Shown here: positions 1 to 64,000 of the stretch, one piece after another
Layout of the letters: each line of letters opens with the position of its first letter
Position numbering within the stretch: the stretch's first letter is position 1
NCBI GenBank assembly: GCA_902526165.1
Contig: CABZKA010000008.1
Span: 1-64,000 of the forward strand
DNA from: an uncultured Bacteroidota bacterium
GTDB lineage: Bacteria; Bacteroidota; Bacteroidia; Flavobacteriales; Flavobacteriaceae
Direction of reading: 5' to 3'
DNA length: 64,000 nucleotides
Translations under genes and position numbers: made by a program
Notes under the pieces: model-generated
Seen by the model: only the letters and a program-made list of their open reading frames with translations
What the model was told of the DNA's origin: nothing
Database searches by the model: none

Positions 1-2
1 AT

Positions 3-116
3 AAAAAAAAAATAAATTTAGCAACTTTTGTAATTGAAAACATTAACATTTCAAAAACAAAAACAGAAATATTAAGTTTAATAAATAAAATTGAATCGCT
101 AAGTGAAAAAAAATAG
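3..116 (+). CDS. 3' end of an unidentified upstream gene (partial)
   Basis: The third forward frame is open from the first base of the window to a TAG at 114-116. It encodes about 37 residues of Lys/Ile-rich sequence ending IESLSEKK. Its last 14 bases overlap the GTG start of the histidine kinase gene, an arrangement seen repeatedly in this window and suggesting translational coupling. Too little is present to name the family. It could be a chance open frame, because AT-rich DNA gives short open frames easily. Confidence 0.4.
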   Translation, partial: KKKINLATFVIENINISKTKTEILSLINKIESLSEKK

Positions 117-1689
117 AATCATTATTTTAATTGCATTCATGTCAATGTCGCTGATTGGTATTATATTTTTACAAGCTTATTGGATAAAAAATTCACTTGA
201 AATTTATGATAAACAATTCTCTCAGAGTACCAATAGCGCATTAATTACTGTTGCAAATGCTATTTCAGATAGAGAAATGAGAGATTATTTATCGGTTTAT
301 CAAAAACTAAAAGATAGTATTGGTGAACCTGTCGAGTCCCAGCTTATTGATGTCTTCCAGTATGTAGACAAGAATAGAGATGAAGAAAACATTTATTTGT
401 ATTATTCTGCTATTCTGGAGGAGGACTATAAAATTAATTCAAACTTATTTGACTCAAGAATATCAGATAGTATTTCAATAAAAGACTACACAAGCTTAAA
501 ATCAACAATAATTTTTGATGATGCATTTGAAAAAGAAATGAATAATATGAGTTCAATGGAAAAGTTGCAGATGATGGAAGAAATTTCACTCATTGATGAA
601 GCAAAATATAAGTCGATTTTTATTGATATAGCTAATTTAAAACCCATAGCTAATCGAGTGTCAAATATCGAAGTCCAACTACTTTTACAAAAAGAGTTTA
701 AAGAAAGAGGGTTGCCAAATGATTATGATTTCAAGATTTTAAATAAGAAAATAGAAACTAAATTAGGCACAAGTAGATATGAAAATTTTGATGAACTTTC
801 ACATCACAGTGTCCCTTTATTTGCAAACCAAATTGGTGAAACGGATTACGTATTAGTTGTTGGATTTCCCATGAATATTACTTTTATTAATTCAAATATT
901 ATTTACCTCATCCTACTTTTACTGTTTTTTACATTTATCATAATTTTTTCATTTTATTCAACGATCGTTATTTCGATAAAACAAAAAAATATTTCTGAAA
1001 TGAAATCAGACTTCATCAACAATATGACTCACGAATTTAAAACTCCTATAGCTACTATAAACCTAGCAATCGATGCTATAAAGAAAAAGTTGATGGGAAA
1101 AGTAGATACAAAGTCCATGGGTTATTTAAATATCATAAAAGATGAAAATAAAAGAATGAATAATCAGGTTGAAAATGTTTTGATGATTTCACAATTAGAG
1201 AAAGAAAAAATAGAGCTTGAGATGAAGATGATGGATTTAAATAAATTAATTCAATTGGCCATTGATAGGGTAGAGCTACTATCAGGAAGTGTGGGGGCAA
1301 GGATTACGAAGAAGTTTGATAAAAAAGAAAATATTATGATGTTAGCCGAAGAAGAAATGATAAATGTTTTTGTAAATATTCTTGAAAATTCTCTTAAATA
1401 TTCAAAATCAAATCCCGTAATTCAAATAATGGTAAAGAATGAAAAATCAAATACGATAGTATTTTTTAAAGACAATGGAATTGGAATGACAAAAAAAATT
1501 AAAACTAAAATTTTTGAAAAATTTTACAGAGAATCTAAGGGAAATATTCACAATATAAAAGGTCATGGTTTAGGTCTTGCTTTTGTCAAAAAAATTATTG
1601 AGTTGCATGCGGGATTCATTTCTGTTCAAAGCCATATTGGTAAGGGCTCAACGTTTAAAATAACTCTTAATAATGTCAATAAAACGTAA
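103..1689 (+). CDS. Two-component sensor histidine kinase
   Basis: Membrane-bound sensor kinase of 528 residues. A transmembrane segment near residues 6-28 and a second near 267-290 enclose a periplasmic sensor region of about 235 residues that resembles no domain I can name. The HisKA box NMTHEFKTPIAT carries the phospho-accepting His near residue 310. The ATPase domain shows an N-box (Asn near 429 in ILENSLKYS), a G1 box (DNGIGM) and a G2 box (GHGLGLAFVKK). It starts with GTG and overlaps the following response regulator by 17 bases, so the two form a cognate pair. The architecture and length resemble the RprX-type kinases of Bacteroidota, but the stimulus cannot be read from the sequence. 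Confidence 0.93.
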   Translation: MKKNRIIILIAFMSMSLIGIIFLQAYWIKNSLEIYDKQFSQSTNSALITVANAISDREMRDYLSVYQKLKDSIGEPVESQLIDVFQYVDKNRDEENIYLYYSAILEEDYKINSNLFDSRISDSISIKDYTSLKSTIIFDDAFEKEMNNMSSMEKLQMMEEISLIDEAKYKSIFIDIANLKPIANRVSNIEVQLLLQKEFKERGLPNDYDFKILNKKIETKLGTSRYENFDELSHHSVPLFANQIGETDYVLVVGFPMNITFINSNIIYLILLLLFFTFIIIFSFYSTIVISIKQKNISEMKSDFINNMTHEFKTPIATINLAIDAIKKKLMGKVDTKSMGYLNIIKDENKRMNNQVENVLMISQLEKEKIELEMKMMDLNKLIQLAIDRVELLSGSVGARITKKFDKKENIMMLAEEEMINVFVNILENSLKYSKSNPVIQIMVKNEKSNTIVFFKDNGIGMTKKIKTKIFEKFYRESKGNIHNIKGHGLGLAFVKKIIELHAGFISVQSHIGKGSTFKITLNNVNKT

Positions 1690-2371
1690 AAAAATATTAA
1701 TTGTTGAGGATGATCCAAATTTTGGATCAATATTAGTTGATTTTCTCAGATTACATTCTTTTAAAGTTACACTTTCAAAGAATGGTATTGACGGCTTAAA
1801 AAAATTTAAATCTCAAAATTTTGATATGTGTATTTTGGATATTATGATGCCTTTTAAGGATGGATTTACTCTTGCAAAAGAAATTAGAAACCTAAATTAT
1901 AATGTTCCTATCATTTTTTTGACTGCAAAATCTTTAAAGGATGACGTTGTAAAAGGTTTTAAAATTGGTGCAGATGATTACATTATAAAACCATTTGATT
2001 CTGATATACTTTTATTAAAAATTAAATCACATTTTAAAAGGAATTTTAGATCAACTCTGATCGAAAACAAAAAAACTAATTATAAGTTTTCTAAGTTTAC
2101 TTTCGATTCAAAACTTAGACAATTAATTTTTAATAATGGGAAGCCTGTTACATTATCACCAAAAGAGTCAGATTTACTGCAATTACTAATAGAAAATATA
2201 AACGATTTAACGTCGAGAGAAGAAGCATTAATTAAGATTTGGAAGGATGATAATTATTTTACTTCAAGGTCGATGGATGTTTATATAACTAAGATTAGAA
2301 AATATCTATCCAAGGATCCATCAATAAAAATTGATAACATTCATGGTAAAGGATTTAAATTATCAATTTGA
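1673..2371 (+). CDS. OmpR/PhoB-family response regulator
   Basis: 232 residues. The N-terminal receiver domain has the acidic pair in VEDDPN, the phospho-acceptor Asp near residue 56 (CILDIMMP), the conserved Thr in FLTAKS and the Lys in IIKPFD. The C-terminal half (from about residue 135) is a winged-helix DNA-binding domain with the typical ending NIHGKGFKL. The start lies inside the kinase gene, so the pair is translationally coupled. It is the likely output protein of the preceding kinase, comparable to RprY of Bacteroides; target genes are unknown. It ends two bases before the convergent xerD stop, with no terminator hairpin between them. Confidence 0.94.
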   Translation: MSIKRKKILIVEDDPNFGSILVDFLRLHSFKVTLSKNGIDGLKKFKSQNFDMCILDIMMPFKDGFTLAKEIRNLNYNVPIIFLTAKSLKDDVVKGFKIGADDYIIKPFDSDILLLKIKSHFKRNFRSTLIENKKTNYKFSKFTFDSKLRQLIFNNGKPVTLSPKESDLLQLLIENINDLTSREEALIKIWKDDNYFTSRSMDVYITKIRKYLSKDPSIKIDNIHGKGFKLSI

Positions 2372-2373
2372 AT

Positions 2374-3264
2374 TTATTTTCTAGGGTGGTACTTAATCAA
2401 GGTTTCAACTAAGTGTTTTTTATTTACGCTCAAATATTTTTCAGTTGTAACAATATTTTCATGTCCCATCATTTTTTGAATACTTATGATATCGGCTCCA
2501 TTCTCAATAAGATGTGTTGCAAAAGAATGTCTCAATGTATGTGGGCTAATTTTAGAGGTAATTTCTGCTGCTAAAGCAGCATCATTTATAATATTGTATA
2601 GCATTATCCTACTCAATTTTCCTCCTCTATTATTTAAAAAAACAATGTCAACGGATTGTTTATCAAACTTAGATTCCTTTCTCTCAAATTCAATATAATT
2701 GTACAGTAATTTTTTTGCGATACCACTCAAAGGAACAAACCTTTCTTTTTTGCCTTTACCCAAAACCTTAATTAAAGATTCATCAAAAAATATATTCGAT
2801 ATTTTCATTTCTATCACCTCACTTACTCTAAGACCACAACTGTACATTACTTCAATCATTGTTTGATTTCTTGTACCAAATTTTGTAAGCGAAGCTTGGA
2901 GTATTATTTTATCTATTTCATTAGTTGAAAGGACAAAAGGAACTTTGGATTCAATTTTTGGATAATCAATGTCTTCAATTGGATTGTTTTCTGCTATTTT
3001 TTCTAAAACTAAAAAATTATAAAATGATCTTAGTGTTGATATAATTCTTCCTTGTGTTTTCCCAGTAACTTTTTTTGATTGTTCATATAAAAACTCACGA
3101 ACTATTTCAGGGTTCAGATATTTCAATTCTTTAACATTAGTTTTTAATAAAAAAACTTCAAATTTTTTTAAATCTGATCTATAACTTTGGATTGTATTTT
3201 TAGATAAATTTCTTTCTAATTTTAAAAAATTTTCAAAATCTTTAAAATAAGTTGTTAGATTCAA
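2374..3264 (-). CDS. xerD: Site-specific tyrosine recombinase XerD
   Basis: 296 residues, the normal length for chromosomal XerC/D, which resolve chromosome dimers at dif. The N-terminal SAM-like DNA-binding domain (about 1-90) precedes the catalytic domain, where all active-site residues are visible: Arg147 (GLRVSEV), Lys172 (GKGKKERF), His242 and Arg245 (HTLRHSFATH), His268 (GHENIVTT) and Tyr277. The start codon is TTG. It is divergent from aroQ with only a short gap, a xerD-aroQ arrangement common in Flavobacteriia. That context and the intact length argue for a housekeeping recombinase rather than the integrase of a mobile element. Confidence 0.93.
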   Translation of the reverse strand: MNLTTYFKDFENFLKLERNLSKNTIQSYRSDLKKFEVFLLKTNVKELKYLNPEIVREFLYEQSKKVTGKTQGRIISTLRSFYNFLVLEKIAENNPIEDIDYPKIESKVPFVLSTNEIDKIILQASLTKFGTRNQTMIEVMYSCGLRVSEVIEMKISNIFFDESLIKVLGKGKKERFVPLSGIAKKLLYNYIEFERKESKFDKQSVDIVFLNNRGGKLSRIMLYNIINDAALAAEITSKISPHTLRHSFATHLIENGADIISIQKMMGHENIVTTEKYLSVNKKHLVETLIKYHPRK

Positions 3265-3297
3265 GTCTTTTAATTTTAAATTTATAAATTGAAAAAT

Positions 3298-3729
3298 ATG
3301 AAGTTACAAATTATAAATGGTCCCAACTTAAACCTAATTGGCCAAAGAGAAAAAAGTATATATGGGGTTATGAGTTTTGATGATTATTTAGATCATATAT
3401 TAAATAAATATCCAGAATTGTATGTTGATTATTTTCAATCCAATATTGAGGGTGAAATCATAGACAAGATACAGGAAGTTGGATACTCTTTTGATGGAAT
3501 TATTCTTAATGCTGCAGCCTACACACATACATCTGTTGGTATAGCTGATGCTGTCAGAGCGATTGAAACACCTGTAGTTGAAGTTCATATATCTAATACT
3601 AAATCGAGGGAGGATTATAGACACAAATCATATATAAGCCCGCATGTTAAAGGGGTTATCCAGGGTTTTGGCTTGTTGAGTTATGAGTTAGCTATTATTA
3701 GTTTTGTAGACAGAATTAAAGATGAATAA
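3298..3729 (+). CDS. aroQ: 3-dehydroquinate dehydratase, type II
   Basis: Shikimate pathway enzyme converting 3-dehydroquinate to 3-dehydroshikimate. 143 residues, the usual size of the small dodecameric type II enzyme. Visible motifs are NGPNLNLIGQRE with the active-site Arg, the catalytic Tyr in SIYG, NAAAYTHTS, and VEVHISN followed by a conserved Arg-rich segment (REDYRHKSYIS). I chose ATG at 3298 because the family usually begins two or three residues before the strand QIINGPN; a TTG at 3289 in frame would add three residues. The 3' end overlaps the convergent lpdA stop by 14 bases. Confidence 0.95.
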   Translation: MKLQIINGPNLNLIGQREKSIYGVMSFDDYLDHILNKYPELYVDYFQSNIEGEIIDKIQEVGYSFDGIILNAAAYTHTSVGIADAVRAIETPVVEVHISNTKSREDYRHKSYISPHVKGVIQGFGLLSYELAIISFVDRIKDE

Positions 3730-5104
3730 CTTCATTATATGCATCTGCCACTGCCTCCATTACTGCTTCACTCATTGTAGGATGTGGATGAACAGATTTT
3801 AAAATTTCATGCCCTGTAGTTTCTAGTTTTTTTCCAACAACTGCCTCTGAAATCATTTCAGTGACATTGCTACCAATCATATGGCATCCTAACCATTCTC
3901 CGTATTTAGAATCAAAAATAACTTTCACGAAACCATCAGTATGACCAGAAGCTTGGGCTTTACCAGATGCTGAGAAGGGAAATTTACCGACTTTTATTTC
4001 ATAACCATTTTCTATGGCCTTTTTTTCTGTGAAACCAACTGAAGCAATCTCAGGTTTACTATAAGTACAGCCAGGAATATTATTGTAGTCGATGGGATGA
4101 GGGTTTAAGCCTTTTATAAATTCAACACATGTTATACCTTCAGCTGATGCAACATGAGCTAGAGACTGTCCAGAGACAATATCACCAATGGCAAAAATAC
4201 CATCAATATTTGTCTTGTAAAATTCATTAATTAATATTTTATCAGATTCAACCTTAACACCAATTTGCTCTAATCCAATATCTTCAATATTTGACTTAAT
4301 ACCAACAGCACTTAAAACAACATCGCTGACAAGTTCAAGATTATTGTCTTTACACTCAATTTCTACCTTTACTTTATCATTGCTTATTTCTGAGGAAACA
4401 ACTTTTGAGCTGGTTAGAATATTAATATTTTTTTTCTTTAAAATTTTTTCTAATTCTTTTGATATCTCGTGATCTTCATTTGGAGCTATTCTATCTTGAA
4501 ATTCAACAACAGTTACGTCCGTTCCTAAGGAATTATAAAAATATGCAAACTCAATCCCTATTGCACCAGATCCAACAATAATCATACTGTTAGGTTGTTT
4601 ATTTAATGTCATAGCATCCCGGTAACCCAATATTTTTTCTCCATCCTTTTTTAAAGATTCTATATCTCTAGATCTAGCTCCAGTGGCGATAATTATATTA
4701 TTTGCAGAAATATCAAACGACTCTTTATCATTTGTTACCTCTAATATTTTATCTTCTTTTATTTTTCCAAATCCTTCATAAACTTTTATTTTATTTTTTT
4801 TCATTAAGAAGTGAACCCCTTTACTCATTTTATTTGCAACATTTCTGCTTCGATCAATAATTTTATTAAAGTTTTGGTTGTAATTTTCAACAGTAATTCC
4901 ATAATCATTTATGTTGTTTAAATAATCAAATACTTCAGCAGACTTGAGCAAGGCTTTAGTTGGTATACACCCCCAATTTAGACAAATACCACCTAAACTT
5001 TCCTTCTCAATTATCGCTGTTTTAAAACCTAATTGGGAAGCTCTGATAGCACTTACGTAACCACCTGGACCACTTCCTAACACAACAATATCATAATTTT
5101 CCAT
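3716..5104 (-). CDS. lpdA: Dihydrolipoyl dehydrogenase (E3)
   Basis: FAD/NAD disulfide oxidoreductase of about 462 residues, the E3 subunit shared by the pyruvate and 2-oxoglutarate dehydrogenase complexes. The N-terminal FAD-binding motif VVLGSGPGGYVSA, the redox-active disulfide GGICLNWGCIPTKAL, the NAD-binding IIVGSGAIGIEFAY and the C-terminal catalytic HPHPTMSEA are all present. I placed the start at ATG 5104 (MENYDIVV) because this leaves the upstream msrB stop (5106) untouched; an in-frame ATG at 5119 would add five residues and overlap msrB. No E1 or E2 genes are nearby. It follows two methionine sulfoxide reductase genes on the same strand and may be cotranscribed with them. Confidence 0.95.
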   Translation of the reverse strand: MENYDIVVLGSGPGGYVSAIRASQLGFKTAIIEKESLGGICLNWGCIPTKALLKSAEVFDYLNNINDYGITVENYNQNFNKIIDRSRNVANKMSKGVHFLMKKNKIKVYEGFGKIKEDKILEVTNDKESFDISANNIIIATGARSRDIESLKKDGEKILGYRDAMTLNKQPNSMIIVGSGAIGIEFAYFYNSLGTDVTVVEFQDRIAPNEDHEISKELEKILKKKNINILTSSKVVSSEISNDKVKVEIECKDNNLELVSDVVLSAVGIKSNIEDIGLEQIGVKVESDKILINEFYKTNIDGIFAIGDIVSGQSLAHVASAEGITCVEFIKGLNPHPIDYNNIPGCTYSKPEIASVGFTEKKAIENGYEIKVGKFPFSASGKAQASGHTDGFVKVIFDSKYGEWLGCHMIGSNVTEMISEAVVGKKLETTGHEILKSVHPHPTMSEAVMEAVADAYNEVIHL

Positions 5105-5105
5105 A

Positions 5106-5489
5106 CTATTTATTTTCAAAATTTATACTTGCAGAATTAACACAGTATCTCATGCCTGTTTCAGTTGGACCATCATTAAAAACATGGCCTATATGTCCAT
5201 TACAATTTGAACATAATATCTCTGTTCTAATTCTCATCAATGATCTATCTTCTCTGTAGGTTATACTTCCTTTTTTTGCTCTGTCAAAACTTGGCCAGCC
5301 ACACCCGCTATCAAACTTTGAATCGCTTTCAAATAAAACTGCATCACATCCTTTACACCTGTAATTTCCATTTTTAAAATGTAGATTGTATTTTCCAGAA
5401 AATGGAATTTCAGTTGCTGCTTCTCTTAAAACCTTGTAGCTTAGTTCATCTAATTTAGATTTCCAGTATTTATTGTCTTTATTTATCAT
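5106..5489 (-). CDS. msrB: Peptide-methionine (R)-S-oxide reductase, cytosolic
   Basis: 127 residues, a complete MsrB domain without a signal peptide. Structural zinc cysteines are at 45/48 (CKGC) and 93/96 (CSNC). The catalytic Cys116 lies in RYCVNSASINF, and a likely resolving Cys63 in SGCGWPSFD. It repairs methionine-R-sulfoxide in oxidised proteins. Its ATG overlaps the TGA of the upstream secreted MsrB (ATGA, 5486-5489), so the two paralogs are translationally coupled. The pair is a local duplication in which the second copy serves a different compartment. Confidence 0.95.
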   Translation of the reverse strand: MINKDNKYWKSKLDELSYKVLREAATEIPFSGKYNLHFKNGNYRCKGCDAVLFESDSKFDSGCGWPSFDRAKKGSITYREDRSLMRIRTEILCSNCNGHIGHVFNDGPTETGMRYCVNSASINFENK

Positions 5490-5950
5490 GATTTTTTAAA
5501 AATTAATGCAGCAGAGTTTACACAATGTCGAATGCCTGTAGTTTCTTTTGGCCCATCGTTAAATACATGACCTAAATGACCACCACATTTCTTACATTTT
5601 ATTTCTGTTCTGGGATAACCCAATTTATAATCGACATCATAAACTAATTTATCATTAATTTCTTTATCAAAACTTGGCCAACCACAAAAGGAGTTATATT
5701 TATTATTGGACTTATAAAGTGGCTCATTACAACCAGCACAGTGATATGTGCCTTTTTCATAAAAATTATCATATTTACCAGTGTAAGGTCTTTCAGTGTA
5801 AGCTTTTCTTAAAACTAGATAGGACATTTGATCAAGTTGCTCTCTCCACTCATTATCAGTTTTAATTACTTGGTAGTTAATTTCATTAGTTTGCGATTTG
5901 CAAGCTGTTAAAAATAATAGAGATAGAAAAACAAAATTTATATACTTCAT
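5486..5950 (-). CDS. msrB: Peptide-methionine (R)-S-oxide reductase, lipoprotein
   Basis: 154 residues. It begins with a signal peptide and a lipobox (LTAC, Cys17), so it is probably anchored to a membrane facing the periplasm. The MsrB domain follows with zinc cysteines at 71/74 and 119/122, Cys89 in NSFCGWPSFD and catalytic Cys143 in RHCVNSAAL. It is clearly paralogous to the next gene but diverged, which suggests an old duplication. A TAnnTTTG-type promoter box lies just upstream. The expected role is repair of oxidised methionines in envelope proteins. Confidence 0.93.
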   Translation of the reverse strand: MKYINFVFLSLLFLTACKSQTNEINYQVIKTDNEWREQLDQMSYLVLRKAYTERPYTGKYDNFYEKGTYHCAGCNEPLYKSNNKYNSFCGWPSFDKEINDKLVYDVDYKLGYPRTEIKCKKCGGHLGHVFNDGPKETTGIRHCVNSAALIFKKS

Positions 5951-5960
5951 TTAAAGTTTG

Positions 5961-5972
5961 TTCAAAAATAAT
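5961..5972 (-). promoter_or_regulatory. Probable promoter -7 box for the msrB pair
   Basis: On the minus strand the sequence TATTTTTG fits the Bacteroidota -7 consensus TAnnTTTG and lies about a dozen bases before the ATG of the lipoprotein MsrB. No clear -33 TTG is seen at the expected distance, so this is tentative. Confidence 0.4.
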
Positions 5973-5998
5973 TTATATTTTCAATATAATCAGCAACT

Positions 5999-7309
5999 AT
6001 GCCAAAAACTGAATATAAAAAGGGAGATAAAAAATTATTGAGAGCATGGGCTTTTTATGATTGGGCTAACTCTGTTTATGCCCTTGTAATATCTACTGCA
6101 ATATTTCCTCTTTATTTTGGAACTTTATTTGAAGATAGTCTTTATGTAGAGGTTTTTGGAGTTAATTATAAAAATACTGCTCTAATTCAACATTTAACTA
6201 GTCTAGTTTTTCTTTGCCTTGCAATCATGATTCCAATACTTTCCGGAATCGCAGACTATCTTAAAAATAAAGTATCATTTTTAAAATTTTTCTGCTATCT
6301 GGGGAGTGTTTCATGCATAGGATTATATTTTTTTACAATTGAAAATATATATTTAGGATTATTTTTTTACTTTTTTGCATTATTTAGTTTTTGGGCTAGT
6401 TTAGTGTTTTATAATTCTTATTTACCCGAAATTGCTTTTCCTGATCAGCAAGACAAAGCCAGTGCTCAAGGTTTCTCATATGGGTACATTGGCAGTGTTT
6501 TGCTTTTATTGATCAACCTTTTAATGGTTTTATACCCATCAACCTTTGGTTTTCAAGATACAATCGAACCAATGAAAATTTCTTTTGTTATGGTCGGTTT
6601 ATGGTGGGCTGGTTTTAGTCAATACACTTTTTACTATTTACCAAAAAATCAAATACAATTGAGAAATAAAAATATTTTAAAAAAATCTGTATTATTCGGC
6701 GGTTTTTCAGAGTTAAACGCTGTTTGGAAAATGATAAACAAACAAAAACCAATAAAAAAATTTCTTATTGCTTTTTTTGTTTTTAGTTGTGCTTTACAAA
6801 CAATTATTTTAATTGCAACTTATTTTGGAGAACAAGAAATTATTTGGAGAGAGGGTGAGAAGCAAACCGGATTAATAATTAGTATGCTTCTTATACAGTT
6901 AATTGCCATTATTGGAGCAATATTAACCGCAAAATTCTCAGAAAAGTTTGGTAATATACAAACCTTAATTTTTCTTAATATCTTTTGGTTTTTCCTTTGT
7001 TTAGGAGGTTATTTTATTAAGTTTTCTCATGAATTCTATATTATTGCAGCACTAGTTGGGTTAGTAATGGGTGGAATACAAGCGTTGTCCAGATCGACAT
7101 ATTCTAAATTAATACCTGAAACAAAAAACACTTGTTCATATTTTAGTTTTTATCAAATGTGCATGATAATAAGTATTTCACTGGGAACATTTATGTCCGG
7201 AATAGTTGACCAATTTACTGGAAGTTTAAGAAATTCAATTATTGTTTTTGCTGTCATTTTTATTTTTGGCGCAATACTTTTAAAGGATATAAAAATGAAA
7301 AAACTGTAA
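5999..7309 (+). CDS. MFS transporter, UMF1 (Atg22-like) family
   Basis: 436 residues with about 11-12 hydrophobic membrane segments. The N-terminal signature RAWAFYDWANSVYALVI is typical of the UMF1 family, the bacterial relatives of the yeast vacuolar amino-acid effluxer Atg22. A second signature, GLVMGGIQALSRSTYSKL, lies near residue 350. The substrate is unknown; the family is thought to export small molecules such as amino acids. It is a single gene between the divergent msrB pair and lon, and starts at ATG 5999. Confidence 0.88.
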   Translation: MPKTEYKKGDKKLLRAWAFYDWANSVYALVISTAIFPLYFGTLFEDSLYVEVFGVNYKNTALIQHLTSLVFLCLAIMIPILSGIADYLKNKVSFLKFFCYLGSVSCIGLYFFTIENIYLGLFFYFFALFSFWASLVFYNSYLPEIAFPDQQDKASAQGFSYGYIGSVLLLLINLLMVLYPSTFGFQDTIEPMKISFVMVGLWWAGFSQYTFYYLPKNQIQLRNKNILKKSVLFGGFSELNAVWKMINKQKPIKKFLIAFFVFSCALQTIILIATYFGEQEIIWREGEKQTGLIISMLLIQLIAIIGAILTAKFSEKFGNIQTLIFLNIFWFFLCLGGYFIKFSHEFYIIAALVGLVMGGIQALSRSTYSKLIPETKNTCSYFSFYQMCMIISISLGTFMSGIVDQFTGSLRNSIIVFAVIFIFGAILLKDIKMKKL

Positions 7310-7328
7310 TCTTGTCAATTGTTGTACG

Positions 7329-7344
7329 CTGGCATGGTCCTTGA
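7329..7344 (+). promoter_or_regulatory. Sigma-54-like promoter before lon (one core mismatch)
   Basis: TGGCAT, five bases, then TTGAA. The -24 element and the spacing match the sigma-54 consensus TGGCAC-N5-TTGCW, but the -12 GC reads GA. It lies 50 bases before the lon ATG in an 84-base gap. Partly complementary arms (TTGTT at 7318-7325 region with GCTG, and CAGCAACAA near 7363-7371) flank it. Its interest comes from the perfect copy before dnaK; alone it would be weak. Confidence 0.3.
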
Positions 7345-7393
7345 AAATAATCCATCAGCAACAAAGATTGTTCATGATTAATCTGTCTTAGAA

Positions 7394-9811
7394 ATGGAAA
7401 ATTTATTTGATTTAAATACACTCTCAGGAAATATAATTAATGAAGAGTCGGAGCTTATTCCTCTTATGACATCTGATGATGAAGAAGCTATAAACAAAGA
7501 AAAATTACCAAAGTCACTATCAATTCTTCCTTTAAAAAACACAGTGCTATTTCCTGGTGTTGTTATTCCAATAACTGCTACAAGAAACAAATCTGTCAAG
7601 TTAATTAAGGCCGCCAATAAAGGGGATAAGTTAATTGGTGTTGTTTCACAAATTAATAATAAGGTTTCTGATCCTAAAATAGGAGATATTAATAATATTG
7701 GCACAGTTGCCAAAATTCTAAGAGTTTTACAAATGCCTGATGGCAACCTAACAATCATTATACAAGGCAAGAAAAGGTTTAAAATAGAAAAAATTCTGTC
7801 CGAGAAACCATTTATAAAAGCTGATATATGCGAAATAAGCGAAATCAAACCTCAAAAAAATGATAAAAAATATAATGCAACTATAGATTCAATTAAAGAA
7901 TTGGCCTTAAAAATTATTGATGAAAACCCTAATATTCCATCTGAGGCATCGATAGCAATTAAAAATATCCACAGCAATACCTTTTTGGTAAATTTTGTAT
8001 CATCAAATATGAATATTAGTGTTTCAGATAAATACAAAATTTTAGAATCTGATAGTCACCAAAACAGGGCAATTGAATGTTTAAAGTATATGAATATTGA
8101 ATTTCAGAAACTATCATTGAAAAACGATATACAATCAAAAGTTAGAAATGATCTTGACCAACAACAACGTGAATATTATTTGAATCAACAACTTAAAACT
8201 ATTCAAGAGGAGTTGGGTAGCTCATCTAGCCATAAAGATATTGAGGATATAAGAACAAAAGCAAGTATAAAAAAATGGACCAAAGATGTTAAAAATCACT
8301 TTGAAAAAGAGTTAGTCAAACTCCAAAGAATTAATACTCAAATGGCTGAATATTCCATTCAGAGAAACTACATTGATCTTCTCCTAGATTTACCGTGGAA
8401 CGAATTTTCAAAAGATAATTATAAACTTGACAATGCAATGAGGACTCTAAACAAAGATCATTTTGGCTTAAAAACAGTTAAGGAGAGAATAATTGAGCAA
8501 ATTGCTGTTTTAAAATTGAAGGGTGACATGAGTGCACCTATTTTATGTTTTTACGGACCACCGGGTGTTGGAAAAACATCATTAGGTAAATCTATAGCTA
8601 AAGCTTTGGGTAGAGAATATGTTAGAATATCCCTAGGCGGATTAAGAGACGAATCTGAAATAAGAGGCCACAGAAAAACCTACATTGGCGCAATGCCAGG
8701 AAGAATAATACAGAATTTAAAAAAGGTAAAGACTTCTAATCCTGTTTTTGTTTTAGATGAAATTGATAAAATGAGTATTGGAAATCAAGGCGATCCCTCA
8801 TCTGCAATGCTAGAGGTCTTAGACCCAGAACAAAATATATCGTTTTATGATAATTTTTTAGAATTAGGTTTTGATTTATCAAAAGTTTTATTTATTGCCA
8901 CAGCAAATAATATTAATAATATTCAACCCGCATTGCTTGATAGGATGGAATTAATTAATATTTCAGGATATAGTCTCGAAGAAAAAGTACAAATTGCAAA
9001 AAAATATTTGATAAAGAAACAAAAAGACAATCATGGTCTAGGAAATGATGCTTTTGACTTAGACAATCATGTAATAACAGCAATAATTAAGGGATACACC
9101 AAAGAGTCAGGTGTAAGATTGCTAGACAAAAAAATTTCAAAAATATCACGTTGGGTTGCAAAATCAATCGTAAAAAAAGAACCTTACGAAAATAGTTTAA
9201 AGATCCATCATCTGAAAGATATTCTTGGAATTGGATTAGATCAGACAATTTCAGAAAATAATGATATCACAGGAATTGTTAATGGACTAGCTTGGACCCA
9301 ATACGGGGGTGAAATCCTTTTTATTGAATCGACAATGTCAAAAGGAAAAGGTAGCCTTTCGATTACTGGAAATTTAGGTAAGGTAATGAAAGAATCTGCC
9401 ACCATTGCCCTTGAATATTTAAAATCAAACTCCAAATTATTGGGTGTAGAAAATCAAGACTTTTTTGAGAATAATTTTCATATTCATGTACCTGAGGGTG
9501 CAACTCCAAAAGATGGTCCAAGTGCAGGCATAACTATTTTGACCTCATTGGTTTCCTTAGTCAAAAATAAGAAAGTGAAATCAAGCTTAGCAATGAGCGG
9601 AGAGATAACCTTGAGAGGAAAAGTTCTCCCCGTTGGTGGAATTAAAGAAAAAATTTTAGCAGCAAAAAGAGCAAATATTAAACAAGTTATTTTACCTGTT
9701 GCAAACAAAAAACATGTAGATGAAATTGAAAAGAAATATATCAGGGGTTTAAAATTTAGGTATGTTGAAAAAATGATTGAAGTAATTAATTTTTCCCTCG
9801 AAAACAAATAA
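7394..9811 (+). CDS. lon: ATP-dependent protease La (Lon)
   Basis: 805 residues, full-length LonA. The N-terminal substrate-recognition domain (about 35-230) is followed by a coiled segment with QQREYYLNQQLKTIQEELG, the AAA+ module with Walker A GPPGVGKTS near residue 388 and Walker B VFVLDEIDKM, and the Ser-Lys protease domain with catalytic Ser near 710 (PKDGPSAG) and Lys near 751 (GGIKEK). It degrades misfolded and regulatory proteins in the cytosol. The upstream gap holds a sigma-54-like element, suggesting stress control shared with dnaK. cmk begins ten bases downstream and may be cotranscribed. Confidence 0.97.
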   Translation: MENLFDLNTLSGNIINEESELIPLMTSDDEEAINKEKLPKSLSILPLKNTVLFPGVVIPITATRNKSVKLIKAANKGDKLIGVVSQINNKVSDPKIGDINNIGTVAKILRVLQMPDGNLTIIIQGKKRFKIEKILSEKPFIKADICEISEIKPQKNDKKYNATIDSIKELALKIIDENPNIPSEASIAIKNIHSNTFLVNFVSSNMNISVSDKYKILESDSHQNRAIECLKYMNIEFQKLSLKNDIQSKVRNDLDQQQREYYLNQQLKTIQEELGSSSSHKDIEDIRTKASIKKWTKDVKNHFEKELVKLQRINTQMAEYSIQRNYIDLLLDLPWNEFSKDNYKLDNAMRTLNKDHFGLKTVKERIIEQIAVLKLKGDMSAPILCFYGPPGVGKTSLGKSIAKALGREYVRISLGGLRDESEIRGHRKTYIGAMPGRIIQNLKKVKTSNPVFVLDEIDKMSIGNQGDPSSAMLEVLDPEQNISFYDNFLELGFDLSKVLFIATANNINNIQPALLDRMELINISGYSLEEKVQIAKKYLIKKQKDNHGLGNDAFDLDNHVITAIIKGYTKESGVRLLDKKISKISRWVAKSIVKKEPYENSLKIHHLKDILGIGLDQTISENNDITGIVNGLAWTQYGGEILFIESTMSKGKGSLSITGNLGKVMKESATIALEYLKSNSKLLGVENQDFFENNFHIHVPEGATPKDGPSAGITILTSLVSLVKNKKVKSSLAMSGEITLRGKVLPVGGIKEKILAAKRANIKQVILPVANKKHVDEIEKKYIRGLKFRYVEKMIEVINFSLENK

Positions 9812-9821
9812 GTTATAAATA

Positions 9822-10514
9822 TTGAATTTCATAGTTACAATTGATGGCCCGTCCTCCTCTGGAAAAAGTACACTGGCAAAGAAACTTGCAAAAAAACTAT
9901 CATTTGCTCATATAGATTCTGGATCTATTTATAGAGCAGTGACATTATATGCACTACAAAACAATCTGTTATTAAATGGAAAATTTTTAATAAATAAATT
10001 AATTAGTAGTCTATCAACATCACATATTTCATTAAAAGAAAATAAAAATGGAATTTTTAAAATGCACATTAATGACCTTGATGTAGAGGACAAAATTAGA
10101 GGGTCAAAAGTCTCAAATCATGTGAGTGAGATTGCTAAATTTCAAAAAATTAGAGAATTTGTTCTTAAAATTCAGAGAGATATCTCTAAAGATAAATCTA
10201 TAGTTATGGATGGTAGAGATATTGGTTCATTTGTTTTTCCTAACGCTGATGTCAAGTTTTATATTGATTCTTCAATTGAAACTCGTTCTATGAGACGCTA
10301 TCATCAACTAAAACAATCTGAAAAAAAATTATCTATAGATGATGTTAGGTATGATCTTTTAAGCAGAGATCAAATTGATAAAACTAGAAAAAACTCCCCT
10401 TTAATTATTCCTAAAAATTCGCTTTTCATTAATAATGATGACAGATCAATTGGAGATGTTTTAAACCAAATGTTAGATCACACGAAAAGTATCATCAATA
10501 AAAAAATGCATTAA
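9822..10514 (+). CDS. cmk: Cytidylate kinase
   Basis: 230 residues, the usual size of bacterial CMP kinase, which phosphorylates CMP/dCMP. The P-loop GPSSSGKSTLAKKLA is at the N-terminus, HIDSGSIYRA contacts the nucleotide, and MDGRDIGSFVFPNADVKFYI is the conserved core. The start codon is TTG at 9822; no in-frame ATG precedes the P-loop strand. It sits directly upstream of rpsA. The cmk-rpsA order is conserved in many bacteria and supports both calls. Confidence 0.94.
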   Translation: MNFIVTIDGPSSSGKSTLAKKLAKKLSFAHIDSGSIYRAVTLYALQNNLLLNGKFLINKLISSLSTSHISLKENKNGIFKMHINDLDVEDKIRGSKVSNHVSEIAKFQKIREFVLKIQRDISKDKSIVMDGRDIGSFVFPNADVKFYIDSSIETRSMRRYHQLKQSEKKLSIDDVRYDLLSRDQIDKTRKNSPLIIPKNSLFINNDDRSIGDVLNQMLDHTKSIINKKMH

Positions 10515-10550
10515 CATTTGCTAAAAATAATTATTGATATTAAATTCGCT

Positions 10551-10585
10551 TGCCTTTTAAGGGTTTTGTGGATAATTAAAAGGCA
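10551..10585 (+). promoter_or_regulatory. Hairpin in the cmk-rpsA gap (leader or weak terminator)
   Basis: A perfect 10-bp inverted repeat, TGCCTTTTAA and TTAAAAGGCA, encloses a 15-base loop. There is no U-run after it, which argues against a classical terminator. Its position 66 bases before rpsA allows an S1 autoregulatory leader. This is structural inference only. Confidence 0.45.
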
Positions 10586-10651
10586 TTAATTTAAATAACT
10601 TCTTCTATAATTTCCCTAAGTCCATAAAATTATAGAATACAATTTGTAAAT

Positions 10652-12709
10652 ATGAGTCCTCAAAAAAAAGATGATGAATCTAAATCATCAAAAACTACCA
10701 AAAAGGTTACAACAAAAAAACCAAGCGCCGGAAAGAAAACGACAATAGCGAAGAAAACAACAGCTACTAAGAAAACGACAGTAGCGAAGAAAACAACAGT
10801 TGCAAAGAAAACAACAGTAGCGAAGAAAACAACAGTTGCAAAGAAAACGACTGCAGCTAAGAAAACAAAAGTTGCGAATAAAACAACAGCCGCAAAGAAA
10901 GCAACAGCTTCGAATAAAACAACCGAAGCAAAAAAATCTGCATCTGAAGGAAAAATACAATCTAAGTCTAAATCCAAAAAATTAGTAGTAGAAAGTCCTG
11001 ATGATTTTGACTGGTCTACATTTGAGGAAGGGATTGAGCTCATTGAAGAGAAAAAGATTAAAGAATTTGAAAAATTAATTGATGAAAATTTTGTCGATAC
11101 TTATGACGAAAATGTAATTCAAGGTGTTGTAATTAATATTACTGAAAGAGAAGCAATTATTGATATCAACGCTAAGTCTGAAGGTGTTATTTCCTTAAAT
11201 GAGTTCAGATACAACCCGGGTCTCAAGATTGGTGATAAAGTTGAGGTAATTGTTGATATACAAGAAGACAAAACTGGTCAACTTGTCTTATCACACAGAA
11301 AGGCAAGAACAATAAAAGCTTGGGAGCGGGTTATTGAAGCACATGATAAAGAAACCGTTGTAACTGGATTCGTTAAATGCCGAACAAAAGGTGGGATGAT
11401 TGTTGATGTATTCGGATTAGAAGCATTTTTACCTGGATCACAAATTGATGTTAAACCAATACGAGACTACGATCAATATTTGAACAAAAACATGGAATTC
11501 AGAATTGTAAAAATAAATCATGAGTTTAAAAATGTTGTTGTCTCACACAAAGCATTGATAGAGGCAGATATTGAAGAGCAGAAAAAAGAAATTATTTCAC
11601 AATTGGAAAAAGGTCAAGTACTAGAAGGTATTGTCAAAAATATTACTACATACGGTGTTTTTGTTGATCTTGGAGGAGTTGATGGATTAATTCATATCAC
11701 TGATTTATCTTGGAATAGAATTAATCATCCTACGGAAATACTAGAACTAGATCAAAAGTTAAACGTAGTGATTTTAGATTTTGATGATGATAAATCAAGA
11801 ATACAACTTGGTGTAAAACAATTAAGTGATCATCCATGGGAAAATCTCGACTCAAAAATTAAGGAAGGAGATAAAGTTAAGGGTAAGGTTTCTGTTTTGG
11901 CTGATTATGGAGCATTTGTTGAAATTGTGGAGGGCGTAGAGGGTTTAGTTCACGTTTCGGAAATGTCATGGTCTACTCATTTAAGATCTGCACAAGATTT
12001 TGTTAATGTTGGTGATGAGGTAGAAGCTGTTATACTTTCAATCGATAGAAAAGAAAGGAAAATGTCACTAGGTATTAAACAGTTGACATCAGATCCATGG
12101 ACTGATATAACTGAAAAATACCCAACTAAGTCAAAACACAAAGGAAAGATTAGAAATTTTACAAACTTTGGGGTTTTTGTGGAACTCGAAGAAGGTATAG
12201 ATGGATTAGTTTATATTTCTGACTTATCTTGGACAAAAAAGATTAAACATCCATCAGAGCTTTTCCAGATTGGAGATGAAATTGAAGTTGTTGTGCTTGA
12301 ACTTGATGTTGACGAAAGAAAGCTAAGTTTAGGACATAAACAAACAACTAAAAATCCATGGTTGACTTACGAAAAAACATATGCCATAGACACCTCACAT
12401 GAATTAAAAATAGATTCCATAACTGATAGAGGAGCCAATATAATTTTAACTAAAGAACTTTCAGCTTTTGTTCCTAAAAAACATATGACTAAAGAAGATG
12501 GTTCATTACTAAAAAAAGGAGAGGTTACAAACTTTAATGTTATCGAGTGTAACAGTGAATTTAAAAGAATAGTTCTTTCTCATTTAGTTACATACTCAAA
12601 GAAGAAAGAAATATCCAGTAAAGTTAAGAAAGAAAAAGTTGATAAATCAACCTTGGGTGATTTAGACGTTCTGGTAGATTTGAAAAAGAAAATGGATGAT
12701 GAAGTTTAA
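10652..12709 (+). CDS. rpsA: 30S ribosomal protein S1 with Lys/Thr repeat extension
   Basis: 685 residues, longer than typical S1. Residues 1-100 are a low-complexity basic tail dominated by the hexapeptide KKTTVA. An acidic linker follows, then six S1/OB-fold RNA-binding repeats beginning near residues 132, 219, 305, 390, 477 and 565; repeats 3 to 5 carry the clearest signature (GVFVDLGGVDGLIHITDLSW and similar). S1 binds mRNA and helps initiation, which matters in a lineage that uses few Shine-Dalgarno sites. The tail resembles histone H1-like or AlgP-like tails and may add nonspecific nucleic-acid affinity. The stop codon shares bases with the convergent leuB stop. Confidence 0.95.
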   Translation: MSPQKKDDESKSSKTTKKVTTKKPSAGKKTTIAKKTTATKKTTVAKKTTVAKKTTVAKKTTVAKKTTAAKKTKVANKTTAAKKATASNKTTEAKKSASEGKIQSKSKSKKLVVESPDDFDWSTFEEGIELIEEKKIKEFEKLIDENFVDTYDENVIQGVVINITEREAIIDINAKSEGVISLNEFRYNPGLKIGDKVEVIVDIQEDKTGQLVLSHRKARTIKAWERVIEAHDKETVVTGFVKCRTKGGMIVDVFGLEAFLPGSQIDVKPIRDYDQYLNKNMEFRIVKINHEFKNVVVSHKALIEADIEEQKKEIISQLEKGQVLEGIVKNITTYGVFVDLGGVDGLIHITDLSWNRINHPTEILELDQKLNVVILDFDDDKSRIQLGVKQLSDHPWENLDSKIKEGDKVKGKVSVLADYGAFVEIVEGVEGLVHVSEMSWSTHLRSAQDFVNVGDEVEAVILSIDRKERKMSLGIKQLTSDPWTDITEKYPTKSKHKGKIRNFTNFGVFVELEEGIDGLVYISDLSWTKKIKHPSELFQIGDEIEVVVLELDVDERKLSLGHKQTTKNPWLTYEKTYAIDTSHELKIDSITDRGANIILTKELSAFVPKKHMTKEDGSLLKKGEVTNFNVIECNSEFKRIVLSHLVTYSKKKEISSKVKKEKVDKSTLGDLDVLVDLKKKMDDEV
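10733..10936 (+). repeat. In-frame 18-bp tandem repeat (KKTTVA) in rpsA
   Basis: About eleven imperfect copies of an 18-base unit, of the form AAGAAAACGACAGTAGCG, encode the hexapeptide Lys-Lys-Thr-Thr-Val/Ala-Ala. The central copies are nearly identical and the outer ones degenerate. Such a repeat can change length by slippage without breaking the frame. It is coding and has no spacers, so it is not a CRISPR array. Confidence 0.9.
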
Positions 12710-13773
12710 AATTTAAAATCATATATATTTTTGACAATCCAATCTCCTAATTCACTAGTTGTAACGAAATTTTCATGAGATAAATCTTTTGTTAATTTTC
12801 CGTTTTTGATTGACTCTCGGACACTGTAATCAATTAGCTTTGATTCTTCAATTAAACCAAAGTCTCTAAACATCATAGAACATGAAAGTATAGTAGCTAC
12901 AGGATTAGCAATGTTTTTTCCCTTAGCTTCAGGGTATGAACCATGAATTGGCTCATAAACAGATGTTTTTTCTCCAATTGATGCAGAGGGCATCAATCCT
13001 ATAGATCCAGAAATCACTGATGCTTCATCAGTTAGGATATCCCCAAATAAATTACTGGTTATTAAAACATCATATTCAGAAGGATTCTGAATAAGTCTCA
13101 TGGCAACTGCATCTACAAATTCGTATGTAGTGCTGACTTCAGGATACTTTGATTCCATTTTTTGAATTGTTTCTCTCCATAATCTTGAAGATTCTAGAAC
13201 ATTAGCTTTATCTATACAGCATAGTTTTTTAGATCTTTTCATTGAGAGATCAAATCCAACTTTTGCAAGCCTTTCAATTTCTTCTTTTTTATAATAACAA
13301 GTGTCAAATGCAGAATTTCTATCATTTGATCTCCCTCTTTCTCCAAAATATATTCCGCTAGTTAGTTCTCTAACAAAAATAATATCAGTACCCTCTATAA
13401 TTTTCCTTTTTAAGGGTGACATGTCAATTAATTCTTTAAAAGTAAATGTAGGACGAATATTGGCGTAAAGACCTAGTTTTTTTCTCATAGATAAAAGTCC
13501 TTGCTCTGGTCTAATTTTTAAACTGGGGTCCTTATCAAATTTTGGATCTCCAACTGCCCCAAATAAAACTGCGTCAGAATTTAAACATTTATTGTGAGTT
13601 TCATCAGGGTACGGATTCCCAACTTTGTCAATAGCATCTGCTCCAACAATCCCTTCATTCCAAATAATTTTATGATTAAATTTTTTAGATATAGCCTCAC
13701 AAACTTTTACAGATTCATTTATGACCTCAGGTCCAATTCCATCACCTGATAATTTTATAATCTTTAATTCCAT
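12706..13773 (-). CDS. leuB: 3-isopropylmalate dehydrogenase
   Basis: 355 residues, normal family length. NAD-dependent oxidative decarboxylation of 3-isopropylmalate, third step of leucine synthesis. Seen are the N-terminal LSGDGIGPEV, the substrate-binding segment LRPTF-like NIRPTF, the RELTSGIYFGERG motif, and YEPIHGSYPEAKGKNIANP near the NAD site. Last gene of the leu operon; its first base overlaps the stop of the preceding LeuA-like gene. If the second LeuA-like protein is a citramalate synthase, LeuB would also act on 3-methylmalate for isoleucine. Confidence 0.96.
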   Translation of the reverse strand: MELKIIKLSGDGIGPEVINESVKVCEAISKKFNHKIIWNEGIVGADAIDKVGNPYPDETHNKCLNSDAVLFGAVGDPKFDKDPSLKIRPEQGLLSMRKKLGLYANIRPTFTFKELIDMSPLKRKIIEGTDIIFVRELTSGIYFGERGRSNDRNSAFDTCYYKKEEIERLAKVGFDLSMKRSKKLCCIDKANVLESSRLWRETIQKMESKYPEVSTTYEFVDAVAMRLIQNPSEYDVLITSNLFGDILTDEASVISGSIGLMPSASIGEKTSVYEPIHGSYPEAKGKNIANPVATILSCSMMFRDFGLIEESKLIDYSVRESIKNGKLTKDLSHENFVTTSELGDWIVKNIYDFKF

Positions 13774-15287
13774 TAAATTGTATTTAACATTTTTTCGGTT
13801 GCTTTTATTGCAGATACAGTTTGATCAGAGTCCAAACCTCTTGTTACAAACTCTTTCCTATTTGATTTTCTCCATGTTATAAAAGTCTCGCATAGAGCAT
13901 CTGAATTACTGCCTGGTGGAATTGTGACTGAATAATCAATGAGAAGAGGAAGTTCTAAATCAATTTTTTTATAAAGTTTTTTTAATGCTGACATAAATGC
14001 ATCAAACTGACCATCTCCTTTGCCACTCTCTTTATGGATTTTTCCATTATAACTAACCTCTATCTTTGCAGATGGTTTATTGTTTTTCTTATGTTTAAGG
14101 TAATAGGACTTTATTTGTATTTTATTTTTAAAATTAGCTGTTTTTAATACATCCGATATAATGTATGGTAAATCATCAGCAGATACTTTTTCTTTTTTAT
14201 CCCCAAGTTCTATAACCCTGGCTGTAACCTTTTTAATATCATCATCAGATAAGTTTAAACCTAAATTTTCTATATTCTTTTTTATGTTAGCTTTTCCTGA
14301 GGTTTTACCCAAAGCATATTTTCTTTTTCTACCAAATCTTTCCGGAAGTAATTCGTTGTAGTATAAGTTATTTTTACTATCTCCATCAGCATGAATACCA
14401 GCAGTTTGAGTAAAAACATTTTCACCGATAACAGGTTTGTTTGGGGGTATTCTAAAACCACTAAAAGTAGAAACCAACTTACTAACATTATATAAATTCT
14501 TTTCATTAATTTCTATATTATAATCTTTTAAAAAATCGTTATTAGCTGCAATTATGCTGGCCAATGGTGTATTTCCAGCTCTTTCCCCCATTCCATTAAT
14601 AGTTGAGTGAACACCATTACATCCAGCCTTAATTGCCTCTAGGGTATTGGCAACACTCAAATCATAGTCGTTGTGCCCATGAAAATCAAAATGCATGTTA
14701 GGAAACTCATTACAAAGACTATTTATATATGTATAAGTCATTGTGGGGTTGAGAACCCCCAATGTATCAGGTAGCATGATCCTTTTAATACTGGTTCCGC
14801 TAAGCATACTAATAAATTCATAAATATAATCGGTAGAACTTTTCATTCCATTACTCCAATCTTCTAAATAAATATTAGAGCTTATTTCATTTTTATCAGC
14901 TAATTCAATCATTTTTTGTACGTCATTAAAATGATCATTTTTTGATTTTCTTAATTGATATTTGAGATGATTTACAGACCCTTTTGCTAAAATATTTTGA
15001 ACTTTTCCACCACATTTTTTTAACCAATCAATTGATATTCCGTTGTCAATAAAAGTAAGAACTTCTACTCTTTCAATTAAATTATTTTTTTTTGACCATT
15101 TCATGATAGATTTGACAGCATCAAATTCTCCAGATGAGACACGCGCTGATGCAACCTCGATTCGATCAATATTTAACTCATTAATTAAAAGTTTTGTTAT
15201 GGTTAGTTTTTCACTGGCTGAAAATGACATTCCTGAGGTTTGTTCACCATCTCTCAAGGTTGTATCCATGACCTCAATATTTTTCAT
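13773..15287 (-). CDS. LeuA-like synthase with regulatory domain; possible (R)-citramalate synthase
   Basis: 504 residues. The HMGL-like TIM-barrel (about 1-270) has [13 protein letters not shown], the FHGHNDYDLSVAN metal/substrate motif and INGMGERAGN. After the connecting domain (ETAGIHADGD-like TQTAGIHADG) comes a C-terminal LeuA dimerisation/regulatory domain (about 375-504). It is a distant paralog of the leuA gene at the head of the same operon, which lacks that C-terminal domain. A family of this kind sits in the leu operon of many Flavobacteriia, usually annotated only by its regulatory domain. Condensing pyruvate with acetyl-CoA (citramalate) would explain why LeuC, LeuD and LeuB lie beside it. 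A regulated isopropylmalate synthase is the alternative. Confidence 0.75.
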   Translation of the reverse strand: MKNIEVMDTTLRDGEQTSGMSFSASEKLTITKLLINELNIDRIEVASARVSSGEFDAVKSIMKWSKKNNLIERVEVLTFIDNGISIDWLKKCGGKVQNILAKGSVNHLKYQLRKSKNDHFNDVQKMIELADKNEISSNIYLEDWSNGMKSSTDYIYEFISMLSGTSIKRIMLPDTLGVLNPTMTYTYINSLCNEFPNMHFDFHGHNDYDLSVANTLEAIKAGCNGVHSTINGMGERAGNTPLASIIAANNDFLKDYNIEINEKNLYNVSKLVSTFSGFRIPPNKPVIGENVFTQTAGIHADGDSKNNLYYNELLPERFGRKRKYALGKTSGKANIKKNIENLGLNLSDDDIKKVTARVIELGDKKEKVSADDLPYIISDVLKTANFKNKIQIKSYYLKHKKNNKPSAKIEVSYNGKIHKESGKGDGQFDAFMSALKKLYKKIDLELPLLIDYSVTIPPGSNSDALCETFITWRKSNRKEFVTRGLDSDQTVSAIKATEKMLNTI

Positions 15288-15289
15288 TT

Positions 15290-15886
15290 TTATATGTGAC
15301 TGTTTTTTGAAAAATTAATAATTGAATCTTTAATATTTAATAAATAATCAATATCATCAAATCCATTCAGCATGTTATTTTTTTTGTATTCATTTATATT
15401 AAAATTTTCAATCAATTTTGTGTTTTTAACAGAAACACTTTGTCTAACTAAACTAACATTGACAATAGTATTAGGATTTGCATAAACAAGTTCAAAGATT
15501 TTTTCTAAAAACGTTGAGCTTACTTGAACAGGAAGAACACCAATATTTAAACAATTATTTTTGAATATATCAGCAAAAAAACTAGAAATAACACATCTAA
15601 AGCCGTAATCATATATTGCCCAAGCAGCGTGTTCACGTGATGATCCTGATCCAAAATTTTTACCCGCAACTAGAATACTCCCAGAAAATTTCTGATTATT
15701 TAGAACAAAATCTTTCTTTTTTAAATTATTCTCATCATATCTCCAATCTCTAAACAAATTTTCGCCGAAACCAACCCTTTCCGTTGCTTTTAGAAATCTA
15801 GCTGGAATGATTTGGTCCGTATCAATATTTTCAATTGGCAACGGAACTACTGTACTACTCAACTTAATAAACTTATCGTAACTCAT
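15290..15886 (-). CDS. leuD: 3-isopropylmalate dehydratase, small subunit
   Basis: 198 residues. Forms the swivel domain that pairs with LeuC in the aconitase-type isomerisation of 2- to 3-isopropylmalate. Motifs: NIDTDQIIPARFL, KNFGSGSSREHAAWA and ISSFFADIFKNNCLNIGVLP. The open frame extends upstream to 15940 but that stretch lies inside leuC. I chose ATG at 15886 (MSYDKFIKL), one base after the leuC stop, which also gives the family length. Confidence 0.95.
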   Translation of the reverse strand: MSYDKFIKLSSTVVPLPIENIDTDQIIPARFLKATERVGFGENLFRDWRYDENNLKKKDFVLNNQKFSGSILVAGKNFGSGSSREHAAWAIYDYGFRCVISSFFADIFKNNCLNIGVLPVQVSSTFLEKIFELVYANPNTIVNVSLVRQSVSVKNTKLIENFNINEYKKNNMLNGFDDIDYLLNIKDSIINFSKNSHI

Positions 15887-15887
15887 T

Positions 15888-17279
15888 TTAAATTTTTCTT
15901 GGGTCAGTGATTTTTCCAGTAACAGCTGCTGCTGCAGCAACTATTGGACTAGCTAAAAGTGTTCTTGCTCCAGGACCTTGTCTTCCCTCAAAATTCCTGT
16001 TTGATGTACTTACTACATATTTTCCATTTGGGATTTTATCTTCATTCATCGCTAGACAAGCTGAGCATCCGGGCTCTCTGATTTCAAAACCAGAGTTGAT
16101 TAGTGTATCAAAAATACCCTCCTTTACAATTTCGTTATGTACTTTATGAGATCCCGGGACAAGCCATGCAGTGACATTTGGGGATTTTTTTTTATCCTTG
16201 ACAAAGTTGGCAAATTCCCTAAAATCTTCAATCCTTCCATTGGTACAGCTACCCAAAAAAACAAAATCAATTTTTTTACCAATTAAGTTATCACCCTCTT
16301 TGTAGTTCATATATTTTAAAGACTTTTCAAATGTTTCTTTATTTACATTTAAGTCTATTGAATAAGGTATTTCATCACTAATTGAAATGCCCATACCAGG
16401 GTTAGTTCCATAGGTAATCATTGGTTCAATTAGATTTCCATCAAAAAAGAATTCCTTATCAAACAGAGCATCTTTTTCAGTTTTGAGACTAATCCAGTAT
16501 TTAGATAGTTTAAAAAATTCATCACCTTTTGGAGCATACTTTTTGTTTTTTACATAATTAATTGTTTTTTGATCTGGTGCAATTATACCTCCTCGTGCTC
16601 CCATTTCAATACTTAGGTTGCAAACCGTCATTCTTCCTTCCATACTCATTTGTTCGAAAATATTACCAGCATATTCAACAAAATGACCTGTGGCACCGGA
16701 TGTAGTAATTTGTGAGATAATATAAAGAGCTACATCTTTTGGTGTCACATATTTATTTAGAACACCATTAATGGTTATTCTCATTTTCTTTGGCTTAGGT
16801 TGTAAAACACACTGAGTTGATAAAACCATTTCAACCTCCGAAGTTCCAATTCCAAATGCAATTGCTCCAAATGCTCCATGTGTTGAAGTATGTGAATCAC
16901 CACATACGATTGTAGCACCTGGTAATGTAATTCCATTTTCTGGCCCAATAACATGAACTATACCATTTCTTTTGTGTCCTAATCCCCAATATGGTATTTT
17001 GTGTTTTTTAGCATTTACTTTTAATGTTTGTAATTGTTTTGCAGACAAAGGGTCTTTAATCGGAAGATTTTGATTTTTTGTGGGTGTATTGTGATCTGCA
17101 GTGGCGAAAGTTTTTTCTGGAAATAGAACATTTAGCTTACGATTATTTAAACCCAAAAATGCAACTGGGCTAGTAACTTCATGTACTAAGTGTCTATCAA
17201 TAAACAGAACATCTGGTCCATTTTTAATTTTTTTAACCACATGAGAATCCCAAACTTTATCAAATAATGTGTTAGACAT
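15888..17279 (-). CDS. leuC: 3-isopropylmalate dehydratase, large subunit
   Basis: 463 residues, standard for bacterial LeuC. Aconitase fold with the 4Fe-4S ligands in FLGSCTNGR and [12 protein letters not shown]. Other conserved stretches are [27 protein letters not shown] and [12 protein letters not shown]. Second gene of the operon, three bases after leuA and one base before leuD. If citramalate is made here, this enzyme would also isomerise it. Confidence 0.96.
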
Positions 17280-17282
17280 AAT

Positions 17283-18437
17283 TTATTTTAATGCTTGTTT
17301 TATTAAAGTTGGTAAATCTGTGTCTTTGACCTCTTTGTTTATGTCGGCAAATTTCAAAAAAAACTCATAAACTTTATCCAATTCAATTTTGCTTAGAACG
17401 AATCCGATTTTTTTAGCTTTATATGCAATAGCAGCTCTGCCACTTCTTGCTGTGAGAACAATTGAAGATTCATTAACTCCAACATCATTAGGGTCAATTA
17501 TCTCATATGTTTCTCTGTTTTTAATTACACCGTCTTGATGAATTCCTGAGCTGTGTGAGAAGGCATTAGAACCAACTATGGCCTTGTTAGGTTGAACAGG
17601 CATGCCCATAATTTCTGATACCATTTTACTTGTGTTGTAAAGTAATTTTGAATTAATTTTTGTATCAAAACCTAGTTCGTTATGTTGTCTCATAACCATA
17701 ACAACTTCTTCAAGAGATGTGTTTCCAGCTCTTTCACCAATTCCATTTATAGTGCATTCAATTTGCCTTGCACCACTTATTATTCCTTGAATTGAATTTG
17801 CTGTAGCTAAACCTAAATCATTGTGGCAATGACATGAAATAATTGCTTTATCAATATTTGGAACATTATTTACTAAATATTCAATTTTTTTTGCATATTG
17901 ATTTGGTAGACAATAACCAGTTGTGTCGGGAATATTTAAAACAGTTGCTCCCGCATCAATGACCTTTTCACAAATACTTGCTAGAAAATCATTGTCAGTT
18001 CTTCCTGCATCTTCTGCATAAAACTCGATATCTTCGACAAATTTTCTAGCATATTTTACAGCATCAACCGCTCTGTTAGCTATTGTTTCCCTGTTGGATT
18101 TGAATTTGTATTTAATGTGGCTATCAGAAGTGCCAATACCTGTGTGGATTCTAGGTTTTTTTGCCTTTTTAAGAGCATTAGCAGCAACTTCAATATCCTT
18201 TTTAACTGCTCTTGATAACCCACAAACAGAGGAGTTTTTTATAACTTGAGAAATTTCTCGAACAGATTTATAATCTCCTGGGCTAGAAATAGGAAATCCA
18301 GCTTCAATTATATCAACTCCTAATTCATCCAATCTAACAGCTATCTCTACTTTTTTTTCAGTCTCTAGCTTACAGCCTGGAACTTGCTCGCCATCTCTTA
18401 ATGTTGTGTCAAAAATATTAATTAGTTCTTTACCCAT
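17283..18437 (-). CDS. leuA: 2-isopropylmalate synthase (short form)
   Basis: 384 residues. Catalyses acetyl-CoA plus 2-oxoisovalerate to 2-isopropylmalate. Signature motifs: [54 protein letters not shown] and [12 protein letters not shown]. Classical LeuA has about 510-520 residues; this form stops after the connecting domain and lacks the leucine-binding regulatory domain, so feedback inhibition by that domain is not possible. The regulatory domain is found instead on the paralog two genes downstream. First gene of the leuA-leuC-leuD-paralog-leuB operon. Confidence 0.92.
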
Positions 18438-18482
18438 CTCTCAAGTAAGCCGATAAAAGTAGTAATAAAAATGTTTTTAAAC

Positions 18483-19145
18483 TTATATTTTAGATATGAA
18501 TTCATCAGGTGGCTTACATTTTAGATTCATTAGTTCATTATTCACAGGGTGTTCAAATTCTATTTCTCTAGAATGTAAACTAATGCTTCTATCATTTAAA
18601 GCTCTTTTTGCCCCATATTTTACATCACCACGAACAGGTGCACCAAGATTCGAGAATTGGACTCTTATTTGGTGATGTCTCCCTGTTATTAGAATTACTT
18701 CTAAAAACAAGTAGTTTCTTAATTTTTTTAAGGTTTTATATTCAAGGATTGCTTCTTTGGCATTTTTAGATTTTTCCTCAACTATAAAAGATTTATTTCT
18801 CTTTTGATTTTTTCTCATGAAATCTCTTAAAATATCTTTGTTTTTTAAGTTAGTTTTCTGAACTAATACCCAGTATTTTTTTTTAATTTTTCTTAGCCTG
18901 ATCTTTTCGTTCATTCTCGTGAGACATTTGCTTGTCTTTGCCATTATAACAATACCGCTTGTTGGTCTATCAATTCTGTTAACTAAGCCTAAAAAAACAT
19001 CACCCTTTTTATTGTATTTTTTTTTAATATATTCTTTACTGTAGTCCAATAGACACTTGTCACCTGAAATATCTGACTGTACTGGGATTGCAGATCTTTT
19101 ACCAACTATAAGTAGATGATTGTCTTCAAAAATTATGTTTTCCAT
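18483..19145 (-). CDS. RluA-family pseudouridine synthase
   Basis: 220 residues, catalytic domain only, without the S4 domain of the long RluC/D proteins. The catalytic loop reads VNRIDRPTSGIVIMAKT, with the invariant Asp; the His of the common HRLD motif is Asn here. LEVILITGRHHQIRVQFSNLGAPVRGDVKYGA is the second conserved block, of which GRHHQIRVQFS is diagnostic. It isomerises uridine in rRNA or tRNA; the exact site is not predictable. It lies a few bases after panB on the same strand. Confidence 0.9.
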   Translation of the reverse strand: MENIIFEDNHLLIVGKRSAIPVQSDISGDKCLLDYSKEYIKKKYNKKGDVFLGLVNRIDRPTSGIVIMAKTSKCLTRMNEKIRLRKIKKKYWVLVQKTNLKNKDILRDFMRKNQKRNKSFIVEEKSKNAKEAILEYKTLKKLRNYLFLEVILITGRHHQIRVQFSNLGAPVRGDVKYGAKRALNDRSISLHSREIEFEHPVNNELMNLKCKPPDEFISKI

Positions 19146-19151
19146 AAAATA

Positions 19152-19961
19152 TTAGTACATTTCATCATCACTAGGAAAGTTTAGTTTTTTTACGTCTGAA
19201 ACATAAGATTTTATGGCACTAACAATTTGATTATTGAGATCCAAATATCTGCGAATAAATCGAGGGTTAAATTCAGTTGTCAAACCTAACAAGTCATGCA
19301 TTACTAAAACTTGTCCATCAACTTGGTTGCCAGCACCAATTCCAATCAAGGGGTATTTTACTTTTGAGGATACTTTTTTGGCTAATTCTGAGGGTATTTT
19401 TTCAAGTACAGTTGCAAAACATCCAATTTCTTCAAGAAGCATAGCATCATTAATTAGTTCATCAGCTTCTTTTTTATCTTTAGCTCTCACTGAGTAAGTA
19501 CCAAATTTATAAATTGATTGAGGAGTTAAACCAAGATGTCCCATTACTGGAATACCTGCTTTAATTATTTTTTTAATTGAGTCTATAATTTCACTGCCAC
19601 CCTCCAACTTGACTGCATGTGCTCCAGATTCTTTCATGATTCTTATTGCAGATCTCAAGGCTAGCTTTGGGTTGGACTGATAAGTTCCAAATGGTAAATC
19701 AACTACAACTAAAGCTCTTTTAACTGCTTTTACAACAGATTTAGCATGATAGATCATTTCATCCAGAGTAATTGGAACCGTTGTTTCATTACCAGCAAAA
19801 ACATTTGATGCTGAGTCACCAACAAGAATAACATCGATATCAGATTGATCAATAATTTTTGCAAAAGTATAGTCATATGCTGTCAACATTGAAATCTTTT
19901 CATTGTTGTTTTTCATTTCTAACAATGTTTTAGTAGTAATTCGTTTGTATTCCATAATCAA
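19152..19961 (-). CDS. panB: 3-methyl-2-oxobutanoate hydroxymethyltransferase
   Basis: 269 residues, normal length. First committed step of pantothenate synthesis: adds a hydroxymethyl group from methylene-THF to 2-oxoisovalerate. Conserved blocks: [33 protein letters not shown] (metal ligand Asp), [18 protein letters not shown] and [12 protein letters not shown]. Its substrate is also the LeuA substrate, so the neighbouring operons compete for the same keto acid. ATG at 19961 or 19955 are both possible. Divergent from dnaK. Confidence 0.96.
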
Positions 19962-20008
19962 TGATGTGTCGTAAAAATAAATAAATAAAAAAACATTATA
20001 ACTGTCAA

Positions 20009-20017
20009 AGTGTCACT
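20009..20017. promoter_or_regulatory. Small inverted repeat upstream of the dnaK promoter
   Basis: AGTGTCACT is a perfect 4-1-4 inverted repeat, preceded by a second TGTCA-like half. It ends ten bases before the sigma-54 -24 element. It could be a regulator site, but it is short enough to be chance. Confidence 0.2.
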
Positions 20018-20026
20018 AATTTTCAA

Positions 20027-20042
20027 TGGCACAGGAATTGCT
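20027..20042 (+). promoter_or_regulatory. Sigma-54 (RpoN) promoter for dnaK
   Basis: TGGCAC, five bases, then TTGCT: an exact match to the -24/-12 consensus TGGCAC-N5-TTGCW. It ends 21 bases before the dnaK ATG, leaving room for a short leader. It lies in the intergenic gap with panB, not inside a gene. No CIRCE repeat (the HrcA operator) is seen. Sigma-54 promoters need an AAA+ activator; no such gene is in the window. Confidence 0.75.
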
Positions 20043-20063
20043 TAATTGTAAAAAAATATAATT

Positions 20064-21965
20064 ATGAGTAAAATAATTGGTATAGATTTAGGTACGACTA
20101 ATTCATGTGTTTCCGTGATGGAGGGAAATGAACCTGTTGTTATTCCTAATGCCGAAGGAAAGCGAACAACGCCATCTGTAATAGGTTTTGTTGATGGAGG
20201 TGAAATTAAGGTAGGGGATCCAGCTAAAAGACAAGCTGTAACCAACCCAACAAAGACCATTTCATCAATCAAAAGATTTATGGGTAGTAAATTTTCTGAG
20301 TCAAAAGAAGATGCAAAAAGATCACCCTACAAAGTTGTCAAGGGTGATAATGATACTGCAAGGGTAGATATTGACGGAAGATTATACACACCTCAAGAGC
20401 TATCTGCAATGATTTTACAAAAAATGAAAAAAACTGCAGAGGATTACCTAGGAACCTCTGTTAACGAGGCTGTGGTTACAGTACCTGCATATTTTAACGA
20501 TGCCCAAAGACAGGCAACCAAAGAGGCAGGGGAAATTTCTGGTCTAAAAGTTCAAAGAATAATTAATGAACCAACCGCTGCGGCGCTTGCTTATGGTTTA
20601 GATAAGTCAGGTAAAGATCAAAAAATTGCAGTTTATGATCTTGGTGGAGGTACGTTTGATATTTCTATTTTAGAACTTGGTGATGGTGTTTTTGAGGTAC
20701 TATCTACAAATGGTGATACAAGGTTAGGTGGTGATGATTTTGATGATGCGATAATACAATGGATGTCGTTTGAATATGAGGAAGAGGAAGGTGTAGATTT
20801 AAGAAAAGACCCTATGGCACTACAGAGGCTCAAAGAGGCTGCTGAAAAAGCCAAAATTGAACTTTCAGCATCTACTCAAACTGAAATTAATCTTCCATAC
20901 ATAACAGCTACAGACTCTGGTCCAAAACACCTTGTTAAAACATTAACAAGAGCAAAATTCGAGCAATTGAGTTCTGATCTAGTTAAAAGGTCAATGGAAC
21001 CCGTAAAAAAAGCTTTAAAAGATGCGTCTTTAAATAAAAGTGATATTGACGAAATAATCCTTGTAGGTGGATCTACTAGAATCCCAGTTATACAAAACGA
21101 GGTTGAAAAGTTTTTTGGAAAAAAACCTTCCAAAGGCGTTAATCCAGATGAGGTTGTTGCAGTTGGTGCTGCAATACAAGGTGGAGTTCTGACGGGAGAT
21201 GTAAAAGATGTTTTACTTCTTGATGTTACTCCACTTTCCTTAGGTATAGAAACTATGGGTGGAGTTATGACAAAACTTATTGAATCTAACACCACTATTC
21301 CTGCAAAAAAATCACAGATTTTTTCTACAGCAGCTGATAACCAGCCGTCCGTTGAGATTCATGTTTTGCAGGGTGATAGAGCTATGGCTACCGATAATAA
21401 AACAATTGGACGATTCCATCTTGACGGCATACCCCCATCACCAAGAGGAACTCCACAGATTGAAGTTACTTTTGATATAGATGCGAATGGGCTTATACAT
21501 GTCACTGCACTTGATAAGGCTACAAATAAATCACAAGACATAAGGATTGAAGCATCTTCAGGCCTTACGGAAGAAGAGATCGAAAAGATGAAACAAGAAG
21601 CAGAGGCAAATGCTGATTCCGATAAAAAATTGAAAGATGATGCGGATACTATCAATAGTGCGGATGCAATGATTTTTCAAACCGAATCCCAGCTAAAGGA
21701 ACATGGTGATAAGCTACCAGATGAAAAAAAGAAGGTAATTGAGGATGCTATAAAATCTCTAAAGAAAGCTCATGAATCCAAAAATGTTGATAAAATAAAG
21801 TCAGAACTTGAAAAGGTCAATGAAGCCTGGAAAAATGCATCTGAGGAATTATACAAATCTCAAGCTGAAAATCAACCTCAAGCAAATCCAAGTGATCAAA
21901 AGAAATCATCTAAAAAAGATGATAATGATGATGTCCAGGATGTAGATTTTGAAGAAGTTAAATAA
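20064..21965 (+). CDS. dnaK: Molecular chaperone DnaK (Hsp70)
   Basis: 633 residues, full-length Hsp70. The ATPase domain begins [46 protein letters not shown] and [13 protein letters not shown] are the standard signatures. The substrate-binding domain starts near residue 390 ([14 protein letters not shown]) and the C-terminus ends in the acidic DVDFEEVK tail. No dnaJ or grpE is adjacent. The upstream sigma-54 promoter sequence suggests induction through RpoN rather than through HrcA/CIRCE or a sigma-32-like factor. Confidence 0.98.
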
Positions 21966-22001
21966 TTTATTAATTTATCAAATAATACTATTATTAATTT
22001 A

Positions 22002-22009
22002 TAAATTTG
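22002..22009 (+). promoter_or_regulatory. Promoter -7 box before the PAS-UbiA gene
   Basis: TAAATTTG matches the Bacteroidota -7 consensus TAnnTTTG exactly, 17 bases before the ATG. It separates this membrane-protein cluster from dnaK transcriptionally. No clear -33 element is visible. Confidence 0.5.
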
Positions 22010-22026
22010 CACTTTAAATTTAATCA

Positions 22027-23388
22027 ATGAAAAGTGTTATAATATGTGACATGGAGGGTGTCATTGAGACTATAAACCCTGATGGTGTAAAATTATTTGG
22101 TTACACTAAGGAAGAGCTTGTTGGAAAGAAAAGAGTTTCCCTTTTCTCTGCTGGAGAAATAGTAATTCAAAATGTAGGTATGTGGTTATCTAAAGCAAAT
22201 AAAACTGGCCAGTACTCTACGAAAACATATTTCATAAATAAGAATGGAAAAAAGTTCAATGCGCAAATTAAGATAACCCCCACTTTTGCAAATGGTAAAA
22301 ATAATCCTCAGACGGGTTATTGCGGTATTACTGTTCCAATTGAAGAGGAAGTCAATATTCCAATCAAGTTTTCGACAATTTTTATAAAATGGGCTTTTGC
22401 AATAACCAGGGGAGGATTTACAAGCGCATCACTATTTCCGATTTTTGCTGTCGCAGCTTTTTTAGCCGGTACTGGTGATTACCTTTTCAGTCCATTTTCA
22501 TTGGTTTTATGTTCACTTGGAATTGTTTTTTTACACGTTGCATCAAACTTGTTTAATGATTACTATGATGTAAAAGATGGTACAGATGGCGCAAATACTG
22601 AATATTTTAATGCAGGATTGAATTCAACAATGCTCGAAGGTGCACAGCTTTCGGGTGGAAGTAGAGCGGTTGAATTAGGATTAATCACTCACAAAGGAAC
22701 TCTTTCATTGGCAAGAAAAATGTTAATTTTAACTTTATTGGTAGCATCTGGTTTATTGTTTAACAGTTTTTATGTTACCGGTGAGTTTTCAAATGCTCTT
22801 CATGCACTTATTATCGGCTTTTTAGGTGGGTTCTTAGGATATTTTTATACCGCCAGACCACTAAGATTAGTATCTAGAAGAGGTTTGGGTGAGTTAGCTA
22901 TATTTTTGTCATTTGGTCCTTTGATGACATTAGGGGCTTTGTTCGCTATTTCATCATCCACAATTGAACTTTTTTCTGATCTGTTTTACATTGCATTATT
23001 AGTAGGAATCCCACATGGATTATTGACCACTAATATATTGTATATAAACCAATACCCTGATACTGTAAGTGATGCAAAGACAGGTAAAAACCATTTAATT
23101 GTAACCTTTGGAAAGAAAAATGCTCGCTGGGGTTATTTAATAATATTAATTGCAGCTTTTATTTCCTCAATTTTATTAATTCCTTCGCTTGAAATGTTTG
23201 GAGATTTTAATAAAAATATTTTCATAATTGGAAATCTTGTCCTTTTTGCGTATGGGTTTTATGCTTTTATTAATTTATACAAAAATTATGACAAAAGAGA
23301 ACTAATCCACTCCAATCTCAAGACCATATACCTCCAAATTTTTTATGGTTTGTTTATTGTAATCTTCTTTAATCTATTTTTTACATAA
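22027..23388 (+). CDS. PAS domain fused to UbiA-family prenyltransferase
   Basis: 453 residues with an unusual architecture. Residues 1-105 form a PAS domain (VIICDMEGVIETINPDGVKLFGYTKEEL opening, of which INPDGVKLFGYTKEEL is typical, and a closing NGKKFNAQIKITPTF and YCGITVP). From about residue 118 follows an integral-membrane UbiA prenyltransferase with roughly eight or nine helices. Its two Asp-rich motifs are NLFNDYYDVKDGTD and NQYPDTVSDAKTGK, which bind Mg-prenyl diphosphate; the second is MenA-like. The likely reaction is prenylation of an aromatic acceptor, perhaps in quinone synthesis, with the PAS domain giving redox, ligand or light control. The stop overlaps the start of the CPBP protease gene by one base. 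The acceptor is unknown. Confidence 0.85.
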   Translation: MKSVIICDMEGVIETINPDGVKLFGYTKEELVGKKRVSLFSAGEIVIQNVGMWLSKANKTGQYSTKTYFINKNGKKFNAQIKITPTFANGKNNPQTGYCGITVPIEEEVNIPIKFSTIFIKWAFAITRGGFTSASLFPIFAVAAFLAGTGDYLFSPFSLVLCSLGIVFLHVASNLFNDYYDVKDGTDGANTEYFNAGLNSTMLEGAQLSGGSRAVELGLITHKGTLSLARKMLILTLLVASGLLFNSFYVTGEFSNALHALIIGFLGGFLGYFYTARPLRLVSRRGLGELAIFLSFGPLMTLGALFAISSSTIELFSDLFYIALLVGIPHGLLTTNILYINQYPDTVSDAKTGKNHLIVTFGKKNARWGYLIILIAAFISSILLIPSLEMFGDFNKNIFIIGNLVLFAYGFYAFINLYKNYDKRELIHSNLKTIYLQIFYGLFIVIFFNLFFT

Positions 23389-24305
23389 TGTTTATAGAAA
23401 ACGTTAAAAATACACAAAATGAGTGGTGGAGATATCTCTTGGTTGGTCCACTAATAATAATTGTCTTTTGGCAATTTTTAGGTGCTATTCCATTATTAAT
23501 TGGTCTATTCTCCGTTGCAGACTTAGACAAATTACAAACTTTAAACGAATCAAATTTTTTAAGTGCATTTCCGAACTATAACATTGGTTTAGCACTCTTC
23601 TGTATAACCTTTTTAGTAGGTTTGATTGGAATTTTTTTTACTGTTAAGGTTGTTCATAAACAAACAATAAAGTCCTTGACTACATCGAGAGACAAAATTG
23701 ATTTTAAAAGAATATTCAATGGTTTTTTTGTGATATCAACTGTTAATGTGACCGGGATGTTAGTTGCTTATTTGTACGATCCAAGTGTTTATGAGTTTAA
23801 TTTCAAGCCACAATCTTTTGTTTATTTATTTCTAATAGCAATTTTTTTATTACCCTTTCAAACCAGTTTTGAAGAGTATCTTGTAAGAGGTTATTTATTA
23901 CAAGGCATAGGAATTACTACCAAAAGTAGACTTCTTGCACTTTTAATTCCTACTTTATTGTTTGCTTTATTACACCTTGCTAATCCCGAGATTGATAAAA
24001 TGGGTTATGGTTTTCTTGGTGCATACTTTATTATGGGACTTGTATGGGGAATATGTACACTAATGGATGATGGTTTAGAACTCGCCTTGGGTATGCATTT
24101 TGGTAATAATTTTATTGGTATTTTGCTCATGACTGCTGATTGGACTGTTCTTCAAACTGATTCAGTACTTAAATATGTGGGCGAACCAAATATGTCAATC
24201 ATGTTTCTTACATCAATTCCATTACAAATTTTAATTCTTCTTTATTTTTCAAAAAAGTATAATTGGACTAACTGGAGAGAAAAACTGCTGGGGTCATTAA
24301 ATTGA
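23388..24305 (+). CDS. CPBP-family intramembrane metalloprotease
   Basis: 305 residues, about eight membrane segments. The CAAX-protease/bacteriocin-processing (CPBP, Abi) motifs are present: FEEYLVRGYLLQG (motif 1, paired Glu and Arg), LLHLANP (motif 2 His) and MHFGNNFIG (motif 3 His). The eukaryotic relative Rce1 cleaves prenylated proteins, which makes its coupling to a prenyltransferase gene notable. However, CPBP genes are common and many have no known substrate. Translationally coupled to the upstream gene by a one-base overlap. Confidence 0.9.
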   Translation: MFIENVKNTQNEWWRYLLVGPLIIIVFWQFLGAIPLLIGLFSVADLDKLQTLNESNFLSAFPNYNIGLALFCITFLVGLIGIFFTVKVVHKQTIKSLTTSRDKIDFKRIFNGFFVISTVNVTGMLVAYLYDPSVYEFNFKPQSFVYLFLIAIFLLPFQTSFEEYLVRGYLLQGIGITTKSRLLALLIPTLLFALLHLANPEIDKMGYGFLGAYFIMGLVWGICTLMDDGLELALGMHFGNNFIGILLMTADWTVLQTDSVLKYVGEPNMSIMFLTSIPLQILILLYFSKKYNWTNWREKLLGSLN

Positions 24306-24311
24306 ATTATA

Positions 24312-24485
24312 ATGAATAAAAATACCATATTTGCTTGGGGCTCTTTTATATTGACCTTGCTTGGAATAGCACTGATATTATTAGGCGTCTTAAAATATTC
24401 TGAATATGCAATTGGATTCTCTGTTGCTGGAGTTGGATTTATTGCTATTGGTTGGGCTTTTAATGCCCTCAAAGGTAGGATTTAA
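24312..24485 (+). CDS. Small membrane protein, CAL67264-like
   Basis: 57 residues starting at ATG 24312. Two hydrophobic helices (about 5-27 and 32-50) and a short basic tail ending FNALKGRI. This ending and the overall pattern fit the CAL67264 family, a short conserved membrane protein of Flavobacteriia with no known function. It follows the CPBP gene by six bases and overlaps the convergent fumC stop by four. The family call is from memory of the pattern. Confidence 0.75.
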   Translation: MNKNTIFAWGSFILTLLGIALILLGVLKYSEYAIGFSVAGVGFIAIGWAFNALKGRI

Positions 24486-25870
24486 ACCATATTTTCAGGG
24501 TTTACCCAGTCTTTAAATTGTTTTTTAGTAACATAACCTAACTTTACTGCTTCTTCCTCTAGCGAGGTCCCATTTTTGTATGCTTCATTTGCAATTTCGG
24601 CTGCTTTGTAATAACCTATTTTTTTATTGAGTGCTGTTACAAGCATTAGTGAGTTGTTGAGATGTTGCTTGATTTTTACTTTATTTGCCTTTAAACCATT
24701 TAAACAGTTTTTGTTGAAACTTTCCATAGAATCAGATAACAAATTAATGGATTCAATCAATTTATTAGCAATAACAGGCTTGAATGCATTAAGCTCTAAG
24801 TGACCTTGACTTCCTGCAAAACTTACTGTTGTGTCATTTCCAAGAACCTGTGTACAAACCATAGAGACAGCTTCACACTGAGTTGGATTTACTTTTCCAG
24901 GCATAATCGAACTTCCAGGTTCATTAGCAGGTAGAATAAGTTCTGCAAATCCAGATCTTGGACCACTTCCCAAAAGTCTTATATCATTAACGATTTTAAA
25001 AAGAGAGACAGCAATCTGTTTTAGTGCACCATGAGTTTCAACTAAGGCATCTTTTGAAGCAATTGCTTCAAATTTGTTTTCTGCAACTTCGAATTTAATT
25101 TTTGTAAAATTAGAAATATTTTTCACCACACTTTTGTCGAATCCAACAGGCGCATTAAGTCCAGTACCAACTGCAGTTCCACCAATTGCAAGTTGTTTTA
25201 AATGTATGAGAGTATTTTTCAATGCCTTTAATCCAAATTTCATCTGGGCTTCATAACCAGAAAATTCTTGACCCAGGCTAATGGGAGTCGCATCCATCAT
25301 GTGTGTTCTACCAATTTTAATATCACTATTAAATTCTTCTTTTTTTATTTTAAGAATTTTTATAAATGATTCAATTGATGGAATAAATTTTTCATGTAAG
25401 AGCCTAGTTACAGCAATATTTATAACAGTTGGAAATGTATCATTAGATGATTGAGACATGTTTACCTCATCATTAGCTTTTATATATTTTGAATCATAAA
25501 GTGTTTTACCTATTAATAGGTTTGCTCTATTTGAAATTACTTCATTAACATTCATATTGGTTTGTGTTCCAGAGCCTGTTTGCCAAACTACTAACGGAAA
25601 TTCAAGATTATGTTTGTTATTTAAAATTTCATCGCATATTTCTGAAATTAATTTCATTTTTCTTTTATCAAGATTAATTAATTCACTATTTGAGATTGCA
25701 CAACATTTTTTTAAAATTGCATATGAATGAATAATTTCAACAGGCATTGAATATGGCTTACCAATTTTGAAATTATTTATTGACCTTTGAGTTTGTGGCC
25801 CCCAAAGAGCATTTTTATCTATTTTAACTTCACCTAGAGTGTCAGATTCAATTCTAAATTTTTTTTCCAT
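24482..25870 (-). CDS. fumC: Fumarate hydratase, class II
   Basis: 462 residues, standard for FumC, the iron-independent TCA-cycle enzyme converting fumarate to malate. Seen are the N-terminal RIESDTLGEVKI, WQTGSGTQTNMNVNEVI, the catalytic GRTHMMDATPIS region and the superfamily signature GSSIMPGKVNPTQCE near residue 320. A TAnnTTTG box lies immediately upstream, so the mRNA leader must be very short. Monocistronic and convergent with the membrane-protein cluster. Confidence 0.97.
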   Translation of the reverse strand: MEKKFRIESDTLGEVKIDKNALWGPQTQRSINNFKIGKPYSMPVEIIHSYAILKKCCAISNSELINLDKRKMKLISEICDEILNNKHNLEFPLVVWQTGSGTQTNMNVNEVISNRANLLIGKTLYDSKYIKANDEVNMSQSSNDTFPTVINIAVTRLLHEKFIPSIESFIKILKIKKEEFNSDIKIGRTHMMDATPISLGQEFSGYEAQMKFGLKALKNTLIHLKQLAIGGTAVGTGLNAPVGFDKSVVKNISNFTKIKFEVAENKFEAIASKDALVETHGALKQIAVSLFKIVNDIRLLGSGPRSGFAELILPANEPGSSIMPGKVNPTQCEAVSMVCTQVLGNDTTVSFAGSQGHLELNAFKPVIANKLIESINLLSDSMESFNKNCLNGLKANKVKIKQHLNNSLMLVTALNKKIGYYKAAEIANEAYKNGTSLEEEAVKLGYVTKKQFKDWVNPENMV

Positions 25871-25873
25871 TAT

Positions 25874-25882
25874 GCAAATTTA
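25874..25882 (-). promoter_or_regulatory. Promoter -7 box for fumC
   Basis: On the minus strand TAAATTTG, an exact TAnnTTTG, lies about four bases before the ATG. Transcription from it would start at or next to the start codon, giving a leaderless or nearly leaderless mRNA. No -33 TTG is visible at the usual spacing. Confidence 0.45.
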
Positions 25883-25947
25883 CGAATTGTTGATAAAGTA
25901 TTTTTTTTTCCTTAGAATTCTTTAACCATTATTAATTATCTTTGATC

Positions 25948-26103
25948 ATGTTCGAATTCGATCAGTATCTTGGTTTTTTACTTTTCATGACTGTTGTTAC
26001 AATTGGGTTCTGGTTAATGATTCTACTGCTCACATTTATAATTCCATATTGGGTGACAGGTTCCTTTTTTGAATGGCTAAAAGAAAGAAAAAAAAGTAAA
26101 TAA
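25948..26103 (+). CDS. Small predicted membrane protein, unknown
   Basis: 51 residues from ATG 25948. One long hydrophobic segment (about residues 8-36) is followed by a short loop and a basic tail (EWLKERKKSK). It fills the gap between fumC and prfB almost exactly and ends two bases before the convergent prfB stop. The amphipathic layout and clean fit suggest a real gene. I do not recognise the family. Confidence 0.55.
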   Translation: MFEFDQYLGFLLFMTVVTIGFWLMILLLTFIIPYWVTGSFFEWLKERKKSK

Positions 26104-26105
26104 AT

Positions 26106-27189
26106 TTAGTTTAAAGTTAAAAGATAAGATTTTAAAAACCTTTCAATATCTCCATTTAGAACTCCCACTGCATCCGTTGTTTCTGTATTTGTTCTTACAT
26201 CTTTGACCATTTTATAAGGATGTAGTATATAATTCCTAATTTGAGATCCCCATTCAATTTTCTTTTTGTTTTCTTCTATTTCTTTCCTTGCTTGTAGCTT
26301 TTTATTTAATTCAATCTCATAAAGTTGCGATTTAAGTAATAAAATTGCTTTATTCTTATTGTCAAGTTGAGATCTTGTTTCTGAGTTTTCAACAATTATC
26401 CCAGTTGGTTTATGTGTTAATCTCACAGCTGTTTCAATTTTATTAACACTCTGTCCACCTGCTCCACTTGATCTCATGGTTTCCCATTCAATTTCGGAAT
26501 TATTGATCTCAATTTCTATGCTATCGTCTACCAGTGGGTAGACATAGACCGATGCAAAAGAAGTATGTCTTTTCGCATTACTGTCGAAGGGAGAAATTCT
26601 AACTAGTCTATGGACACCATTTTCTCCTTTGAGCCATCCAAATGCATATTCCCCATCAATTTGGATTGTGATTGATTTTATTCCAGCAACATCTCCATAA
26701 ATACAATTTAATTCTTTGGTTTTAAAATTTCTTTTTTCGCACCACATCAAATACATTCTTGAGATCATTTGAGCCCAGTCACAACTTTCAGTTCCACCTG
26801 CACCAGCTGTTATTTGAATAACTGCTTGCATTTCATCACCTTCACTTGAAAGCATATTTTTAAATTCGAGGGACTCCAAGCTTTCTTTTGCACGATTGAA
26901 AGCCTTATTAATTTCTAATTCATCAATTTCTTTATTTTTAAAAAACTCATAAAGTACCTCTAACTCATCACATAATTCGCATGTTTCTTGAAATTCAGAT
27001 ACTTTAGTTTTTGTTAAACTGAGTTTTTTTAAAATCAGCTGAGCTTTCTTAGAATCTTTCCAAAAATTGCTTTGGATTGTTTTATTTTCTAATTCAGAAA
27101 TTGTTTTATTCTTTTCGTTGAGGTCAAAGATACCTCCTTAAAGCACCAAGGCGTTCAATTAAATCTTTAATTTGATCTGATGTTACCAC
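26106..27189 (-). CDS. prfB: Peptide chain release factor 2, with programmed +1 frameshift
   Basis: About 360 residues when both frames are joined. Frame one starts at GTG 27189 and encodes 21 residues (ending LGALRRYL) before an in-frame UGA at 27124-27126. A +1 shift at CUU-UGA-C continues as [13 protein letters not shown] in the frame that runs to 26106. RF2 features follow: SPF codon-recognition motif in [16 protein letters not shown] and the catalytic GGQ loop [14 protein letters not shown]2 recognises UGA and UAA, so low RF2 promotes the shift, an autoregulatory loop known from Escherichia coli. The UGA is not a pseudogene mutation because the full recoding signal is intact. Confidence 0.95.
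27123..27138 (-). other. prfB: RF2 programmed frameshift site
   Basis: Reads AGGAGG-TAT-CTT-TGA-C on the minus strand. The Shine-Dalgarno-like AGGAGG, the three-base spacer, the slippery CUU and the UGA-C stop context all match the classical bacterial prfB recoding signal. Confidence 0.93.
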
Positions 27190-27246
27190 AAAGTAAAATT
27201 AAATAATTAATTGCTTTTAAAACCATCATAAATTATATTTACTGTA

Positions 27247-28287
27247 ATGGAAATTAATTTAATTAGCGATACCGTTACAAAACCATCAAAGGACATGTTA
27301 AATTTCATGTATGATTCTAATGTTGGTGATGATGTTTTTAAACAAGATCCAACTGTAAATCAGCTTGAAAAAAAAATATCTTCTTTATTTGGAATGGATT
27401 GTGCCTTATTTTTTCCATCTGGAACTATGGCAAATCAATCCGCAATTAACATACTTACAACGCCTGGAGACCAATTGATATGCAGTAAATATGCTCATGT
27501 ATATAATTACGAAGGAGGTGGTGTTAGCTTTAATTCTGGTGTATCGTGTAAATTAATTGATAAACCTAGAGGTTTATTTAATTATGAAGATGTAATTGAT
27601 GCAATAAATCCACCTGATTTTTATCACAGCCCTAATACTTCCCTTGTCTGTATTGAAAATACTACTAACAAAGGAGGAGGAGCGTGTTGGGATTTAGATG
27701 AAATAAAAAAAATAAAAAAAGTCTGTAGTAAAAATAATTTGAAATTTCATCTCGATGGGGCAAGAATATGGAATGCATGTGTAAAAAAAGGTTATAAGTA
27801 TTCTGATTTTGGAAAATTATTTGACACAATATCAGTCTGTTTAAGCAAAGGTCTAGGATGTCCGGTCGGATCAATTTTAATTTGTAAGGAAAAATACTTT
27901 CAAAAAGCATTAAAAATTAGAAAAATCTTTGGTGGGGGCATGAGGCAATCTGGATATTTAGCAGCATGTGGAATATATGCACTTGATAATAATATCAAAG
28001 GACTAAGTCATGACCACAATAGAGCAAAGGAAATATCAAATTTATTAAATAAATCTTATTATGTTGATGAGGTTTATCCAGTCGAGACTAATATTATTAT
28101 TTTTAAAAATAAAGATCAATTTTCTACAGAAGACTTTATAAGTTTTATGGATCATAATGGTGTTAAATTGATTGGTATGGGAGATAATAAATTAAGACTG
28201 GTTACTCATGCAGATTATACAGCCGATCATCATGAAAAATTTATGAATTTACTTTTAAAAATCAATGAAGAAAATCTTTTGAAGTAA
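27247..28287 (+). CDS. Low-specificity L-threonine aldolase
   Basis: 346 residues, fold-type I PLP enzyme of the GLY1/LtaE family, cleaving L-threonine or allo-threonine to glycine and acetaldehyde. Seen: LISDTVTKPSKDM at the N-terminus, FPSGTMANQSA, the PLP Asp in LDGARIWNA and the PLP Lys near residue 201 in VCLSKGLGCPVGS. It precedes the probable sulfonolipid genes on the same strand, but those have their own promoter box, so linkage may be incidental. Start ATG 27247. Confidence 0.92.
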   Translation: MEINLISDTVTKPSKDMLNFMYDSNVGDDVFKQDPTVNQLEKKISSLFGMDCALFFPSGTMANQSAINILTTPGDQLICSKYAHVYNYEGGGVSFNSGVSCKLIDKPRGLFNYEDVIDAINPPDFYHSPNTSLVCIENTTNKGGGACWDLDEIKKIKKVCSKNNLKFHLDGARIWNACVKKGYKYSDFGKLFDTISVCLSKGLGCPVGSILICKEKYFQKALKIRKIFGGGMRQSGYLAACGIYALDNNIKGLSHDHNRAKEISNLLNKSYYVDEVYPVETNIIIFKNKDQFSTEDFISFMDHNGVKLIGMGDNKLRLVTHADYTADHHEKFMNLLLKINEENLLK

Positions 28288-28302
28288 CTAATTTTTTTTA
28301 CC

Positions 28303-28310
28303 TAAATTTG
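28303..28310 (+). promoter_or_regulatory. Promoter -7 box before the cysteate synthase-like gene
   Basis: TAAATTTG, an exact TAnnTTTG, 21 bases before the ATG at 28331. It supports the choice of that ATG over the upstream TTG at 28319. Confidence 0.5.
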
Positions 28311-28330
28311 CGAAATTATTGTGTTCTTGT

Positions 28331-29371
28331 ATGAAACAAGATTTTGATGTCCACGAAAACATACTATCCCTGATAGGAAAAACACCTCTTATAAGATTAA
28401 ATAAAGTAATCAGGGAAATTTCTGGTACGCACTTTTGTAAATATGAGGCATATAACCCAGGACATTCTAATAAGGACAGAATTGCTATACACATAATAAA
28501 AAAGGCTGAAGAATCTGGTTTAATTGACAAAGATTCAACAATAATTGAAACAAGTTCTGGTAACACTGGATTCAGTCTTTCAATGATTGCAATGGTTAAA
28601 GGATATAAATGCATCGTTGCTGTATCCTCAAAATCATCACCTGATAAAATTGATATGTTGAAATCCATGGGCGCAAAAGTTTATGTTTGCCCATCAAATG
28701 TGCCCGCCGATGATAATAGATCCTATTATCAAGTTGCAAAAAGACTAAATAAGGAAATAAAAGATTCTTTTTATGTAAATCAATACTTCAATCATTTGAA
28801 TATAGATGCTCATTATCAAACAACAGGACCAGAAATATGGAATCAAACAAATGGTAAAATAACTCATCTTATTGCTAGTAGTGGCACAGGTGGTACAATT
28901 TCTGGAATTGGTCGATTTTTAAAAGAAAAAAATAAAAATATTAAAATTATTGGTGTGGATGCTTACGGTTCAGTACTAAAAAAATTCCATGAAACTGGTG
29001 AGTTTGATGAATCTGAGATTTACCCTTATAGAATTGAGGGGATGGGAAAAAATTTAATCCCAACATCGACGGATTTTAACGTAATTGATCACTATGAAAA
29101 AGTTACAGATGAGGACAGTGCACATTGTTCAAGAGATATTGCAATTAAAGAGGGTTTATTTGTTGGTTATACATCAGGAGCTTGTTTACAGGCTTTAAAA
29201 CAACTGAATAAAAAAAATGTATTTGAAGAGGATAGTTTTGTTGTATCAATTTTTTGTGATCATGGATCGAGGTACATGAGTAAAATATATAGTGATAGAT
29301 GGATGGAAGAGCAGGGATTTAACTTAAAAAATAGTAAAGAACAATCTTCTTCAATTGAATATATAAAGTAA
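28331..29371 (+). CDS. Cysteine synthase-like PLP enzyme; probable cysteate synthase (CapA-like)
   Basis: 346 residues, fold-type II PLP enzyme without CBS domains. PLP Lys48 is in NPGHSNKDRIA (the common cysteine synthase form is SVKDR). ETSSGNTGFSLSM is the substrate loop, SSGTGGTISGIGRF binds the phosphate, and VGYTSGAC is the C-terminal conserved block. The generic call would be cysteine synthase or cystathionine beta-synthase. The gene directly downstream is an alpha-oxoamine synthase of the type that condenses cysteate with a fatty acyl group, and this pairing matches the capnine pathway described in Bacteroidota (cysteate synthase plus cysteate acyltransferase). I therefore favour cysteate synthase; this is inference from context. 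Confidence 0.65.
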   Translation: MKQDFDVHENILSLIGKTPLIRLNKVIREISGTHFCKYEAYNPGHSNKDRIAIHIIKKAEESGLIDKDSTIIETSSGNTGFSLSMIAMVKGYKCIVAVSSKSSPDKIDMLKSMGAKVYVCPSNVPADDNRSYYQVAKRLNKEIKDSFYVNQYFNHLNIDAHYQTTGPEIWNQTNGKITHLIASSGTGGTISGIGRFLKEKNKNIKIIGVDAYGSVLKKFHETGEFDESEIYPYRIEGMGKNLIPTSTDFNVIDHYEKVTDEDSAHCSRDIAIKEGLFVGYTSGACLQALKQLNKKNVFEEDSFVVSIFCDHGSRYMSKIYSDRWMEEQGFNLKNSKEQSSSIEYIK

Positions 29372-29374
29372 AAG

Positions 29375-30625
29375 ATGTCTGATTTATTTCAAAAATTTAA
29401 TAAAAGTATGGGTCCACTAGGTAAATGGGCTAGCATAGCTGAAGGTTATTTTGTGTTTCCAAAATTAGAAGGAAAGATTTCTAATAGGATGAATTTTAAT
29501 GGAAAAGAAGTTATTACATGGAGTGTTAATGACTACTTAGGACTTTCTAATCATCCAGAAGTTAGAAAAATTGACTCTGAGGCAGCTGAACAGTATGGTT
29601 CTGCGTATCCTATGGGTGCCAGAATGATGTCAGGACACACTTCCATGCACGAAAAATTAGAAAACCAACTTGCAGAATTTGTAAATAAAGAAAGTGCATA
29701 TGTGCTTAATTTTGGTTATCAAGGTATTTTGTCAATCGTTGATACTCTCGTGTCTAAAAATGATGTTATAGTTTATGATGTTGATGCGCACGCCTGTATT
29801 GTTGATGGAGTTAGATTACATCTTGGCAAAAGGTTTACTTTTATGCATAATGATATCGAAAGCCTAGTAATCAATCTTAAAAGAGCAGAAAGAATCGTAG
29901 AAAAAACTGGTGGAGGTATCTTAGTGATTTCTGAGGGAGTTTTTGGAATGCGGGGTGAACAAGGGAAAATCAAGGAAATTGTAAAACTTAAAAATGATTA
30001 TAATTTTAGACTTCTTGTTGATGACGCACATGGTTTTGGAACATTAGGAGAAACTGGCTCCGGCGTCGGTGAGGAGCAAGGAGTTATGGATGAAATTGAT
30101 GTATACTTTGCAACGTTTGCTAAGTCTATGGCATCCACTGGTGCATTTGTTGCGGGTTCTAAAAAAGTTATCAAATTTCTAAAATATAACATGCGTTCGC
30201 AGATGTTTGCCAAATCATTACAAATGCAACTAGTAGTAGGTGCTTTAAAAAGATTAGAAATCCTAAGAAATGAACCAAAGCACAAAGCAAAGCTGTGGGA
30301 CAATGTTGAAATGCTTCAAAATGGTTTAAAGGATAAAGGATTTGATATTGGTAAAACACAAAGTTGTGTTACCCCCGTTTTTCTTAAAGGTGACGTCCCT
30401 GAAGCAATGGTCTTAGTTAAAGATTTAAGAGAAAAATATAATATTTTTTGTTCTATTGTTGTTTATCCGGTAATTCCTAAAGGTTTAATTCTCCTTAGAT
30501 TAATTCCAACAGCCACTCACACTGTTGAAGATATCAAAGAAACATTAAATTCATTTTCTGAAATTAGAGAAAAATTAGCTGGAGGCTATTATAAAAAATT
30601 ATCAGAAAAATTTAAAGCAGACTAA
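29375..30625 (+). CDS. Alpha-oxoamine synthase; probable cysteate C-fatty acyltransferase (sulfonolipid)
   Basis: 416 residues, fold-type I PLP enzyme of the serine palmitoyltransferase/KBL/BioF family, which condenses an amino acid with an acyl thioester. Seen: WSVNDYLGLSNHP, ARMMSGHTSMHEKLE, VDDAHGFGTLGETGSG and the PLP Lys near residue 250 in FATFAKSMASTGAF. The close match to the conserved flavobacterial protein proposed to make the capnine backbone (SulA/CapB), and the cysteate synthase-like gene three bases upstream, favour a cysteate acyltransferase. Serine palmitoyltransferase for sphingolipids is the main alternative. The reductase step (CapC) is not in this window. Confidence 0.65.
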   Translation: MSDLFQKFNKSMGPLGKWASIAEGYFVFPKLEGKISNRMNFNGKEVITWSVNDYLGLSNHPEVRKIDSEAAEQYGSAYPMGARMMSGHTSMHEKLENQLAEFVNKESAYVLNFGYQGILSIVDTLVSKNDVIVYDVDAHACIVDGVRLHLGKRFTFMHNDIESLVINLKRAERIVEKTGGGILVISEGVFGMRGEQGKIKEIVKLKNDYNFRLLVDDAHGFGTLGETGSGVGEEQGVMDEIDVYFATFAKSMASTGAFVAGSKKVIKFLKYNMRSQMFAKSLQMQLVVGALKRLEILRNEPKHKAKLWDNVEMLQNGLKDKGFDIGKTQSCVTPVFLKGDVPEAMVLVKDLREKYNIFCSIVVYPVIPKGLILLRLIPTATHTVEDIKETLNSFSEIREKLAGGYYKKLSEKFKAD

Positions 30626-30642
30626 TATTTTTAAATTTTTGT

Positions 30643-30650
30643 TACATTTG
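30643..30650 (+). promoter_or_regulatory. Promoter -7 box for the pyrR operon
   Basis: TACATTTG, an exact TAnnTTTG, ends eight bases before ATG 30658, so transcripts would start almost at the start codon. It would drive the seven-gene set pyrR to ppx. Confidence 0.45.
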
Positions 30651-30657
30651 CGTTTTG

Positions 30658-31212
30658 ATGTGCGCATCTAATGCAAAGAAAATCCTAAACACTTCAAAAC
30701 TGTCTTTGATTTTAAGACGTCTTGCCAGTCAGCTTTATGAAAATCATAATCATTTTGAAGATGCTGTATTAATTGGTATTCAACCTCGAGGAAAAATACT
30801 TTCTAAACAATTAAAAGAAATTTTAATTAATGAGTTTAAAATAAAAAAAATCAATTTAGGATTACTTGATATTACTTTTTTTAGAGATGATTTTGGAAGA
30901 AAAAATAAAATTCTTAGCCCTAATAAGACCTCAATTGAATTTACAATTGAAGGTAAATCAGTTATTTTAATTGATGATGTATTATACACAGGAAGAAGTG
31001 TTACTGCAGCCTTGGCAGCAATTCAATCATTTGGTAGGCCTAAAAAGGTTGAGTTATTAAGTCTAGTTGATAGACGTTTTTCGAGACACTTACCAATTCA
31101 ACCTGATTATTATGGAATAAAGGTTGATTCAATAAACAATCAAAGGGTTGAGGTTAAATGGGATAAAAAAAATAAAGAAGGTTCAGTTTATATTTTACAA
31201 AATGAAAAGTAA
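30658..31212 (+). CDS. pyrR: PyrR-like phosphoribosyltransferase
   Basis: About 184 residues. The type I PRTase motif VILIDDVLYTGRSVTAAL binds PRPP, and LVDRRFSRHLPIQPDYYG is typical of PyrR, which is both a weak uracil phosphoribosyltransferase and, in other phyla, an RNA-binding attenuator of pyr genes. I see no PyrR-type attenuator hairpin in front of the gene, so the regulatory role is uncertain. ATG 30658 is preferred to TTG 30655. It overlaps pyrB by 11 bases. Confidence 0.88.
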   Translation: MCASNAKKILNTSKLSLILRRLASQLYENHNHFEDAVLIGIQPRGKILSKQLKEILINEFKIKKINLGLLDITFFRDDFGRKNKILSPNKTSIEFTIEGKSVILIDDVLYTGRSVTAALAAIQSFGRPKKVELLSLVDRRFSRHLPIQPDYYGIKVDSINNQRVEVKWDKKNKEGSVYILQNEK

Positions 31213-32128
31213 ATTATCAGTTTCGAATTTATTAGGAATAAAATATATGAGTTTGGAAGATGTATATTCGATATTTGACGCAGCTGAAAATTTTAAGGAA
31301 GTCATCAATAGAAAAATAAAAAAAGTTCCAAGTTTAAGAGATGTGACTATTGCAAATTTATTTTTTGAAAATAGCACAAGAACTAAAATTTCGTTTGAAT
31401 TAGCGCAGAAGAGATTATCAGCCGATGTCGTGAACTTTAATTCAACAGGTTCTTCTATCAAAAAAGGAGAAACATTAACAGATACAGTAAATAATATTTT
31501 ATCAATGAAGGTTGATATGATTGTTATTAGACACCCAAGCCCCGGAGCAAGTGTTTTTTTATCTAAAAATGTTAAATCATGTATAATTAATGCAGGTGAT
31601 GGTTGTCATGAACACCCAACTCAAGCACTTTTAGATGCTTTTACATTAAAATCAAAACTCAAGGAATTTTCAAATAAAAACATTTTAATAGTTGGAGATG
31701 TTCTTCACTCAAGGGTAGCTCTATCTAATATTCTTCTTTTCAAAAAGCTTGGAGCTAATGTAAAGGTTTGTGGACCACTATCATTAATTCCAAAATATAT
31801 TGAAACCTTGGGTGTTGAATACGAACCATCATTGGATGATGGTTTAAAATGGTGTCATGTAGCTAGTATGTTAAGAGTTCAAAACGAAAGAATGAATCAA
31901 AGTTATTTTCCAACAACCCGTGAGTACGCCAAACAGTTTGGATTAAATCTTAATAAATTAAGTCAACTCGACAAGGATATTATAATAACTCACCCAGGAC
32001 CAATAAATCGTGGTGTTGAACTTTCAACCGATTTAATTGACACTGGAAGAACTGTGATTTTAGATCAAGTTGAAAATGGTGTTGCAGTCAGGATGGCAGT
32101 TTTATTTCTGCTAGCATCGAAATTATGA
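31202..32128 (+). CDS. pyrB: Aspartate carbamoyltransferase, catalytic subunit
   Basis: 308 residues, the normal size for PyrB, which joins carbamoyl phosphate and aspartate in pyrimidine synthesis. The carbamoyl-phosphate loop FFENSTRTKISFELA, HPTQALLDAF and LRVQNERM are diagnostic. An open frame extends back to 31148 but the family start fits ATG 31202 (MKSKLSVSNLLGIK), overlapping the pyrR stop. No pyrI regulatory subunit follows, as expected for Bacteroidota with PyrR-linked pyrB. Confidence 0.95.
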   Translation: MKSKLSVSNLLGIKYMSLEDVYSIFDAAENFKEVINRKIKKVPSLRDVTIANLFFENSTRTKISFELAQKRLSADVVNFNSTGSSIKKGETLTDTVNNILSMKVDMIVIRHPSPGASVFLSKNVKSCIINAGDGCHEHPTQALLDAFTLKSKLKEFSNKNILIVGDVLHSRVALSNILLFKKLGANVKVCGPLSLIPKYIETLGVEYEPSLDDGLKWCHVASMLRVQNERMNQSYFPTTREYAKQFGLNLNKLSQLDKDIIITHPGPINRGVELSTDLIDTGRTVILDQVENGVAVRMAVLFLLASKL

Positions 32129-32418
32129 GTTTAAATTTTCAAGCCATATCAATAAAAAAGAGTTTGGAAAAAGAAAATTTTAAGCCTTTTATTTTTCAAT
32201 ATTCTAATAATTTGATTATAGAATACCAAGACTTCAATGATTTTAGTTTATCTCACACGAAAATCTACAACTCATTTGTGAATTTGAAAAATAAATCAAT
32301 TGTTATAATCTCGGAAAAATTTCAAAATACAGATAAATTTAAATTTTCATTTTCTCCTACATTTCAAGAGGCTAAAGACATTATTGAAATTGAAGAAATT
32401 GAAAGAATAATTGATTAA
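32125..32418 (+). CDS. Small STAS-like protein (usually found before rnz)
   Basis: 97 residues with no signal peptide. The ending FSPTFQEAKDIIEIEEIERI matches the tail of a short conserved flavobacterial protein often mislabelled ribonuclease Z because it sits just before rnz and resembles a STAS/anti-anti-sigma fold. Here no rnz gene follows; pdxH is next. The N-terminal part is weakly conserved. Start overlaps the pyrB stop (ATGA). Function unknown. Confidence 0.65.
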   Translation: MSLNFQAISIKKSLEKENFKPFIFQYSNNLIIEYQDFNDFSLSHTKIYNSFVNLKNKSIVIISEKFQNTDKFKFSFSPTFQEAKDIIEIEEIERIID

Positions 32419-32429
32419 TTTTAACATGC

Positions 32430-33068
32430 GTGAAAGATTTTTCAGATTATAGAAAAAATTATTCAAAATCTAGTCTTTTGGACCATGAGATAGTTAAAAA
32501 CCCATTTGTCTTGTTTAAAAGTTGGTTAAAGATGGCTGAAGATGATAGTCAAATTGATGAACCTAATGCAATGACCCTTAGTACGGTCAATGATAAAAAT
32601 GAACCTAGAAATAGAGTGGTTTTAATGAAAATGCTAAAAAAAAATGGAATAGTTTTTTTTACAAATTATGAAAGCAAAAAAGGAGATGCAATAAAAAAAA
32701 ACCAAAATGTTTGTATATCGTTTTTTTGGCCGTCATTAGAAAAACAGATTATAATTAATGGAATATGTTCTAAAATATCCAAAAAAGAATCAGATGATTA
32801 TTTTTATTCAAGACCTTTGGATAGTCAAGCAGGAGCAATAAGTTCTGATCAGAGTAAGGAAATCCCTAGCAGAGAATACCTAGAAAAAAAGTTTAATGAA
32901 ATAAAGAAAAATTCATCAAATCTTACGAGACCTGATAATTGGGGTGGATTTTTTATAAATATAAATGAGTTTGAATTTTGGCAAGGTAGAAGTAACAGAT
33001 TACACGACAGAATTGTTTTTTCTAAATCGAATAATGACTCTTGGATTGTAAAAAGATTAAGTCCTTGA
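32430..33068 (+). CDS. pdxH: Pyridoxamine 5'-phosphate oxidase
   Basis: 212 residues. FMN enzyme oxidising PNP and PMP to PLP. Seen: SDYRKNYSKSSLLDHE at the N-terminus, DEPNAMTLSTVNDKNEPRNRVVLMK (of which MTLSTVNDKNEPRNRVV is diagnostic), FFTNYESKKGDAI and the C-terminal EFWQGRSNRLHDRI. The start is GTG 32430; the nearby ATG at 32426 is out of frame. The product is the cofactor for several PLP enzymes encoded in this window. Its TGA overlaps the TTG start of sixA. Confidence 0.95.
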   Translation: MKDFSDYRKNYSKSSLLDHEIVKNPFVLFKSWLKMAEDDSQIDEPNAMTLSTVNDKNEPRNRVVLMKMLKKNGIVFFTNYESKKGDAIKKNQNVCISFFWPSLEKQIIINGICSKISKKESDDYFYSRPLDSQAGAISSDQSKEIPSREYLEKKFNEIKKNSSNLTRPDNWGGFFININEFEFWQGRSNRLHDRIVFSKSNNDSWIVKRLSP

Positions 33069-33553
33069 AAAAACTGATCATTATTCGTCATGCAAAATCT
33101 GATTGGTCAAAATATGTTTCTGATCTAGATAGACCGATATCAACAAGAGGTATTAATGATGCAGAGACAATTTCAGATATTTTTAATTCTGAAAATTTAA
33201 AGCCTGAAGTTATATATACAAGTATTGCAAAAAGAACAATCGAAACTTCAGAAATATTTATTGATAGATGTGATTTTTTAAAGGATTTGGAATGTTTAAA
33301 ATCTGAGAAATTGTACGACTTTAAAGGAGATAATGTAAAATCATTTATTCGAAATTTACCTAATAACTTTTCAACAGTATTAATTTTTACTCACAATAAC
33401 ACCTGTAATTTCTTAGTAAATGATTTTTCTGATAAATTCAATTTACACGTGCCAACGTGTGGAATGTTAATTTTTGAATTTAGTGTATCTTTGTGGGCTG
33501 AAATTGAAAAATCCAAGAATTTTTCTTTTTTTTTCCCAAAAGAGTACAGGTGA
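33065..33553 (+). CDS. sixA: SixA-like histidine phosphatase
   Basis: About 162 residues. Histidine-phosphatase fold with the catalytic IIRHAKSDWS (RHG-type, His near residue 8), a second conserved His in FTHNNTCNFL, and an Arg in YTSIAKRTIETSEI. The family removes phosphate from phosphohistidine or small phosphoesters. I place the start at TTG 33065, overlapping the pdxH stop as TTGA; a longer frame to 33041 would lie inside pdxH. It overlaps ppk1, which itself works through phosphohistidine, so a functional link is possible. Confidence 0.85.
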   Translation: MKKLIIIRHAKSDWSKYVSDLDRPISTRGINDAETISDIFNSENLKPEVIYTSIAKRTIETSEIFIDRCDFLKDLECLKSEKLYDFKGDNVKSFIRNLPNNFSTVLIFTHNNTCNFLVNDFSDKFNLHVPTCGMLIFEFSVSLWAEIEKSKNFSFFFPKEYR

Positions 33554-35598
33554 AAAAGTTTGAATTTAAAAATCGTGAGTTAAGTTGGCTTGAATTCAAT
33601 GAGAGAGTTTTACAAGAAGCTCAAGATAAAACAGTTCCAATAATAGAAAGAATAAGATTTATTGGGATTTTTTCTAATAATTTAGATGAGTTTTTCAAAG
33701 TTAGGTACGCCACTATCAAAAGAATTGCAGTTTCTCCTCAGAAAAATAGGAAATTATATAAGGGACTCACAGCAAAAGATTTATTGAGTGAGATTAACAA
33801 AAAAACTATTGAAATTCAGAATAAAAGCTCTAAAATTTTAAATTCCATAAAGTCTGATCTAAAAAAAGAAAATATTTTTTTTGTTGATGAAAAAACAATA
33901 CCAAGCACGCAAATACATAAGATTTATTCTTTTTTTTCAGAAAAGATTTTACCTCTAACGGAGGTAATTATTTTTGACAAATCAAACTCATTTCCAGTTT
34001 TAAAAGATTCAAACTCATTTCTCATAGTTAAAATTCAAATAGAAACTAAATCTATAAAGTATGCTTTGATAAAAATTCCTGAACAATTAAATAGATTTTT
34101 TGTTATTGATGAATCGGATAAAAAATATGTAATCTTTATTGATGATATAATCAGATATCACTTAGGTGATATTTTTAAAATTTTTAAACCTAAAAAAATC
34201 TTTGCTTTTAATATTAAAATGACAAGGGATGCAGAATTGGATTTTGCTTATGACATCTCGAAAAGTTACCTGGAAAAGATTTCTCAGAGTTTGAAAAAAA
34301 GACAAAGAGGAAAACCTGTAAGGTTGGTATATGATTCTTCAATTCATGATGATACATTAAGTTTTCTCATTAGAAAAATGGGTATTAATAAAAATACTGA
34401 TAGTATAAATCCTGCAGAAAGATATCATAATAGACGTGATTTTATGAAATTTCCTGATTTTGGAAAGGCTAATTTAACTTATTCAAAAAGAAAGGCTTTA
34501 AGTATTAAGCTATTTAATGAAAATGAAAGTGTTTTTCAAACAATAAAAAATAATGATGTTTTACAACATACACCTTTTCATAAATTCATATACACTTTAA
34601 GATTTTTGTCTGAAGCTTCAATTGATCCTGATGTAAAATCCATTTCAATAACTATATATCGACTTTCAAAACTATCAATGGTTGCAAATACGCTCATTAA
34701 TGCAGCCAAAAACGGTAAGTTAGTTACAGTTCAAATTGAACTTCAAGCAAGGTTTGATGAAAAAGCAAACATTAAATATGCAAAATTATTTGAGGAGAAT
34801 GGTATTAAGCTAGTTTTTGGTTTACCAAATCTTAAAGTACATGCAAAAATTTGTGTTGTCGAAAAGAAAAATGGAAGAAAACTTGAGAAATATGGTTTTA
34901 TAAGTACCGGCAATTTTAATGAATCAACTGCTCAAATTTATACTGATATAACATTATTCACATCAAATAAAGAAATTTTAGATGATGTTTCCAAGATATT
35001 CGATTTTATAGAAATCAACTATAAAAAAACTAATTATAATCAATTGTTTATATCTCCATTTAAAACCAAGTCTGTATTCAAAAAACTGATTAAAGATGAA
35101 ATTAAAAACGCAAAAAAGGGTGGAGAAGCATGGATTAAAATTAAATTAAACAGCATCACTAATTATGAGATGATTGAAGAACTATATAAGGCAAGTATCG
35201 AGGGCGTTGAAATTAAAATGATTATTAGAGGAATATGTTGTTTAATACCAGAAAATGCGAAATACAGTGTAAATATTGAAGCCAAAAGTATTGTGGATAG
35301 GTACTTAGAACATACGAGATTTTTTATTTTTTGCTCAGGAAATAAAAATAAGACCTATATTTCATCTGCAGACTGGATGACACGAAATTTGGAAAATAGA
35401 ATTGAGGTCACCTGTCCAATTCTTGATAACGTTAATAAAAAAGAGATTTTGGATATATTTGATATTTATTGGTCCGATAATACAAAATCACGAAAAATCA
35501 ATTCCTCACTTATAAATGAGTATTCAAAAAACGTAAAAGAAACCTTACAAGCACAAAACTCAGTTTATAATTATTATTTAAAAAAAATTGAAAAGTAA
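33550..35598 (+). CDS. ppk1: Polyphosphate kinase 1
   Basis: 682 residues, full length. Makes polyphosphate reversibly from ATP. The N-terminal domain begins NRELSWLEFNERVLQEA; the two catalytic-domain histidines lie in LKVHAKICVVE and YLEHTRFFIFCSGN, with GFISTGNFNESTA between them. GTG start at 33550 overlaps the sixA stop (GTGA). Followed by an exopolyphosphatase gene, giving synthesis and breakdown in one transcript. Located at the membrane in other bacteria. Confidence 0.96.
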   Translation: MKKFEFKNRELSWLEFNERVLQEAQDKTVPIIERIRFIGIFSNNLDEFFKVRYATIKRIAVSPQKNRKLYKGLTAKDLLSEINKKTIEIQNKSSKILNSIKSDLKKENIFFVDEKTIPSTQIHKIYSFFSEKILPLTEVIIFDKSNSFPVLKDSNSFLIVKIQIETKSIKYALIKIPEQLNRFFVIDESDKKYVIFIDDIIRYHLGDIFKIFKPKKIFAFNIKMTRDAELDFAYDISKSYLEKISQSLKKRQRGKPVRLVYDSSIHDDTLSFLIRKMGINKNTDSINPAERYHNRRDFMKFPDFGKANLTYSKRKALSIKLFNENESVFQTIKNNDVLQHTPFHKFIYTLRFLSEASIDPDVKSISITIYRLSKLSMVANTLINAAKNGKLVTVQIELQARFDEKANIKYAKLFEENGIKLVFGLPNLKVHAKICVVEKKNGRKLEKYGFISTGNFNESTAQIYTDITLFTSNKEILDDVSKIFDFIEINYKKTNYNQLFISPFKTKSVFKKLIKDEIKNAKKGGEAWIKIKLNSITNYEMIEELYKASIEGVEIKMIIRGICCLIPENAKYSVNIEAKSIVDRYLEHTRFFIFCSGNKNKTYISSADWMTRNLENRIEVTCPILDNVNKKEILDIFDIYWSDNTKSRKINSSLINEYSKNVKETLQAQNSVYNYYLKKIEK

Positions 35599-36475
35599 AA
35601 TAAATTATAGGAGAGTTGCAACAATTGATATTGGATCAAATGCAATAAGAATGTTAGTTTCTAATGTTTATAATATCAATGGAAAAAAAATAAGTACAAA
35701 AAATAATATTGTTAGGATTCCTCTAAGATTAGGTAAAGAATCTTTTTCTGATTCAACCCTAACTGATTCGAGCATTGAAAAATTAATAAAATCCTTCAAA
35801 GCTTTCAAATTCTTGATGGAGGTCAACGGAGTAGATTTACACCTTGCATATGCTACATCTGCAATTAGAAATATAAAGGATTCGCAGGAAATAATAAAAC
35901 GTATTTTTGAGGAGACAGGGATTAGGTTAGATGTGATTTCTGGAAAAAAAGAAGCTCAAATCACTTCTAAACAAGATATATCTGATCATATCGGTAAATC
36001 AAAAAATTATTGCTTTGTAGATGTTGGCGGCGGGAGTACTGAGGTTATTATTTTTAAAAACTCCCAAATATTTAAGTTAAAATCATTTAAAATTGGTTGT
36101 GTTAGACTTTTGGATGACAGCGTCAATAATAAAACTTGGAATAAATTTGAATCTTGGCTAACTGAAAATGCAAAAGAACTGAAAAAGCTTAAGATCGTTG
36201 GTATTGGTGGAAATATTAATAAAATTTTCAAAATATCAGGTACAAAACATTCAAAACCATTAGGTAAAAAAAGCTTTTTAAAAACACTTAAAAAGATTGA
36301 AAGTATGTCTATAAACGAGAGACTGACAGTCTTAAAACTTAATCCTGATCGTGCGGATGTTATAGTTCCAGCAGGAAAAATTTATTATTTTATTTTAAAA
36401 ATATTAAAAGTAAAAGATATATATGTTCCAAAAATTGGATTAGCTGACGGAATGGTTAATGAACTTATAAAATAA
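35588..36475 (+). CDS. ppx: Exopolyphosphatase, Ppx/GppA family
   Basis: 295 residues, the short Ppx/GppA form consisting of the two actin-like domains only. ATIDIGSNAIRMLV is the phosphate 1 motif, and FVDVGGGSTEVIIF the second. It removes terminal phosphates from polyphosphate, or hydrolyses pppGpp. Starts with TTG inside the ppk1 end (11-base overlap), the last gene of the pyrR-ppx run. It ends one base before the convergent dnaX stop. Confidence 0.92.
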   Translation: MKSKINYRRVATIDIGSNAIRMLVSNVYNINGKKISTKNNIVRIPLRLGKESFSDSTLTDSSIEKLIKSFKAFKFLMEVNGVDLHLAYATSAIRNIKDSQEIIKRIFEETGIRLDVISGKKEAQITSKQDISDHIGKSKNYCFVDVGGGSTEVIIFKNSQIFKLKSFKIGCVRLLDDSVNNKTWNKFESWLTENAKELKKLKIVGIGGNINKIFKISGTKHSKPLGKKSFLKTLKKIESMSINERLTVLKLNPDRADVIVPAGKIYYFILKILKVKDIYVPKIGLADGMVNELIK

Positions 36476-38149
36476 TTACAAATCCAATTTTAAATCATCT
36501 TTAAACTTTCCAACTAGTGGATTAATTTCCACCAACTTTGCTAATTTTTCAATTGGAGAAGAATAATATTCTTGATTTTGTTTCTCTCCAATCTTTGATA
36601 GAATTTTTATTTCATAGTTGTTAAGCTCAGTCCTTAAAAATTTTTTAAAATTTTCTCTCTCAATTTCAAACTCATTTAAACTTGCTTTTGAAGGTAGAGT
36701 GAAAGTAATAGAGTTTTTTTCAATAGTAGGATCATTTATTAAAATAATACTCGAGAGGCTTTTTTTGCCCATTTCATTGATCTTCTTAGAGTATAAATCA
36801 ATCTTATTTTTCAGGTCATTCATATCAAATTCATCAGTTGATTTCTTCTTTTCAGCTTCAATAAAATCTTTTTCTTCTTTTGCTAGTTTTTTTAGTTTTA
36901 AACTTGATATTGATAGTGCAGAAATATTCTTTATGTTGTCAATGTCTTTTTTGTTAGTAGATTCAGTAAGTTTTATTTTACTAAATTTTTTTTTTTCTTC
37001 TCGGGTATTCCCATCAAACAACTTTTTTTCAGAGCTTTTTGATAACTCTGTATTTAGAATTTTATTTTTTTTTTTTGGAACTAATGAATTTTGAGATTTA
37101 TTTTTATTACATATCTTCATTAGTAATATTTCAACGACTAATTTTTTATTTTCAAAATTTGTTAAATTTATGATTGAACTTTCGATAATTTCTATTATTT
37201 CAATAAGTAAATTTTGTCCGAAAAGATTTGATTGAGTTAAAACTTTTTCAAATTCATAATTTTCATCATTTAAGTTAGATGAGTTGAATGCTTTTGCAAC
37301 TACTAGGTCTCTAAAATGTTGAGCAAGACCCTCTAAGAAATCTTTTTCACCAAATCCTTTATCCGAAAGGTCATTAAAGCATGTAATAGCCTCGTTTATA
37401 TTAGATTTTAAGATTAACTCTGAAAATTTTAAATAAGTATCCGTGTCAAGAACATTTAAAATCTGAGATGTCATCTCCAATGTAATATTACCATTGGTGT
37501 AGTTTATGACCCTATCTAATATTGTTAGTGAATCTCTTAGTGATCCAAAAGCTTTTTTAGCAATGATAGATATTGCTTTTGGTTCATATTTATATCCCTC
37601 AGATTTTATAATTTCTTCTATGTAATTTTTATTGTCTTGATTAGAGATTTTTTTAAAATCATAAATTTGACATCTTGACAAAATAGTTGGTAAAATTTTA
37701 TTTTTTTCTGTTGTAGCTAAAATGAAAACAATGTGTGATGGAGGTTCCTCCAAAGTTTTTAGAAATGCATTTTCAGCCTCTTTTGTCAACATGTGAACTT
37801 CATCAATTATATAAACCTTATATTTTCCAATTTGCGGAGGTATTTTAACTTTTTCAAGTAAATCTCTTATATCATCAATTTTTCTGTTTGATGCAGCATC
37901 AAGCTCAAATATGCTGAAGGCATGATCATATTTTTCTAATTCAATAGAATCTTTATTAATTTCTTTTGCATATATTCTGGCACAAGTTGTTTTGCCTACT
38001 CCCTTAGGTCCGCAAAATAAAATAGCAGATGGAATCTTATTTTCTTTTATAGAGTTTTTTAAAGTATCAGTAACATGATTTTGGCCTATTACTTTATCGA
38101 ATTCATCAGGTCTATATTTTAGGGCCGACACTTTGTATTCCATGATCAT
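36476..38149 (-). CDS. dnaX: DNA polymerase III subunit tau/gamma
   Basis: 557 residues. AAA+ clamp-loader ATPase: KYRPDEFDKVIGQ, Walker A FCGPKGVGKTTCARIYA, Walker B YIIDEVHMLT, and sensor LEEPPSHIVFILATT. The four-cysteine zinc module seen between Walker A and B in Escherichia coli is absent; the segment goes directly to FELDAASN, as in other Bacteroidota. The C-terminal part (from about 355) is Lys/Ser-rich and ends in a tau-like domain. ATG at 38149 or 38143 possible. Convergent with ppx, without a spacer. Confidence 0.95.
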   Translation of the reverse strand: MIMEYKVSALKYRPDEFDKVIGQNHVTDTLKNSIKENKIPSAILFCGPKGVGKTTCARIYAKEINKDSIELEKYDHAFSIFELDAASNRKIDDIRDLLEKVKIPPQIGKYKVYIIDEVHMLTKEAENAFLKTLEEPPSHIVFILATTEKNKILPTILSRCQIYDFKKISNQDNKNYIEEIIKSEGYKYEPKAISIIAKKAFGSLRDSLTILDRVINYTNGNITLEMTSQILNVLDTDTYLKFSELILKSNINEAITCFNDLSDKGFGEKDFLEGLAQHFRDLVVAKAFNSSNLNDENYEFEKVLTQSNLFGQNLLIEIIEIIESSIINLTNFENKKLVVEILLMKICNKNKSQNSLVPKKKNKILNTELSKSSEKKLFDGNTREEKKKFSKIKLTESTNKKDIDNIKNISALSISSLKLKKLAKEEKDFIEAEKKKSTDEFDMNDLKNKIDLYSKKINEMGKKSLSSIILINDPTIEKNSITFTLPSKASLNEFEIERENFKKFLRTELNNYEIKILSKIGEKQNQEYYSSPIEKLAKLVEINPLVGKFKDDLKLDL

Positions 38150-38200
38150 TACAAATATAGATTAGACTATTAATTTTTCATTATTATTTTTAAAATATAT

Positions 38201-38208
38201 TACTTTTG
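38201..38208 (+). promoter_or_regulatory. Promoter -7 box for rnpB
   Basis: TACTTTTG, an exact TAnnTTTG, ends five bases before the predicted 5' end of RNase P RNA, the right distance for a -7 element. Confidence 0.6.
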
Positions 38209-38212
38209 AACC

Positions 38213-38495
38213 GGCAGGTCTCCTTATCGCTTTTTAAAAGAGGAAAGTCCGGACACCAAAGAGCTTTGTAGCGGGTAACACCCGTCGCTATAATTTGTAG
38301 TAGGAATAGTGCAACAGAAAGTATGTACAGTTTGGCTGTAGTGGAATCGTGTAAACTCTACAAGGTGTAACGCCAAGTAAATCAACGTTTGAGGGTTGCT
38401 CGTCCGATGTTGAAGGGTAGGCGGCTAGAGTTTAGTAGTAATACTAGACCAAGATAGATGATAAGGCTTGACAGAATCCGGCTTATAGACCTGCC
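38213..38495 (+). ncRNA. rnpB: RNase P RNA (M1 RNA)
   Basis: Catalytic RNA that matures tRNA 5' ends. The terminal helix P1 pairs GGCAGGTCT (38213-38221) with AGACCTGCC (38487-38495). The conserved core AGAGGAAAGTCCGGAC and the 3' CAGAATCCGGCTTATAGACC are both present, as is the ACAGAAA of the central region. About 283 nt, compact for type A. Its 3' end overlaps the end of the convergent WbqC gene by 13 bases. Confidence 0.95.
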
Positions 38496-39091
38496 TTTAT
38501 ATAATCTTTAGTTTTTGGACCACAATTAAAAATCATATCCAAAATACTTAAACCATCAATAAATCCATTTTTATCCTCGAAAGTTTGAATATACTTGATG
38601 TTCGATTTTTTTTTAATTTCCCTATTATCTATCTCTTTAACATTTTTACTTTGTTTATAAATTTCAATATTAAAATCAATGTTTCGATTGTTAGTGCCTA
38701 TCTCTAACCATTTTAAAACTAATTCAACTGATTTTAAATTAAAATTATATAGGTTACTAGTTTCAACTTGATAAAAGTTCTTCAAATCTTCCTCATAAAA
38801 CTCAAAATAAGGAGATGATTGATATGCTATTTTTATTGATTTAAAATGATTTTTTTTCCAATCAGATGATGAATCTATTGAAATATCATCATAGAACCTT
38901 TTTTGGTTTATACCACTATGGCGTATTGGAATTGAAAGCATTAATTTCCCATTTGCCCCATGAATGAACATTCTATTTCGAAGTGTTTGTTTTTTGTAAT
39001 AAGAGTTTTTCATCCAGAAAAAATTATTTTTTAAAATTATTTTCCAAAATAATAGCGAAGGAAAATAAGTCGGTAATAAAATTGATTTCAT
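38483..39091 (-). CDS. WbqC-family protein
   Basis: 202 residues. Begins MKSILLPTYFPSLLFWKII and carries SIPIRHSG and the SYQSSPYFEFY-like AYQSSPYFEFYEEDL block, typical of the WbqC family found near surface-polysaccharide and signal peptidase genes. The biochemical role is not established. It lies after lepB with a small overlap, the usual Flavobacteriia order. Its last codons run antisense to the 3' strand of the RNase P terminal helix. Confidence 0.85.
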   Translation of the reverse strand: MKSILLPTYFPSLLFWKIILKNNFFWMKNSYYKKQTLRNRMFIHGANGKLMLSIPIRHSGINQKRFYDDISIDSSSDWKKNHFKSIKIAYQSSPYFEFYEEDLKNFYQVETSNLYNFNLKSVELVLKWLEIGTNNRNIDFNIEIYKQSKNVKEIDNREIKKKSNIKYIQTFEDKNGFIDGLSILDMIFNCGPKTKDYIKAGL

Positions 39092-40779
39092 TTTTTATTT
39101 TTCGAAATAAAAAATTTATTCGCAATCCAACATATTATGCAAAAAACTATGAAATGAATCAAATAAGATCTTGGTTCACCATCTTCGTGAATTGTTGTAA
39201 ACACACGGTTCCATCGAATTTTCCAATTAATAATTCCTTTATTAATCCCATCAATACTCATCCAGATAAAAATTGGACGGCCAACCACATGATTCTCAGG
39301 AACATATCCCCAGGCTCTACTGTCCTCACTGTTGTAACGATTATCACCCATCATCCAGAAATAATCCATTTCAAACTTGTAAGAATCAGTTTCATTGCCA
39401 TTTATAAATATTTTATCATCAATTAATTCCAATTTATTTTTTTCATAATCTCTGATAATTTTTTTGTAGAGAGGTAGATTTTCCTTGTTTAATTCAATTT
39501 CTTGATCTTTCATTGGAATAATAATTGGACCAAAATTATCTTCATTCCAATCATATTTAATATCATTTGGAAAAAAACTAGTATTATATGATTTCTTGGT
39601 TTTAAAAACTCTATAAATAGTGTCAAAAATGTTTTTATTCTTTAAAATATTATATTCTTCATTAGTAATAGAAATAGTTTTTTCTAACTCCTTTATTTCA
39701 GTAACTCTTAATCTATTTTCAGCTATTATTTTGGATGGTATTCCTTTGTATCCAGTTGAAACTCTAAAATTATTAACATCTGAATTTATTAAACCCGATA
39801 CATATGGTCTTATTGCTTCAAATTGTTGATTACTATTTATTCCAGAAATTTTGAATTTTCTGCTAAACCCATTAATCTTTTCTCTTATTAAATCCTTAGT
39901 TGATATTCCACTCACACTCTTTATTTTATAATTGAATAAGGGTTTAGCTCTTTGTGGAAGTATACTTGGTTCACTATTAATAAAAAGTATACCATCAATA
40001 ATTTCCAATTTATCTCCAGGAATCGCTACACATCTTTTAACATAATTTGATTTCTTATCAATTGGCTTTATGACACCTGCCTCTTTGACAAAAAACTTTC
40101 GTACTGTATCAGCTGGCCAATTGAATGTAACTAGATCATTTCTTTCAATTTTTTTTACTGCAGGAATTCTTAGGTAGGGTAATTGAGGCTTGTTTAGATA
40201 TGATCTTATTCCGGTACCAACAATCGTGTCGTGTACCATTGGAAAGGCAGCAACGGTTTTTGGTACTCTTGCTCCGTAATGATATTTACTTACAAATAAA
40301 AAATCACCAACTAAGAGGGTTTTCTCAAGAGATCCAGTTGGGATAATAAAGGGTTGAACAAAATATGTGTGAACAATGGTTGCAAGTATGATGGCAAAAA
40401 CGATTGACCCTATTGTTGATTCTTTTCTTTCAAGTCTCGATAGACTTTCTCTCAATGTTGATTTTGAAAAATTTATTGAGTAAATGTAAAAGCCGAAAGT
40501 TATTACAGCAAAAAAACTAGATATCCATGATTTCTTTCCAAAATTTTTACAAATCTCAATCCAAATGACTGGGAACATGAGGGTGTTAACAATAGGTATG
40601 AATAATAAAATTACCCACCACCAAGGACGATGAATTATTCGCATTAAAATTAAAGCATTGTAAATTGGGATAAATGCATATGATTTTCGGAACCCCGCTA
40701 GTTTGTAAAGTTTATATGTGCCTAATCCATGAACGATTTGAATTAAAATGAAAAATAATAACCAACCCAACCAACTCAT
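39088..40779 (-). CDS. lepB: Signal peptidase I
   Basis: 563 residues, the long Bacteroidota form. Three or four hydrophobic segments (residues 1-75, 85-105) precede the transmembrane helix at 122-145. Catalytic Ser150 is in IIPTGSLEKTLLVGDF and catalytic Lys248 in NYVKRCVAIPGDK. A long insertion separates these from the C-terminal box MMGDNRYNSEDSRAWG near residue 480. A final membrane helix near the end is unusual against short LepB. It cleaves signal peptides at the inner membrane. Overlaps dapB by four bases. Confidence 0.94.
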   Translation of the reverse strand: MSWLGWLLFFILIQIVHGLGTYKLYKLAGFRKSYAFIPIYNALILMRIIHRPWWWVILLFIPIVNTLMFPVIWIEICKNFGKKSWISSFFAVITFGFYIYSINFSKSTLRESLSRLERKESTIGSIVFAIILATIVHTYFVQPFIIPTGSLEKTLLVGDFLFVSKYHYGARVPKTVAAFPMVHDTIVGTGIRSYLNKPQLPYLRIPAVKKIERNDLVTFNWPADTVRKFFVKEAGVIKPIDKKSNYVKRCVAIPGDKLEIIDGILFINSEPSILPQRAKPLFNYKIKSVSGISTKDLIREKINGFSRKFKISGINSNQQFEAIRPYVSGLINSDVNNFRVSTGYKGIPSKIIAENRLRVTEIKELEKTISITNEEYNILKNKNIFDTIYRVFKTKKSYNTSFFPNDIKYDWNEDNFGPIIIPMKDQEIELNKENLPLYKKIIRDYEKNKLELIDDKIFINGNETDSYKFEMDYFWMMGDNRYNSEDSRAWGYVPENHVVGRPIFIWMSIDGINKGIINWKIRWNRVFTTIHEDGEPRSYLIHFIVFCIICWIANKFFISKNKK

Positions 40780-41444
40780 GAAAAATCATTTAAAAAATCA
40801 TCCATTTCATAGTAGCCATTTTTATTAATAAGCCATTCAGCACAAAGAATTGATCCCATTGCAAAACTGTCCCGGTTTTTAGCAGTATGTGAAAGTTTTA
40901 TAGTGTCGGACATGGACTCATAAATTATCTCGTGAGTTCCCTTGTTTGATCCAATTCTTTTGGATTCAATTGGTGTATCTTTTTTTAGTATTGAATCTAT
41001 ATCCTCTTTAATTTTTATAGCGGTTCCGCTGGGAAAGTCAATTTTAGAAGTATGATGAGTTTCATTGATTTTTGAATTGAATTCATCATGGTGCCTCATG
41101 ATTTTACTAATTGAAGTATTAATTTTGAAAAAAAGATTTACACCCAGACTGAAATTTGGGGAAAATAAAAAAGTAGATTTATTTACCTTGCAATAACTCT
41201 TAATTTTATCAATGTCATTTAGCCAGCCCGTAGTTCCACAAACTACAGGTATTTTTTTTTCAAAACATTTAATAATATTTGAGTATGCACTTTTAGGTGT
41301 TGAAAATATAATTGCAATGTCAGAGCCACCCTCAACCTCCTCATTTGGCGAATCGATTAATTGACTTATTGAGTGTCCTTTTGATTTTGCAATCTTCTCA
41401 ACTATTTTACCCATTTTACCATAACCAATGATGCAGATTTTCAT
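40776..41444 (-). CDS. dapB: 4-hydroxy-tetrahydrodipicolinate reductase
   Basis: 222 residues, shorter than the roughly 270 of Escherichia coli but usual for Bacteroidota. NAD(P)-binding IIGYGKMGKIVEKIA at the N-terminus, VCGTTGW, and the catalytic ETHHTSKIDFPSGTA motif with the active-site His and Lys. It acts in the diaminopimelate/lysine pathway. It starts one base after the DUF5683 stop; gene order parA-parB-DUF5683-dapB-lepB is conserved in the class. Confidence 0.95.
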   Translation of the reverse strand: MKICIIGYGKMGKIVEKIAKSKGHSISQLIDSPNEEVEGGSDIAIIFSTPKSAYSNIIKCFEKKIPVVCGTTGWLNDIDKIKSYCKVNKSTFLFSPNFSLGVNLFFKINTSISKIMRHHDEFNSKINETHHTSKIDFPSGTAIKIKEDIDSILKKDTPIESKRIGSNKGTHEIIYESMSDTIKLSHTAKNRDSFAMGSILCAEWLINKNGYYEMDDFLNDFS

Positions 41445-41975
41445 TTAAAAAATATAATTTATTTTAATTCCCATTGATGGTCCAATTTCACCTGATAAAT
41501 CTAAGATGGATGGTTGAAAACTTAGATTTTCATCCACATTATAGTCTAGTAAGTGGGCATCAATATTTGCATCTAAAATATTCAAAAAATAAAATCCAAC
41601 TAAAAAAACCATTGACAAATCCTTATTTTTTCTGTAAAAATCTTGACCATCTAACAGTCTTTCATTATTTAGAATTAAACCTTGGAATTCATCATCATTA
41701 AATCCTGCTAGTCTTCTTTTGTATGCGTTTCTGTAAGAAAAATATTTTTTCTTGTTGAAGTCATATGCATAACCAGAAATTCCAATAGCAGAAAAAACTA
41801 TTGGGACTTTCCAAGCTTTTCTATTGTAAACCTGACCAAGACCGGGGAAAACTGCGGAGTAAAATGCTGCTTTTGATGGTCTCAGAATATTTATGTTTTT
41901 TTTATTTAGTTGATCTTGAGCTGTTGTAATCAAAGAAAAATTTAAAAGAATGATAATTATAAAATTATTTTTCAT
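41445..41975 (-). CDS. DUF5683 domain protein, envelope
   Basis: 176 residues with a cleavable signal peptide (hydrophobic segment then TTAQ). The conserved PSKAAFYSAVFPGLGQVYNR motif is typical of DUF5683. Two later hydrophobic segments suggest membrane association. Function unknown. It overlaps the parB 3' end by 11 bases and always travels with the par and dapB genes in Flavobacteriia. Confidence 0.85.
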   Translation of the reverse strand: MKNNFIIIILLNFSLITTAQDQLNKKNINILRPSKAAFYSAVFPGLGQVYNRKAWKVPIVFSAIGISGYAYDFNKKKYFSYRNAYKRRLAGFNDDEFQGLILNNERLLDGQDFYRKNKDLSMVFLVGFYFLNILDANIDAHLLDYNVDENLSFQPSILDLSGEIGPSMGIKINYIF

Positions 41976-42828
41976 TTAACTGTTTTAAAAAACTTTTAAG
42001 TTTCTCTTCACTTTGAAAATCGAAGCTAACTGATTTTGTTTTTTTATTAAAATTAAACTTTACTTTGGTTTCAAAGTTTTTTTGAATATGATCTTTAATA
42101 CCTAAATAGTATTTTGATATTGGTTTTTTAATTATTGACTTTTTTCCCTTAATTTGAGAAACAAGATTTTCCGTTTCTCTTACAGATAATGATTTTTTTA
42201 CAATTTTTTCATAAACAGTAATTTGTTCTGCAAAAGAGTTAATATTTATCAAAGCCCTTCCATGACCCATGGAAATAAAATTATCTCTTAATCCACTTTG
42301 TATTATAGGATCAAGCTTTAACAGTCGAATATAATTTGTGATTGTTGTTCTATCTTTTCCTACTCTCTTACTCATGTCCTCATGAGAGATTTTTAATTCG
42401 TCAATAAGTCTGCTGTAAGAGATTGCAATTTCAATTGGATCTAGATTTTTTCTTTGAATATTTTCTACAAGTGCCATTTCTAATGATTCTTGATCATTTG
42501 CTAAACGAATGTAGGCTGGGATTGATTTCTTTGATAGTTTTTGGAATGCTCTTAATCTTCTTTCACCAGAAATCAATGTAAATCTACCATCATTCTTTTT
42601 AATTGTAATTGGTTGAATCAATCCTAATTTATCAATTGATGAACTAAGTTCTTCTAAATCGATACTGTTGAAATTTGTTCTTGGCTGAAAAGGATTTACA
42701 TCGATTAAGTCTATTTCAATTTCATTGAAAAGTTTATTTTTTTTTTGATCGAGTATGTTGTTTTCATCATCATTAAGAATTGATGATAGTCCTCTTCCCA
42801 AACTCCTCTTTTTATAAGCTTTAGCCAT
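41965..42828 (-). CDS. parB: Chromosome partitioning protein ParB
   Basis: 287 residues. N-terminal KRSLGRGLSSIL, then the CTPase/ParB domain with NPFQPRTNF and LISGERRLRAFQKL (the GERRxRA motif), a helix-turn-helix (MSKRVGKDRTTITNYIRLLKL) of which GKDRTTITNYIRLL is the recognition region, and a C-terminal dimer domain. It binds parS sites near the origin. I could find no parS site in this window. One base after parA. Confidence 0.95.
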   Translation of the reverse strand: MAKAYKKRSLGRGLSSILNDDENNILDQKKNKLFNEIEIDLIDVNPFQPRTNFNSIDLEELSSSIDKLGLIQPITIKKNDGRFTLISGERRLRAFQKLSKKSIPAYIRLANDQESLEMALVENIQRKNLDPIEIAISYSRLIDELKISHEDMSKRVGKDRTTITNYIRLLKLDPIIQSGLRDNFISMGHGRALININSFAEQITVYEKIVKKSLSVRETENLVSQIKGKKSIIKKPISKYYLGIKDHIQKNFETKVKFNFNKKTKSVSFDFQSEEKLKSFLKQLNEK

Positions 42829-42829
42829 A

Positions 42830-43591
42830 TTAATTTAAATTTACTATTTCTTGTGCAAACTTTAAATAACTTTTTGATCCCTTACTTGTGGCATTGTATA
42901 CCAAAATACTTTCACCATGACTGGGTGCCTCACCTAAACTAACATTCCTGGGGATGATTGTGTTGAAAACTACATTGCCAAAATGTTTCCTAACATCTTC
43001 TTTAACTTGATTTGATAGCCTAAGTCTTGAATCAAACATGGTTAATAAAATACCCTCCAATGATAAACCAGGGTTGTGAACTTTGCGAACTCCTTTGATT
43101 GTATTTAAAAGTTTACCCAAACCCTCTAGGGCAAAATATTCGCATTGTATTGGAATTATTACTGAATTAGAGCAAGTCAGAGCATTTAATGTTATTAATC
43201 CAAGTGATGGTGGACAATCTATTATAATAAAATCATATTTTTCTTTAATACTTTTCAAAGCATTTTTAAGTAAATACTCTCTATTAGATTTACTAACTAT
43301 CTCAATTTCAAGTCCAACTAAATCAATCTTGGCAGGTATTATATCTAGGTTGGGACTACTTGTTTGAATTATTAATTTGGAAGGCTTGGAATTACCATTA
43401 ATAAGATCGTAAGATGATAAATTTGCTTCATTGGAATCTATACCTAAACCAGACGTTGCATTTGATTGAGGATCCATATCAACTAATAAAACTTTTTTTT
43501 CGAGAACACCTAATGCAGCAGACAAGCTTAATGCTGTCGTAGTTTTACCAACCCCTCCTTTTTGATTAGATACAGAAATAATTTTACTCAT
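42830..43591 (-). CDS. parA: Chromosome partitioning ATPase ParA
   Basis: 253 residues. Deviant Walker A NQKGGVGKTTTALSL, LLVDMDPQSNATSGLG and the switch II IIIDCPPSLGLIT. It works with ParB in origin segregation. I chose ATG 43591, which overlaps the upstream TGA as TGATG; a TTG three bases earlier is also in frame. Presence of parAB suggests the window may lie within tens of kilobases of the origin, though no origin is visible. Confidence 0.96.
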   Translation of the reverse strand: MSKIISVSNQKGGVGKTTTALSLSAALGVLEKKVLLVDMDPQSNATSGLGIDSNEANLSSYDLINGNSKPSKLIIQTSSPNLDIIPAKIDLVGLEIEIVSKSNREYLLKNALKSIKEKYDFIIIDCPPSLGLITLNALTCSNSVIIPIQCEYFALEGLGKLLNTIKGVRKVHNPGLSLEGILLTMFDSRLRLSNQVKEDVRKHFGNVVFNTIIPRNVSLGEAPSHGESILVYNATSKGSKSYLKFAQEIVNLN

Positions 43592-43902
43592 CAATCTTCA
43601 ATTTCTATTATATAAATTTCTTCATTTTGTTTTTTCATAAAATGTTTTTCTCTCCCATATTTTTCCAAACTATCTAAGTTCCTCAGATTAGAAATAAGTT
43701 TCTGATCTTTATCAATTTCATTTTGAAGATGGTTGATTTTATTTTCCAGTTCATTAATTTGTGATTTTAGCTTCATATTTACTGTAAGTGAATTTGAATC
43801 GATGAAAATGATCCATATCAAAAAAACAGTAGTTATTAAAATGTATACATTACTAAAAAACTTAAAAAATTTGGAATTTTTTATAATTTCAATAAACCTC
43901 AT
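43591..43902 (-). CDS. Septum formation initiator (FtsB/DivIC-like)
   Basis: 103 residues. One transmembrane helix (about 15-35) followed by a coiled coil (about 42-75: LKSQINELENKINHLQNEI) and the conserved EKYGREKHFMKK. The family joins FtsL and FtsQ in the divisome. Located between udk and parA with overlaps on both sides. Confidence 0.88.
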   Translation of the reverse strand: MRFIEIIKNSKFFKFFSNVYILITTVFLIWIIFIDSNSLTVNMKLKSQINELENKINHLQNEIDKDQKLISNLRNLDSLEKYGREKHFMKKQNEEIYIIEIED

Positions 43903-44494
43903 TTATTAACACTTCAACTCTGGAACTTATGGATTCAAACGAATAATTTTTTTTTATTATTAGGTCAGCATATTTTTTTGTTGATTCAACAAATTTTTTA
44001 TGCATTGGAATAATCATTTTTTCAAACCTATTTTCAATTTCATTTTTTGTTCTAGACCTTTCAACAATATCTCTGTTTATTCTACGTTGCCTCCTAACTT
44101 CTAGTTTCACATCCAAAAATATGGCTAAATCAATGAGTTTTCTAATATTTTTTTTTAACAAAACGTAAATTCCATCAACTATCAGAATATCACAAACATT
44201 AATTCTATTATTTTTTGACAATCTTTTGTGTGTTTTATATGAGTAACTAGGGCTGTTAATTCCCTGACCATTTTTTAGTGTTTTTAAATGTTGATAAAAT
44301 AATTCAAAATCGATTGAATCAGGATGATCAAAATTAATTCCACACCTTTTTGAAAAACTTAGTTCAGAATAATCTTTATAATAAGAGTCAAAGCATATGT
44401 ACTCAACTTTATATTTATTAAATTTTTTTATTATCCTTTTTGATAAAAAAGACTTACCGGAGCCTGTTCCTCCACAAATGCCAATTACAACCAT
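43889..44494 (-). CDS. udk: Uridine kinase
   Basis: 201 residues. P-loop GICGGTGSGKSFLSKRI, FDHPDSIDFELFYQHL and DILIVDGIYVLL are standard for uridine/cytidine kinase of the pyrimidine salvage pathway; VDLAIFLD-like LIDLAIFLDV and RDIVERSRT follow. The start overlaps the stop of the sugar dehydrogenase upstream by one base, and the end overlaps ftsB by 14. Confidence 0.94.
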   Translation of the reverse strand: MVVIGICGGTGSGKSFLSKRIIKKFNKYKVEYICFDSYYKDYSELSFSKRCGINFDHPDSIDFELFYQHLKTLKNGQGINSPSYSYKTHKRLSKNNRINVCDILIVDGIYVLLKKNIRKLIDLAIFLDVKLEVRRQRRINRDIVERSRTKNEIENRFEKMIIPMHKKFVESTKKYADLIIKKNYSFESISSRVEVLINEVY

Positions 44495-45600
44495 TATTCA
44501 CTTATTGGATTCAATCTGAATATTCCTTTATTCTCGACCGCAATATGAATTAGACCATCTGGACTTAATTTGACATCTCTGACCCTGCCAACATTTTTTG
44601 CAACTTTTTCTCGGTATGTAACTTTTCCATCCTTTAACTCCAGTCTCTCTAAATACATATACTTTAGAGAACCAACAAGTAAACTGCCTTTCCAATTTTC
44701 GTAATTTTCACTCCATACAAATTCAAAACTACTTGGGGCTATTGATGGTACCCAATAATAGAGTGGTTGTTCCAGACCAGGCAGTGACTTATTTTTTGTG
44801 ATAGTTGTCCCAACATAATTAATACCATAAGTTATTTTGGGCCATCCATAATTTTTACCTGCAGAAATAATATTTATTTCATCACCTCCTCTTGGTCCAT
44901 GTTCATTTGTCCAGATTTTACCAGTTTCTGGGTGCAGGAATATTCCTTGTGGATTTCTGTGGCCGTAAGAATAAATAGCCTTTTTTGTATCTATATCATT
45001 AACAAACGGGTTGTCTTCAGGAATTGAACCATCGATGTTAATTCTGTAAACTTTTCCACCATCTTTGTTTAAATCTTGAGGATTAACATCTCTATTTCCT
45101 CGATCTCCAATCGTAAAATATAAGAAACCTTTATTATCTAATTGTATTCTGGATCCAAAATGTTGACCTCTTGTTGTATTTTCTTCTCCCTCATATAAAA
45201 CTTTAAGGTTAATAAGTTTACCATCGATAAGATTTGCACTTGCAATTGCAGTATTACCTCCACTCTCTCTATCTCCAGATGCGTATGAGAGAAAAATCAG
45301 ATCATTTTCTTTAAAATTAGGATGAAGTTCAATATCCATAAGGCCACCTTGACCTCTTTCGTAAATGGAAGGTATTCCCTCAACTTCAACAATATCATCA
45401 TCACTTACAATAAAAATATTCCCTCTTTTTTCTGTGTAAATAATTGTTTTTTCATCAATAAACTCTATGCTCCATGGAATGTTTTTTGTTGGGTGTATAA
45501 GTTCAAGATCATATATCTTATTCTCAGGTTCATTAATTGTTGAATCTTCTTGAGCACAAGAAAAATTTATAACCAGAATTAGTAATATAGTTTTTTTCAT
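44494..45600 (-). CDS. PQQ-dependent sugar dehydrogenase-like beta-propeller lipoprotein
   Basis: About 368 residues from ATG 45600 (MKKTILLILVINFSCAQ), which gives a signal peptide with a lipobox-like Cys. A six-bladed soluble glucose dehydrogenase-type propeller: IPWSIEFI, GGLMDIELHPNF, RGQHFGSRIQLD, YSYGHRNPQGIFLHP and NEHGPRGGDEINII are typical of the GdhB/YliI family, which oxidises aldoses with PQQ. An open frame continues to 45687 but that part is the tRNA-Pro gene, so the extension is an artefact. The natural sugar is unknown. Confidence 0.88.
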   Translation of the reverse strand: MKKTILLILVINFSCAQEDSTINEPENKIYDLELIHPTKNIPWSIEFIDEKTIIYTEKRGNIFIVSDDDIVEVEGIPSIYERGQGGLMDIELHPNFKENDLIFLSYASGDRESGGNTAIASANLIDGKLINLKVLYEGEENTTRGQHFGSRIQLDNKGFLYFTIGDRGNRDVNPQDLNKDGGKVYRINIDGSIPEDNPFVNDIDTKKAIYSYGHRNPQGIFLHPETGKIWTNEHGPRGGDEINIISAGKNYGWPKITYGINYVGTTITKNKSLPGLEQPLYYWVPSIAPSSFEFVWSENYENWKGSLLVGSLKYMYLERLELKDGKVTYREKVAKNVGRVRDVKLSPDGLIHIAVENKGIFRLNPISE

Positions 45601-45617
45601 TTTGTTAATTATAAAAG

Positions 45618-45691
45618 TCGGGATGACAAGATTTGAACTTGCGACCCCACGCACCCCATGCGTGTACGCTACCAGACTGCGCCACATCCCG
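45618..45691 (-). tRNA. tRNA-Pro (anticodon GGG)
   Basis: 74 nt on the minus strand. Acceptor stem CGGGATG pairs with CATCCCG; the anticodon stem CACGC/GCGTG encloses the loop ATGGGGT, giving anticodon GGG. The T arm GTTCAAATC is present. The 3' CCA is not encoded. Confidence 0.93.
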
Positions 45692-45700
45692 AATAGTAAA

Positions 45701-45708
45701 CAAATATA
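45701..45708 (-). promoter_or_regulatory. Promoter -7 box for tRNA-Pro(GGG)
   Basis: TATATTTG on the minus strand, an exact TAnnTTTG, ends nine bases before the tRNA. It lies in the gap before the DUF4396 stop; any -33 element would fall inside the end of the DUF4396 gene. Confidence 0.55.
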
Positions 45709-45710
45709 AT

Positions 45711-46130
45711 CTAATGGCAGCTAACATTATATTTTTTTAGTTTCCAATAATTGTAGGGCAGAGGGGTGTAGAATCCAACTACGAGCATTATGGGAATGAC
45801 CCACCAGGTCAATAAGGCACCACCGGTCAAAAATAAATCAGTAACATTCATAGAAATTTCCATTGAAATCATTGAAATGAAAGACATACCAAAAGCTGTT
45901 TTCAATGATAAATAAAAACTCATTTGTTTTAATAAAATAATAGTTTCAAGAATGACAGATGTAATTAATCCATTAATGATTGCTAAGCCCATCACTTCAA
46001 AATTAGACCATGAGTGCTCAATATTTTGGAAGTAAAAAATTGTTCCAAAATCTCCAATTGAACAACCAAGTAAACACCAAAATGTATTTTTTTTTGCTTT
46101 TTTCCAAGTAGATTTGCAATTCCAATTCAT
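45711..46130 (-). CDS. DUF4396 membrane protein
   Basis: 139 residues with about four hydrophobic helices. The N-terminal KKNTFWCLLGCSIGDFGTI and C-terminal YTPLPYNYWKLKKYNVSCH blocks are characteristic of DUF4396. No His-rich or metal-binding tail is seen. Function unknown; relatives occur with copper or cation-handling genes. It is alone between two tRNA-Pro genes. Confidence 0.8.
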   Translation of the reverse strand: MNWNCKSTWKKAKKNTFWCLLGCSIGDFGTIFYFQNIEHSWSNFEVMGLAIINGLITSVILETIILLKQMSFYLSLKTAFGMSFISMISMEISMNVTDLFLTGGALLTWWVIPIMLVVGFYTPLPYNYWKLKKYNVSCH

Positions 46131-46142
46131 ATTACAAAATTA

Positions 46143-46170
46143 TTGAATTGTTCTTATTTTCTTAGATTTG
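46143..46170 (+). promoter_or_regulatory. Promoter for the NTF2-like lipoprotein gene
   Basis: TTG (46143-46145), 17 bases, then TAGATTTG (46163-46170). Both elements and spacing fit the Flavobacterium consensus TTG-N17-19-TAnnTTTG. The ATG follows 22 bases later. Confidence 0.65.
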
Positions 46171-46192
46171 GAATTAAATTAAAGAAATTAAA

Positions 46193-46675
46193 ATGAAAAA
46201 ATTATTAACACTATTTACTGTAATACTATTTTTTGCTTGTGATGAGCCCATTAAAATTGATTCAGCTGATTGGTCAGGAACTATTTCAGCATCTGATGAA
46301 AGAAATGCTATAATGAACACTTTCCCAGATGCATATGAAAGTAATGATAAAAAAGCGGCACTTTCAATATTTGCAGAGGATGCTGTGTTTCATGTGAATG
46401 ACACACAATTAACAGCTGTTGAAGTTGTTGATGCTTTTATGTTAGGACATGAATATTTTGATGATGTTAAAAATATCGATAGAACAACAACAACAATGTT
46501 TTACAATAATGGGGAAATCTATACCAACTATTGGTACACATGGAATGGAACCAATAAAAAGACAGGAAAATTATTATCGATTCGAGGACATGCTTGGTTT
46601 AAGTGGGATGGATTAAAGGTAGTTGAAGCATATAATGCTTTTGATCCGACTGAATACAACAAAGTTTTTGAATAA
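46193..46675 (+). CDS. NTF2/SnoaL-like lipoprotein
   Basis: 160 residues. Signal peptide with lipobox FFAC (Cys16), then one NTF2-like cone-fold domain: ERNAIMNTFPDAYESNDKKAALSIFAEDAVFHVND is the opening of such domains (key residues DAYESND and FAEDAVF), ending HAWFKWDGLKVVEAYNAFDP. These domains bind small ligands or act as enzymes; no catalytic set is clear. Followed by a strong terminator, so it is monocistronic. Confidence 0.8.
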   Translation: MKKLLTLFTVILFFACDEPIKIDSADWSGTISASDERNAIMNTFPDAYESNDKKAALSIFAEDAVFHVNDTQLTAVEVVDAFMLGHEYFDDVKNIDRTTTTMFYNNGEIYTNYWYTWNGTNKKTGKLLSIRGHAWFKWDGLKVVEAYNAFDPTEYNKVFE

Positions 46676-46694
46676 AACTGTATTCTAGAAATAT

Positions 46695-46724
46695 AAAAAC
46701 CTCTTCACACAAATAGGTTTTTTT
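46695..46724 (+). terminator. Bidirectional intrinsic terminator
   Basis: AAAAACCT (46695-46702) pairs with AGGTTTTT (46715-46722) around a 12-base loop, with A-rich and T-rich flanks on the two sides. It can end the lipoprotein transcript on the plus strand and tRNA-Pro(TGG) on the minus strand. Confidence 0.75.
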
Positions 46725-46725
46725 G

Positions 46726-46800
46726 TCGGGGTGGCAGGATTCGAACCTACGACCTCCGCGTCCCAAACGCGGCGCGATAACCGGGCTACGCTACACCCCG
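46726..46800 (-). tRNA. tRNA-Pro (anticodon TGG)
   Basis: 75 nt on the minus strand. Acceptor CGGGGTG/CACCCCG, anticodon stem CCGCG/CGCGG with loop TTTGGGA giving TGG, and T arm GGTTCGAATCC. CCA is not encoded. Confidence 0.95.
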
Positions 46801-46810
46801 AAAATGGGTG

Positions 46811-46841
46811 CTAATATAAAACTCTTTACATTAACCTCAAA
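46811..46841 (-). promoter_or_regulatory. Promoter for tRNA-Pro(TGG)
   Basis: On the minus strand TTTG, 19 bases, TATATTAG. The -33 element is exact and the -7 box has one mismatch to TAnnTTTG; the box ends ten bases before the tRNA. Confidence 0.6.
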
Positions 46842-46856
46842 CACAAATTTTTGTAT

Positions 46857-46864
46857 TAATTTTG
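46857..46864 (+). promoter_or_regulatory. Promoter -7 box for trxB
   Basis: TAATTTTG, an exact TAnnTTTG, ends five bases before the trxB ATG. If used, the transcript begins at or next to the start codon. Confidence 0.45.
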
Positions 46865-46869
46865 AGTGA

Positions 46870-47814
46870 ATGTCAGCTGATATTATTAAAACACTTATCA
46901 TTGGTTCTGGCCCTGCAGGATACACAGCAGCAATTTATGCATCAAGAGCTGATTTGAAGCCAGTTTTATACACAGGAATGGAGCCTGGAGGACAACTTAC
47001 AACTACAACCGAAGTAGATAATTTTCCAGGATATCCAAAGGGAGTAGATGGACCAAAAATGATGGAAGAATTAAAAGAGCAGGCTGAACGTTTTGGAACT
47101 GATGTAAGAATTGGTGAGGCAACTAGCGTTATCTTTAGTAAAGATCCGAACAAAAACCATGAAATAGTTATAGACCACGAAAAAAAAATTTTTGCAAAAA
47201 CTGTTATTATATCTACTGGTGCTAGTGCAAAATATTTGGGTCTTGCAAGTGAACAAAAACTTATTGGTGGTGGAGTTTCTGCTTGCGCAGTTTGTGATGG
47301 ATTTTTTTACAAAGATCAAGAAGTTGCAATCGTTGGTGGTGGAGATACAGCTGCTGAAGAGGCAACTTACCTAGCTAACATTTGCTCAAAAGTAACCATG
47401 CTTGTTAGAAGAGATGTTATGAGAGCTTCTAAAGCAATGCAACACAGAGTAAACTCAAAAAAAAATATTGATTTAAGATATAATACAGAGGTTGTTGATG
47501 TCCTTGGGGATAGTGTGGTTGAGGGTATTAAAGTTGTTAATAACAAAACAAGTGAAATAGAGGTTATTAATATTACGGGTTTCTTTGTCGCAATTGGTCA
47601 TAAACCCAACACAGATATTTTTAAAGGTCAATTGGATATGGACGACACAGGATATATTTTGACTGAGGGTAAGACAACAAAAACAAATATTCCTGGTGTC
47701 TTTGCATCAGGGGATGTTCAAGATAAAGATTACAGACAGGCAGTAACAGCTGCTGGTACAGGTTGTATGGCAGCATTGGATGCCGAAAGATACTTGGCCT
47801 CCTTAGGTATTTAG
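46870..47814 (+). CDS. trxB: Thioredoxin reductase
   Basis: 314 residues, low-molecular-weight NADPH enzyme. FAD motif IIGSGPAGYTAAIYASRA, redox disulfide Cys139/Cys142 in CAVCDGFF, NADPH motif AIVGGGDTAAEEATYL and the C-terminal FASGDVQDKDYRQAVTAAG. It keeps thioredoxin reduced in the cytosol, which also feeds the MsrB enzymes encoded earlier. It is followed two bases later by the DUF4442 gene. Confidence 0.96.
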   Translation: MSADIIKTLIIGSGPAGYTAAIYASRADLKPVLYTGMEPGGQLTTTTEVDNFPGYPKGVDGPKMMEELKEQAERFGTDVRIGEATSVIFSKDPNKNHEIVIDHEKKIFAKTVIISTGASAKYLGLASEQKLIGGGVSACAVCDGFFYKDQEVAIVGGGDTAAEEATYLANICSKVTMLVRRDVMRASKAMQHRVNSKKNIDLRYNTEVVDVLGDSVVEGIKVVNNKTSEIEVINITGFFVAIGHKPNTDIFKGQLDMDDTGYILTEGKTTKTNIPGVFASGDVQDKDYRQAVTAAGTGCMAALDAERYLASLGI

Positions 47815-47816
47815 TT

Positions 47817-48260
47817 ATGTGCAAATACAATTTTTTTCTGTTTAAAGATTTACCATCAGCATGGTTATGTGGCGTAAAAGTGAGAGATTTAAATGATAAA
47901 AAATGTATTATTTCTGTAAGGCACAATTGGTTCAATAGTAATCCTTTTAAGTCACTTTATTGGGCAGTACAAGGAATGGCTTCAGAATTAGCGACAGGTT
48001 TGGCTATAATTGATTTTGTAAATAAAAAAAAACTCAAAATATCTATGCTTGTTATTTCAAATGAATCAAAGTTTTTAAAAAAAGCGAAAGGCTTGATTCG
48101 ATTCGAATGTGACCAAGTAAAAGCTGTAAAAAAAACTTTATCAAGCCTTTCAAAAGATAAAACCACAGATAAAATAAAATTAAAATCAACTGGTTACGAT
48201 GAAAGTGGAGATGTTGTTTCAGAATTTATTTATGAGTGGAGTTTGAAGCTTAAGGAATAA
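47817..48260 (+). CDS. DUF4442 hotdog-fold thioesterase-like protein
   Basis: About 147 residues from ATG 47817, two bases after the trxB stop. FKDLPSAWLCGVKVRDLNDKKCIISVRH (key LPSAWLCGVKV) and NPFKSLYWAVQGMASELATG match DUF4442, a hotdog-fold family related to acyl-CoA thioesterases. The longer open frame back to 47763 overlaps trxB and is not needed. Substrate unknown. Confidence 0.82.
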   Translation: MCKYNFFLFKDLPSAWLCGVKVRDLNDKKCIISVRHNWFNSNPFKSLYWAVQGMASELATGLAIIDFVNKKKLKISMLVISNESKFLKKAKGLIRFECDQVKAVKKTLSSLSKDKTTDKIKLKSTGYDESGDVVSEFIYEWSLKLKE

Positions 48261-48275
48261 AAATTGAAGATTTTA

Positions 48276-48965
48276 TTAATCTATAATCTCAACTTTAATC
48301 CTTACATTATTGATAGGCCATTCTCTTTTATCAGTTTCTAAATCAGAAATTTTATCAACAACATCCATTCCTTTAACAACTTTTCCAAATGGTGTATAGT
48401 TTTTATCCAAATGGTATGCTCCCTCTTTGTCTACAACAATAAAAAACTCGAAGGGTGATGCTAATTTATATGGATTGTCAATATCGCTACTGGGAATTGA
48501 AAGTATTCCTCTATGATGTTTAAAACCTTTTTTTGTATCTGGTGGAAGTAAATATCTTCCTATTTTTTGCCTCCTTTTTGATATTTCATAAGAATCTGAA
48601 TTACCACCTTGAATTATAAAGTCTTTCACAACTCTGTGAAAATAAGTACCATCAAAATATTTTTCTTTTGTTAAAAAAATAAAATTAGCACGATGGTAAG
48701 GAGTCTCCTCAAAAAGCTCAAGGTCGATGTTTCCATAATTTGTTATGATTCTAACATTTTTCTCTTCATTATTCATTCCATATTGATAAAAAAAAGGAAT
48801 TGCATTTTCATCATTCAAAATAAATTTCTTTTCAACCAATTTAGGCTCTTCCATTATTTTCTCAATTTTTTTTGGTAACACAACCTTATTATTTTTCGTA
48901 GGCTTGGTTTCACATGAAAAATGGAAAACTAAGAATGTGGTCAAAACAACTCTAAAAAATTTCAT
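48276..48965 (-). CDS. Cyclophilin-type peptidyl-prolyl isomerase, lipoprotein
   Basis: 229 residues. Signal peptide with lipobox HFSC (Cys18), a short linker rich in Lys and Glu, then the cyclophilin domain from about residue 72: NYGNIDLELFEETPYHRANF, TYFHRVVKDFIIQGG (catalytic Arg) and FGKVVKGMDVVDKI. It folds proteins in the periplasm or at the outer membrane. Convergent with the DUF4442 gene. Confidence 0.92.
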   Translation of the reverse strand: MKFFRVVLTTFLVFHFSCETKPTKNNKVVLPKKIEKIMEEPKLVEKKFILNDENAIPFFYQYGMNNEEKNVRIITNYGNIDLELFEETPYHRANFIFLTKEKYFDGTYFHRVVKDFIIQGGNSDSYEISKRRQKIGRYLLPPDTKKGFKHHRGILSIPSSDIDNPYKLASPFEFFIVVDKEGAYHLDKNYTPFGKVVKGMDVVDKISDLETDKREWPINNVRIKVEIID

Positions 48966-49025
48966 ATATAAAGTTTAAAAATAATAAACATATTATTTTA
49001 TAATTATTTGTGATTATAAAACCTA

Positions 49026-49033
49026 TATATTTG
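49026..49033 (+). promoter_or_regulatory. Promoter -7 box for the acyltransferase gene
   Basis: TATATTTG, an exact TAnnTTTG, with a TTTG at 49007-49010. The spacer between them is 15 bases, slightly short. Confidence 0.45.
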
Positions 49034-49049
49034 ACCGAAAATTAAAGAA

Positions 49050-49847
49050 TTGTTAATTTTTAGAAATAATCCCTTTGGTCATAACCTATACATAAAGAAG
49101 TGGCTCATTCGTTTGTTCGGACTTTTCACACACAGAAGGTATCGCGGTTTTAACCAATTAAAAATAGAAGGTTCTCACTTTATTAAGGATTTGCCAAAAA
49201 ATAATGTTCTGTTTGTTTCTAATCATCAAACGTACTTTGCTGATGTTGTTGCAATGTTTCATGTGTTTAATGCAAGTTTGAGTGGAAGGGTTGATTCAAT
49301 TAAAAACCTAGGTTATATATGGCATCCAAAACTTGAAATATATTTCATTGCCGCTAAGGAAACTATGAAGGCCGGCCTATTGCCAAGAATAATGGCATAT
49401 GCTGGTGCAGTTTCAATTGAAAGAACATGGAGGGATAAAGGACAGAATATAAACAGAGACGTCAATTTTTCTGATATTTCAAATATTGGTAAAGCTCTCG
49501 ATGATGGTTGGGTAATTACATTTCCGCAGGGTACGACAACTCCTTTTAAACCAATTAGAAAAGGAACAGCTCACATTATAAAAAAATATAAACCAACAGT
49601 TGTTCCAATTGTAATAGATGGTTTCAGAAGATCTTTTGATAAAAAAGGACTGAGGGTGAAAAAGAAAGATATACTTCAGACTATGGAAATAAAAAGTCCA
49701 ATTGATATTGATTATGATAATGAATCAGTAGATAAAATTGTTGAAAAAATAGAGTATGCCATTGAGCAACATGAGTCATTTTTAAAAGTAATATCAATTG
49801 AAAAACTAAAAGAATTAGAAAAAAACAATATTAAAAGGAAATTTTAA
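49050..49847 (+). CDS. PlsC-like 1-acyl-glycerol-3-phosphate acyltransferase
   Basis: 265 residues. The acyltransferase motif reads SNHQTYFADVVAMFH, with His and Asp separated by five residues instead of the usual four, a variant I recall as characteristic of this Bacteroidota subfamily. FPQGTTTPFKPIRKGTAHII is the second conserved block (EGTRS-like) and VVPIVIDGFRRSFDK the last. It should acylate a lyso-lipid at the inner membrane. The start is TTG 49050; no ATG is found near. It could serve sulfonolipid or ornithine lipid acylation instead. Confidence 0.85.
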   Translation: MLIFRNNPFGHNLYIKKWLIRLFGLFTHRRYRGFNQLKIEGSHFIKDLPKNNVLFVSNHQTYFADVVAMFHVFNASLSGRVDSIKNLGYIWHPKLEIYFIAAKETMKAGLLPRIMAYAGAVSIERTWRDKGQNINRDVNFSDISNIGKALDDGWVITFPQGTTTPFKPIRKGTAHIIKKYKPTVVPIVIDGFRRSFDKKGLRVKKKDILQTMEIKSPIDIDYDNESVDKIVEKIEYAIEQHESFLKVISIEKLKELEKNNIKRKF

Positions 49848-49853
49848 ATTAAG

Positions 49854-50603
49854 TTATTCTAAAAAAACCTTTCTGCTTGATGGATTGAAAGGGGATTTAA
49901 TTAATTCACCATCATTATTTATTAATTCAAGGATTATTGAGACTTCGCCTTTTTCCAATCCCTCAATATAGTATGGTTCCCATTGATCAACTAAAAATTT
50001 ATTGGTTTGTTGATTTTGAGCAATTGTAATTCTAACTTTATTTCCATCAGCTGATAAATCAGTATTTACGAGATAAAAATCAAGCAATAACTTTTCTGTA
50101 TCAGACCCTTTGTATGTTCCCTTTGGTCTACTGTAGAATAGAAACTCATTTTCCAAATTTGTATTAATATTTTTACCTAACTGTTTTAGTATGTAGGCAT
50201 CAGGATTTTTGACTGATTCGTGATGTGATCTCGATAAAAAAGCAAGAATAATACTATTATCATCCAAAATTTTTGTGTCAAATTTTTCAGAGTAATGTGC
50301 AGAATAGGGGCCATTGTTGATTATAAAATGTATATGTTGTCCTTTTGCAGAGTTTGCTAATTTATAATCAAACTCATTTGCAGTTTGTGTTCCAAGCTCA
50401 TAGTTATTAATATTGAAAGAAAACGTATAATTTTCTCCATCGCTTGTTATTTCTTCAATAGATAATGAAGAATTTTCAAATGCTGGGGAGCCTTCAATTT
50501 TTTTTAAATAAATTTTTTGTTCTGTATTTGAACATGAACAAAAAATTAATAGTATTGTTAAAAAAAGAAAGAACGGATTAAAACTGGTCTTGAATTTGAT
50601 CAT
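49854..50603 (-). CDS. Conserved Bacteroidota lipoprotein, unknown function
   Basis: About 249 residues from ATG 50603. Signal peptide then Cys in IFCSCSN. A beta-rich domain follows with NYELGTQTANEFDYKLANS and AKGQHIHFIINNGPYSAHY, blocks I recognise from a family sometimes labelled phosphopeptide-binding, without evidence for that role. I prefer this start because it clears the divergent DUF3089 gene by 18 bases; an in-frame ATG at 50648 would overlap it. Confidence 0.65.
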   Translation of the reverse strand: MIKFKTSFNPFFLFLTILLIFCSCSNTEQKIYLKKIEGSPAFENSSLSIEEITSDGENYTFSFNINNYELGTQTANEFDYKLANSAKGQHIHFIINNGPYSAHYSEKFDTKILDDNSIILAFLSRSHHESVKNPDAYILKQLGKNINTNLENEFLFYSRPKGTYKGSDTEKLLLDFYLVNTDLSADGNKVRITIAQNQQTNKFLVDQWEPYYIEGLEKGEVSIILELINNDGELIKSPFNPSSRKVFLE

Positions 50604-50621
50604 ATTTGAATAATATTTTGA

Positions 50622-51683
50622 ATGTTTACTAAAATTATAAAATTTCACATAATTATTTTATTTACGGTCCTTTTTTGTTCGTGTGGTTTATTAAAGGAGT
50701 CTTATAATGAAATTGTTTATCAATCAATTAATCACGGTGATTACACCCCCCCAATAGAGCCAAACTATAACCATCTTGATTCATGGCTTGTTCACCCTTA
50801 TCAAAAAGATAAATTACCTTTCTTGACAGAAAATGATGGTAGTAAAAATGCTGATGTTTTTTTTATAGCACCAACATTGTTCTCAGACAAGAAAAATGAA
50901 AATTGGAATTCTGATGTTTATGATTTAGAATTTAGGAATTACCTAATTAATTCAACCATTAAATTTCAAGCTACAGCATGGTTAGATTCAGGGAATCTTT
51001 ATTCACCAAATTACAGGCAAGCACATTTCAGAGTTTTTGATGATCGTTACTGGAAATTTGGGGGAGAAAAAACATTGGAGCTAGCTTATAGTGATATCAA
51101 AGAAGCATTCTTAATCTACATGAATAAATATAACAAAGGAAGACCGATAATTATTGCAGGTCACAGCCAGGGAGCTGCACATGCGGTTATGCTTTTAAAG
51201 GATTTTTTTGATGGCAAAGAATTACAGAACAAATTGATTGCCGCTTATTTACCCGGTACAAAAATTACTGAAGAAGATTTCTTTGACCTGGAATTGATGA
51301 AAGATCCACTTGAGACAGGTGGATATTTAACTTGGAATACATTCAAAATTTTGAAAAACTATCAAAAATACGATCTGACTATTCCAATTGACTGGTTAGA
51401 AGGTAGTCAGGTTTCCAACCCTGTCTTATGGGATGATAGTGAAACATCAGATTATAAAAGTCATAAAGGTCTGTATTTTGTAAATGAGAAAGTTTATAAA
51501 AGATCTGTAAAAATTGAATACACTGATTACGCAATTTTCCTCAAGATGCCGAAAGTAAATATCTTAAAAACAATTTTATTCTCTTTTCTCAAGGATTATC
51601 ACAAAGGAGACATAAATTTATTTTGGGAGGATATTAGGTTAAATGCAATTGATAGAGTTGAATCTTATTTCAGCGAATTATAA
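50622..51683 (+). CDS. DUF3089 alpha/beta-hydrolase lipoprotein
   Basis: 353 residues. Signal peptide with lipobox-like LFCSCG, then DUF3089: ADVFFIAPTLFSD, SPNYRQAHFRVF and the nucleophile elbow IIAGHSQGAAHAV with Ser near residue 182. A hydrolase or esterase at the envelope is likely but no substrate is known. The 5' ends of this gene and the divergent lipoprotein are only 18 bases apart, so their promoters must lie inside each other's coding region. Confidence 0.85.
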   Translation: MFTKIIKFHIIILFTVLFCSCGLLKESYNEIVYQSINHGDYTPPIEPNYNHLDSWLVHPYQKDKLPFLTENDGSKNADVFFIAPTLFSDKKNENWNSDVYDLEFRNYLINSTIKFQATAWLDSGNLYSPNYRQAHFRVFDDRYWKFGGEKTLELAYSDIKEAFLIYMNKYNKGRPIIIAGHSQGAAHAVMLLKDFFDGKELQNKLIAAYLPGTKITEEDFFDLELMKDPLETGGYLTWNTFKILKNYQKYDLTIPIDWLEGSQVSNPVLWDDSETSDYKSHKGLYFVNEKVYKRSVKIEYTDYAIFLKMPKVNILKTILFSFLKDYHKGDINLFWEDIRLNAIDRVESYFSEL

Positions 51684-53041
51684 TAATTTGATACTTTCCA
51701 GCCATCCCTTGCCTCCTCTCTTAAAAATTTATTCAGTTCAGGTCTGTTTATAATTTGCATTTTTTCAGCATCGTAATCTATTTTTCCACCAAATCTTTGA
51801 GATAAAACCCCTATTAGTGCCATCTCTGTTAACTCAGCACTATAATTAAAATTTGATTCAGGTAAAAAATTATTTTTAATTCCATCAACCCATTCTTGAA
51901 TAGGTGTTTCATCTCCTGATTTCAACCTAGGTATTTTTTGTTTAGGTGGGTTTTTTTTAAATTCATTCCACTCTTCTTCAGATACCAGCAGTCTTGGATT
52001 ATTTGGACGTCCACCTGTAATCAAAGACTTCTTTGATCCAATCATTACCATTCCCAAGTTTGGTACATTTTTTAGTGGAAAATCATCACCAAAATTTGGC
52101 TTAAAACCACCTTCGTACCATTTTAATTTTACAGATTTTCGATCATTCTTTGCAGGAAAATTATATTCTACAGTTGATTTATCAGCAACAAAATTTTCTT
52201 CTGTTTTTGGTTCAGGTACATTGCCGAACACCGAACTAGGCATTCCTAAATTTAATGCCCAAAAAGGAGCATCTAAGGTATGACATGACCAATCACCCAA
52301 TTGACCATTTCCAAAATCGAAAAATCCTCTCCACGATTTGGGAACATAAACTTTATTATAATTTCTATTCTTTGCGGGTCCTAGCCACAGATCCCAGTCT
52401 AAGGTTTTAGGAACAGTTTGTTTATTAGGTGGGAATTCAGTTGGCTTGTCCCACCAGTGACCTGGTTTAAAATTAAATTCACCAAACCAGGCGTGAACTT
52501 CTCGAACTTCACCTAAAATTCCTGCCTCATACCATTCCTTTACTAGTCTTATACCATTAGTAGTATGACCTTGATTGGCCATTTGTGATACTACACCATA
52601 ATAATTGGCTGCTTTTTTAAGTGTTCTGCACTGCCAAACATTGTGAGCCAATGGTTTTTCAATACAAACATGAATTCCAAGCTCCATTGCAGTAATTGCA
52701 GCATGAAAATGAGTATGGTCAGGTGTACTGATGATTACAGCATCAATCAAGTTTTTCATTTTATCAAACATCACCCTGTAATCTTTGAACCTTTTAACAT
52801 TTATGTGTGATTCCTTAATCTTCTTTAGTGCATTAGATGCCCAGCGATCATCGACATCACACATAGCAACAATATTCTCAGAGTTAATAATTGGTTGCCA
52901 ATTTTGAATTCCCCTGCCACCAACTCCAATTAAGGCAATGTTAAGCCTGGAATTTAAATCTTTACAGGATAATATGTTTGGTAAGGTGAGAGCAGAGCCT
53001 ATTACAATACCTCCACTTTTAACAAAATTTCTTCTTAACAT
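51665..53041 (-). CDS. Gfo/Idh/MocA-family oxidoreductase, Tat-exported
   Basis: 458 residues. Starts MLRRNFVKSGG, a twin-arginine signal, followed by a hydrophobic stretch and a lipobox-like NILSC. The Rossmann motif LNIALIGVGGRGIQNW, ISTPDHTHFHAAI and CIEKPLAHNVW (catalytic EKP) belong to Gfo/Idh/MocA, NAD(P)-dependent sugar or polyol oxidoreductases. Exported members of this type are common in Bacteroidota and act on glycan-derived sugars. Its 3' end overlaps the convergent DUF3089 gene by 19 bases. Confidence 0.9.
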   Translation of the reverse strand: MLRRNFVKSGGIVIGSALTLPNILSCKDLNSRLNIALIGVGGRGIQNWQPIINSENIVAMCDVDDRWASNALKKIKESHINVKRFKDYRVMFDKMKNLIDAVIISTPDHTHFHAAITAMELGIHVCIEKPLAHNVWQCRTLKKAANYYGVVSQMANQGHTTNGIRLVKEWYEAGILGEVREVHAWFGEFNFKPGHWWDKPTEFPPNKQTVPKTLDWDLWLGPAKNRNYNKVYVPKSWRGFFDFGNGQLGDWSCHTLDAPFWALNLGMPSSVFGNVPEPKTEENFVADKSTVEYNFPAKNDRKSVKLKWYEGGFKPNFGDDFPLKNVPNLGMVMIGSKKSLITGGRPNNPRLLVSEEEWNEFKKNPPKQKIPRLKSGDETPIQEWVDGIKNNFLPESNFNYSAELTEMALIGVLSQRFGGKIDYDAEKMQIINRPELNKFLREEARDGWKVSNYYNSLK

Positions 53042-53042
53042 A

Positions 53043-53186
53043 CTATATATAAATTAAGTATAAAATGATACATCCAGTTAAGATTCCTTTAATCCAGGAC
53101 ACCCAATAAACCTGATAGTGTGATAAATTATAAAACTTTCTTTTCTTCTCAGTAAAACTTTTGTGCCAATTGAGCAACGATTTCAT
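53043..53186 (-). CDS. Small protein with one membrane helix, unknown
   Basis: 47 residues from ATG 53186. A charged N-terminus (MKSLLNWHKSFTEKKRKF) leads to a single hydrophobic helix (YWVSWIKGILTGCIILYLIY). The stop lies two bases before the oxidoreductase start. The shape resembles tiny conserved flavobacterial proteins, but I cannot name it. An open frame upstream to 53225 would run into the tRNA terminator and is unlikely. Confidence 0.5.
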   Translation of the reverse strand: MKSLLNWHKSFTEKKRKFYNLSHYQVYWVSWIKGILTGCIILYLIYI

Positions 53187-53209
53187 TTTTGTTGTTTTGG
53201 TTAAGTTAA

Positions 53210-53234
53210 TAAAAAAAGCCCACAAATGTGGGCT
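53210..53234 (-). terminator. Intrinsic terminator of tRNA-Arg
   Basis: On the minus strand AGCCCAC, a four-base ATTT loop and GTGGGCT form a perfect seven-base stem, followed by seven Ts. It directly follows the tRNA. Confidence 0.85.
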
Positions 53235-53238
53235 AATG

Positions 53239-53312
53239 TGATCGCGGCACGATTCGAACGTGCGACCGTCTGCTTAGAAGGCAGATGCTCTATCCAGCTG
53301 AGCTACGCGACC
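53239..53312 (-). tRNA. tRNA-Arg (anticodon TCT)
   Basis: 74 nt on the minus strand. Acceptor GGTCGCG/CGCGATC, anticodon stem TCTGC/GCAGA with loop CTTCTAA giving TCT, T arm CGTTCGAATCG. CCA is not encoded. Confidence 0.95.
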
Positions 53313-53322
53313 AAATGAATGG

Positions 53323-53352
53323 CAAATTTAAATAATTAATCTTCTTGTACAA
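53323..53352 (-). promoter_or_regulatory. Promoter for tRNA-Arg
   Basis: On the minus strand TTG, 19 bases, TAAATTTG: exact matches to both consensus elements and spacing. The -7 box ends ten bases before the tRNA. Confidence 0.7.
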
Positions 53353-53355
53353 GAA
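53342..53355. promoter_or_regulatory. 14-bp perfect palindrome, possible operator
   Basis: TTCTTGTACAAGAA reads the same on both strands. It overlaps the -33 element of the tRNA-Arg promoter and lies 184 bases before susC. It has the form of a dimeric regulator site. The rest of the 226-base gap before susC shows no clear TAnnTTTG box for susC. Confidence 0.4.
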
Positions 53356-53538
53356 TAGCAATAAATCAATTCAAATGATTTTTAGCTAATTATTTATTAA
53401 ATATATCTCATAAAACTTATCATATTCGCACCATCTGGCTATGATTTTTAGGGATAATTAATATTTAGGCCATCAGAGTGTAAATTTTTTATTAATTTAG
53501 AACTCGAAAATTTTATAACTAACCAAAAATTATTAAAC

Positions 53539-56500
53539 ATGAATAGATTTCTATTAGTTTTTATTTTATTTCCATTGTTTGTTTTTGCACAATCAAAAAC
53601 AATTACAGGAACAATTAATGATGAAAATAGTTCACCATTACCCGGTGCAACTGTTCAGTTAAAAGGATCAGACTCTATTGGTGCTATATCAGACTTTGAT
53701 GGTAATTTTTCTATTACTATCCCCACTGACGGAAACCAAGTTCTGGTTGTTACCTACATAGGATACACAGATCAAGAGGTAGATGTTTCTAGCCAAACGA
53801 CAATTACAGTACAGTTACAGCCTGATACTGAAGCTTTGGAAGAGGTGGTTGTAGTGGGGTATGGAACTGTACTCAAAAGAGACCTTACTGGATCCGTTGC
53901 ATCTATTAAAATTGAAGATGAAGTCTCAAGACAGGCAGCAACTGTTGATCAGCTCCTGCAAGGTAGAGCAGCAGGTGTCCAAGTAACTCAAAATGCAGCT
54001 AACCCAAATTCTGGAGTTAGTGTAAGAATTAGAGGAGCTAGTAGTTTAAGAGGAAATAATGAACCACTTTATGTTGTAGATGGTGTTATTATATCTTCAG
54101 CAGCTGAAGATGTTGCATCCGTCGATGGAACAGGTCAAGGTAATACGGGTCAAGATCCGCAAAGTGGTCTGAATGGTATAAATCCAAGAGATATTGAAAG
54201 AATTGAAATCTTAAAAGATGCTTCAGCTACTGCGATCTACGGTTCGAGAGGTGCAAACGGAGTGGTTTTAATTACTACAAAAAGTGGATCCTCAGATGAA
54301 CCTGGAGGTAAGTTTAATACATTTTTTAGTAGAACAATTAGTGAAATAACAAAGACTTATGACATGCTTGATGGTGTCGGTTATGCCAACTATTCCAACG
54401 CAACTAGAGTCGCCTCTGGTGAAACACCGAGATATGTTGTTAATAGTGGTTCTGTTTTTTCATTTTTATCAAACCCTGATGGAACACCTTCAACTACTGT
54501 AGATACAACACCCGCTACACTATATAATTGGCAAGATGAAGTTTATCAACAAGGAATAAGTTCCAGTTTTGGAGCAACATTTTCAGCTGGAAATGACAAT
54601 GGAGATTTTTATTTATCTGCAGGATTTAATGATTTGAATGGACTAATAGATAATTCTTCATTTAAGACTGGTGACATAAGACTTAATATAAATTATGATA
54701 TTAGTGACCGAATAAGAGTTGAGGGAAGATTTTCAACATTTTTTAGTGACTCAGATTTTGCTGAAGGTGGGGATAAAATTGGTGGTGATCAAAGTTTTGT
54801 ACAGCAAACAGTATCATACAATCCTGTACTATCTAATGGAACTGACGAAGAAAGCTTTTTTGACGACGGACAATTATCAAATCCATTGTCATGGGTTAAT
54901 GATTTTTCAGACGAATCAAGAGAGAATAGAGTTATTGCCTCTCTAGCATTGAAATACAAGTTAAAAACGCCTGGTTTAATGTATGAGTTTAGAATTGGAG
55001 GTAATCTTAGAGATAAGGATAGAACTAGATTTTATGGTTTAACAACATGGCAAGGTGCAAATGCCAATGGATTGTATCAAAAAATGAAATTAAATGCTAT
55101 GACCTATCAGGTTAATAACTTTTTAAGATACAATAGAAATATAAATAGAAATCACAGAGTTAACGCTGCTCTCGGTGTCACATATGATGTAAGAGACGTA
55201 GAAAGTAGTGTTTATGCTGTCCAAGATTTTGTTACTGCTCAATTAGGAACTCAACAACCGTTTCTGGGACAAATTGTGTCATCACCGCTACTTTTAAGAG
55301 CTGCTGATCAACAATTATTTTCAGTTTTGGGTAGAGTAAATTATACATTTAAAAACAAATATGTCTTAACTGCAAGTTTTAGAAGAGATGGTGTTTCTAA
55401 ATTTGCTCAAGATAATAGATATGGGTTTTTCCCATCATTTGCTTTTGCATGGAGAGCTGGAAGTGAAAAATTTATTCAAAACTTAGATTTATTTTCAAGT
55501 CTAAAATTTAGAGCAGGCTGGGGTGAAATTGGTAACCACGGAATTGGTCCCTATGGAACCTTGCCAAATTATGGAGCTTCTTCTTCTCTTTATGGAAATT
55601 CTTCAAATGGTACAACTGTTCCAATTGTCCTTGCTAACATTGCTAACCCAGATCTAACTTGGGAAACTACAGAGCAAGTAAATTTTGGAGTTGATTTTGG
55701 ATTTGCGAATGGTAAAATATCTGGTGTTATTGATGTTTACCAAAAAAACACAAAAGATCTTTTACAACAGAGTCCAATACCAACATCATCTGGTTTTGCA
55801 AATATGTTAATCAACAGAGGAGGTCTTGAAAACAAAGGATTGGAAATTGGTTTAGACTTTATTGCAATTGATAAGGGAGATTTTAATCTATCATTTGGTG
55901 GTAATATTTCATTTAATAAATCTAAAATTGAAAATCTTGGTCTAGTTCCTGGTGATATATTAATGTCTGATGGAATGGGAGGATATTCAAACCAGCAAGT
56001 TGCATCATATCTTGGAAATGTACCAAGTCGTGGTAATAGTATAAAGTTTCCAGTAAATATATTTATGGAAGGTCATGAAGTTGCTTTATTTTATGGTTGG
56101 AAAACTAATGGATTGTTCCAAGAGGGTGATACAATGTATTCTATAAATGGATCTATGTCTCAACCTGGTGATATAAAAGTTTTGGACCTGAATGGTGATG
56201 GAGTAGTTGATCTTGCAGATAGAACAGTAATAGGAAATCCAAATCCTGATTATGTATATGGATTTAATGTAAATCTTTCCTACAAAGGATTTTCAATGAG
56301 AGCACTATTTAATGGTGTTGAAGGAAATGAAATTGTAAACGGAAATTATTACAGGTTTGGTTGGGCAGAAGGTACTTATAGAAATATTGTTGCAGATGCA
56401 TGGTATGACAGGTGGACGCCTGACAACCCATCTGCTGCTTACCCAAGATTGGGTTACTCAGCTAATTTATTTGGTGCACTAATGGATAGAGTCATTGAGG

Positions 56501-56742
56501 ATGGAAGTTATGTAAGATTGAAAAGCATAACTTTAAATTATGACATTCCTCTCAGTAACAATAACTTTATTGATGCAGCAAACGTTTATATAACTGGATC
56601 AAACTTATTTACATGGACAGACTACTCTGGTTATGACCCTGAAATTACCTCGTTTTTGTGGGATGGATTATTGCAGGGAACAGACTGGAACAACAAGCCT
56701 AATTCAAGGTCAGTCCTTGTTGGTGTTAACTTAAACTTTTAA
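53539..56742 (+). CDS. SusC/RagA-type TonB-linked outer membrane receptor
   Basis: 1067 residues. Signal peptide (to about 18), carboxypeptidase-like regulatory domain (about 20-105, TITGTINDENSSPLPGATV), EEVVVVGYGT linker, plug domain with LQGRAAGVQVTQN, EPLYVVDGVI and ASATAIYGSRGANGVVLITT, then the 22-stranded barrel ending in VLVGVNLNF. SusC proteins import oligosaccharides across the outer membrane with their SusD partner, encoded 19 bases downstream. First gene of the polysaccharide utilization locus. Confidence 0.97.
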   Translation: MNRFLLVFILFPLFVFAQSKTITGTINDENSSPLPGATVQLKGSDSIGAISDFDGNFSITIPTDGNQVLVVTYIGYTDQEVDVSSQTTITVQLQPDTEALEEVVVVGYGTVLKRDLTGSVASIKIEDEVSRQAATVDQLLQGRAAGVQVTQNAANPNSGVSVRIRGASSLRGNNEPLYVVDGVIISSAAEDVASVDGTGQGNTGQDPQSGLNGINPRDIERIEILKDASATAIYGSRGANGVVLITTKSGSSDEPGGKFNTFFSRTISEITKTYDMLDGVGYANYSNATRVASGETPRYVVNSGSVFSFLSNPDGTPSTTVDTTPATLYNWQDEVYQQGISSSFGATFSAGNDNGDFYLSAGFNDLNGLIDNSSFKTGDIRLNINYDISDRIRVEGRFSTFFSDSDFAEGGDKIGGDQSFVQQTVSYNPVLSNGTDEESFFDDGQLSNPLSWVNDFSDESRENRVIASLALKYKLKTPGLMYEFRIGGNLRDKDRTRFYGLTTWQGANANGLYQKMKLNAMTYQVNNFLRYNRNINRNHRVNAALGVTYDVRDVESSVYAVQDFVTAQLGTQQPFLGQIVSSPLLLRAADQQLFSVLGRVNYTFKNKYVLTASFRRDGVSKFAQDNRYGFFPSFAFAWRAGSEKFIQNLDLFSSLKFRAGWGEIGNHGIGPYGTLPNYGASSSLYGNSSNGTTVPIVLANIANPDLTWETTEQVNFGVDFGFANGKISGVIDVYQKNTKDLLQQSPIPTSSGFANMLINRGGLENKGLEIGLDFIAIDKGDFNLSFGGNISFNKSKIENLGLVPGDILMSDGMGGYSNQQVASYLGNVPSRGNSIKFPVNIFMEGHEVALFYGWKTNGLFQEGDTMYSINGSMSQPGDIKVLDLNGDGVVDLADRTVIGNPNPDYVYGFNVNLSYKGFSMRALFNGVEGNEIVNGNYYRFGWAEGTYRNIVADAWYDRWTPDNPSAAYPRLGYSANLFGALMDRVIEDGSYVRLKSITLNYDIPLSNNNFIDAANVYITGSNLFTWTDYSGYDPEITSFLWDGLLQGTDWNNKPNSRSVLVGVNLNF

Positions 56743-56761
56743 TTAAATAAATTATATACAA

Positions 56762-58357
56762 ATGAAATACATAAAACTTTTATTAATTCTTCCATTGGTA
56801 CTTTTTGTTTCATGTGACTTGGACGAAAGTCCGCCTTTCCTTGATGCAACATTATATCAAGATGTTCAAAGCGCAGAAGCTGCAAGAGATGGTATTTACC
56901 AGGCCTTGACAAGCTACGATACTCAAGAAAGAAGATTGTTTATTGAAAATCTTTATTCTGGTATAATGTTTACAAGGAAAGGTGGCGCTAGAGTAACATC
57001 GAGAGACATGTCAACTTTATGTTCACTTAAACCTGGCTATCATATGGATGCTGAGGCTATGTGGGGAGGTTTATACCAAGCTATAGCAAGAGCAAATGGT
57101 GCAATTGCAGCGATAAATACTGTTTCGTCTCCGTCAAATACAGATGAATTAGCATTTAACGATGTTGCTGGTCATGCCTATTTTGCAAGGGCTTGGTCGT
57201 ATTTTAAACTTGTTACGCTTTGGGGTGATATTCCTTTGTGGTTGGAACTTCCGTCGCAAGGAAATACTAACAAAGCCAAATCACCTGCATCGGATGTTTA
57301 TGATCAAATTGTTTCAGATTTACAAACTGCACAAGCATTGTTGAATGGCAATGCTGGGACTGGCTACCCTCATCAACACGCGGCCAGTATGTTATTGGCA
57401 AAAGTTTACATGGCCAAAGCTACGAACCCAGATATACAAACGATGGGTGGTTCTATGGATTATTGGGGACTGTCTTACACTGAAGCTATAAAGGTTTACA
57501 ACAGTGGACAATATTCACTGGTATCTGATTATGGAAGTTTGTTTACCGTTCAAGGTGAAAACTCGACAGAATCAATTTTTGAGTTACAGATTGCTCAGGA
57601 TGCTGCTAACTCCCAAATTGGAAGAAACTTTACACCATGGAAATATAAGGCAGGCATGCACTTTGGTTGGTTCCAGGTAACTGCTTTTCAACATGACAAG
57701 CATGTTGCTGCATATGGTGGAGGCCAAAGATGGACAGGACCTACTTTAATTTCTAGTTTTCCGGATAAAAGATACAATGCTACATATCTTCATCAATACT
57801 ACAGAGCAGATAGAACAGCTCCAGCCGGTAACGTAAGAACTTACCCATCTGCAGCATGGAGAGGTGGTATGGGAAGTTCACATCCATATTTATTCAAATG
57901 GGTTGAAAAAGACAGAACTCATAGTAACCAATATAATAGTCAAAATGTTGTTGTTATGAGATATGCTGAATTATTGTTAATGCTTGCAGAAATATCTAAT
58001 GAGCTTGGAAATGGGCAGGAAATGACTTATTTGACACCTGTTCTTAGTAGAGCTGGTTTAAGCCCTAGAGCTGAATTTTCTCAAGGTCAAAGTTCATTTA
58101 GAGATGCGATTATGGAGGAATATCAGTTTGAGTTAATTGGTGAGGGTGAGGATTCATTTCACAATAAAAGACGTGGTTATCAGTATTTCTTAGATCACAC
58201 CGTCTTACCACATAATAATTCTTTTGGAAAAAAAGTATTAATTGGATCTCAGAAATATCAAGCTAATAGAGAAGTTAAGTTTTCAACCAATGAGGCTGAA
58301 ATAATGCAACTTCAAATACCCTTGAGTGAAATAAATACTAACGAGTTAATTAATTAA
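56762..58357 (+). CDS. SusD/RagB-type glycan-binding lipoprotein
   Basis: 531 residues. Signal peptide with lipobox VSC (Cys18). SusD features: N-terminal ATLYQDVQSAEAARDGIYQAL, TPR-like helices (GHAYFARAWSYFKLVTLWGDIPLWL, key ARAWSYFKLVTLWGDIPL), VVMRYAELLLMLAEISNEL and a C-terminal block ending QIPLSEINTNELIN. It caps the SusC barrel and captures glycan at the cell surface. The small protein gene follows after two bases. Confidence 0.96.
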   Translation: MKYIKLLLILPLVLFVSCDLDESPPFLDATLYQDVQSAEAARDGIYQALTSYDTQERRLFIENLYSGIMFTRKGGARVTSRDMSTLCSLKPGYHMDAEAMWGGLYQAIARANGAIAAINTVSSPSNTDELAFNDVAGHAYFARAWSYFKLVTLWGDIPLWLELPSQGNTNKAKSPASDVYDQIVSDLQTAQALLNGNAGTGYPHQHAASMLLAKVYMAKATNPDIQTMGGSMDYWGLSYTEAIKVYNSGQYSLVSDYGSLFTVQGENSTESIFELQIAQDAANSQIGRNFTPWKYKAGMHFGWFQVTAFQHDKHVAAYGGGQRWTGPTLISSFPDKRYNATYLHQYYRADRTAPAGNVRTYPSAAWRGGMGSSHPYLFKWVEKDRTHSNQYNSQNVVVMRYAELLLMLAEISNELGNGQEMTYLTPVLSRAGLSPRAEFSQGQSSFRDAIMEEYQFELIGEGEDSFHNKRRGYQYFLDHTVLPHNNSFGKKVLIGSQKYQANREVKFSTNEAEIMQLQIPLSEINTNELIN

Positions 58358-58359
58358 TT

Positions 58360-58701
58360 ATGAAAAAGACATTTTTATTTATCTTTTTAACGATTCCTAT
58401 CTTTCTGTTTGCTCAAGAGCCAACAAAGAATCAGATAAAGAATGCTGAAAAAATATCAAATTTTGTTGCGGAAAAGCATTCTCTAAGTAAAAAGGACAAA
58501 AAGATTTTTTATGATGCAACTTTAAATCAAATTGTTACAAATGCTGCCGAAATCAAAAAACAGGGTATTACTGATCCTGAGGCTAAGAAAGTAGTTTACA
58601 GAAATGGTTACAATAACATAAGAGAAACTTTATCTAAAAAGTTTGGTAATCAAAAAGCTGTTGCTCTTTTAAAGTCTGGAAATGAAGCTCGAAGGCAATA
58701 A
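58360..58701 (+). CDS. Small secreted helical protein in the PUL
   Basis: 113 residues. Cleavable signal peptide (ending FLFAQ) and a mature part of about 95 residues, rich in Lys, Ala and Glu, predicted all-helical. No cysteines. It begins two bases after susD and is closed by a strong terminator, so it is cotranscribed with susCD. I do not recognise a family. It could be a periplasmic accessory factor of the uptake system. Confidence 0.75.
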   Translation: MKKTFLFIFLTIPIFLFAQEPTKNQIKNAEKISNFVAEKHSLSKKDKKIFYDATLNQIVTNAAEIKKQGITDPEAKKVVYRNGYNNIRETLSKKFGNQKAVALLKSGNEARRQ

Positions 58702-58716
58702 TTGATTCATATTTTT

Positions 58717-58749
58717 TGAAAAAAGGAGGAATTTTCCTCCTTTTTTTTT
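58717..58749 (+). terminator. Intrinsic terminator after susC-susD-small protein
   Basis: AAAAAGGAGGAA pairs with TTCCTCCTTTTT around two bases, followed by more Ts. It divides the locus into susCD-plus-small-gene and the enzyme part. Confidence 0.85.
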
Positions 58750-58800
58750 AAACTAACCTTATCTTTATTTTAATACTTAAAGAATCTAAATACCTAGTAA

Positions 58801-60300
58801 ATGAGTAAATATTTAGTATCACTTCAGCATTCAACATTCATTTTGATATCATTTTTTACATGTCTTACATTGAGCCCTCAAAAAAAACAAAATATTTTGT
58901 TTATTGGTGTTGATGATATGCGACCGTTGATTAACTCATACGGATACCCCCAAATGAAAACACCAAATCTTGATAAACTAGCATCAGAGGGTGTTCAGTT
59001 TGATCAAGCTTATACTAATATTGCTGTTTGTGGTGCTAGTAGAGCAAGTATTTTAACTGGTGTGAGAGGAAGTAAATCAAGGTTCGTTAAGTACTATTCT
59101 AGAGCTGACGAAGATTTGCCCAAAGCCATTACATTAGCAAAACTTTTCAAGCAAAATGGTTACACCACTGGATCAATAGGAAAAATTTATCATGAATGGA
59201 GAGATAATCGTGATGAGTGGGATATTTATCGAAATTTTAGGGAACAAAGGGATTATCAAAGTAAAAAAACTCTTAGAATGATTGAAAAGAGAAAAGAAAT
59301 TAATCCTAACCAACCTAATAATTACATTGGTCCTGCTTGGGAGTATGCCGATGTTGAAGATGATGCGTATACAGACGGAAAATTGACGGATTTTGCTATT
59401 AAAACACTCAGTGATTTTAGGGATTCACAAGATCCTTTCTTTCTAGCGGTAGGTTACGTCTCTCCTCACTTACCTTTCATTCAACCAAAGAAATATGGTG
59501 ATATGTACGATGATAGTGATTTGACTATTTCCAGAGAAAAAACTATCCCCAAAAATGCACACAATAGGTCTTATCACAACTGGGAAGAGTTAAGGAATGG
59601 ATATTTGGATATCCCAAAAAAAGGACCTGTCTCACTCGAAACTGAAAAAGAATTAATAAAAAGTTATTATGCAAGTGTTAGTTATTTGGATACATTGGTG
59701 GGTAAATTAATCAAATCTTTGGATGATTTAGGTCTCAGAGATAACACGACTATAGTATTTTGGAGTGATCATGGATTTTTCTTAGGAGAACATGGTTTTT
59801 GGTGCAAGCACCATACATTTCAAGAGGCAATTCATGTTCCGTTAATTATTTCAGCTCCGAATATGTCAAAAAATGAAAAAACAGATGCGTTAGTTGAATA
59901 TGTTGACATCTATCCTACTTTGAGTGAATTAGCAGGTATAGAGGCCCCAGATTACATTCATGGTGAGAGCCTCGTACCCATATTGAAAAATCCATCTCAA
60001 AAATTTAAATCTGAAATATATAGCAGATATCAAATGAGAGAGGTTGTTCAAGACTTAGACTATTCATATCATGAGATTATTGGATACAATAAGTATTTTA
60101 AAGACCGAAATGGAAATAACACACCATCTCCCGACTCTGATGAAAGAGTTGTGGCTAAAATGTTATTTGATATGCGGACAGACAAGCTTCAGACTATTGA
60201 TATTTCAAACGAGCCCAAGTATAAAGAAATTGTTGAAAAATATTCAAGTAAACTGCTTAATATGAGAAAAATTACTAATCAACCAATTGTTATCAAATGA
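58801..60300 (+). CDS. Secreted S1-family sulfatase (iduronate-2-sulfatase-like)
   Basis: 499 residues. Signal peptide, then the sulfatase domain: ILFIGVDDMRPLI with the metal-binding Asp pair, and the modification motif VCGASRASILTG with Cys77 as the formylglycine precursor. The third motif residue is Ala instead of the common Pro, a variant accepted by anaerobic-type maturases (C-x-A/P-x-R). FWSDHGFFLGEHGFW completes the metal site. The family removes sulfate esters from glycans. The stop overlaps the GH43 start (ATGA). Confidence 0.93.
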   Translation: MSKYLVSLQHSTFILISFFTCLTLSPQKKQNILFIGVDDMRPLINSYGYPQMKTPNLDKLASEGVQFDQAYTNIAVCGASRASILTGVRGSKSRFVKYYSRADEDLPKAITLAKLFKQNGYTTGSIGKIYHEWRDNRDEWDIYRNFREQRDYQSKKTLRMIEKRKEINPNQPNNYIGPAWEYADVEDDAYTDGKLTDFAIKTLSDFRDSQDPFFLAVGYVSPHLPFIQPKKYGDMYDDSDLTISREKTIPKNAHNRSYHNWEELRNGYLDIPKKGPVSLETEKELIKSYYASVSYLDTLVGKLIKSLDDLGLRDNTTIVFWSDHGFFLGEHGFWCKHHTFQEAIHVPLIISAPNMSKNEKTDALVEYVDIYPTLSELAGIEAPDYIHGESLVPILKNPSQKFKSEIYSRYQMREVVQDLDYSYHEIIGYNKYFKDRNGNNTPSPDSDERVVAKMLFDMRTDKLQTIDISNEPKYKEIVEKYSSKLLNMRKITNQPIVIK

Positions 60301-61346
60301 AAAAAATAATTTTTATAATATTACTTGCTTCGAGTTTTAGTTTTGCACAAAAAAATTTTCTTAACGATCCATTAGTAACAGAAATATTTACCGCTGATCC
60401 ATCAGCACATATTTTTAATGGAAAAATCTATGTGTATCCATCACACGACATCTTACTTGAAAATCCCGCTGTTGATGATTGTGGAGGAAAGTATGCAATG
60501 AGAGATTATAGGGTACTATCAATGAATTATATTGGAGGACCGGTCACGATCCATGATGTTGGACTTGATCTTGATGATGTTTCATGGGCTAAAAGACAGT
60601 TTTGGGCACCTGATGCAGCAGAAAAGGATGGAAAATTTTATCTGTATTTCCCTACAAAAGATAAAGATGATGTTTTTAAAATAGGTGCTGCTGTTTCAGA
60701 TAAACCAGAAGGTCCATTTAAAGCTGAAGACAACCCTATTGAAGGAAGTTACAGTATGGATCCTAGTGTATTTAAAGATGATGATGGATCTTATTATATG
60801 TATTTTGGAGGTATATGGGGTGGTCAATTACAAAGATGGAACGAGGATAACGAGTATACGTCAGGTGAATGTGGAAATGAACTGCAAGATAGTGGTATTC
60901 CAAATGGCCCAGCAATATCACCACGAATAGCAAAAATGTCGGAGGATATGATCAGTTTTTCTGAAGATCCTAGGCCAGTTCGAATTATCGACAAAAATGG
61001 GAATCCTATCCTTACTAAAGACCATGCAAGAAGATTTTTTGAAGCTGCTTGGGTTCATAAAAAAGATGGGATTTATTATTTGAGTTATAGTACTGGAAAT
61101 ACCCATTTAATTGTTTACGCGACCAGTAATAACCCATATGGACCGTTTGTCTATCAAGGTATAATTAATAATCCAGTAGACGGTTGGACTAATCATCATT
61201 CAACCCTAAAGGTTGGTGATCAGTGGTATTTGTTTTATCACGATACCCAAATTTCTGGAAAAGATCACTTGAGAAATGTTAAATTCACTGAGATGTACCA
61301 CAATGAAGATGGATCTATTCAAGAAATTTTTCCGCTAAAGAATTAA
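60297..61346 (+). CDS. Glycoside hydrolase family 43
   Basis: 349 residues. Signal peptide (to about 18), then a single five-bladed propeller. The catalytic set is visible: base Asp34 ([10 protein letters not shown]), pKa modulator Asp155 (YSMDPSVF) and acid Glu249 (FFEAAWVHK). GH43 contains beta-xylosidases and alpha-L-arabinofuranosidases; neighbouring xylA and xylB favour xylose release. No carbohydrate-binding module. Lies between the sulfatase (four-base overlap) and xylB (eight bases). Confidence 0.93.
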
Positions 61347-61354
61347 ATTTTACA

Positions 61355-62836
61355 ATGTATAATATTGGATATGATTTAGGAAGCTCATCACTTAAAATAG
61401 CTTTAACTAAATCAGATTCAGGTGAAAAAGTAAAGCTTATTCAAGAGCCTCAAGCAGAGATGAGTATAATCTCAGAAAAGAATGGTTGGGCAGAGCAAGA
61501 TCCAAATTATTGGTGGGAATTAATTTGTATAGGTACAAAAAGAATCATAAGCGAGTCTAATATTAGCAATGATCAAATTAAAGGAATCGGTATTTCATAC
61601 CAAATGCATGGACTTGTGATTGTTGATAAGGATGGTAATAGCTTGCGTAATTCAATAATTTGGTGTGATGGTAGAGCTGTTGAAATTGGAAATAAAGCAT
61701 TTAAAGAAATTGGTGAGGAAAAATGTTGCTCGAAACTCTTAAATTCGCCTGGAAACTTCACTGCGTCAAAACTTGCATGGGTAAAAAATAATGAACCCAA
61801 CATATACAACAATATATATAAATTTATGCTACCTGGTGATTTTATCAATTTTAAGTTGACTGGAGAGATTAACTCAACTGTTACTGGTTTATCAGAAGGC
61901 ATGTTTTGGGATTTTAAACAAAATCGTGTGGCAGATTGGTTATTAAATCACTATCAAATTGATTCATCAATGACACCAAACATTGTTGATAACTTTAAGG
62001 ATCAAGGATACGTAACAAAGTTAGCGACAGAAGAAACTGGGCTACCTACAGGAATTCCAGTAAAATATAGAGCAGGTGATCAACCTAATAATGCAGTTGC
62101 ATTAAATGTTTTAAATGTTGGGGAAGTTGCCGCAACAGGAGGAACATCAGGTGTATTGTACGCATTAACAGATCAATTAAAATCAAAAGAGTCTCTTAGA
62201 ATTAACAATTTTGCTCATGTAAATTACTCAGAATTTAATAAAATAGTTGGTAAGTTGTTGTGTATCAATGGTGCTGGTATTCAGTATAAGTGGATTAAAA
62301 ATTTAATTCGATCGGGATCGTATACAGAAATGGATGAAAAAGCAGCCAATGTAGAAATAGGGTCAAATAATTTACTTACTTATCCATTTGGAAATGGTGC
62401 TGAAAGAATTTTTGAAAACAAAAATATTGGTACACAAATTTTAAAGTTAAATTTAAACATTCATAACTCAGATCATATGTGTAGGTCAAGTTTGGAGGGC
62501 ATCGCTTTTTCATTTGTATATGGAATGGAAATTCTTATGAATGATAATTTCGAAACAAAGCTTGTTAGGTCCGGTAATGATAATCTTTTTAGATCAGAAA
62601 TTTTCTCAAATACAATATCAACACTTTTAGATAAGGAAGTTGAAATTCATGATGTAACTGGTGCTTATGGTGCTGCAAGAGTTGTGAGTTTAGATGAAAA
62701 TAATTTTGAATCATTTTCAAAAAATATCTCTAATAATGACTATATTAAAAGTTATGTTCCTTCCAAAAACAAGCAACAATATCAAGATTCTTATGAAATT
62801 TGGAAACTTAATTTAAACAAACTAATTAATCAATAA
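61355..62836 (+). CDS. xylB: Xylulokinase
   Basis: 493 residues, FGGY kinase. N-terminal [33 protein letters not shown] and the catalytic Asp in [26 protein letters not shown] binds ATP. It phosphorylates D-xylulose to xylulose 5-phosphate. It follows GH43 and precedes xylA by two bases, so the pathway from released xylose to the pentose phosphate cycle is encoded in one transcript. Confidence 0.95.
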
Positions 62837-62838
62837 TT

Positions 62839-64000
62839 ATGGCATTAATAGGTAATAAAGAATTTTTTAAGGGGGTAGGTCAAATTAAATATGAGGGCCC
62901 CGAGTCAGACAATCCACTAGCGTTTAAATATTACAATCCAGAATTGGTTGTTGCAGGTAAAACTTTAAAAGATCATTTCAAATTTGCTGTAGCATATTGG
63001 CACTCATTCTGTGGAGTGGGAGCAGATCCATTTGGTGCTGGAACCCAAATCTTCCCTTGGGATCAATCAAAAGACCCTTTACTAGCTGCAAAAGATAAAG
63101 CTGATGCAGCATTTGAGTTTATTTCCAAAATGGGGTTTAATTACTTTTGTTTTCACGACTATGATTTGATTAAAGAAGCAGACACACTATCTGAATCTGA
63201 AGAGAGATTAAATTTTATTACAGAATATATTAAAGAGAAAAAGAAAAAATCTGGAATAAAATTACTTTGGGGCACCGCCAATTGTTTTTCAAATCCACAT
63301 TATATGAATGGTGCCGCTACTAACCCTGACTTTGATGTTGTTGCAAGAGCAGGTGCACAGGTTAAGTTGGCTTTAGATGCTACTATTGAACTTGATGGTG
63401 AAAATTATGTTTTTTGGGGAGGTCGTGAAGGATATATGTCCTTGTTAAATACTGACATGAGCAGGGAATTGGATCACATGGCTCAATTCCTAAAGATGTG
63501 CCGTGACTATGCTAGATCCAAAGGATTTAAGGGTACATTTTTTATTGAACCTAAGCCTATGGAACCATCCAAACACCAATACGACTTTGACACTGCAACA
63601 TCAATAGGTTTTTTAAAAGATTATGGCTTAGAAAAGGATTTTAAGATTAATATTGAGGTAAATCATGCTACCTTGGCTCAACACACATTCCAACATGAAT
63701 TAACTGTTGCTGCAAAATCCGGAATGCTTGGCAGTATAGACGCCAACCGAGGTGATTATCAAAATGGTTGGGATACTGATCAATTTCCAATCAATATTCA
63801 AGAAACTACTGAGGCAATGCTTGTTTTTTTAAATGCTGGAGGTCTCCAAGGTGGAGGTGTAAATTTTGATGCTAAATTGCGCAGGAATTCTACTGATCTA
63901 GAGGACTTATTTATTGCCCACATTGGAGGAGCGGACACTTTTGCAAGAGCCTTAATTATAGCAGATAATTTACTAGAAAATTCACCACTTCCTGAAATGT
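62839..64000 (+). CDS. xylA: Xylose isomerase (3' end beyond the window)
   Basis: 387 codons are present, with no stop before the window end; the family usually has about 440. ATG at 62839 starts [20 protein letters not shown]. Catalytic His in FCFHDYD, metal ligands in [18 protein letters not shown] and [19 protein letters not shown], and [19 protein letters not shown] are diagnostic of the class II enzyme. It converts D-xylose to D-xylulose for XylB. Confidence 0.96.

Follow-up and report, generated by a model that had tools for sequence, protein, structure and literature searches.

The window (the whole stretch of 64,000 nucleotides that was analysed) carries a gene in which a PAS sensor domain is truly fused to a UbiA-type prenyltransferase, far beyond what chance would give. 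The best reading of the enzyme half, drawn from its sequence, is a putative MenA-like membrane prenyltransferase, for which prenyl transfer and the substrate are predicted, whilst the PAS half, with its two near-invariant cysteines, is best read as a redox or ligand sensor that would gate the enzyme in response to a signal. The gene sits in the remnant of a menaquinone (men) operon, in the place formerly held by menF, menD, menA and menC. The explanation that is somewhat favoured for this arrangement is that a sensor-gated MenA-like quinone prenyltransferase in the men-operon remnant finishes a naphthoquinone-type ring that has been acquired. The features of the locus are given in the table.

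Features of the PAS-UbiA locus, with positions counted from the first letter of the window
Feature	Coordinates	Strand	Remarks
PAS-UbiA fusion gene	22027..23388	+	453 aa; PAS domain followed by a MenA-like prenyltransferase
PAS domain (residues 1-104)	22027..22338	+	PF13426, TIGR00229, AlphaFold PAS fold
Cys7 of PAS	22045..22047	+	46/46 in alignment A3; also in unselected check
Cys99, sole other PAS cysteine	22321..22323	+	46/46 in alignment A3; near-invariant in unselected check
UbiA prenyltransferase domain (about residues 115-453)	22369..23385	+	PF01040, helical bundle, UBIAD1 structure match
First Asp-rich motif, residues 177-187	22555..22587	+	N177, D178, D181, D187 = 46/46
Second Asp-rich motif, DxxxD type, residues 345-354	23059..23088	+	D345, D349, K354 = 46/46
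CPBP intramembrane protease gene, 305 aa	23388..24305	+	PF02517; kin of the family's menC-menE intergenic CPBP
CPBP EExxxR motif	23871..23888	+	Read from sequence
CAL67264-family membrane protein, 57 aa	24312..24485	+	NF040514; neighbour; quinone role putative
dnaK, upstream locus boundary	20064..21965	+	Named by sequence
fumC, downstream locus boundary	24482..25870	-	Named by sequence

The original prediction of both domains in one frame is borne out by profile searches, with the PAS models PF13426 (1.2e-8, residues 3-92, 35.6 bits against a cut-off of 27) and TIGR00229 (1.2e-9, 38.4 bits against 22.9), both searched with residues 1-124, and the UbiA model PF01040 (1.2e-20, residues 137-424, 74.3 bits against 34.2) all passing their cut-offs. 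Both of the Asp-rich motifs that had been claimed are also there, with N177, D178, D181, D187, N341, D345 and D349 identical in all 46 aligned relatives. The AlphaFold model of the protein, built with the 46-sequence alignment (mean pLDDT 85.4, pTM 0.82), has a PAS-like order of strands and helices followed by a helical bundle; the UbiA part matches UBIAD1 (8djk_B, VIA Z 23.2, rmsd 3.1, 273 aligned) and the PAS part matches the solved structure 3lyx_A (VIA Z 15.7, rmsd 1.5, 105 aligned), so the lack of a PAS fold, which had been named as a point that would tell against the fusion, is not what the model gives. The PAS part modelled alone without an alignment gave an uninformative model (pLDDT 40.5).

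An assembly error as the source of the fusion is ruled out, because the PAS part is present in every one of the best 80 of 153 named relatives, with matches that begin at query residue 1-3, and of the 22 other genus genomes 21 have full-length homologues. Separate PAS and UbiA genes in relatives had been proposed as the sign of such an error, and no genuinely split pair was found among the relatives examined, the two apparent cases being an in-frame TGA (G167) and a frameshift (G144), both within the UbiA part. Two of the PAS-UbiA loci (L099 and L141) have non-Bacteroidota labels and look mis-binned.

The two cysteines of the PAS domain required a separate check, as the start pattern of the 46-sequence alignment (A3) demanded a Cys-Asp pair and the alignment is therefore blind to loss of Cys7. 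When relatives were checked without this selection Cys7 was found wherever the position aligned, in 23/23 genus loci, in all of the best 80 of 153 named loci and in 25/25 loci of the order sample. Cys99 was found in 22/23 genus loci and in 79 of the same 80 named loci, the exception in each being an ambiguous base in the same gene, and in 25/26 order-sample loci. The remaining one, in G180, has isoleucine at position 99, and strict invariance of both cysteines was dropped on this account.

With regard to the enzyme, a tree of 48 rows places the PAS-UbiA sequences in a clade of their own (support 98/97) that is sister to MenA, the two being joined with support of 100/99 under a long-branch warning from the program, and they group with MenA and not with E. 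coli UbiA, CyoE or MqnP-like sequences. The label MenA-like is used rather than MenA because the equivalog cut-offs are missed, with 62.4 against 102.15 bits for TIGR00751 and 78.4 against 264 for NF004751. Among solved structures UBIAD1 comes closest by sequence (2.8e-11), and it is also among the best by structure. That a native flavobacterial menA simply gained the PAS domain is unsupported, since PAS-UbiA forms a separate clade.

The place of the gene can be traced by comparison with relatives of the same family. In a genome with an intact operon (G023) the order is MenI-MenF-MenD-..-MenA-..-MenC-CPBP-MenE-PccB(-), the CPBP being 44% identical to that of the window, and at the loci L148 and L149 it is MenI-PAS-UbiA-CPBP-MenE-PccB(-). 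Of 100 genomes in the family, the window's own included, 96 have this CPBP gene, and at the best 29 CPBP loci outside the window's genome menC adjoins it in 26 and menE in 25, with or without PAS-UbiA; the window is therefore read as an eroded menaquinone operon. Among the best 80 of 153 named loci, DnaK lies in the examined flank of 58 and fumC in that of 54, and of the 79 for which the upstream side was compared, the next upstream frame is a MenI-like thioesterase in 43 and UbiE in 3 (one representative scanned for each), with a type III pantothenate kinase upstream in 12.

Respiring bacteria need a quinone, and the Men and Mqn pathways are the menaquinone routes generally known in Bacteroidota. 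In the surveys menB and MqnA/D served as stand-ins for the whole pathways, and many of the genomes surveyed are incomplete. Within that scope menB over its cut-off was found in 0/23 genomes of the genus, in 0/50 further PAS-UbiA genomes and in 0/27 PAS-UbiA genomes of the order sample, against 286/395 overall in that sample (Fisher 6e-17, with kin genomes counted as independent). MqnA/D was likewise found in 0/23 genus genomes and 0/50 further PAS-UbiA genomes, but it is present in 9 of the 27 of the order sample, so that a strict rule by which PAS-UbiA means no known menaquinone route fails; exclusion is complete only for menB, within the genomes searched. Several of the genomes with MqnA/D have extra UbiA genes whose length would suit MqnP, judged by size alone, and PAS-UbiA is therefore not always the sole quinone prenyltransferase. 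In 21 of the 22 genus genomes carrying the fusion no UbiA was found besides PAS-UbiA and CyoE, G018 having one further; the other UbiA loci of the genus are CyoE (19/19, sharing 71-100% identity with the CyoE of the window's genome, which is itself over the CyoE cut-off).

The other Men genes were checked in the window's genome alone, which is 73% complete. This genome has NqrA-F, SdhA, SdhB and UbiE over curated cut-offs and retains relatives of polyprenyl diphosphate synthase, whilst tblastn searches of it found no MenD, MenB, MenE, MenH or MenI, no UbiA, UbiB, UbiC or UbiD of the ubiquinone route with E. coli queries, and nothing of Complex I with nine E. coli Nuo queries. Weak hits to MenF in this genome have TrpE and PabB as their best models, mostly below equivalog cut-offs, and a weak hit to MenC has a sugar-acid dehydratase. 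For the homogentisate route two HPPD motif patterns were unmatched in the same genome, a weak negative. Methyl-plastoquinone (PMC12324825) was set aside because UbiE scores far short of the MpqE cut-off of 335 bits (173.5 in the window's genome and 182.9 in L093). The pattern of a lone prenyltransferase, in which the enzyme is kept and the ring-forming genes are absent, is seen in the window's genome and, as judged by menB and MqnA/D, in the genus and in the 50 further genomes. The 9 carriers of MqnA/D among the 27 of the order sample do not show it.

Under the favoured explanation the ring-forming genes menF, menD, menB and menC and the old menA would have been lost, with the CPBP of the operon still beside PAS-UbiA. 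Na+-NQR and succinate dehydrogenase would still need a quinone, and UbiE would have been kept for methylation of the ring. The ring itself, which may be DHNA or the naphthoquinone ring of another organism, would be taken up, and PAS-UbiA would then add a polyprenyl tail to this naphthoquinone-type ring, gated by its N-terminal PAS domain; substrate, uptake, signal and gating are all predictions of this scheme. The original prediction had proposed that the PAS domain makes prenylation responsive to a signal, of which the fusion itself stands, whilst gating of quinone prenylation by the sensor is plausible. Several observations count against this explanation. The MenI-like thioesterase that is kept by many relatives fits pure salvage of a ring poorly, and at a related locus, L311 (in G469), the operon has collapsed with no PAS-UbiA present. 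The missed MenA cut-offs, the MqnA/D of the 9 order-sample genomes, the loci with an upstream pantothenate kinase, the copies away from the men locus in f11 and f15 genomes and the Ile99 of G180 belong here too.

The thioesterase gives rise to an unlikely alternative, in which the ring comes from an unrecognised third route via an aryl-CoA ester that the MenI-like enzyme hydrolyses before PAS-UbiA adds the tail. Its frequent position next upstream argues for this, as do the scores of the representative hotdog thioesterase (EntH 2e-33, MenI 2e-26) and the MenE-like ligase kept near PAS-UbiA in L145, L148 and L149. Nevertheless, the thioesterase scores below both curated cut-offs, was not found in the window's genome and, among the 26 closest loci, is missing from the examined flanks of 16, the MenE-like protein has kept its TSGS stretch in L148 but lost it in L145 and L149, and no ring-forming candidate was recognised beside the locus. 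It is also rather unlikely that the product is a second prenylated compound outside respiration, such as a photoprotective or antioxidant quinol made under a regime of light or oxidative stress, with the place in the men locus incidental in some lineages. In f11 and f15 genomes PAS-UbiA is not at the men locus, and several copies there have as neighbours a flavin reductase, a pterin-4a-carbinolamine dehydratase, proteins of the photolyase type (PF04244, PF03441) or a MerR regulator carrying a B12-binding domain (one representative each scanned), which together with the co-occurrence of MqnA/D in a third of the order-sample carriers would suit such a compound. Against it are the status of PAS-UbiA as the sole UbiA found besides CyoE in nearly all carriers of the genus, the NQR and succinate dehydrogenase of the window's genome, and the upstream UbiE and MenI-like frames counted above.

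It is very unlikely that the PAS domain is vestigial or structural without sensing, so that the enzyme would be just a MenA homologue extended at its N-terminus. A cofactor-binding signature was not established, and signatures of haem or LOV photochemistry, looked for by eye, were not recognised in the domain, which would agree with this; however, the domain is in all of the best 80 of 153 named loci, its dN is far below dS, and it is conserved as well as the enzyme or better, with 71% identity to the copy of another family against 54% for UbiA and a mean share of the commonest residue of 0.77 against 0.66. Within the genus PAS is not uniformly better conserved than UbiA, its identity being lower in 1 of 8 comparisons and its dN higher in 3 of 7. 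The original prediction had further joined PAS-UbiA to the two genes that follow, as a single system whose protease would act on prenylated proteins in the manner of Rce1. Both genes are present downstream as described, the CPBP frame (PF02517, 1.7e-14, 54.3 bits against 22.4) overlapping the fusion by one base, as the last base of the PAS-UbiA stop is the first of the CPBP start, and the 57-aa frame matching NF040514, the CAL67264 family membrane protein (2e-18, 66.4 bits against 50). Conservation of the three-gene order holds in part: of the best 80 of 153 named loci, 60 have CPBP directly downstream, the remaining 20 differ, and the 57-aa gene is in only 36. The frequent adjacency of CPBP, and the EE pair with an R after two or three residues in 58/58 CPBP neighbours of more than 200 aa, speak for one system. 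Yet CPBP adjoins menC and menE in the family's operon independently of PAS-UbiA, in L311 CPBP is followed by the 57-aa gene ahead of fumC with no PAS-UbiA, and the enzyme groups with MenA in the tree, such that the Rce1-like role is not upheld and a single system is barely credible.

Many small-genome, apparently marine Bacteroidota seem to be without the known menaquinone routes but retain this PAS-fused tail-adding enzyme, and the findings suggest that such bacteria finish their quinones from a ring taken up or made in an unrecognised way. A broader and more tentative proposal, possible but short of probable, is that much of the small-genome marine Bacteroidota has given up making the ring of its respiratory quinone and relies on rings supplied by neighbours (for instance DHNA, or phylloquinone from phytoplankton) or on a third route, with the PAS domain using a two-cysteine switch to sense the quinone pool. 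If true, quinone prenylation would be gated by a fused sensor and the surface ocean would hold a hidden dependence akin to that on vitamin K, with quinone supply comparable to the known exchange of other vitamins, and the fusion would allow control of quinone by allostery and not by gene expression. As neither marker was found in the genus and the 50 further genomes, and the window's genome keeps quinone respiration, the supply of quinone in the ocean becomes a testable question. Among the openly licensed papers searched none was found on a fusion of PAS and UbiA prenyltransferase domains, and among the titles and starts of abstracts listed there was nothing on quinone loss or PAS-UbiA in such groups.

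The closest known relative is MenA (TIGR00751) of Flavobacteriales and E. coli, which shares the UbiA fold and layout of Asp-rich motifs, forms the sister clade and, in the family of the window, likewise stands at the men locus. PAS-UbiA differs from it in the PAS domain and in scoring below the equivalog cut-offs, shares about 27% identity with the MenA of G027 and, in the sets surveyed, is found only in genomes without menB. The CPBP of the flavobacterial men operon (PF02517) is related to that of the window by sequence and place, although the window's CPBP survives without menC and menE. UBIAD1, the animal MK-4 synthase, puts a new prenyl tail on a salvaged naphthoquinone ring and is regulated jointly with HMG-CoA reductase, and unlike PAS-UbiA it has no PAS domain. 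The title of PDB entry 8djk names a UBIAD1/HMG-CoA reductase complex. A bacterial precedent is Streptococcus agalactiae, which has menA alone and makes DMK-10 from DHNA or MK-4 (PMC6030563); as with PAS-UbiA, menA is kept and the other menaquinone genes are absent, but this bacterium is host-associated, whereas the bacterium with PAS-UbiA is apparently marine and has Na+-NQR, and the accessible part of that report mentions no sensor domain on its menA. The PAS fold is shared with the redox sensors Aer (Z 14.4) and NifL (Z 13.7). In ArcB, according to PMC11620690, two cysteines of the PAS domain are used and quinones serve to oxidise them, and the PAS of PAS-UbiA also has two, near-invariant, a likeness of number and not of compared positions. 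The outputs of the PAS domains of Aer, NifL and ArcB are kinases, chemoreceptors and regulators, whereas that of PAS-UbiA would be a biosynthetic membrane enzyme.

The frame predicted to join a PAS domain to a UbiA prenyltransferase does carry both domains, with PAS models matched above cut-off over residues 3-92 and the UbiA model above cut-off over residues 137-424 in the profile search. Its stop codon shares one base with the start of the CPBP protease gene (305 aa), as was originally noted, and the 57-residue membrane protein that was said to follow is present after CPBP and is a member of family NF040514 (CAL67264).

Position and product of the fusion gene in the window
Feature	Position	Product
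PAS-UbiA gene	22027-23388	453 residues

A structure model without a PAS fold would have counted against the original prediction, but in the AlphaFold model (46 sequences, mean pLDDT 85.4, pTM 0.82) residues 1-108 align with PAS structures (3lyx_A, Z 15.7; Aer 8dik_B, Z 14.4; NifL 2gj3_B, Z 13.7) and residues 115-453 with UbiA enzymes (A. pernix 4od5_A, Z 23.7; UBIAD1 8djk_B, Z 23.2), structural comparison also being made by Foldseek. UBIAD1 is the best solved relative by sequence (2.8e-11). Nor is the fusion an assembly error. When a single genome from each of 84,980 species was scanned, 153 relatives were confirmed, and the best 80 of these all align starting at query residue 1-3, so that the PAS part is present in all 80; within the genus PAS-UbiA is found in 21 of 22 other genomes, with no match in G010, which is 56% complete. 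The relatives' records are mostly single-cell genomes and metagenome bins, most labelled Bacteroidetes, Cryomorphaceae, Flavobacteriaceae, Flavobacteriales, Flammeovirgaceae or Marinoscillum, and it is from a reading of record labels that they appear to be marine. Two copies labelled as a Methanomethylicia archaeon (L099) and Gammaproteobacteria (L141) lie in Bacteroidota-type neighbourhoods and, as these neighbours are in common with Bacteroidota copies, are probably mis-binned. Two further copies (L275:4969-6258 and L279:9274-10625) are broken, the first by an in-frame TGA and the second by a frameshift, and are either sequence errors or pseudogenes.

The PAS part is also constrained. Compared with the copy in G029, a genome of another family, identity is 71% in the PAS part and 54% in the UbiA part; across 46 sequences the commonest residue at a position has an average share of 0.77 in the PAS part and 0.66 in the UbiA part. 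Among closer copies conservation is mixed, with the PAS part better conserved in seven of eight comparisons, narrowly in three of those, and less conserved in the other (L022). In seven comparisons PAS dN lies at 0.03-0.17, while synonymous sites differ strongly or are saturated, and it exceeds UbiA dN in three of the seven (L079, L082, L088). The two cysteines of the PAS part, Cys7 and Cys99, occur in 46/46 aligned sequences; as the pattern used to choose these itself demanded Cys7, both were recounted without that selection. In these overlapping sets Cys7, where aligned, is found in 23/23 genus, 80/80 named (best 80 of 153) and 25/25 order-sample loci, and Cys99 in 22/23, 79/80 and 25/26, the non-matches in the genus and named sets being one ambiguous letter each. 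The sole clear exception seen is the remaining order-sample locus, G180 (L252 / L282:4453-5733), with Ile at position 99. The fusion is real, conserved and constrained.

The PAS-UbiA sequences fall into a single clade (98/97) next to MenA in a 48-row tree, for which the program flags long branches. A split (100/99) sets PAS-UbiA and MenA together apart from CyoE, E. coli UbiA and another two UbiA-like proteins; one of this pair comes from a genome that has MqnA/D and fits models for UbiA-like proteins and for MqnP. Given this separate clade and a score under the MenA equivalog cut-off (62.4 vs 102.15 bits), PAS-UbiA is best called MenA-like; an origin as a native flavobacterial MenA that gained a domain is not supported by its own clade. 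At E 1e-8, 22 genomes of named loci hold exactly two UbiA genes in 14 cases, three in seven and one in one. The other UbiA of the genus is a CyoE relative in all 19 loci compared (71-100% identity). G018 alone in the genus has a further UbiA (G018:C40:4714-5379, 310 aa frame, 66.6 bits), which is either contamination or an additional enzyme.

In the window the gene stands in an eroded menaquinone operon. The ordinary operon of G027 reads MenI-MenF-MenD-MenB-MenA-MenC-..-MenE-..-PccB(-), with MenB and MenA taken from family searches and the other genes named by sequence and then used as queries. G023 belongs to the same family as the window, and its operon has the order MenI-MenF-MenD-..-MenA-..-MenC-CPBP-MenE-PccB(-), the CPBP being 44% identical to that of the window. 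A CPBP relative (E 1e-20 or better) occurs in 96 of 100 family genomes, the window's own counted, and at the best 29 CPBP loci besides the window's MenC adjoins in 26 and MenE in 25; the three without MenC are L312, which has MenE and PccB, L311, and L332, which has PAS-UbiA. Loci L148 and L149 have the order MenI-PAS-UbiA-CPBP-MenE-PccB(-), which is the men operon with its middle lost and PAS-UbiA in that place. The TSGS stretch of the MenE-like protein is kept in L148 and lost in L149:8257-9342 and in L145:8257-9099, where the frame ends at the locus edge; such a loss is what a decaying gene would show, and these two proteins are apparently decaying. In the window PAS-UbiA and CPBP are all that remains of the men locus, with dnaK on one side and fumC on the other, and the locus is a menaquinone-operon remnant. 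L311:1-3906 (genome G469), which runs DnaK-MenI-CPBP-CAL67264-FumC, is a collapsed men locus without PAS-UbiA, a natural comparison.

Neighbouring frames of at least 70 aa were counted around the best 80 of 153 relatives, with clusters named from one representative or by sequence. The next upstream frame in 79 of these loci is a MenI-like thioesterase in 43 (under the curated MenI and EntH cut-offs), DnaK in 13, type III pantothenate kinase in 12 and UbiE in three, and the next downstream frame is CPBP in 60/80.

Ring synthesis also appears to be missing at the level of the genome. A tblastn search of the window's genome (1.22 Mb, completeness 73%) detected no MenD, MenB, MenE, MenH or MenI, no UbiA/B/C/D and, with E. 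coli queries, no complex I subunits; the models that best fit its two weak MenF matches are TrpE and PabB, and a partial MenC match is best fitted by a sugar-acid dehydratase. NqrA, B, D, E and F are above curated cut-offs, with NqrC by TIGR01938, in a complete nqrA-F run (C3:23894-29748), as are SdhA and SdhB. Its UbiE is above two cut-offs and 53% identical to the UbiE adjoining PAS-UbiA in L093, and there are two relatives of polyprenyl diphosphate synthases, which fit several models of that kind at scores under the equivalog cut-offs. By gene content the cell therefore has quinone users, an enzyme to add the tail, a probable source of that tail and a methylase, with no visible ring pathway.

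menB is above cut-off in 0/23 genus genomes (the window's included) vs 12/17 others in the same search, and MqnA/D in 0/23 vs 4/17; both are at 0/50 in genomes of named loci (best 80 of 153). G029 is the only one of the 17 lacking both and the only one with PAS-UbiA. Matches to menB at E 1e-3 in 37/40 and 48/50 genomes are crotonase relatives under the 342.7-bit cut-off, the highest among the 50 being 152.3 bits. In an order sample of 395 genomes, where some of the 50 recur (e.g. G089 and G094, at identical coordinates), PAS-UbiA is found in 27, menB in 286 and MqnA/D in 64; as the latter two are listed in different families, 45 have neither. PAS-UbiA is in 18 of these 45 vs nine of 350 others (Fisher 7e-13, kinship ignored). 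In all, 27 of the 395, some incomplete, show none of the three at the thresholds used. In the sets searched every genome found with PAS-UbiA lacks menB (0/27 in this sample), and nine of the 27 have MqnA/D, several with further UbiA genes, MqnP-sized, so PAS-UbiA is not always the sole tail-adding enzyme. We infer that it was at first an accessory or salvage enzyme and was left as the sole one where ring synthesis was lost, which fits both the absence of menB and the nine exceptions.

A stress role for PAS-UbiA is a rival explanation, and its main support comes from 20 loci of other genomes, mostly f6 and f11, whose neighbours (one of each kind scanned) are unlike those of the named loci. These include pterin-4a-carbinolamine dehydratase (six loci), short-chain dehydrogenase (six), a photolyase-related protein (PF04244, five), flavin reductase (five), a photolyase FAD-domain protein (four) and a MerR-B12 regulator (three), and such neighbourhoods resemble light-response islands. 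Loci of this appearance in f11 and f15 genomes are L271, L272, L276, L277, L278, L279, L281 and L286.

For a quinone prenyltransferase the following order of events may be proposed. A ring would be supplied externally or by an unknown route, PAS-UbiA would transfer the tail, as its family, motifs and locus suggest, the UbiE encoded in the window's genome would methylate the product, and the quinone would be used by NQR and succinate dehydrogenase, whose genes are present. UbiA enzymes have the active site toward the cytoplasm and the N-terminus inside, hence the PAS domain would sit on the catalytic side, where it might exert feedback through Cys7/Cys99 or a ligand.

In the openly licensed literature no paper was found on a PAS domain fused with a UbiA prenyltransferase, and nothing on quinone loss in these Bacteroidota groups, both being weak negatives. 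The parts of the proposal do have counterparts. For a lone tail-adding enzyme there is a direct precedent in Streptococcus agalactiae, in which, according to PMC6030563, a lone menA makes DMK-10 from DHNA or MK-4. The putative Cys7/Cys99 switch may be modelled on E. coli ArcB, where, according to PMC11620690, two PAS cysteines respond to quinones as direct oxidants or reductants.
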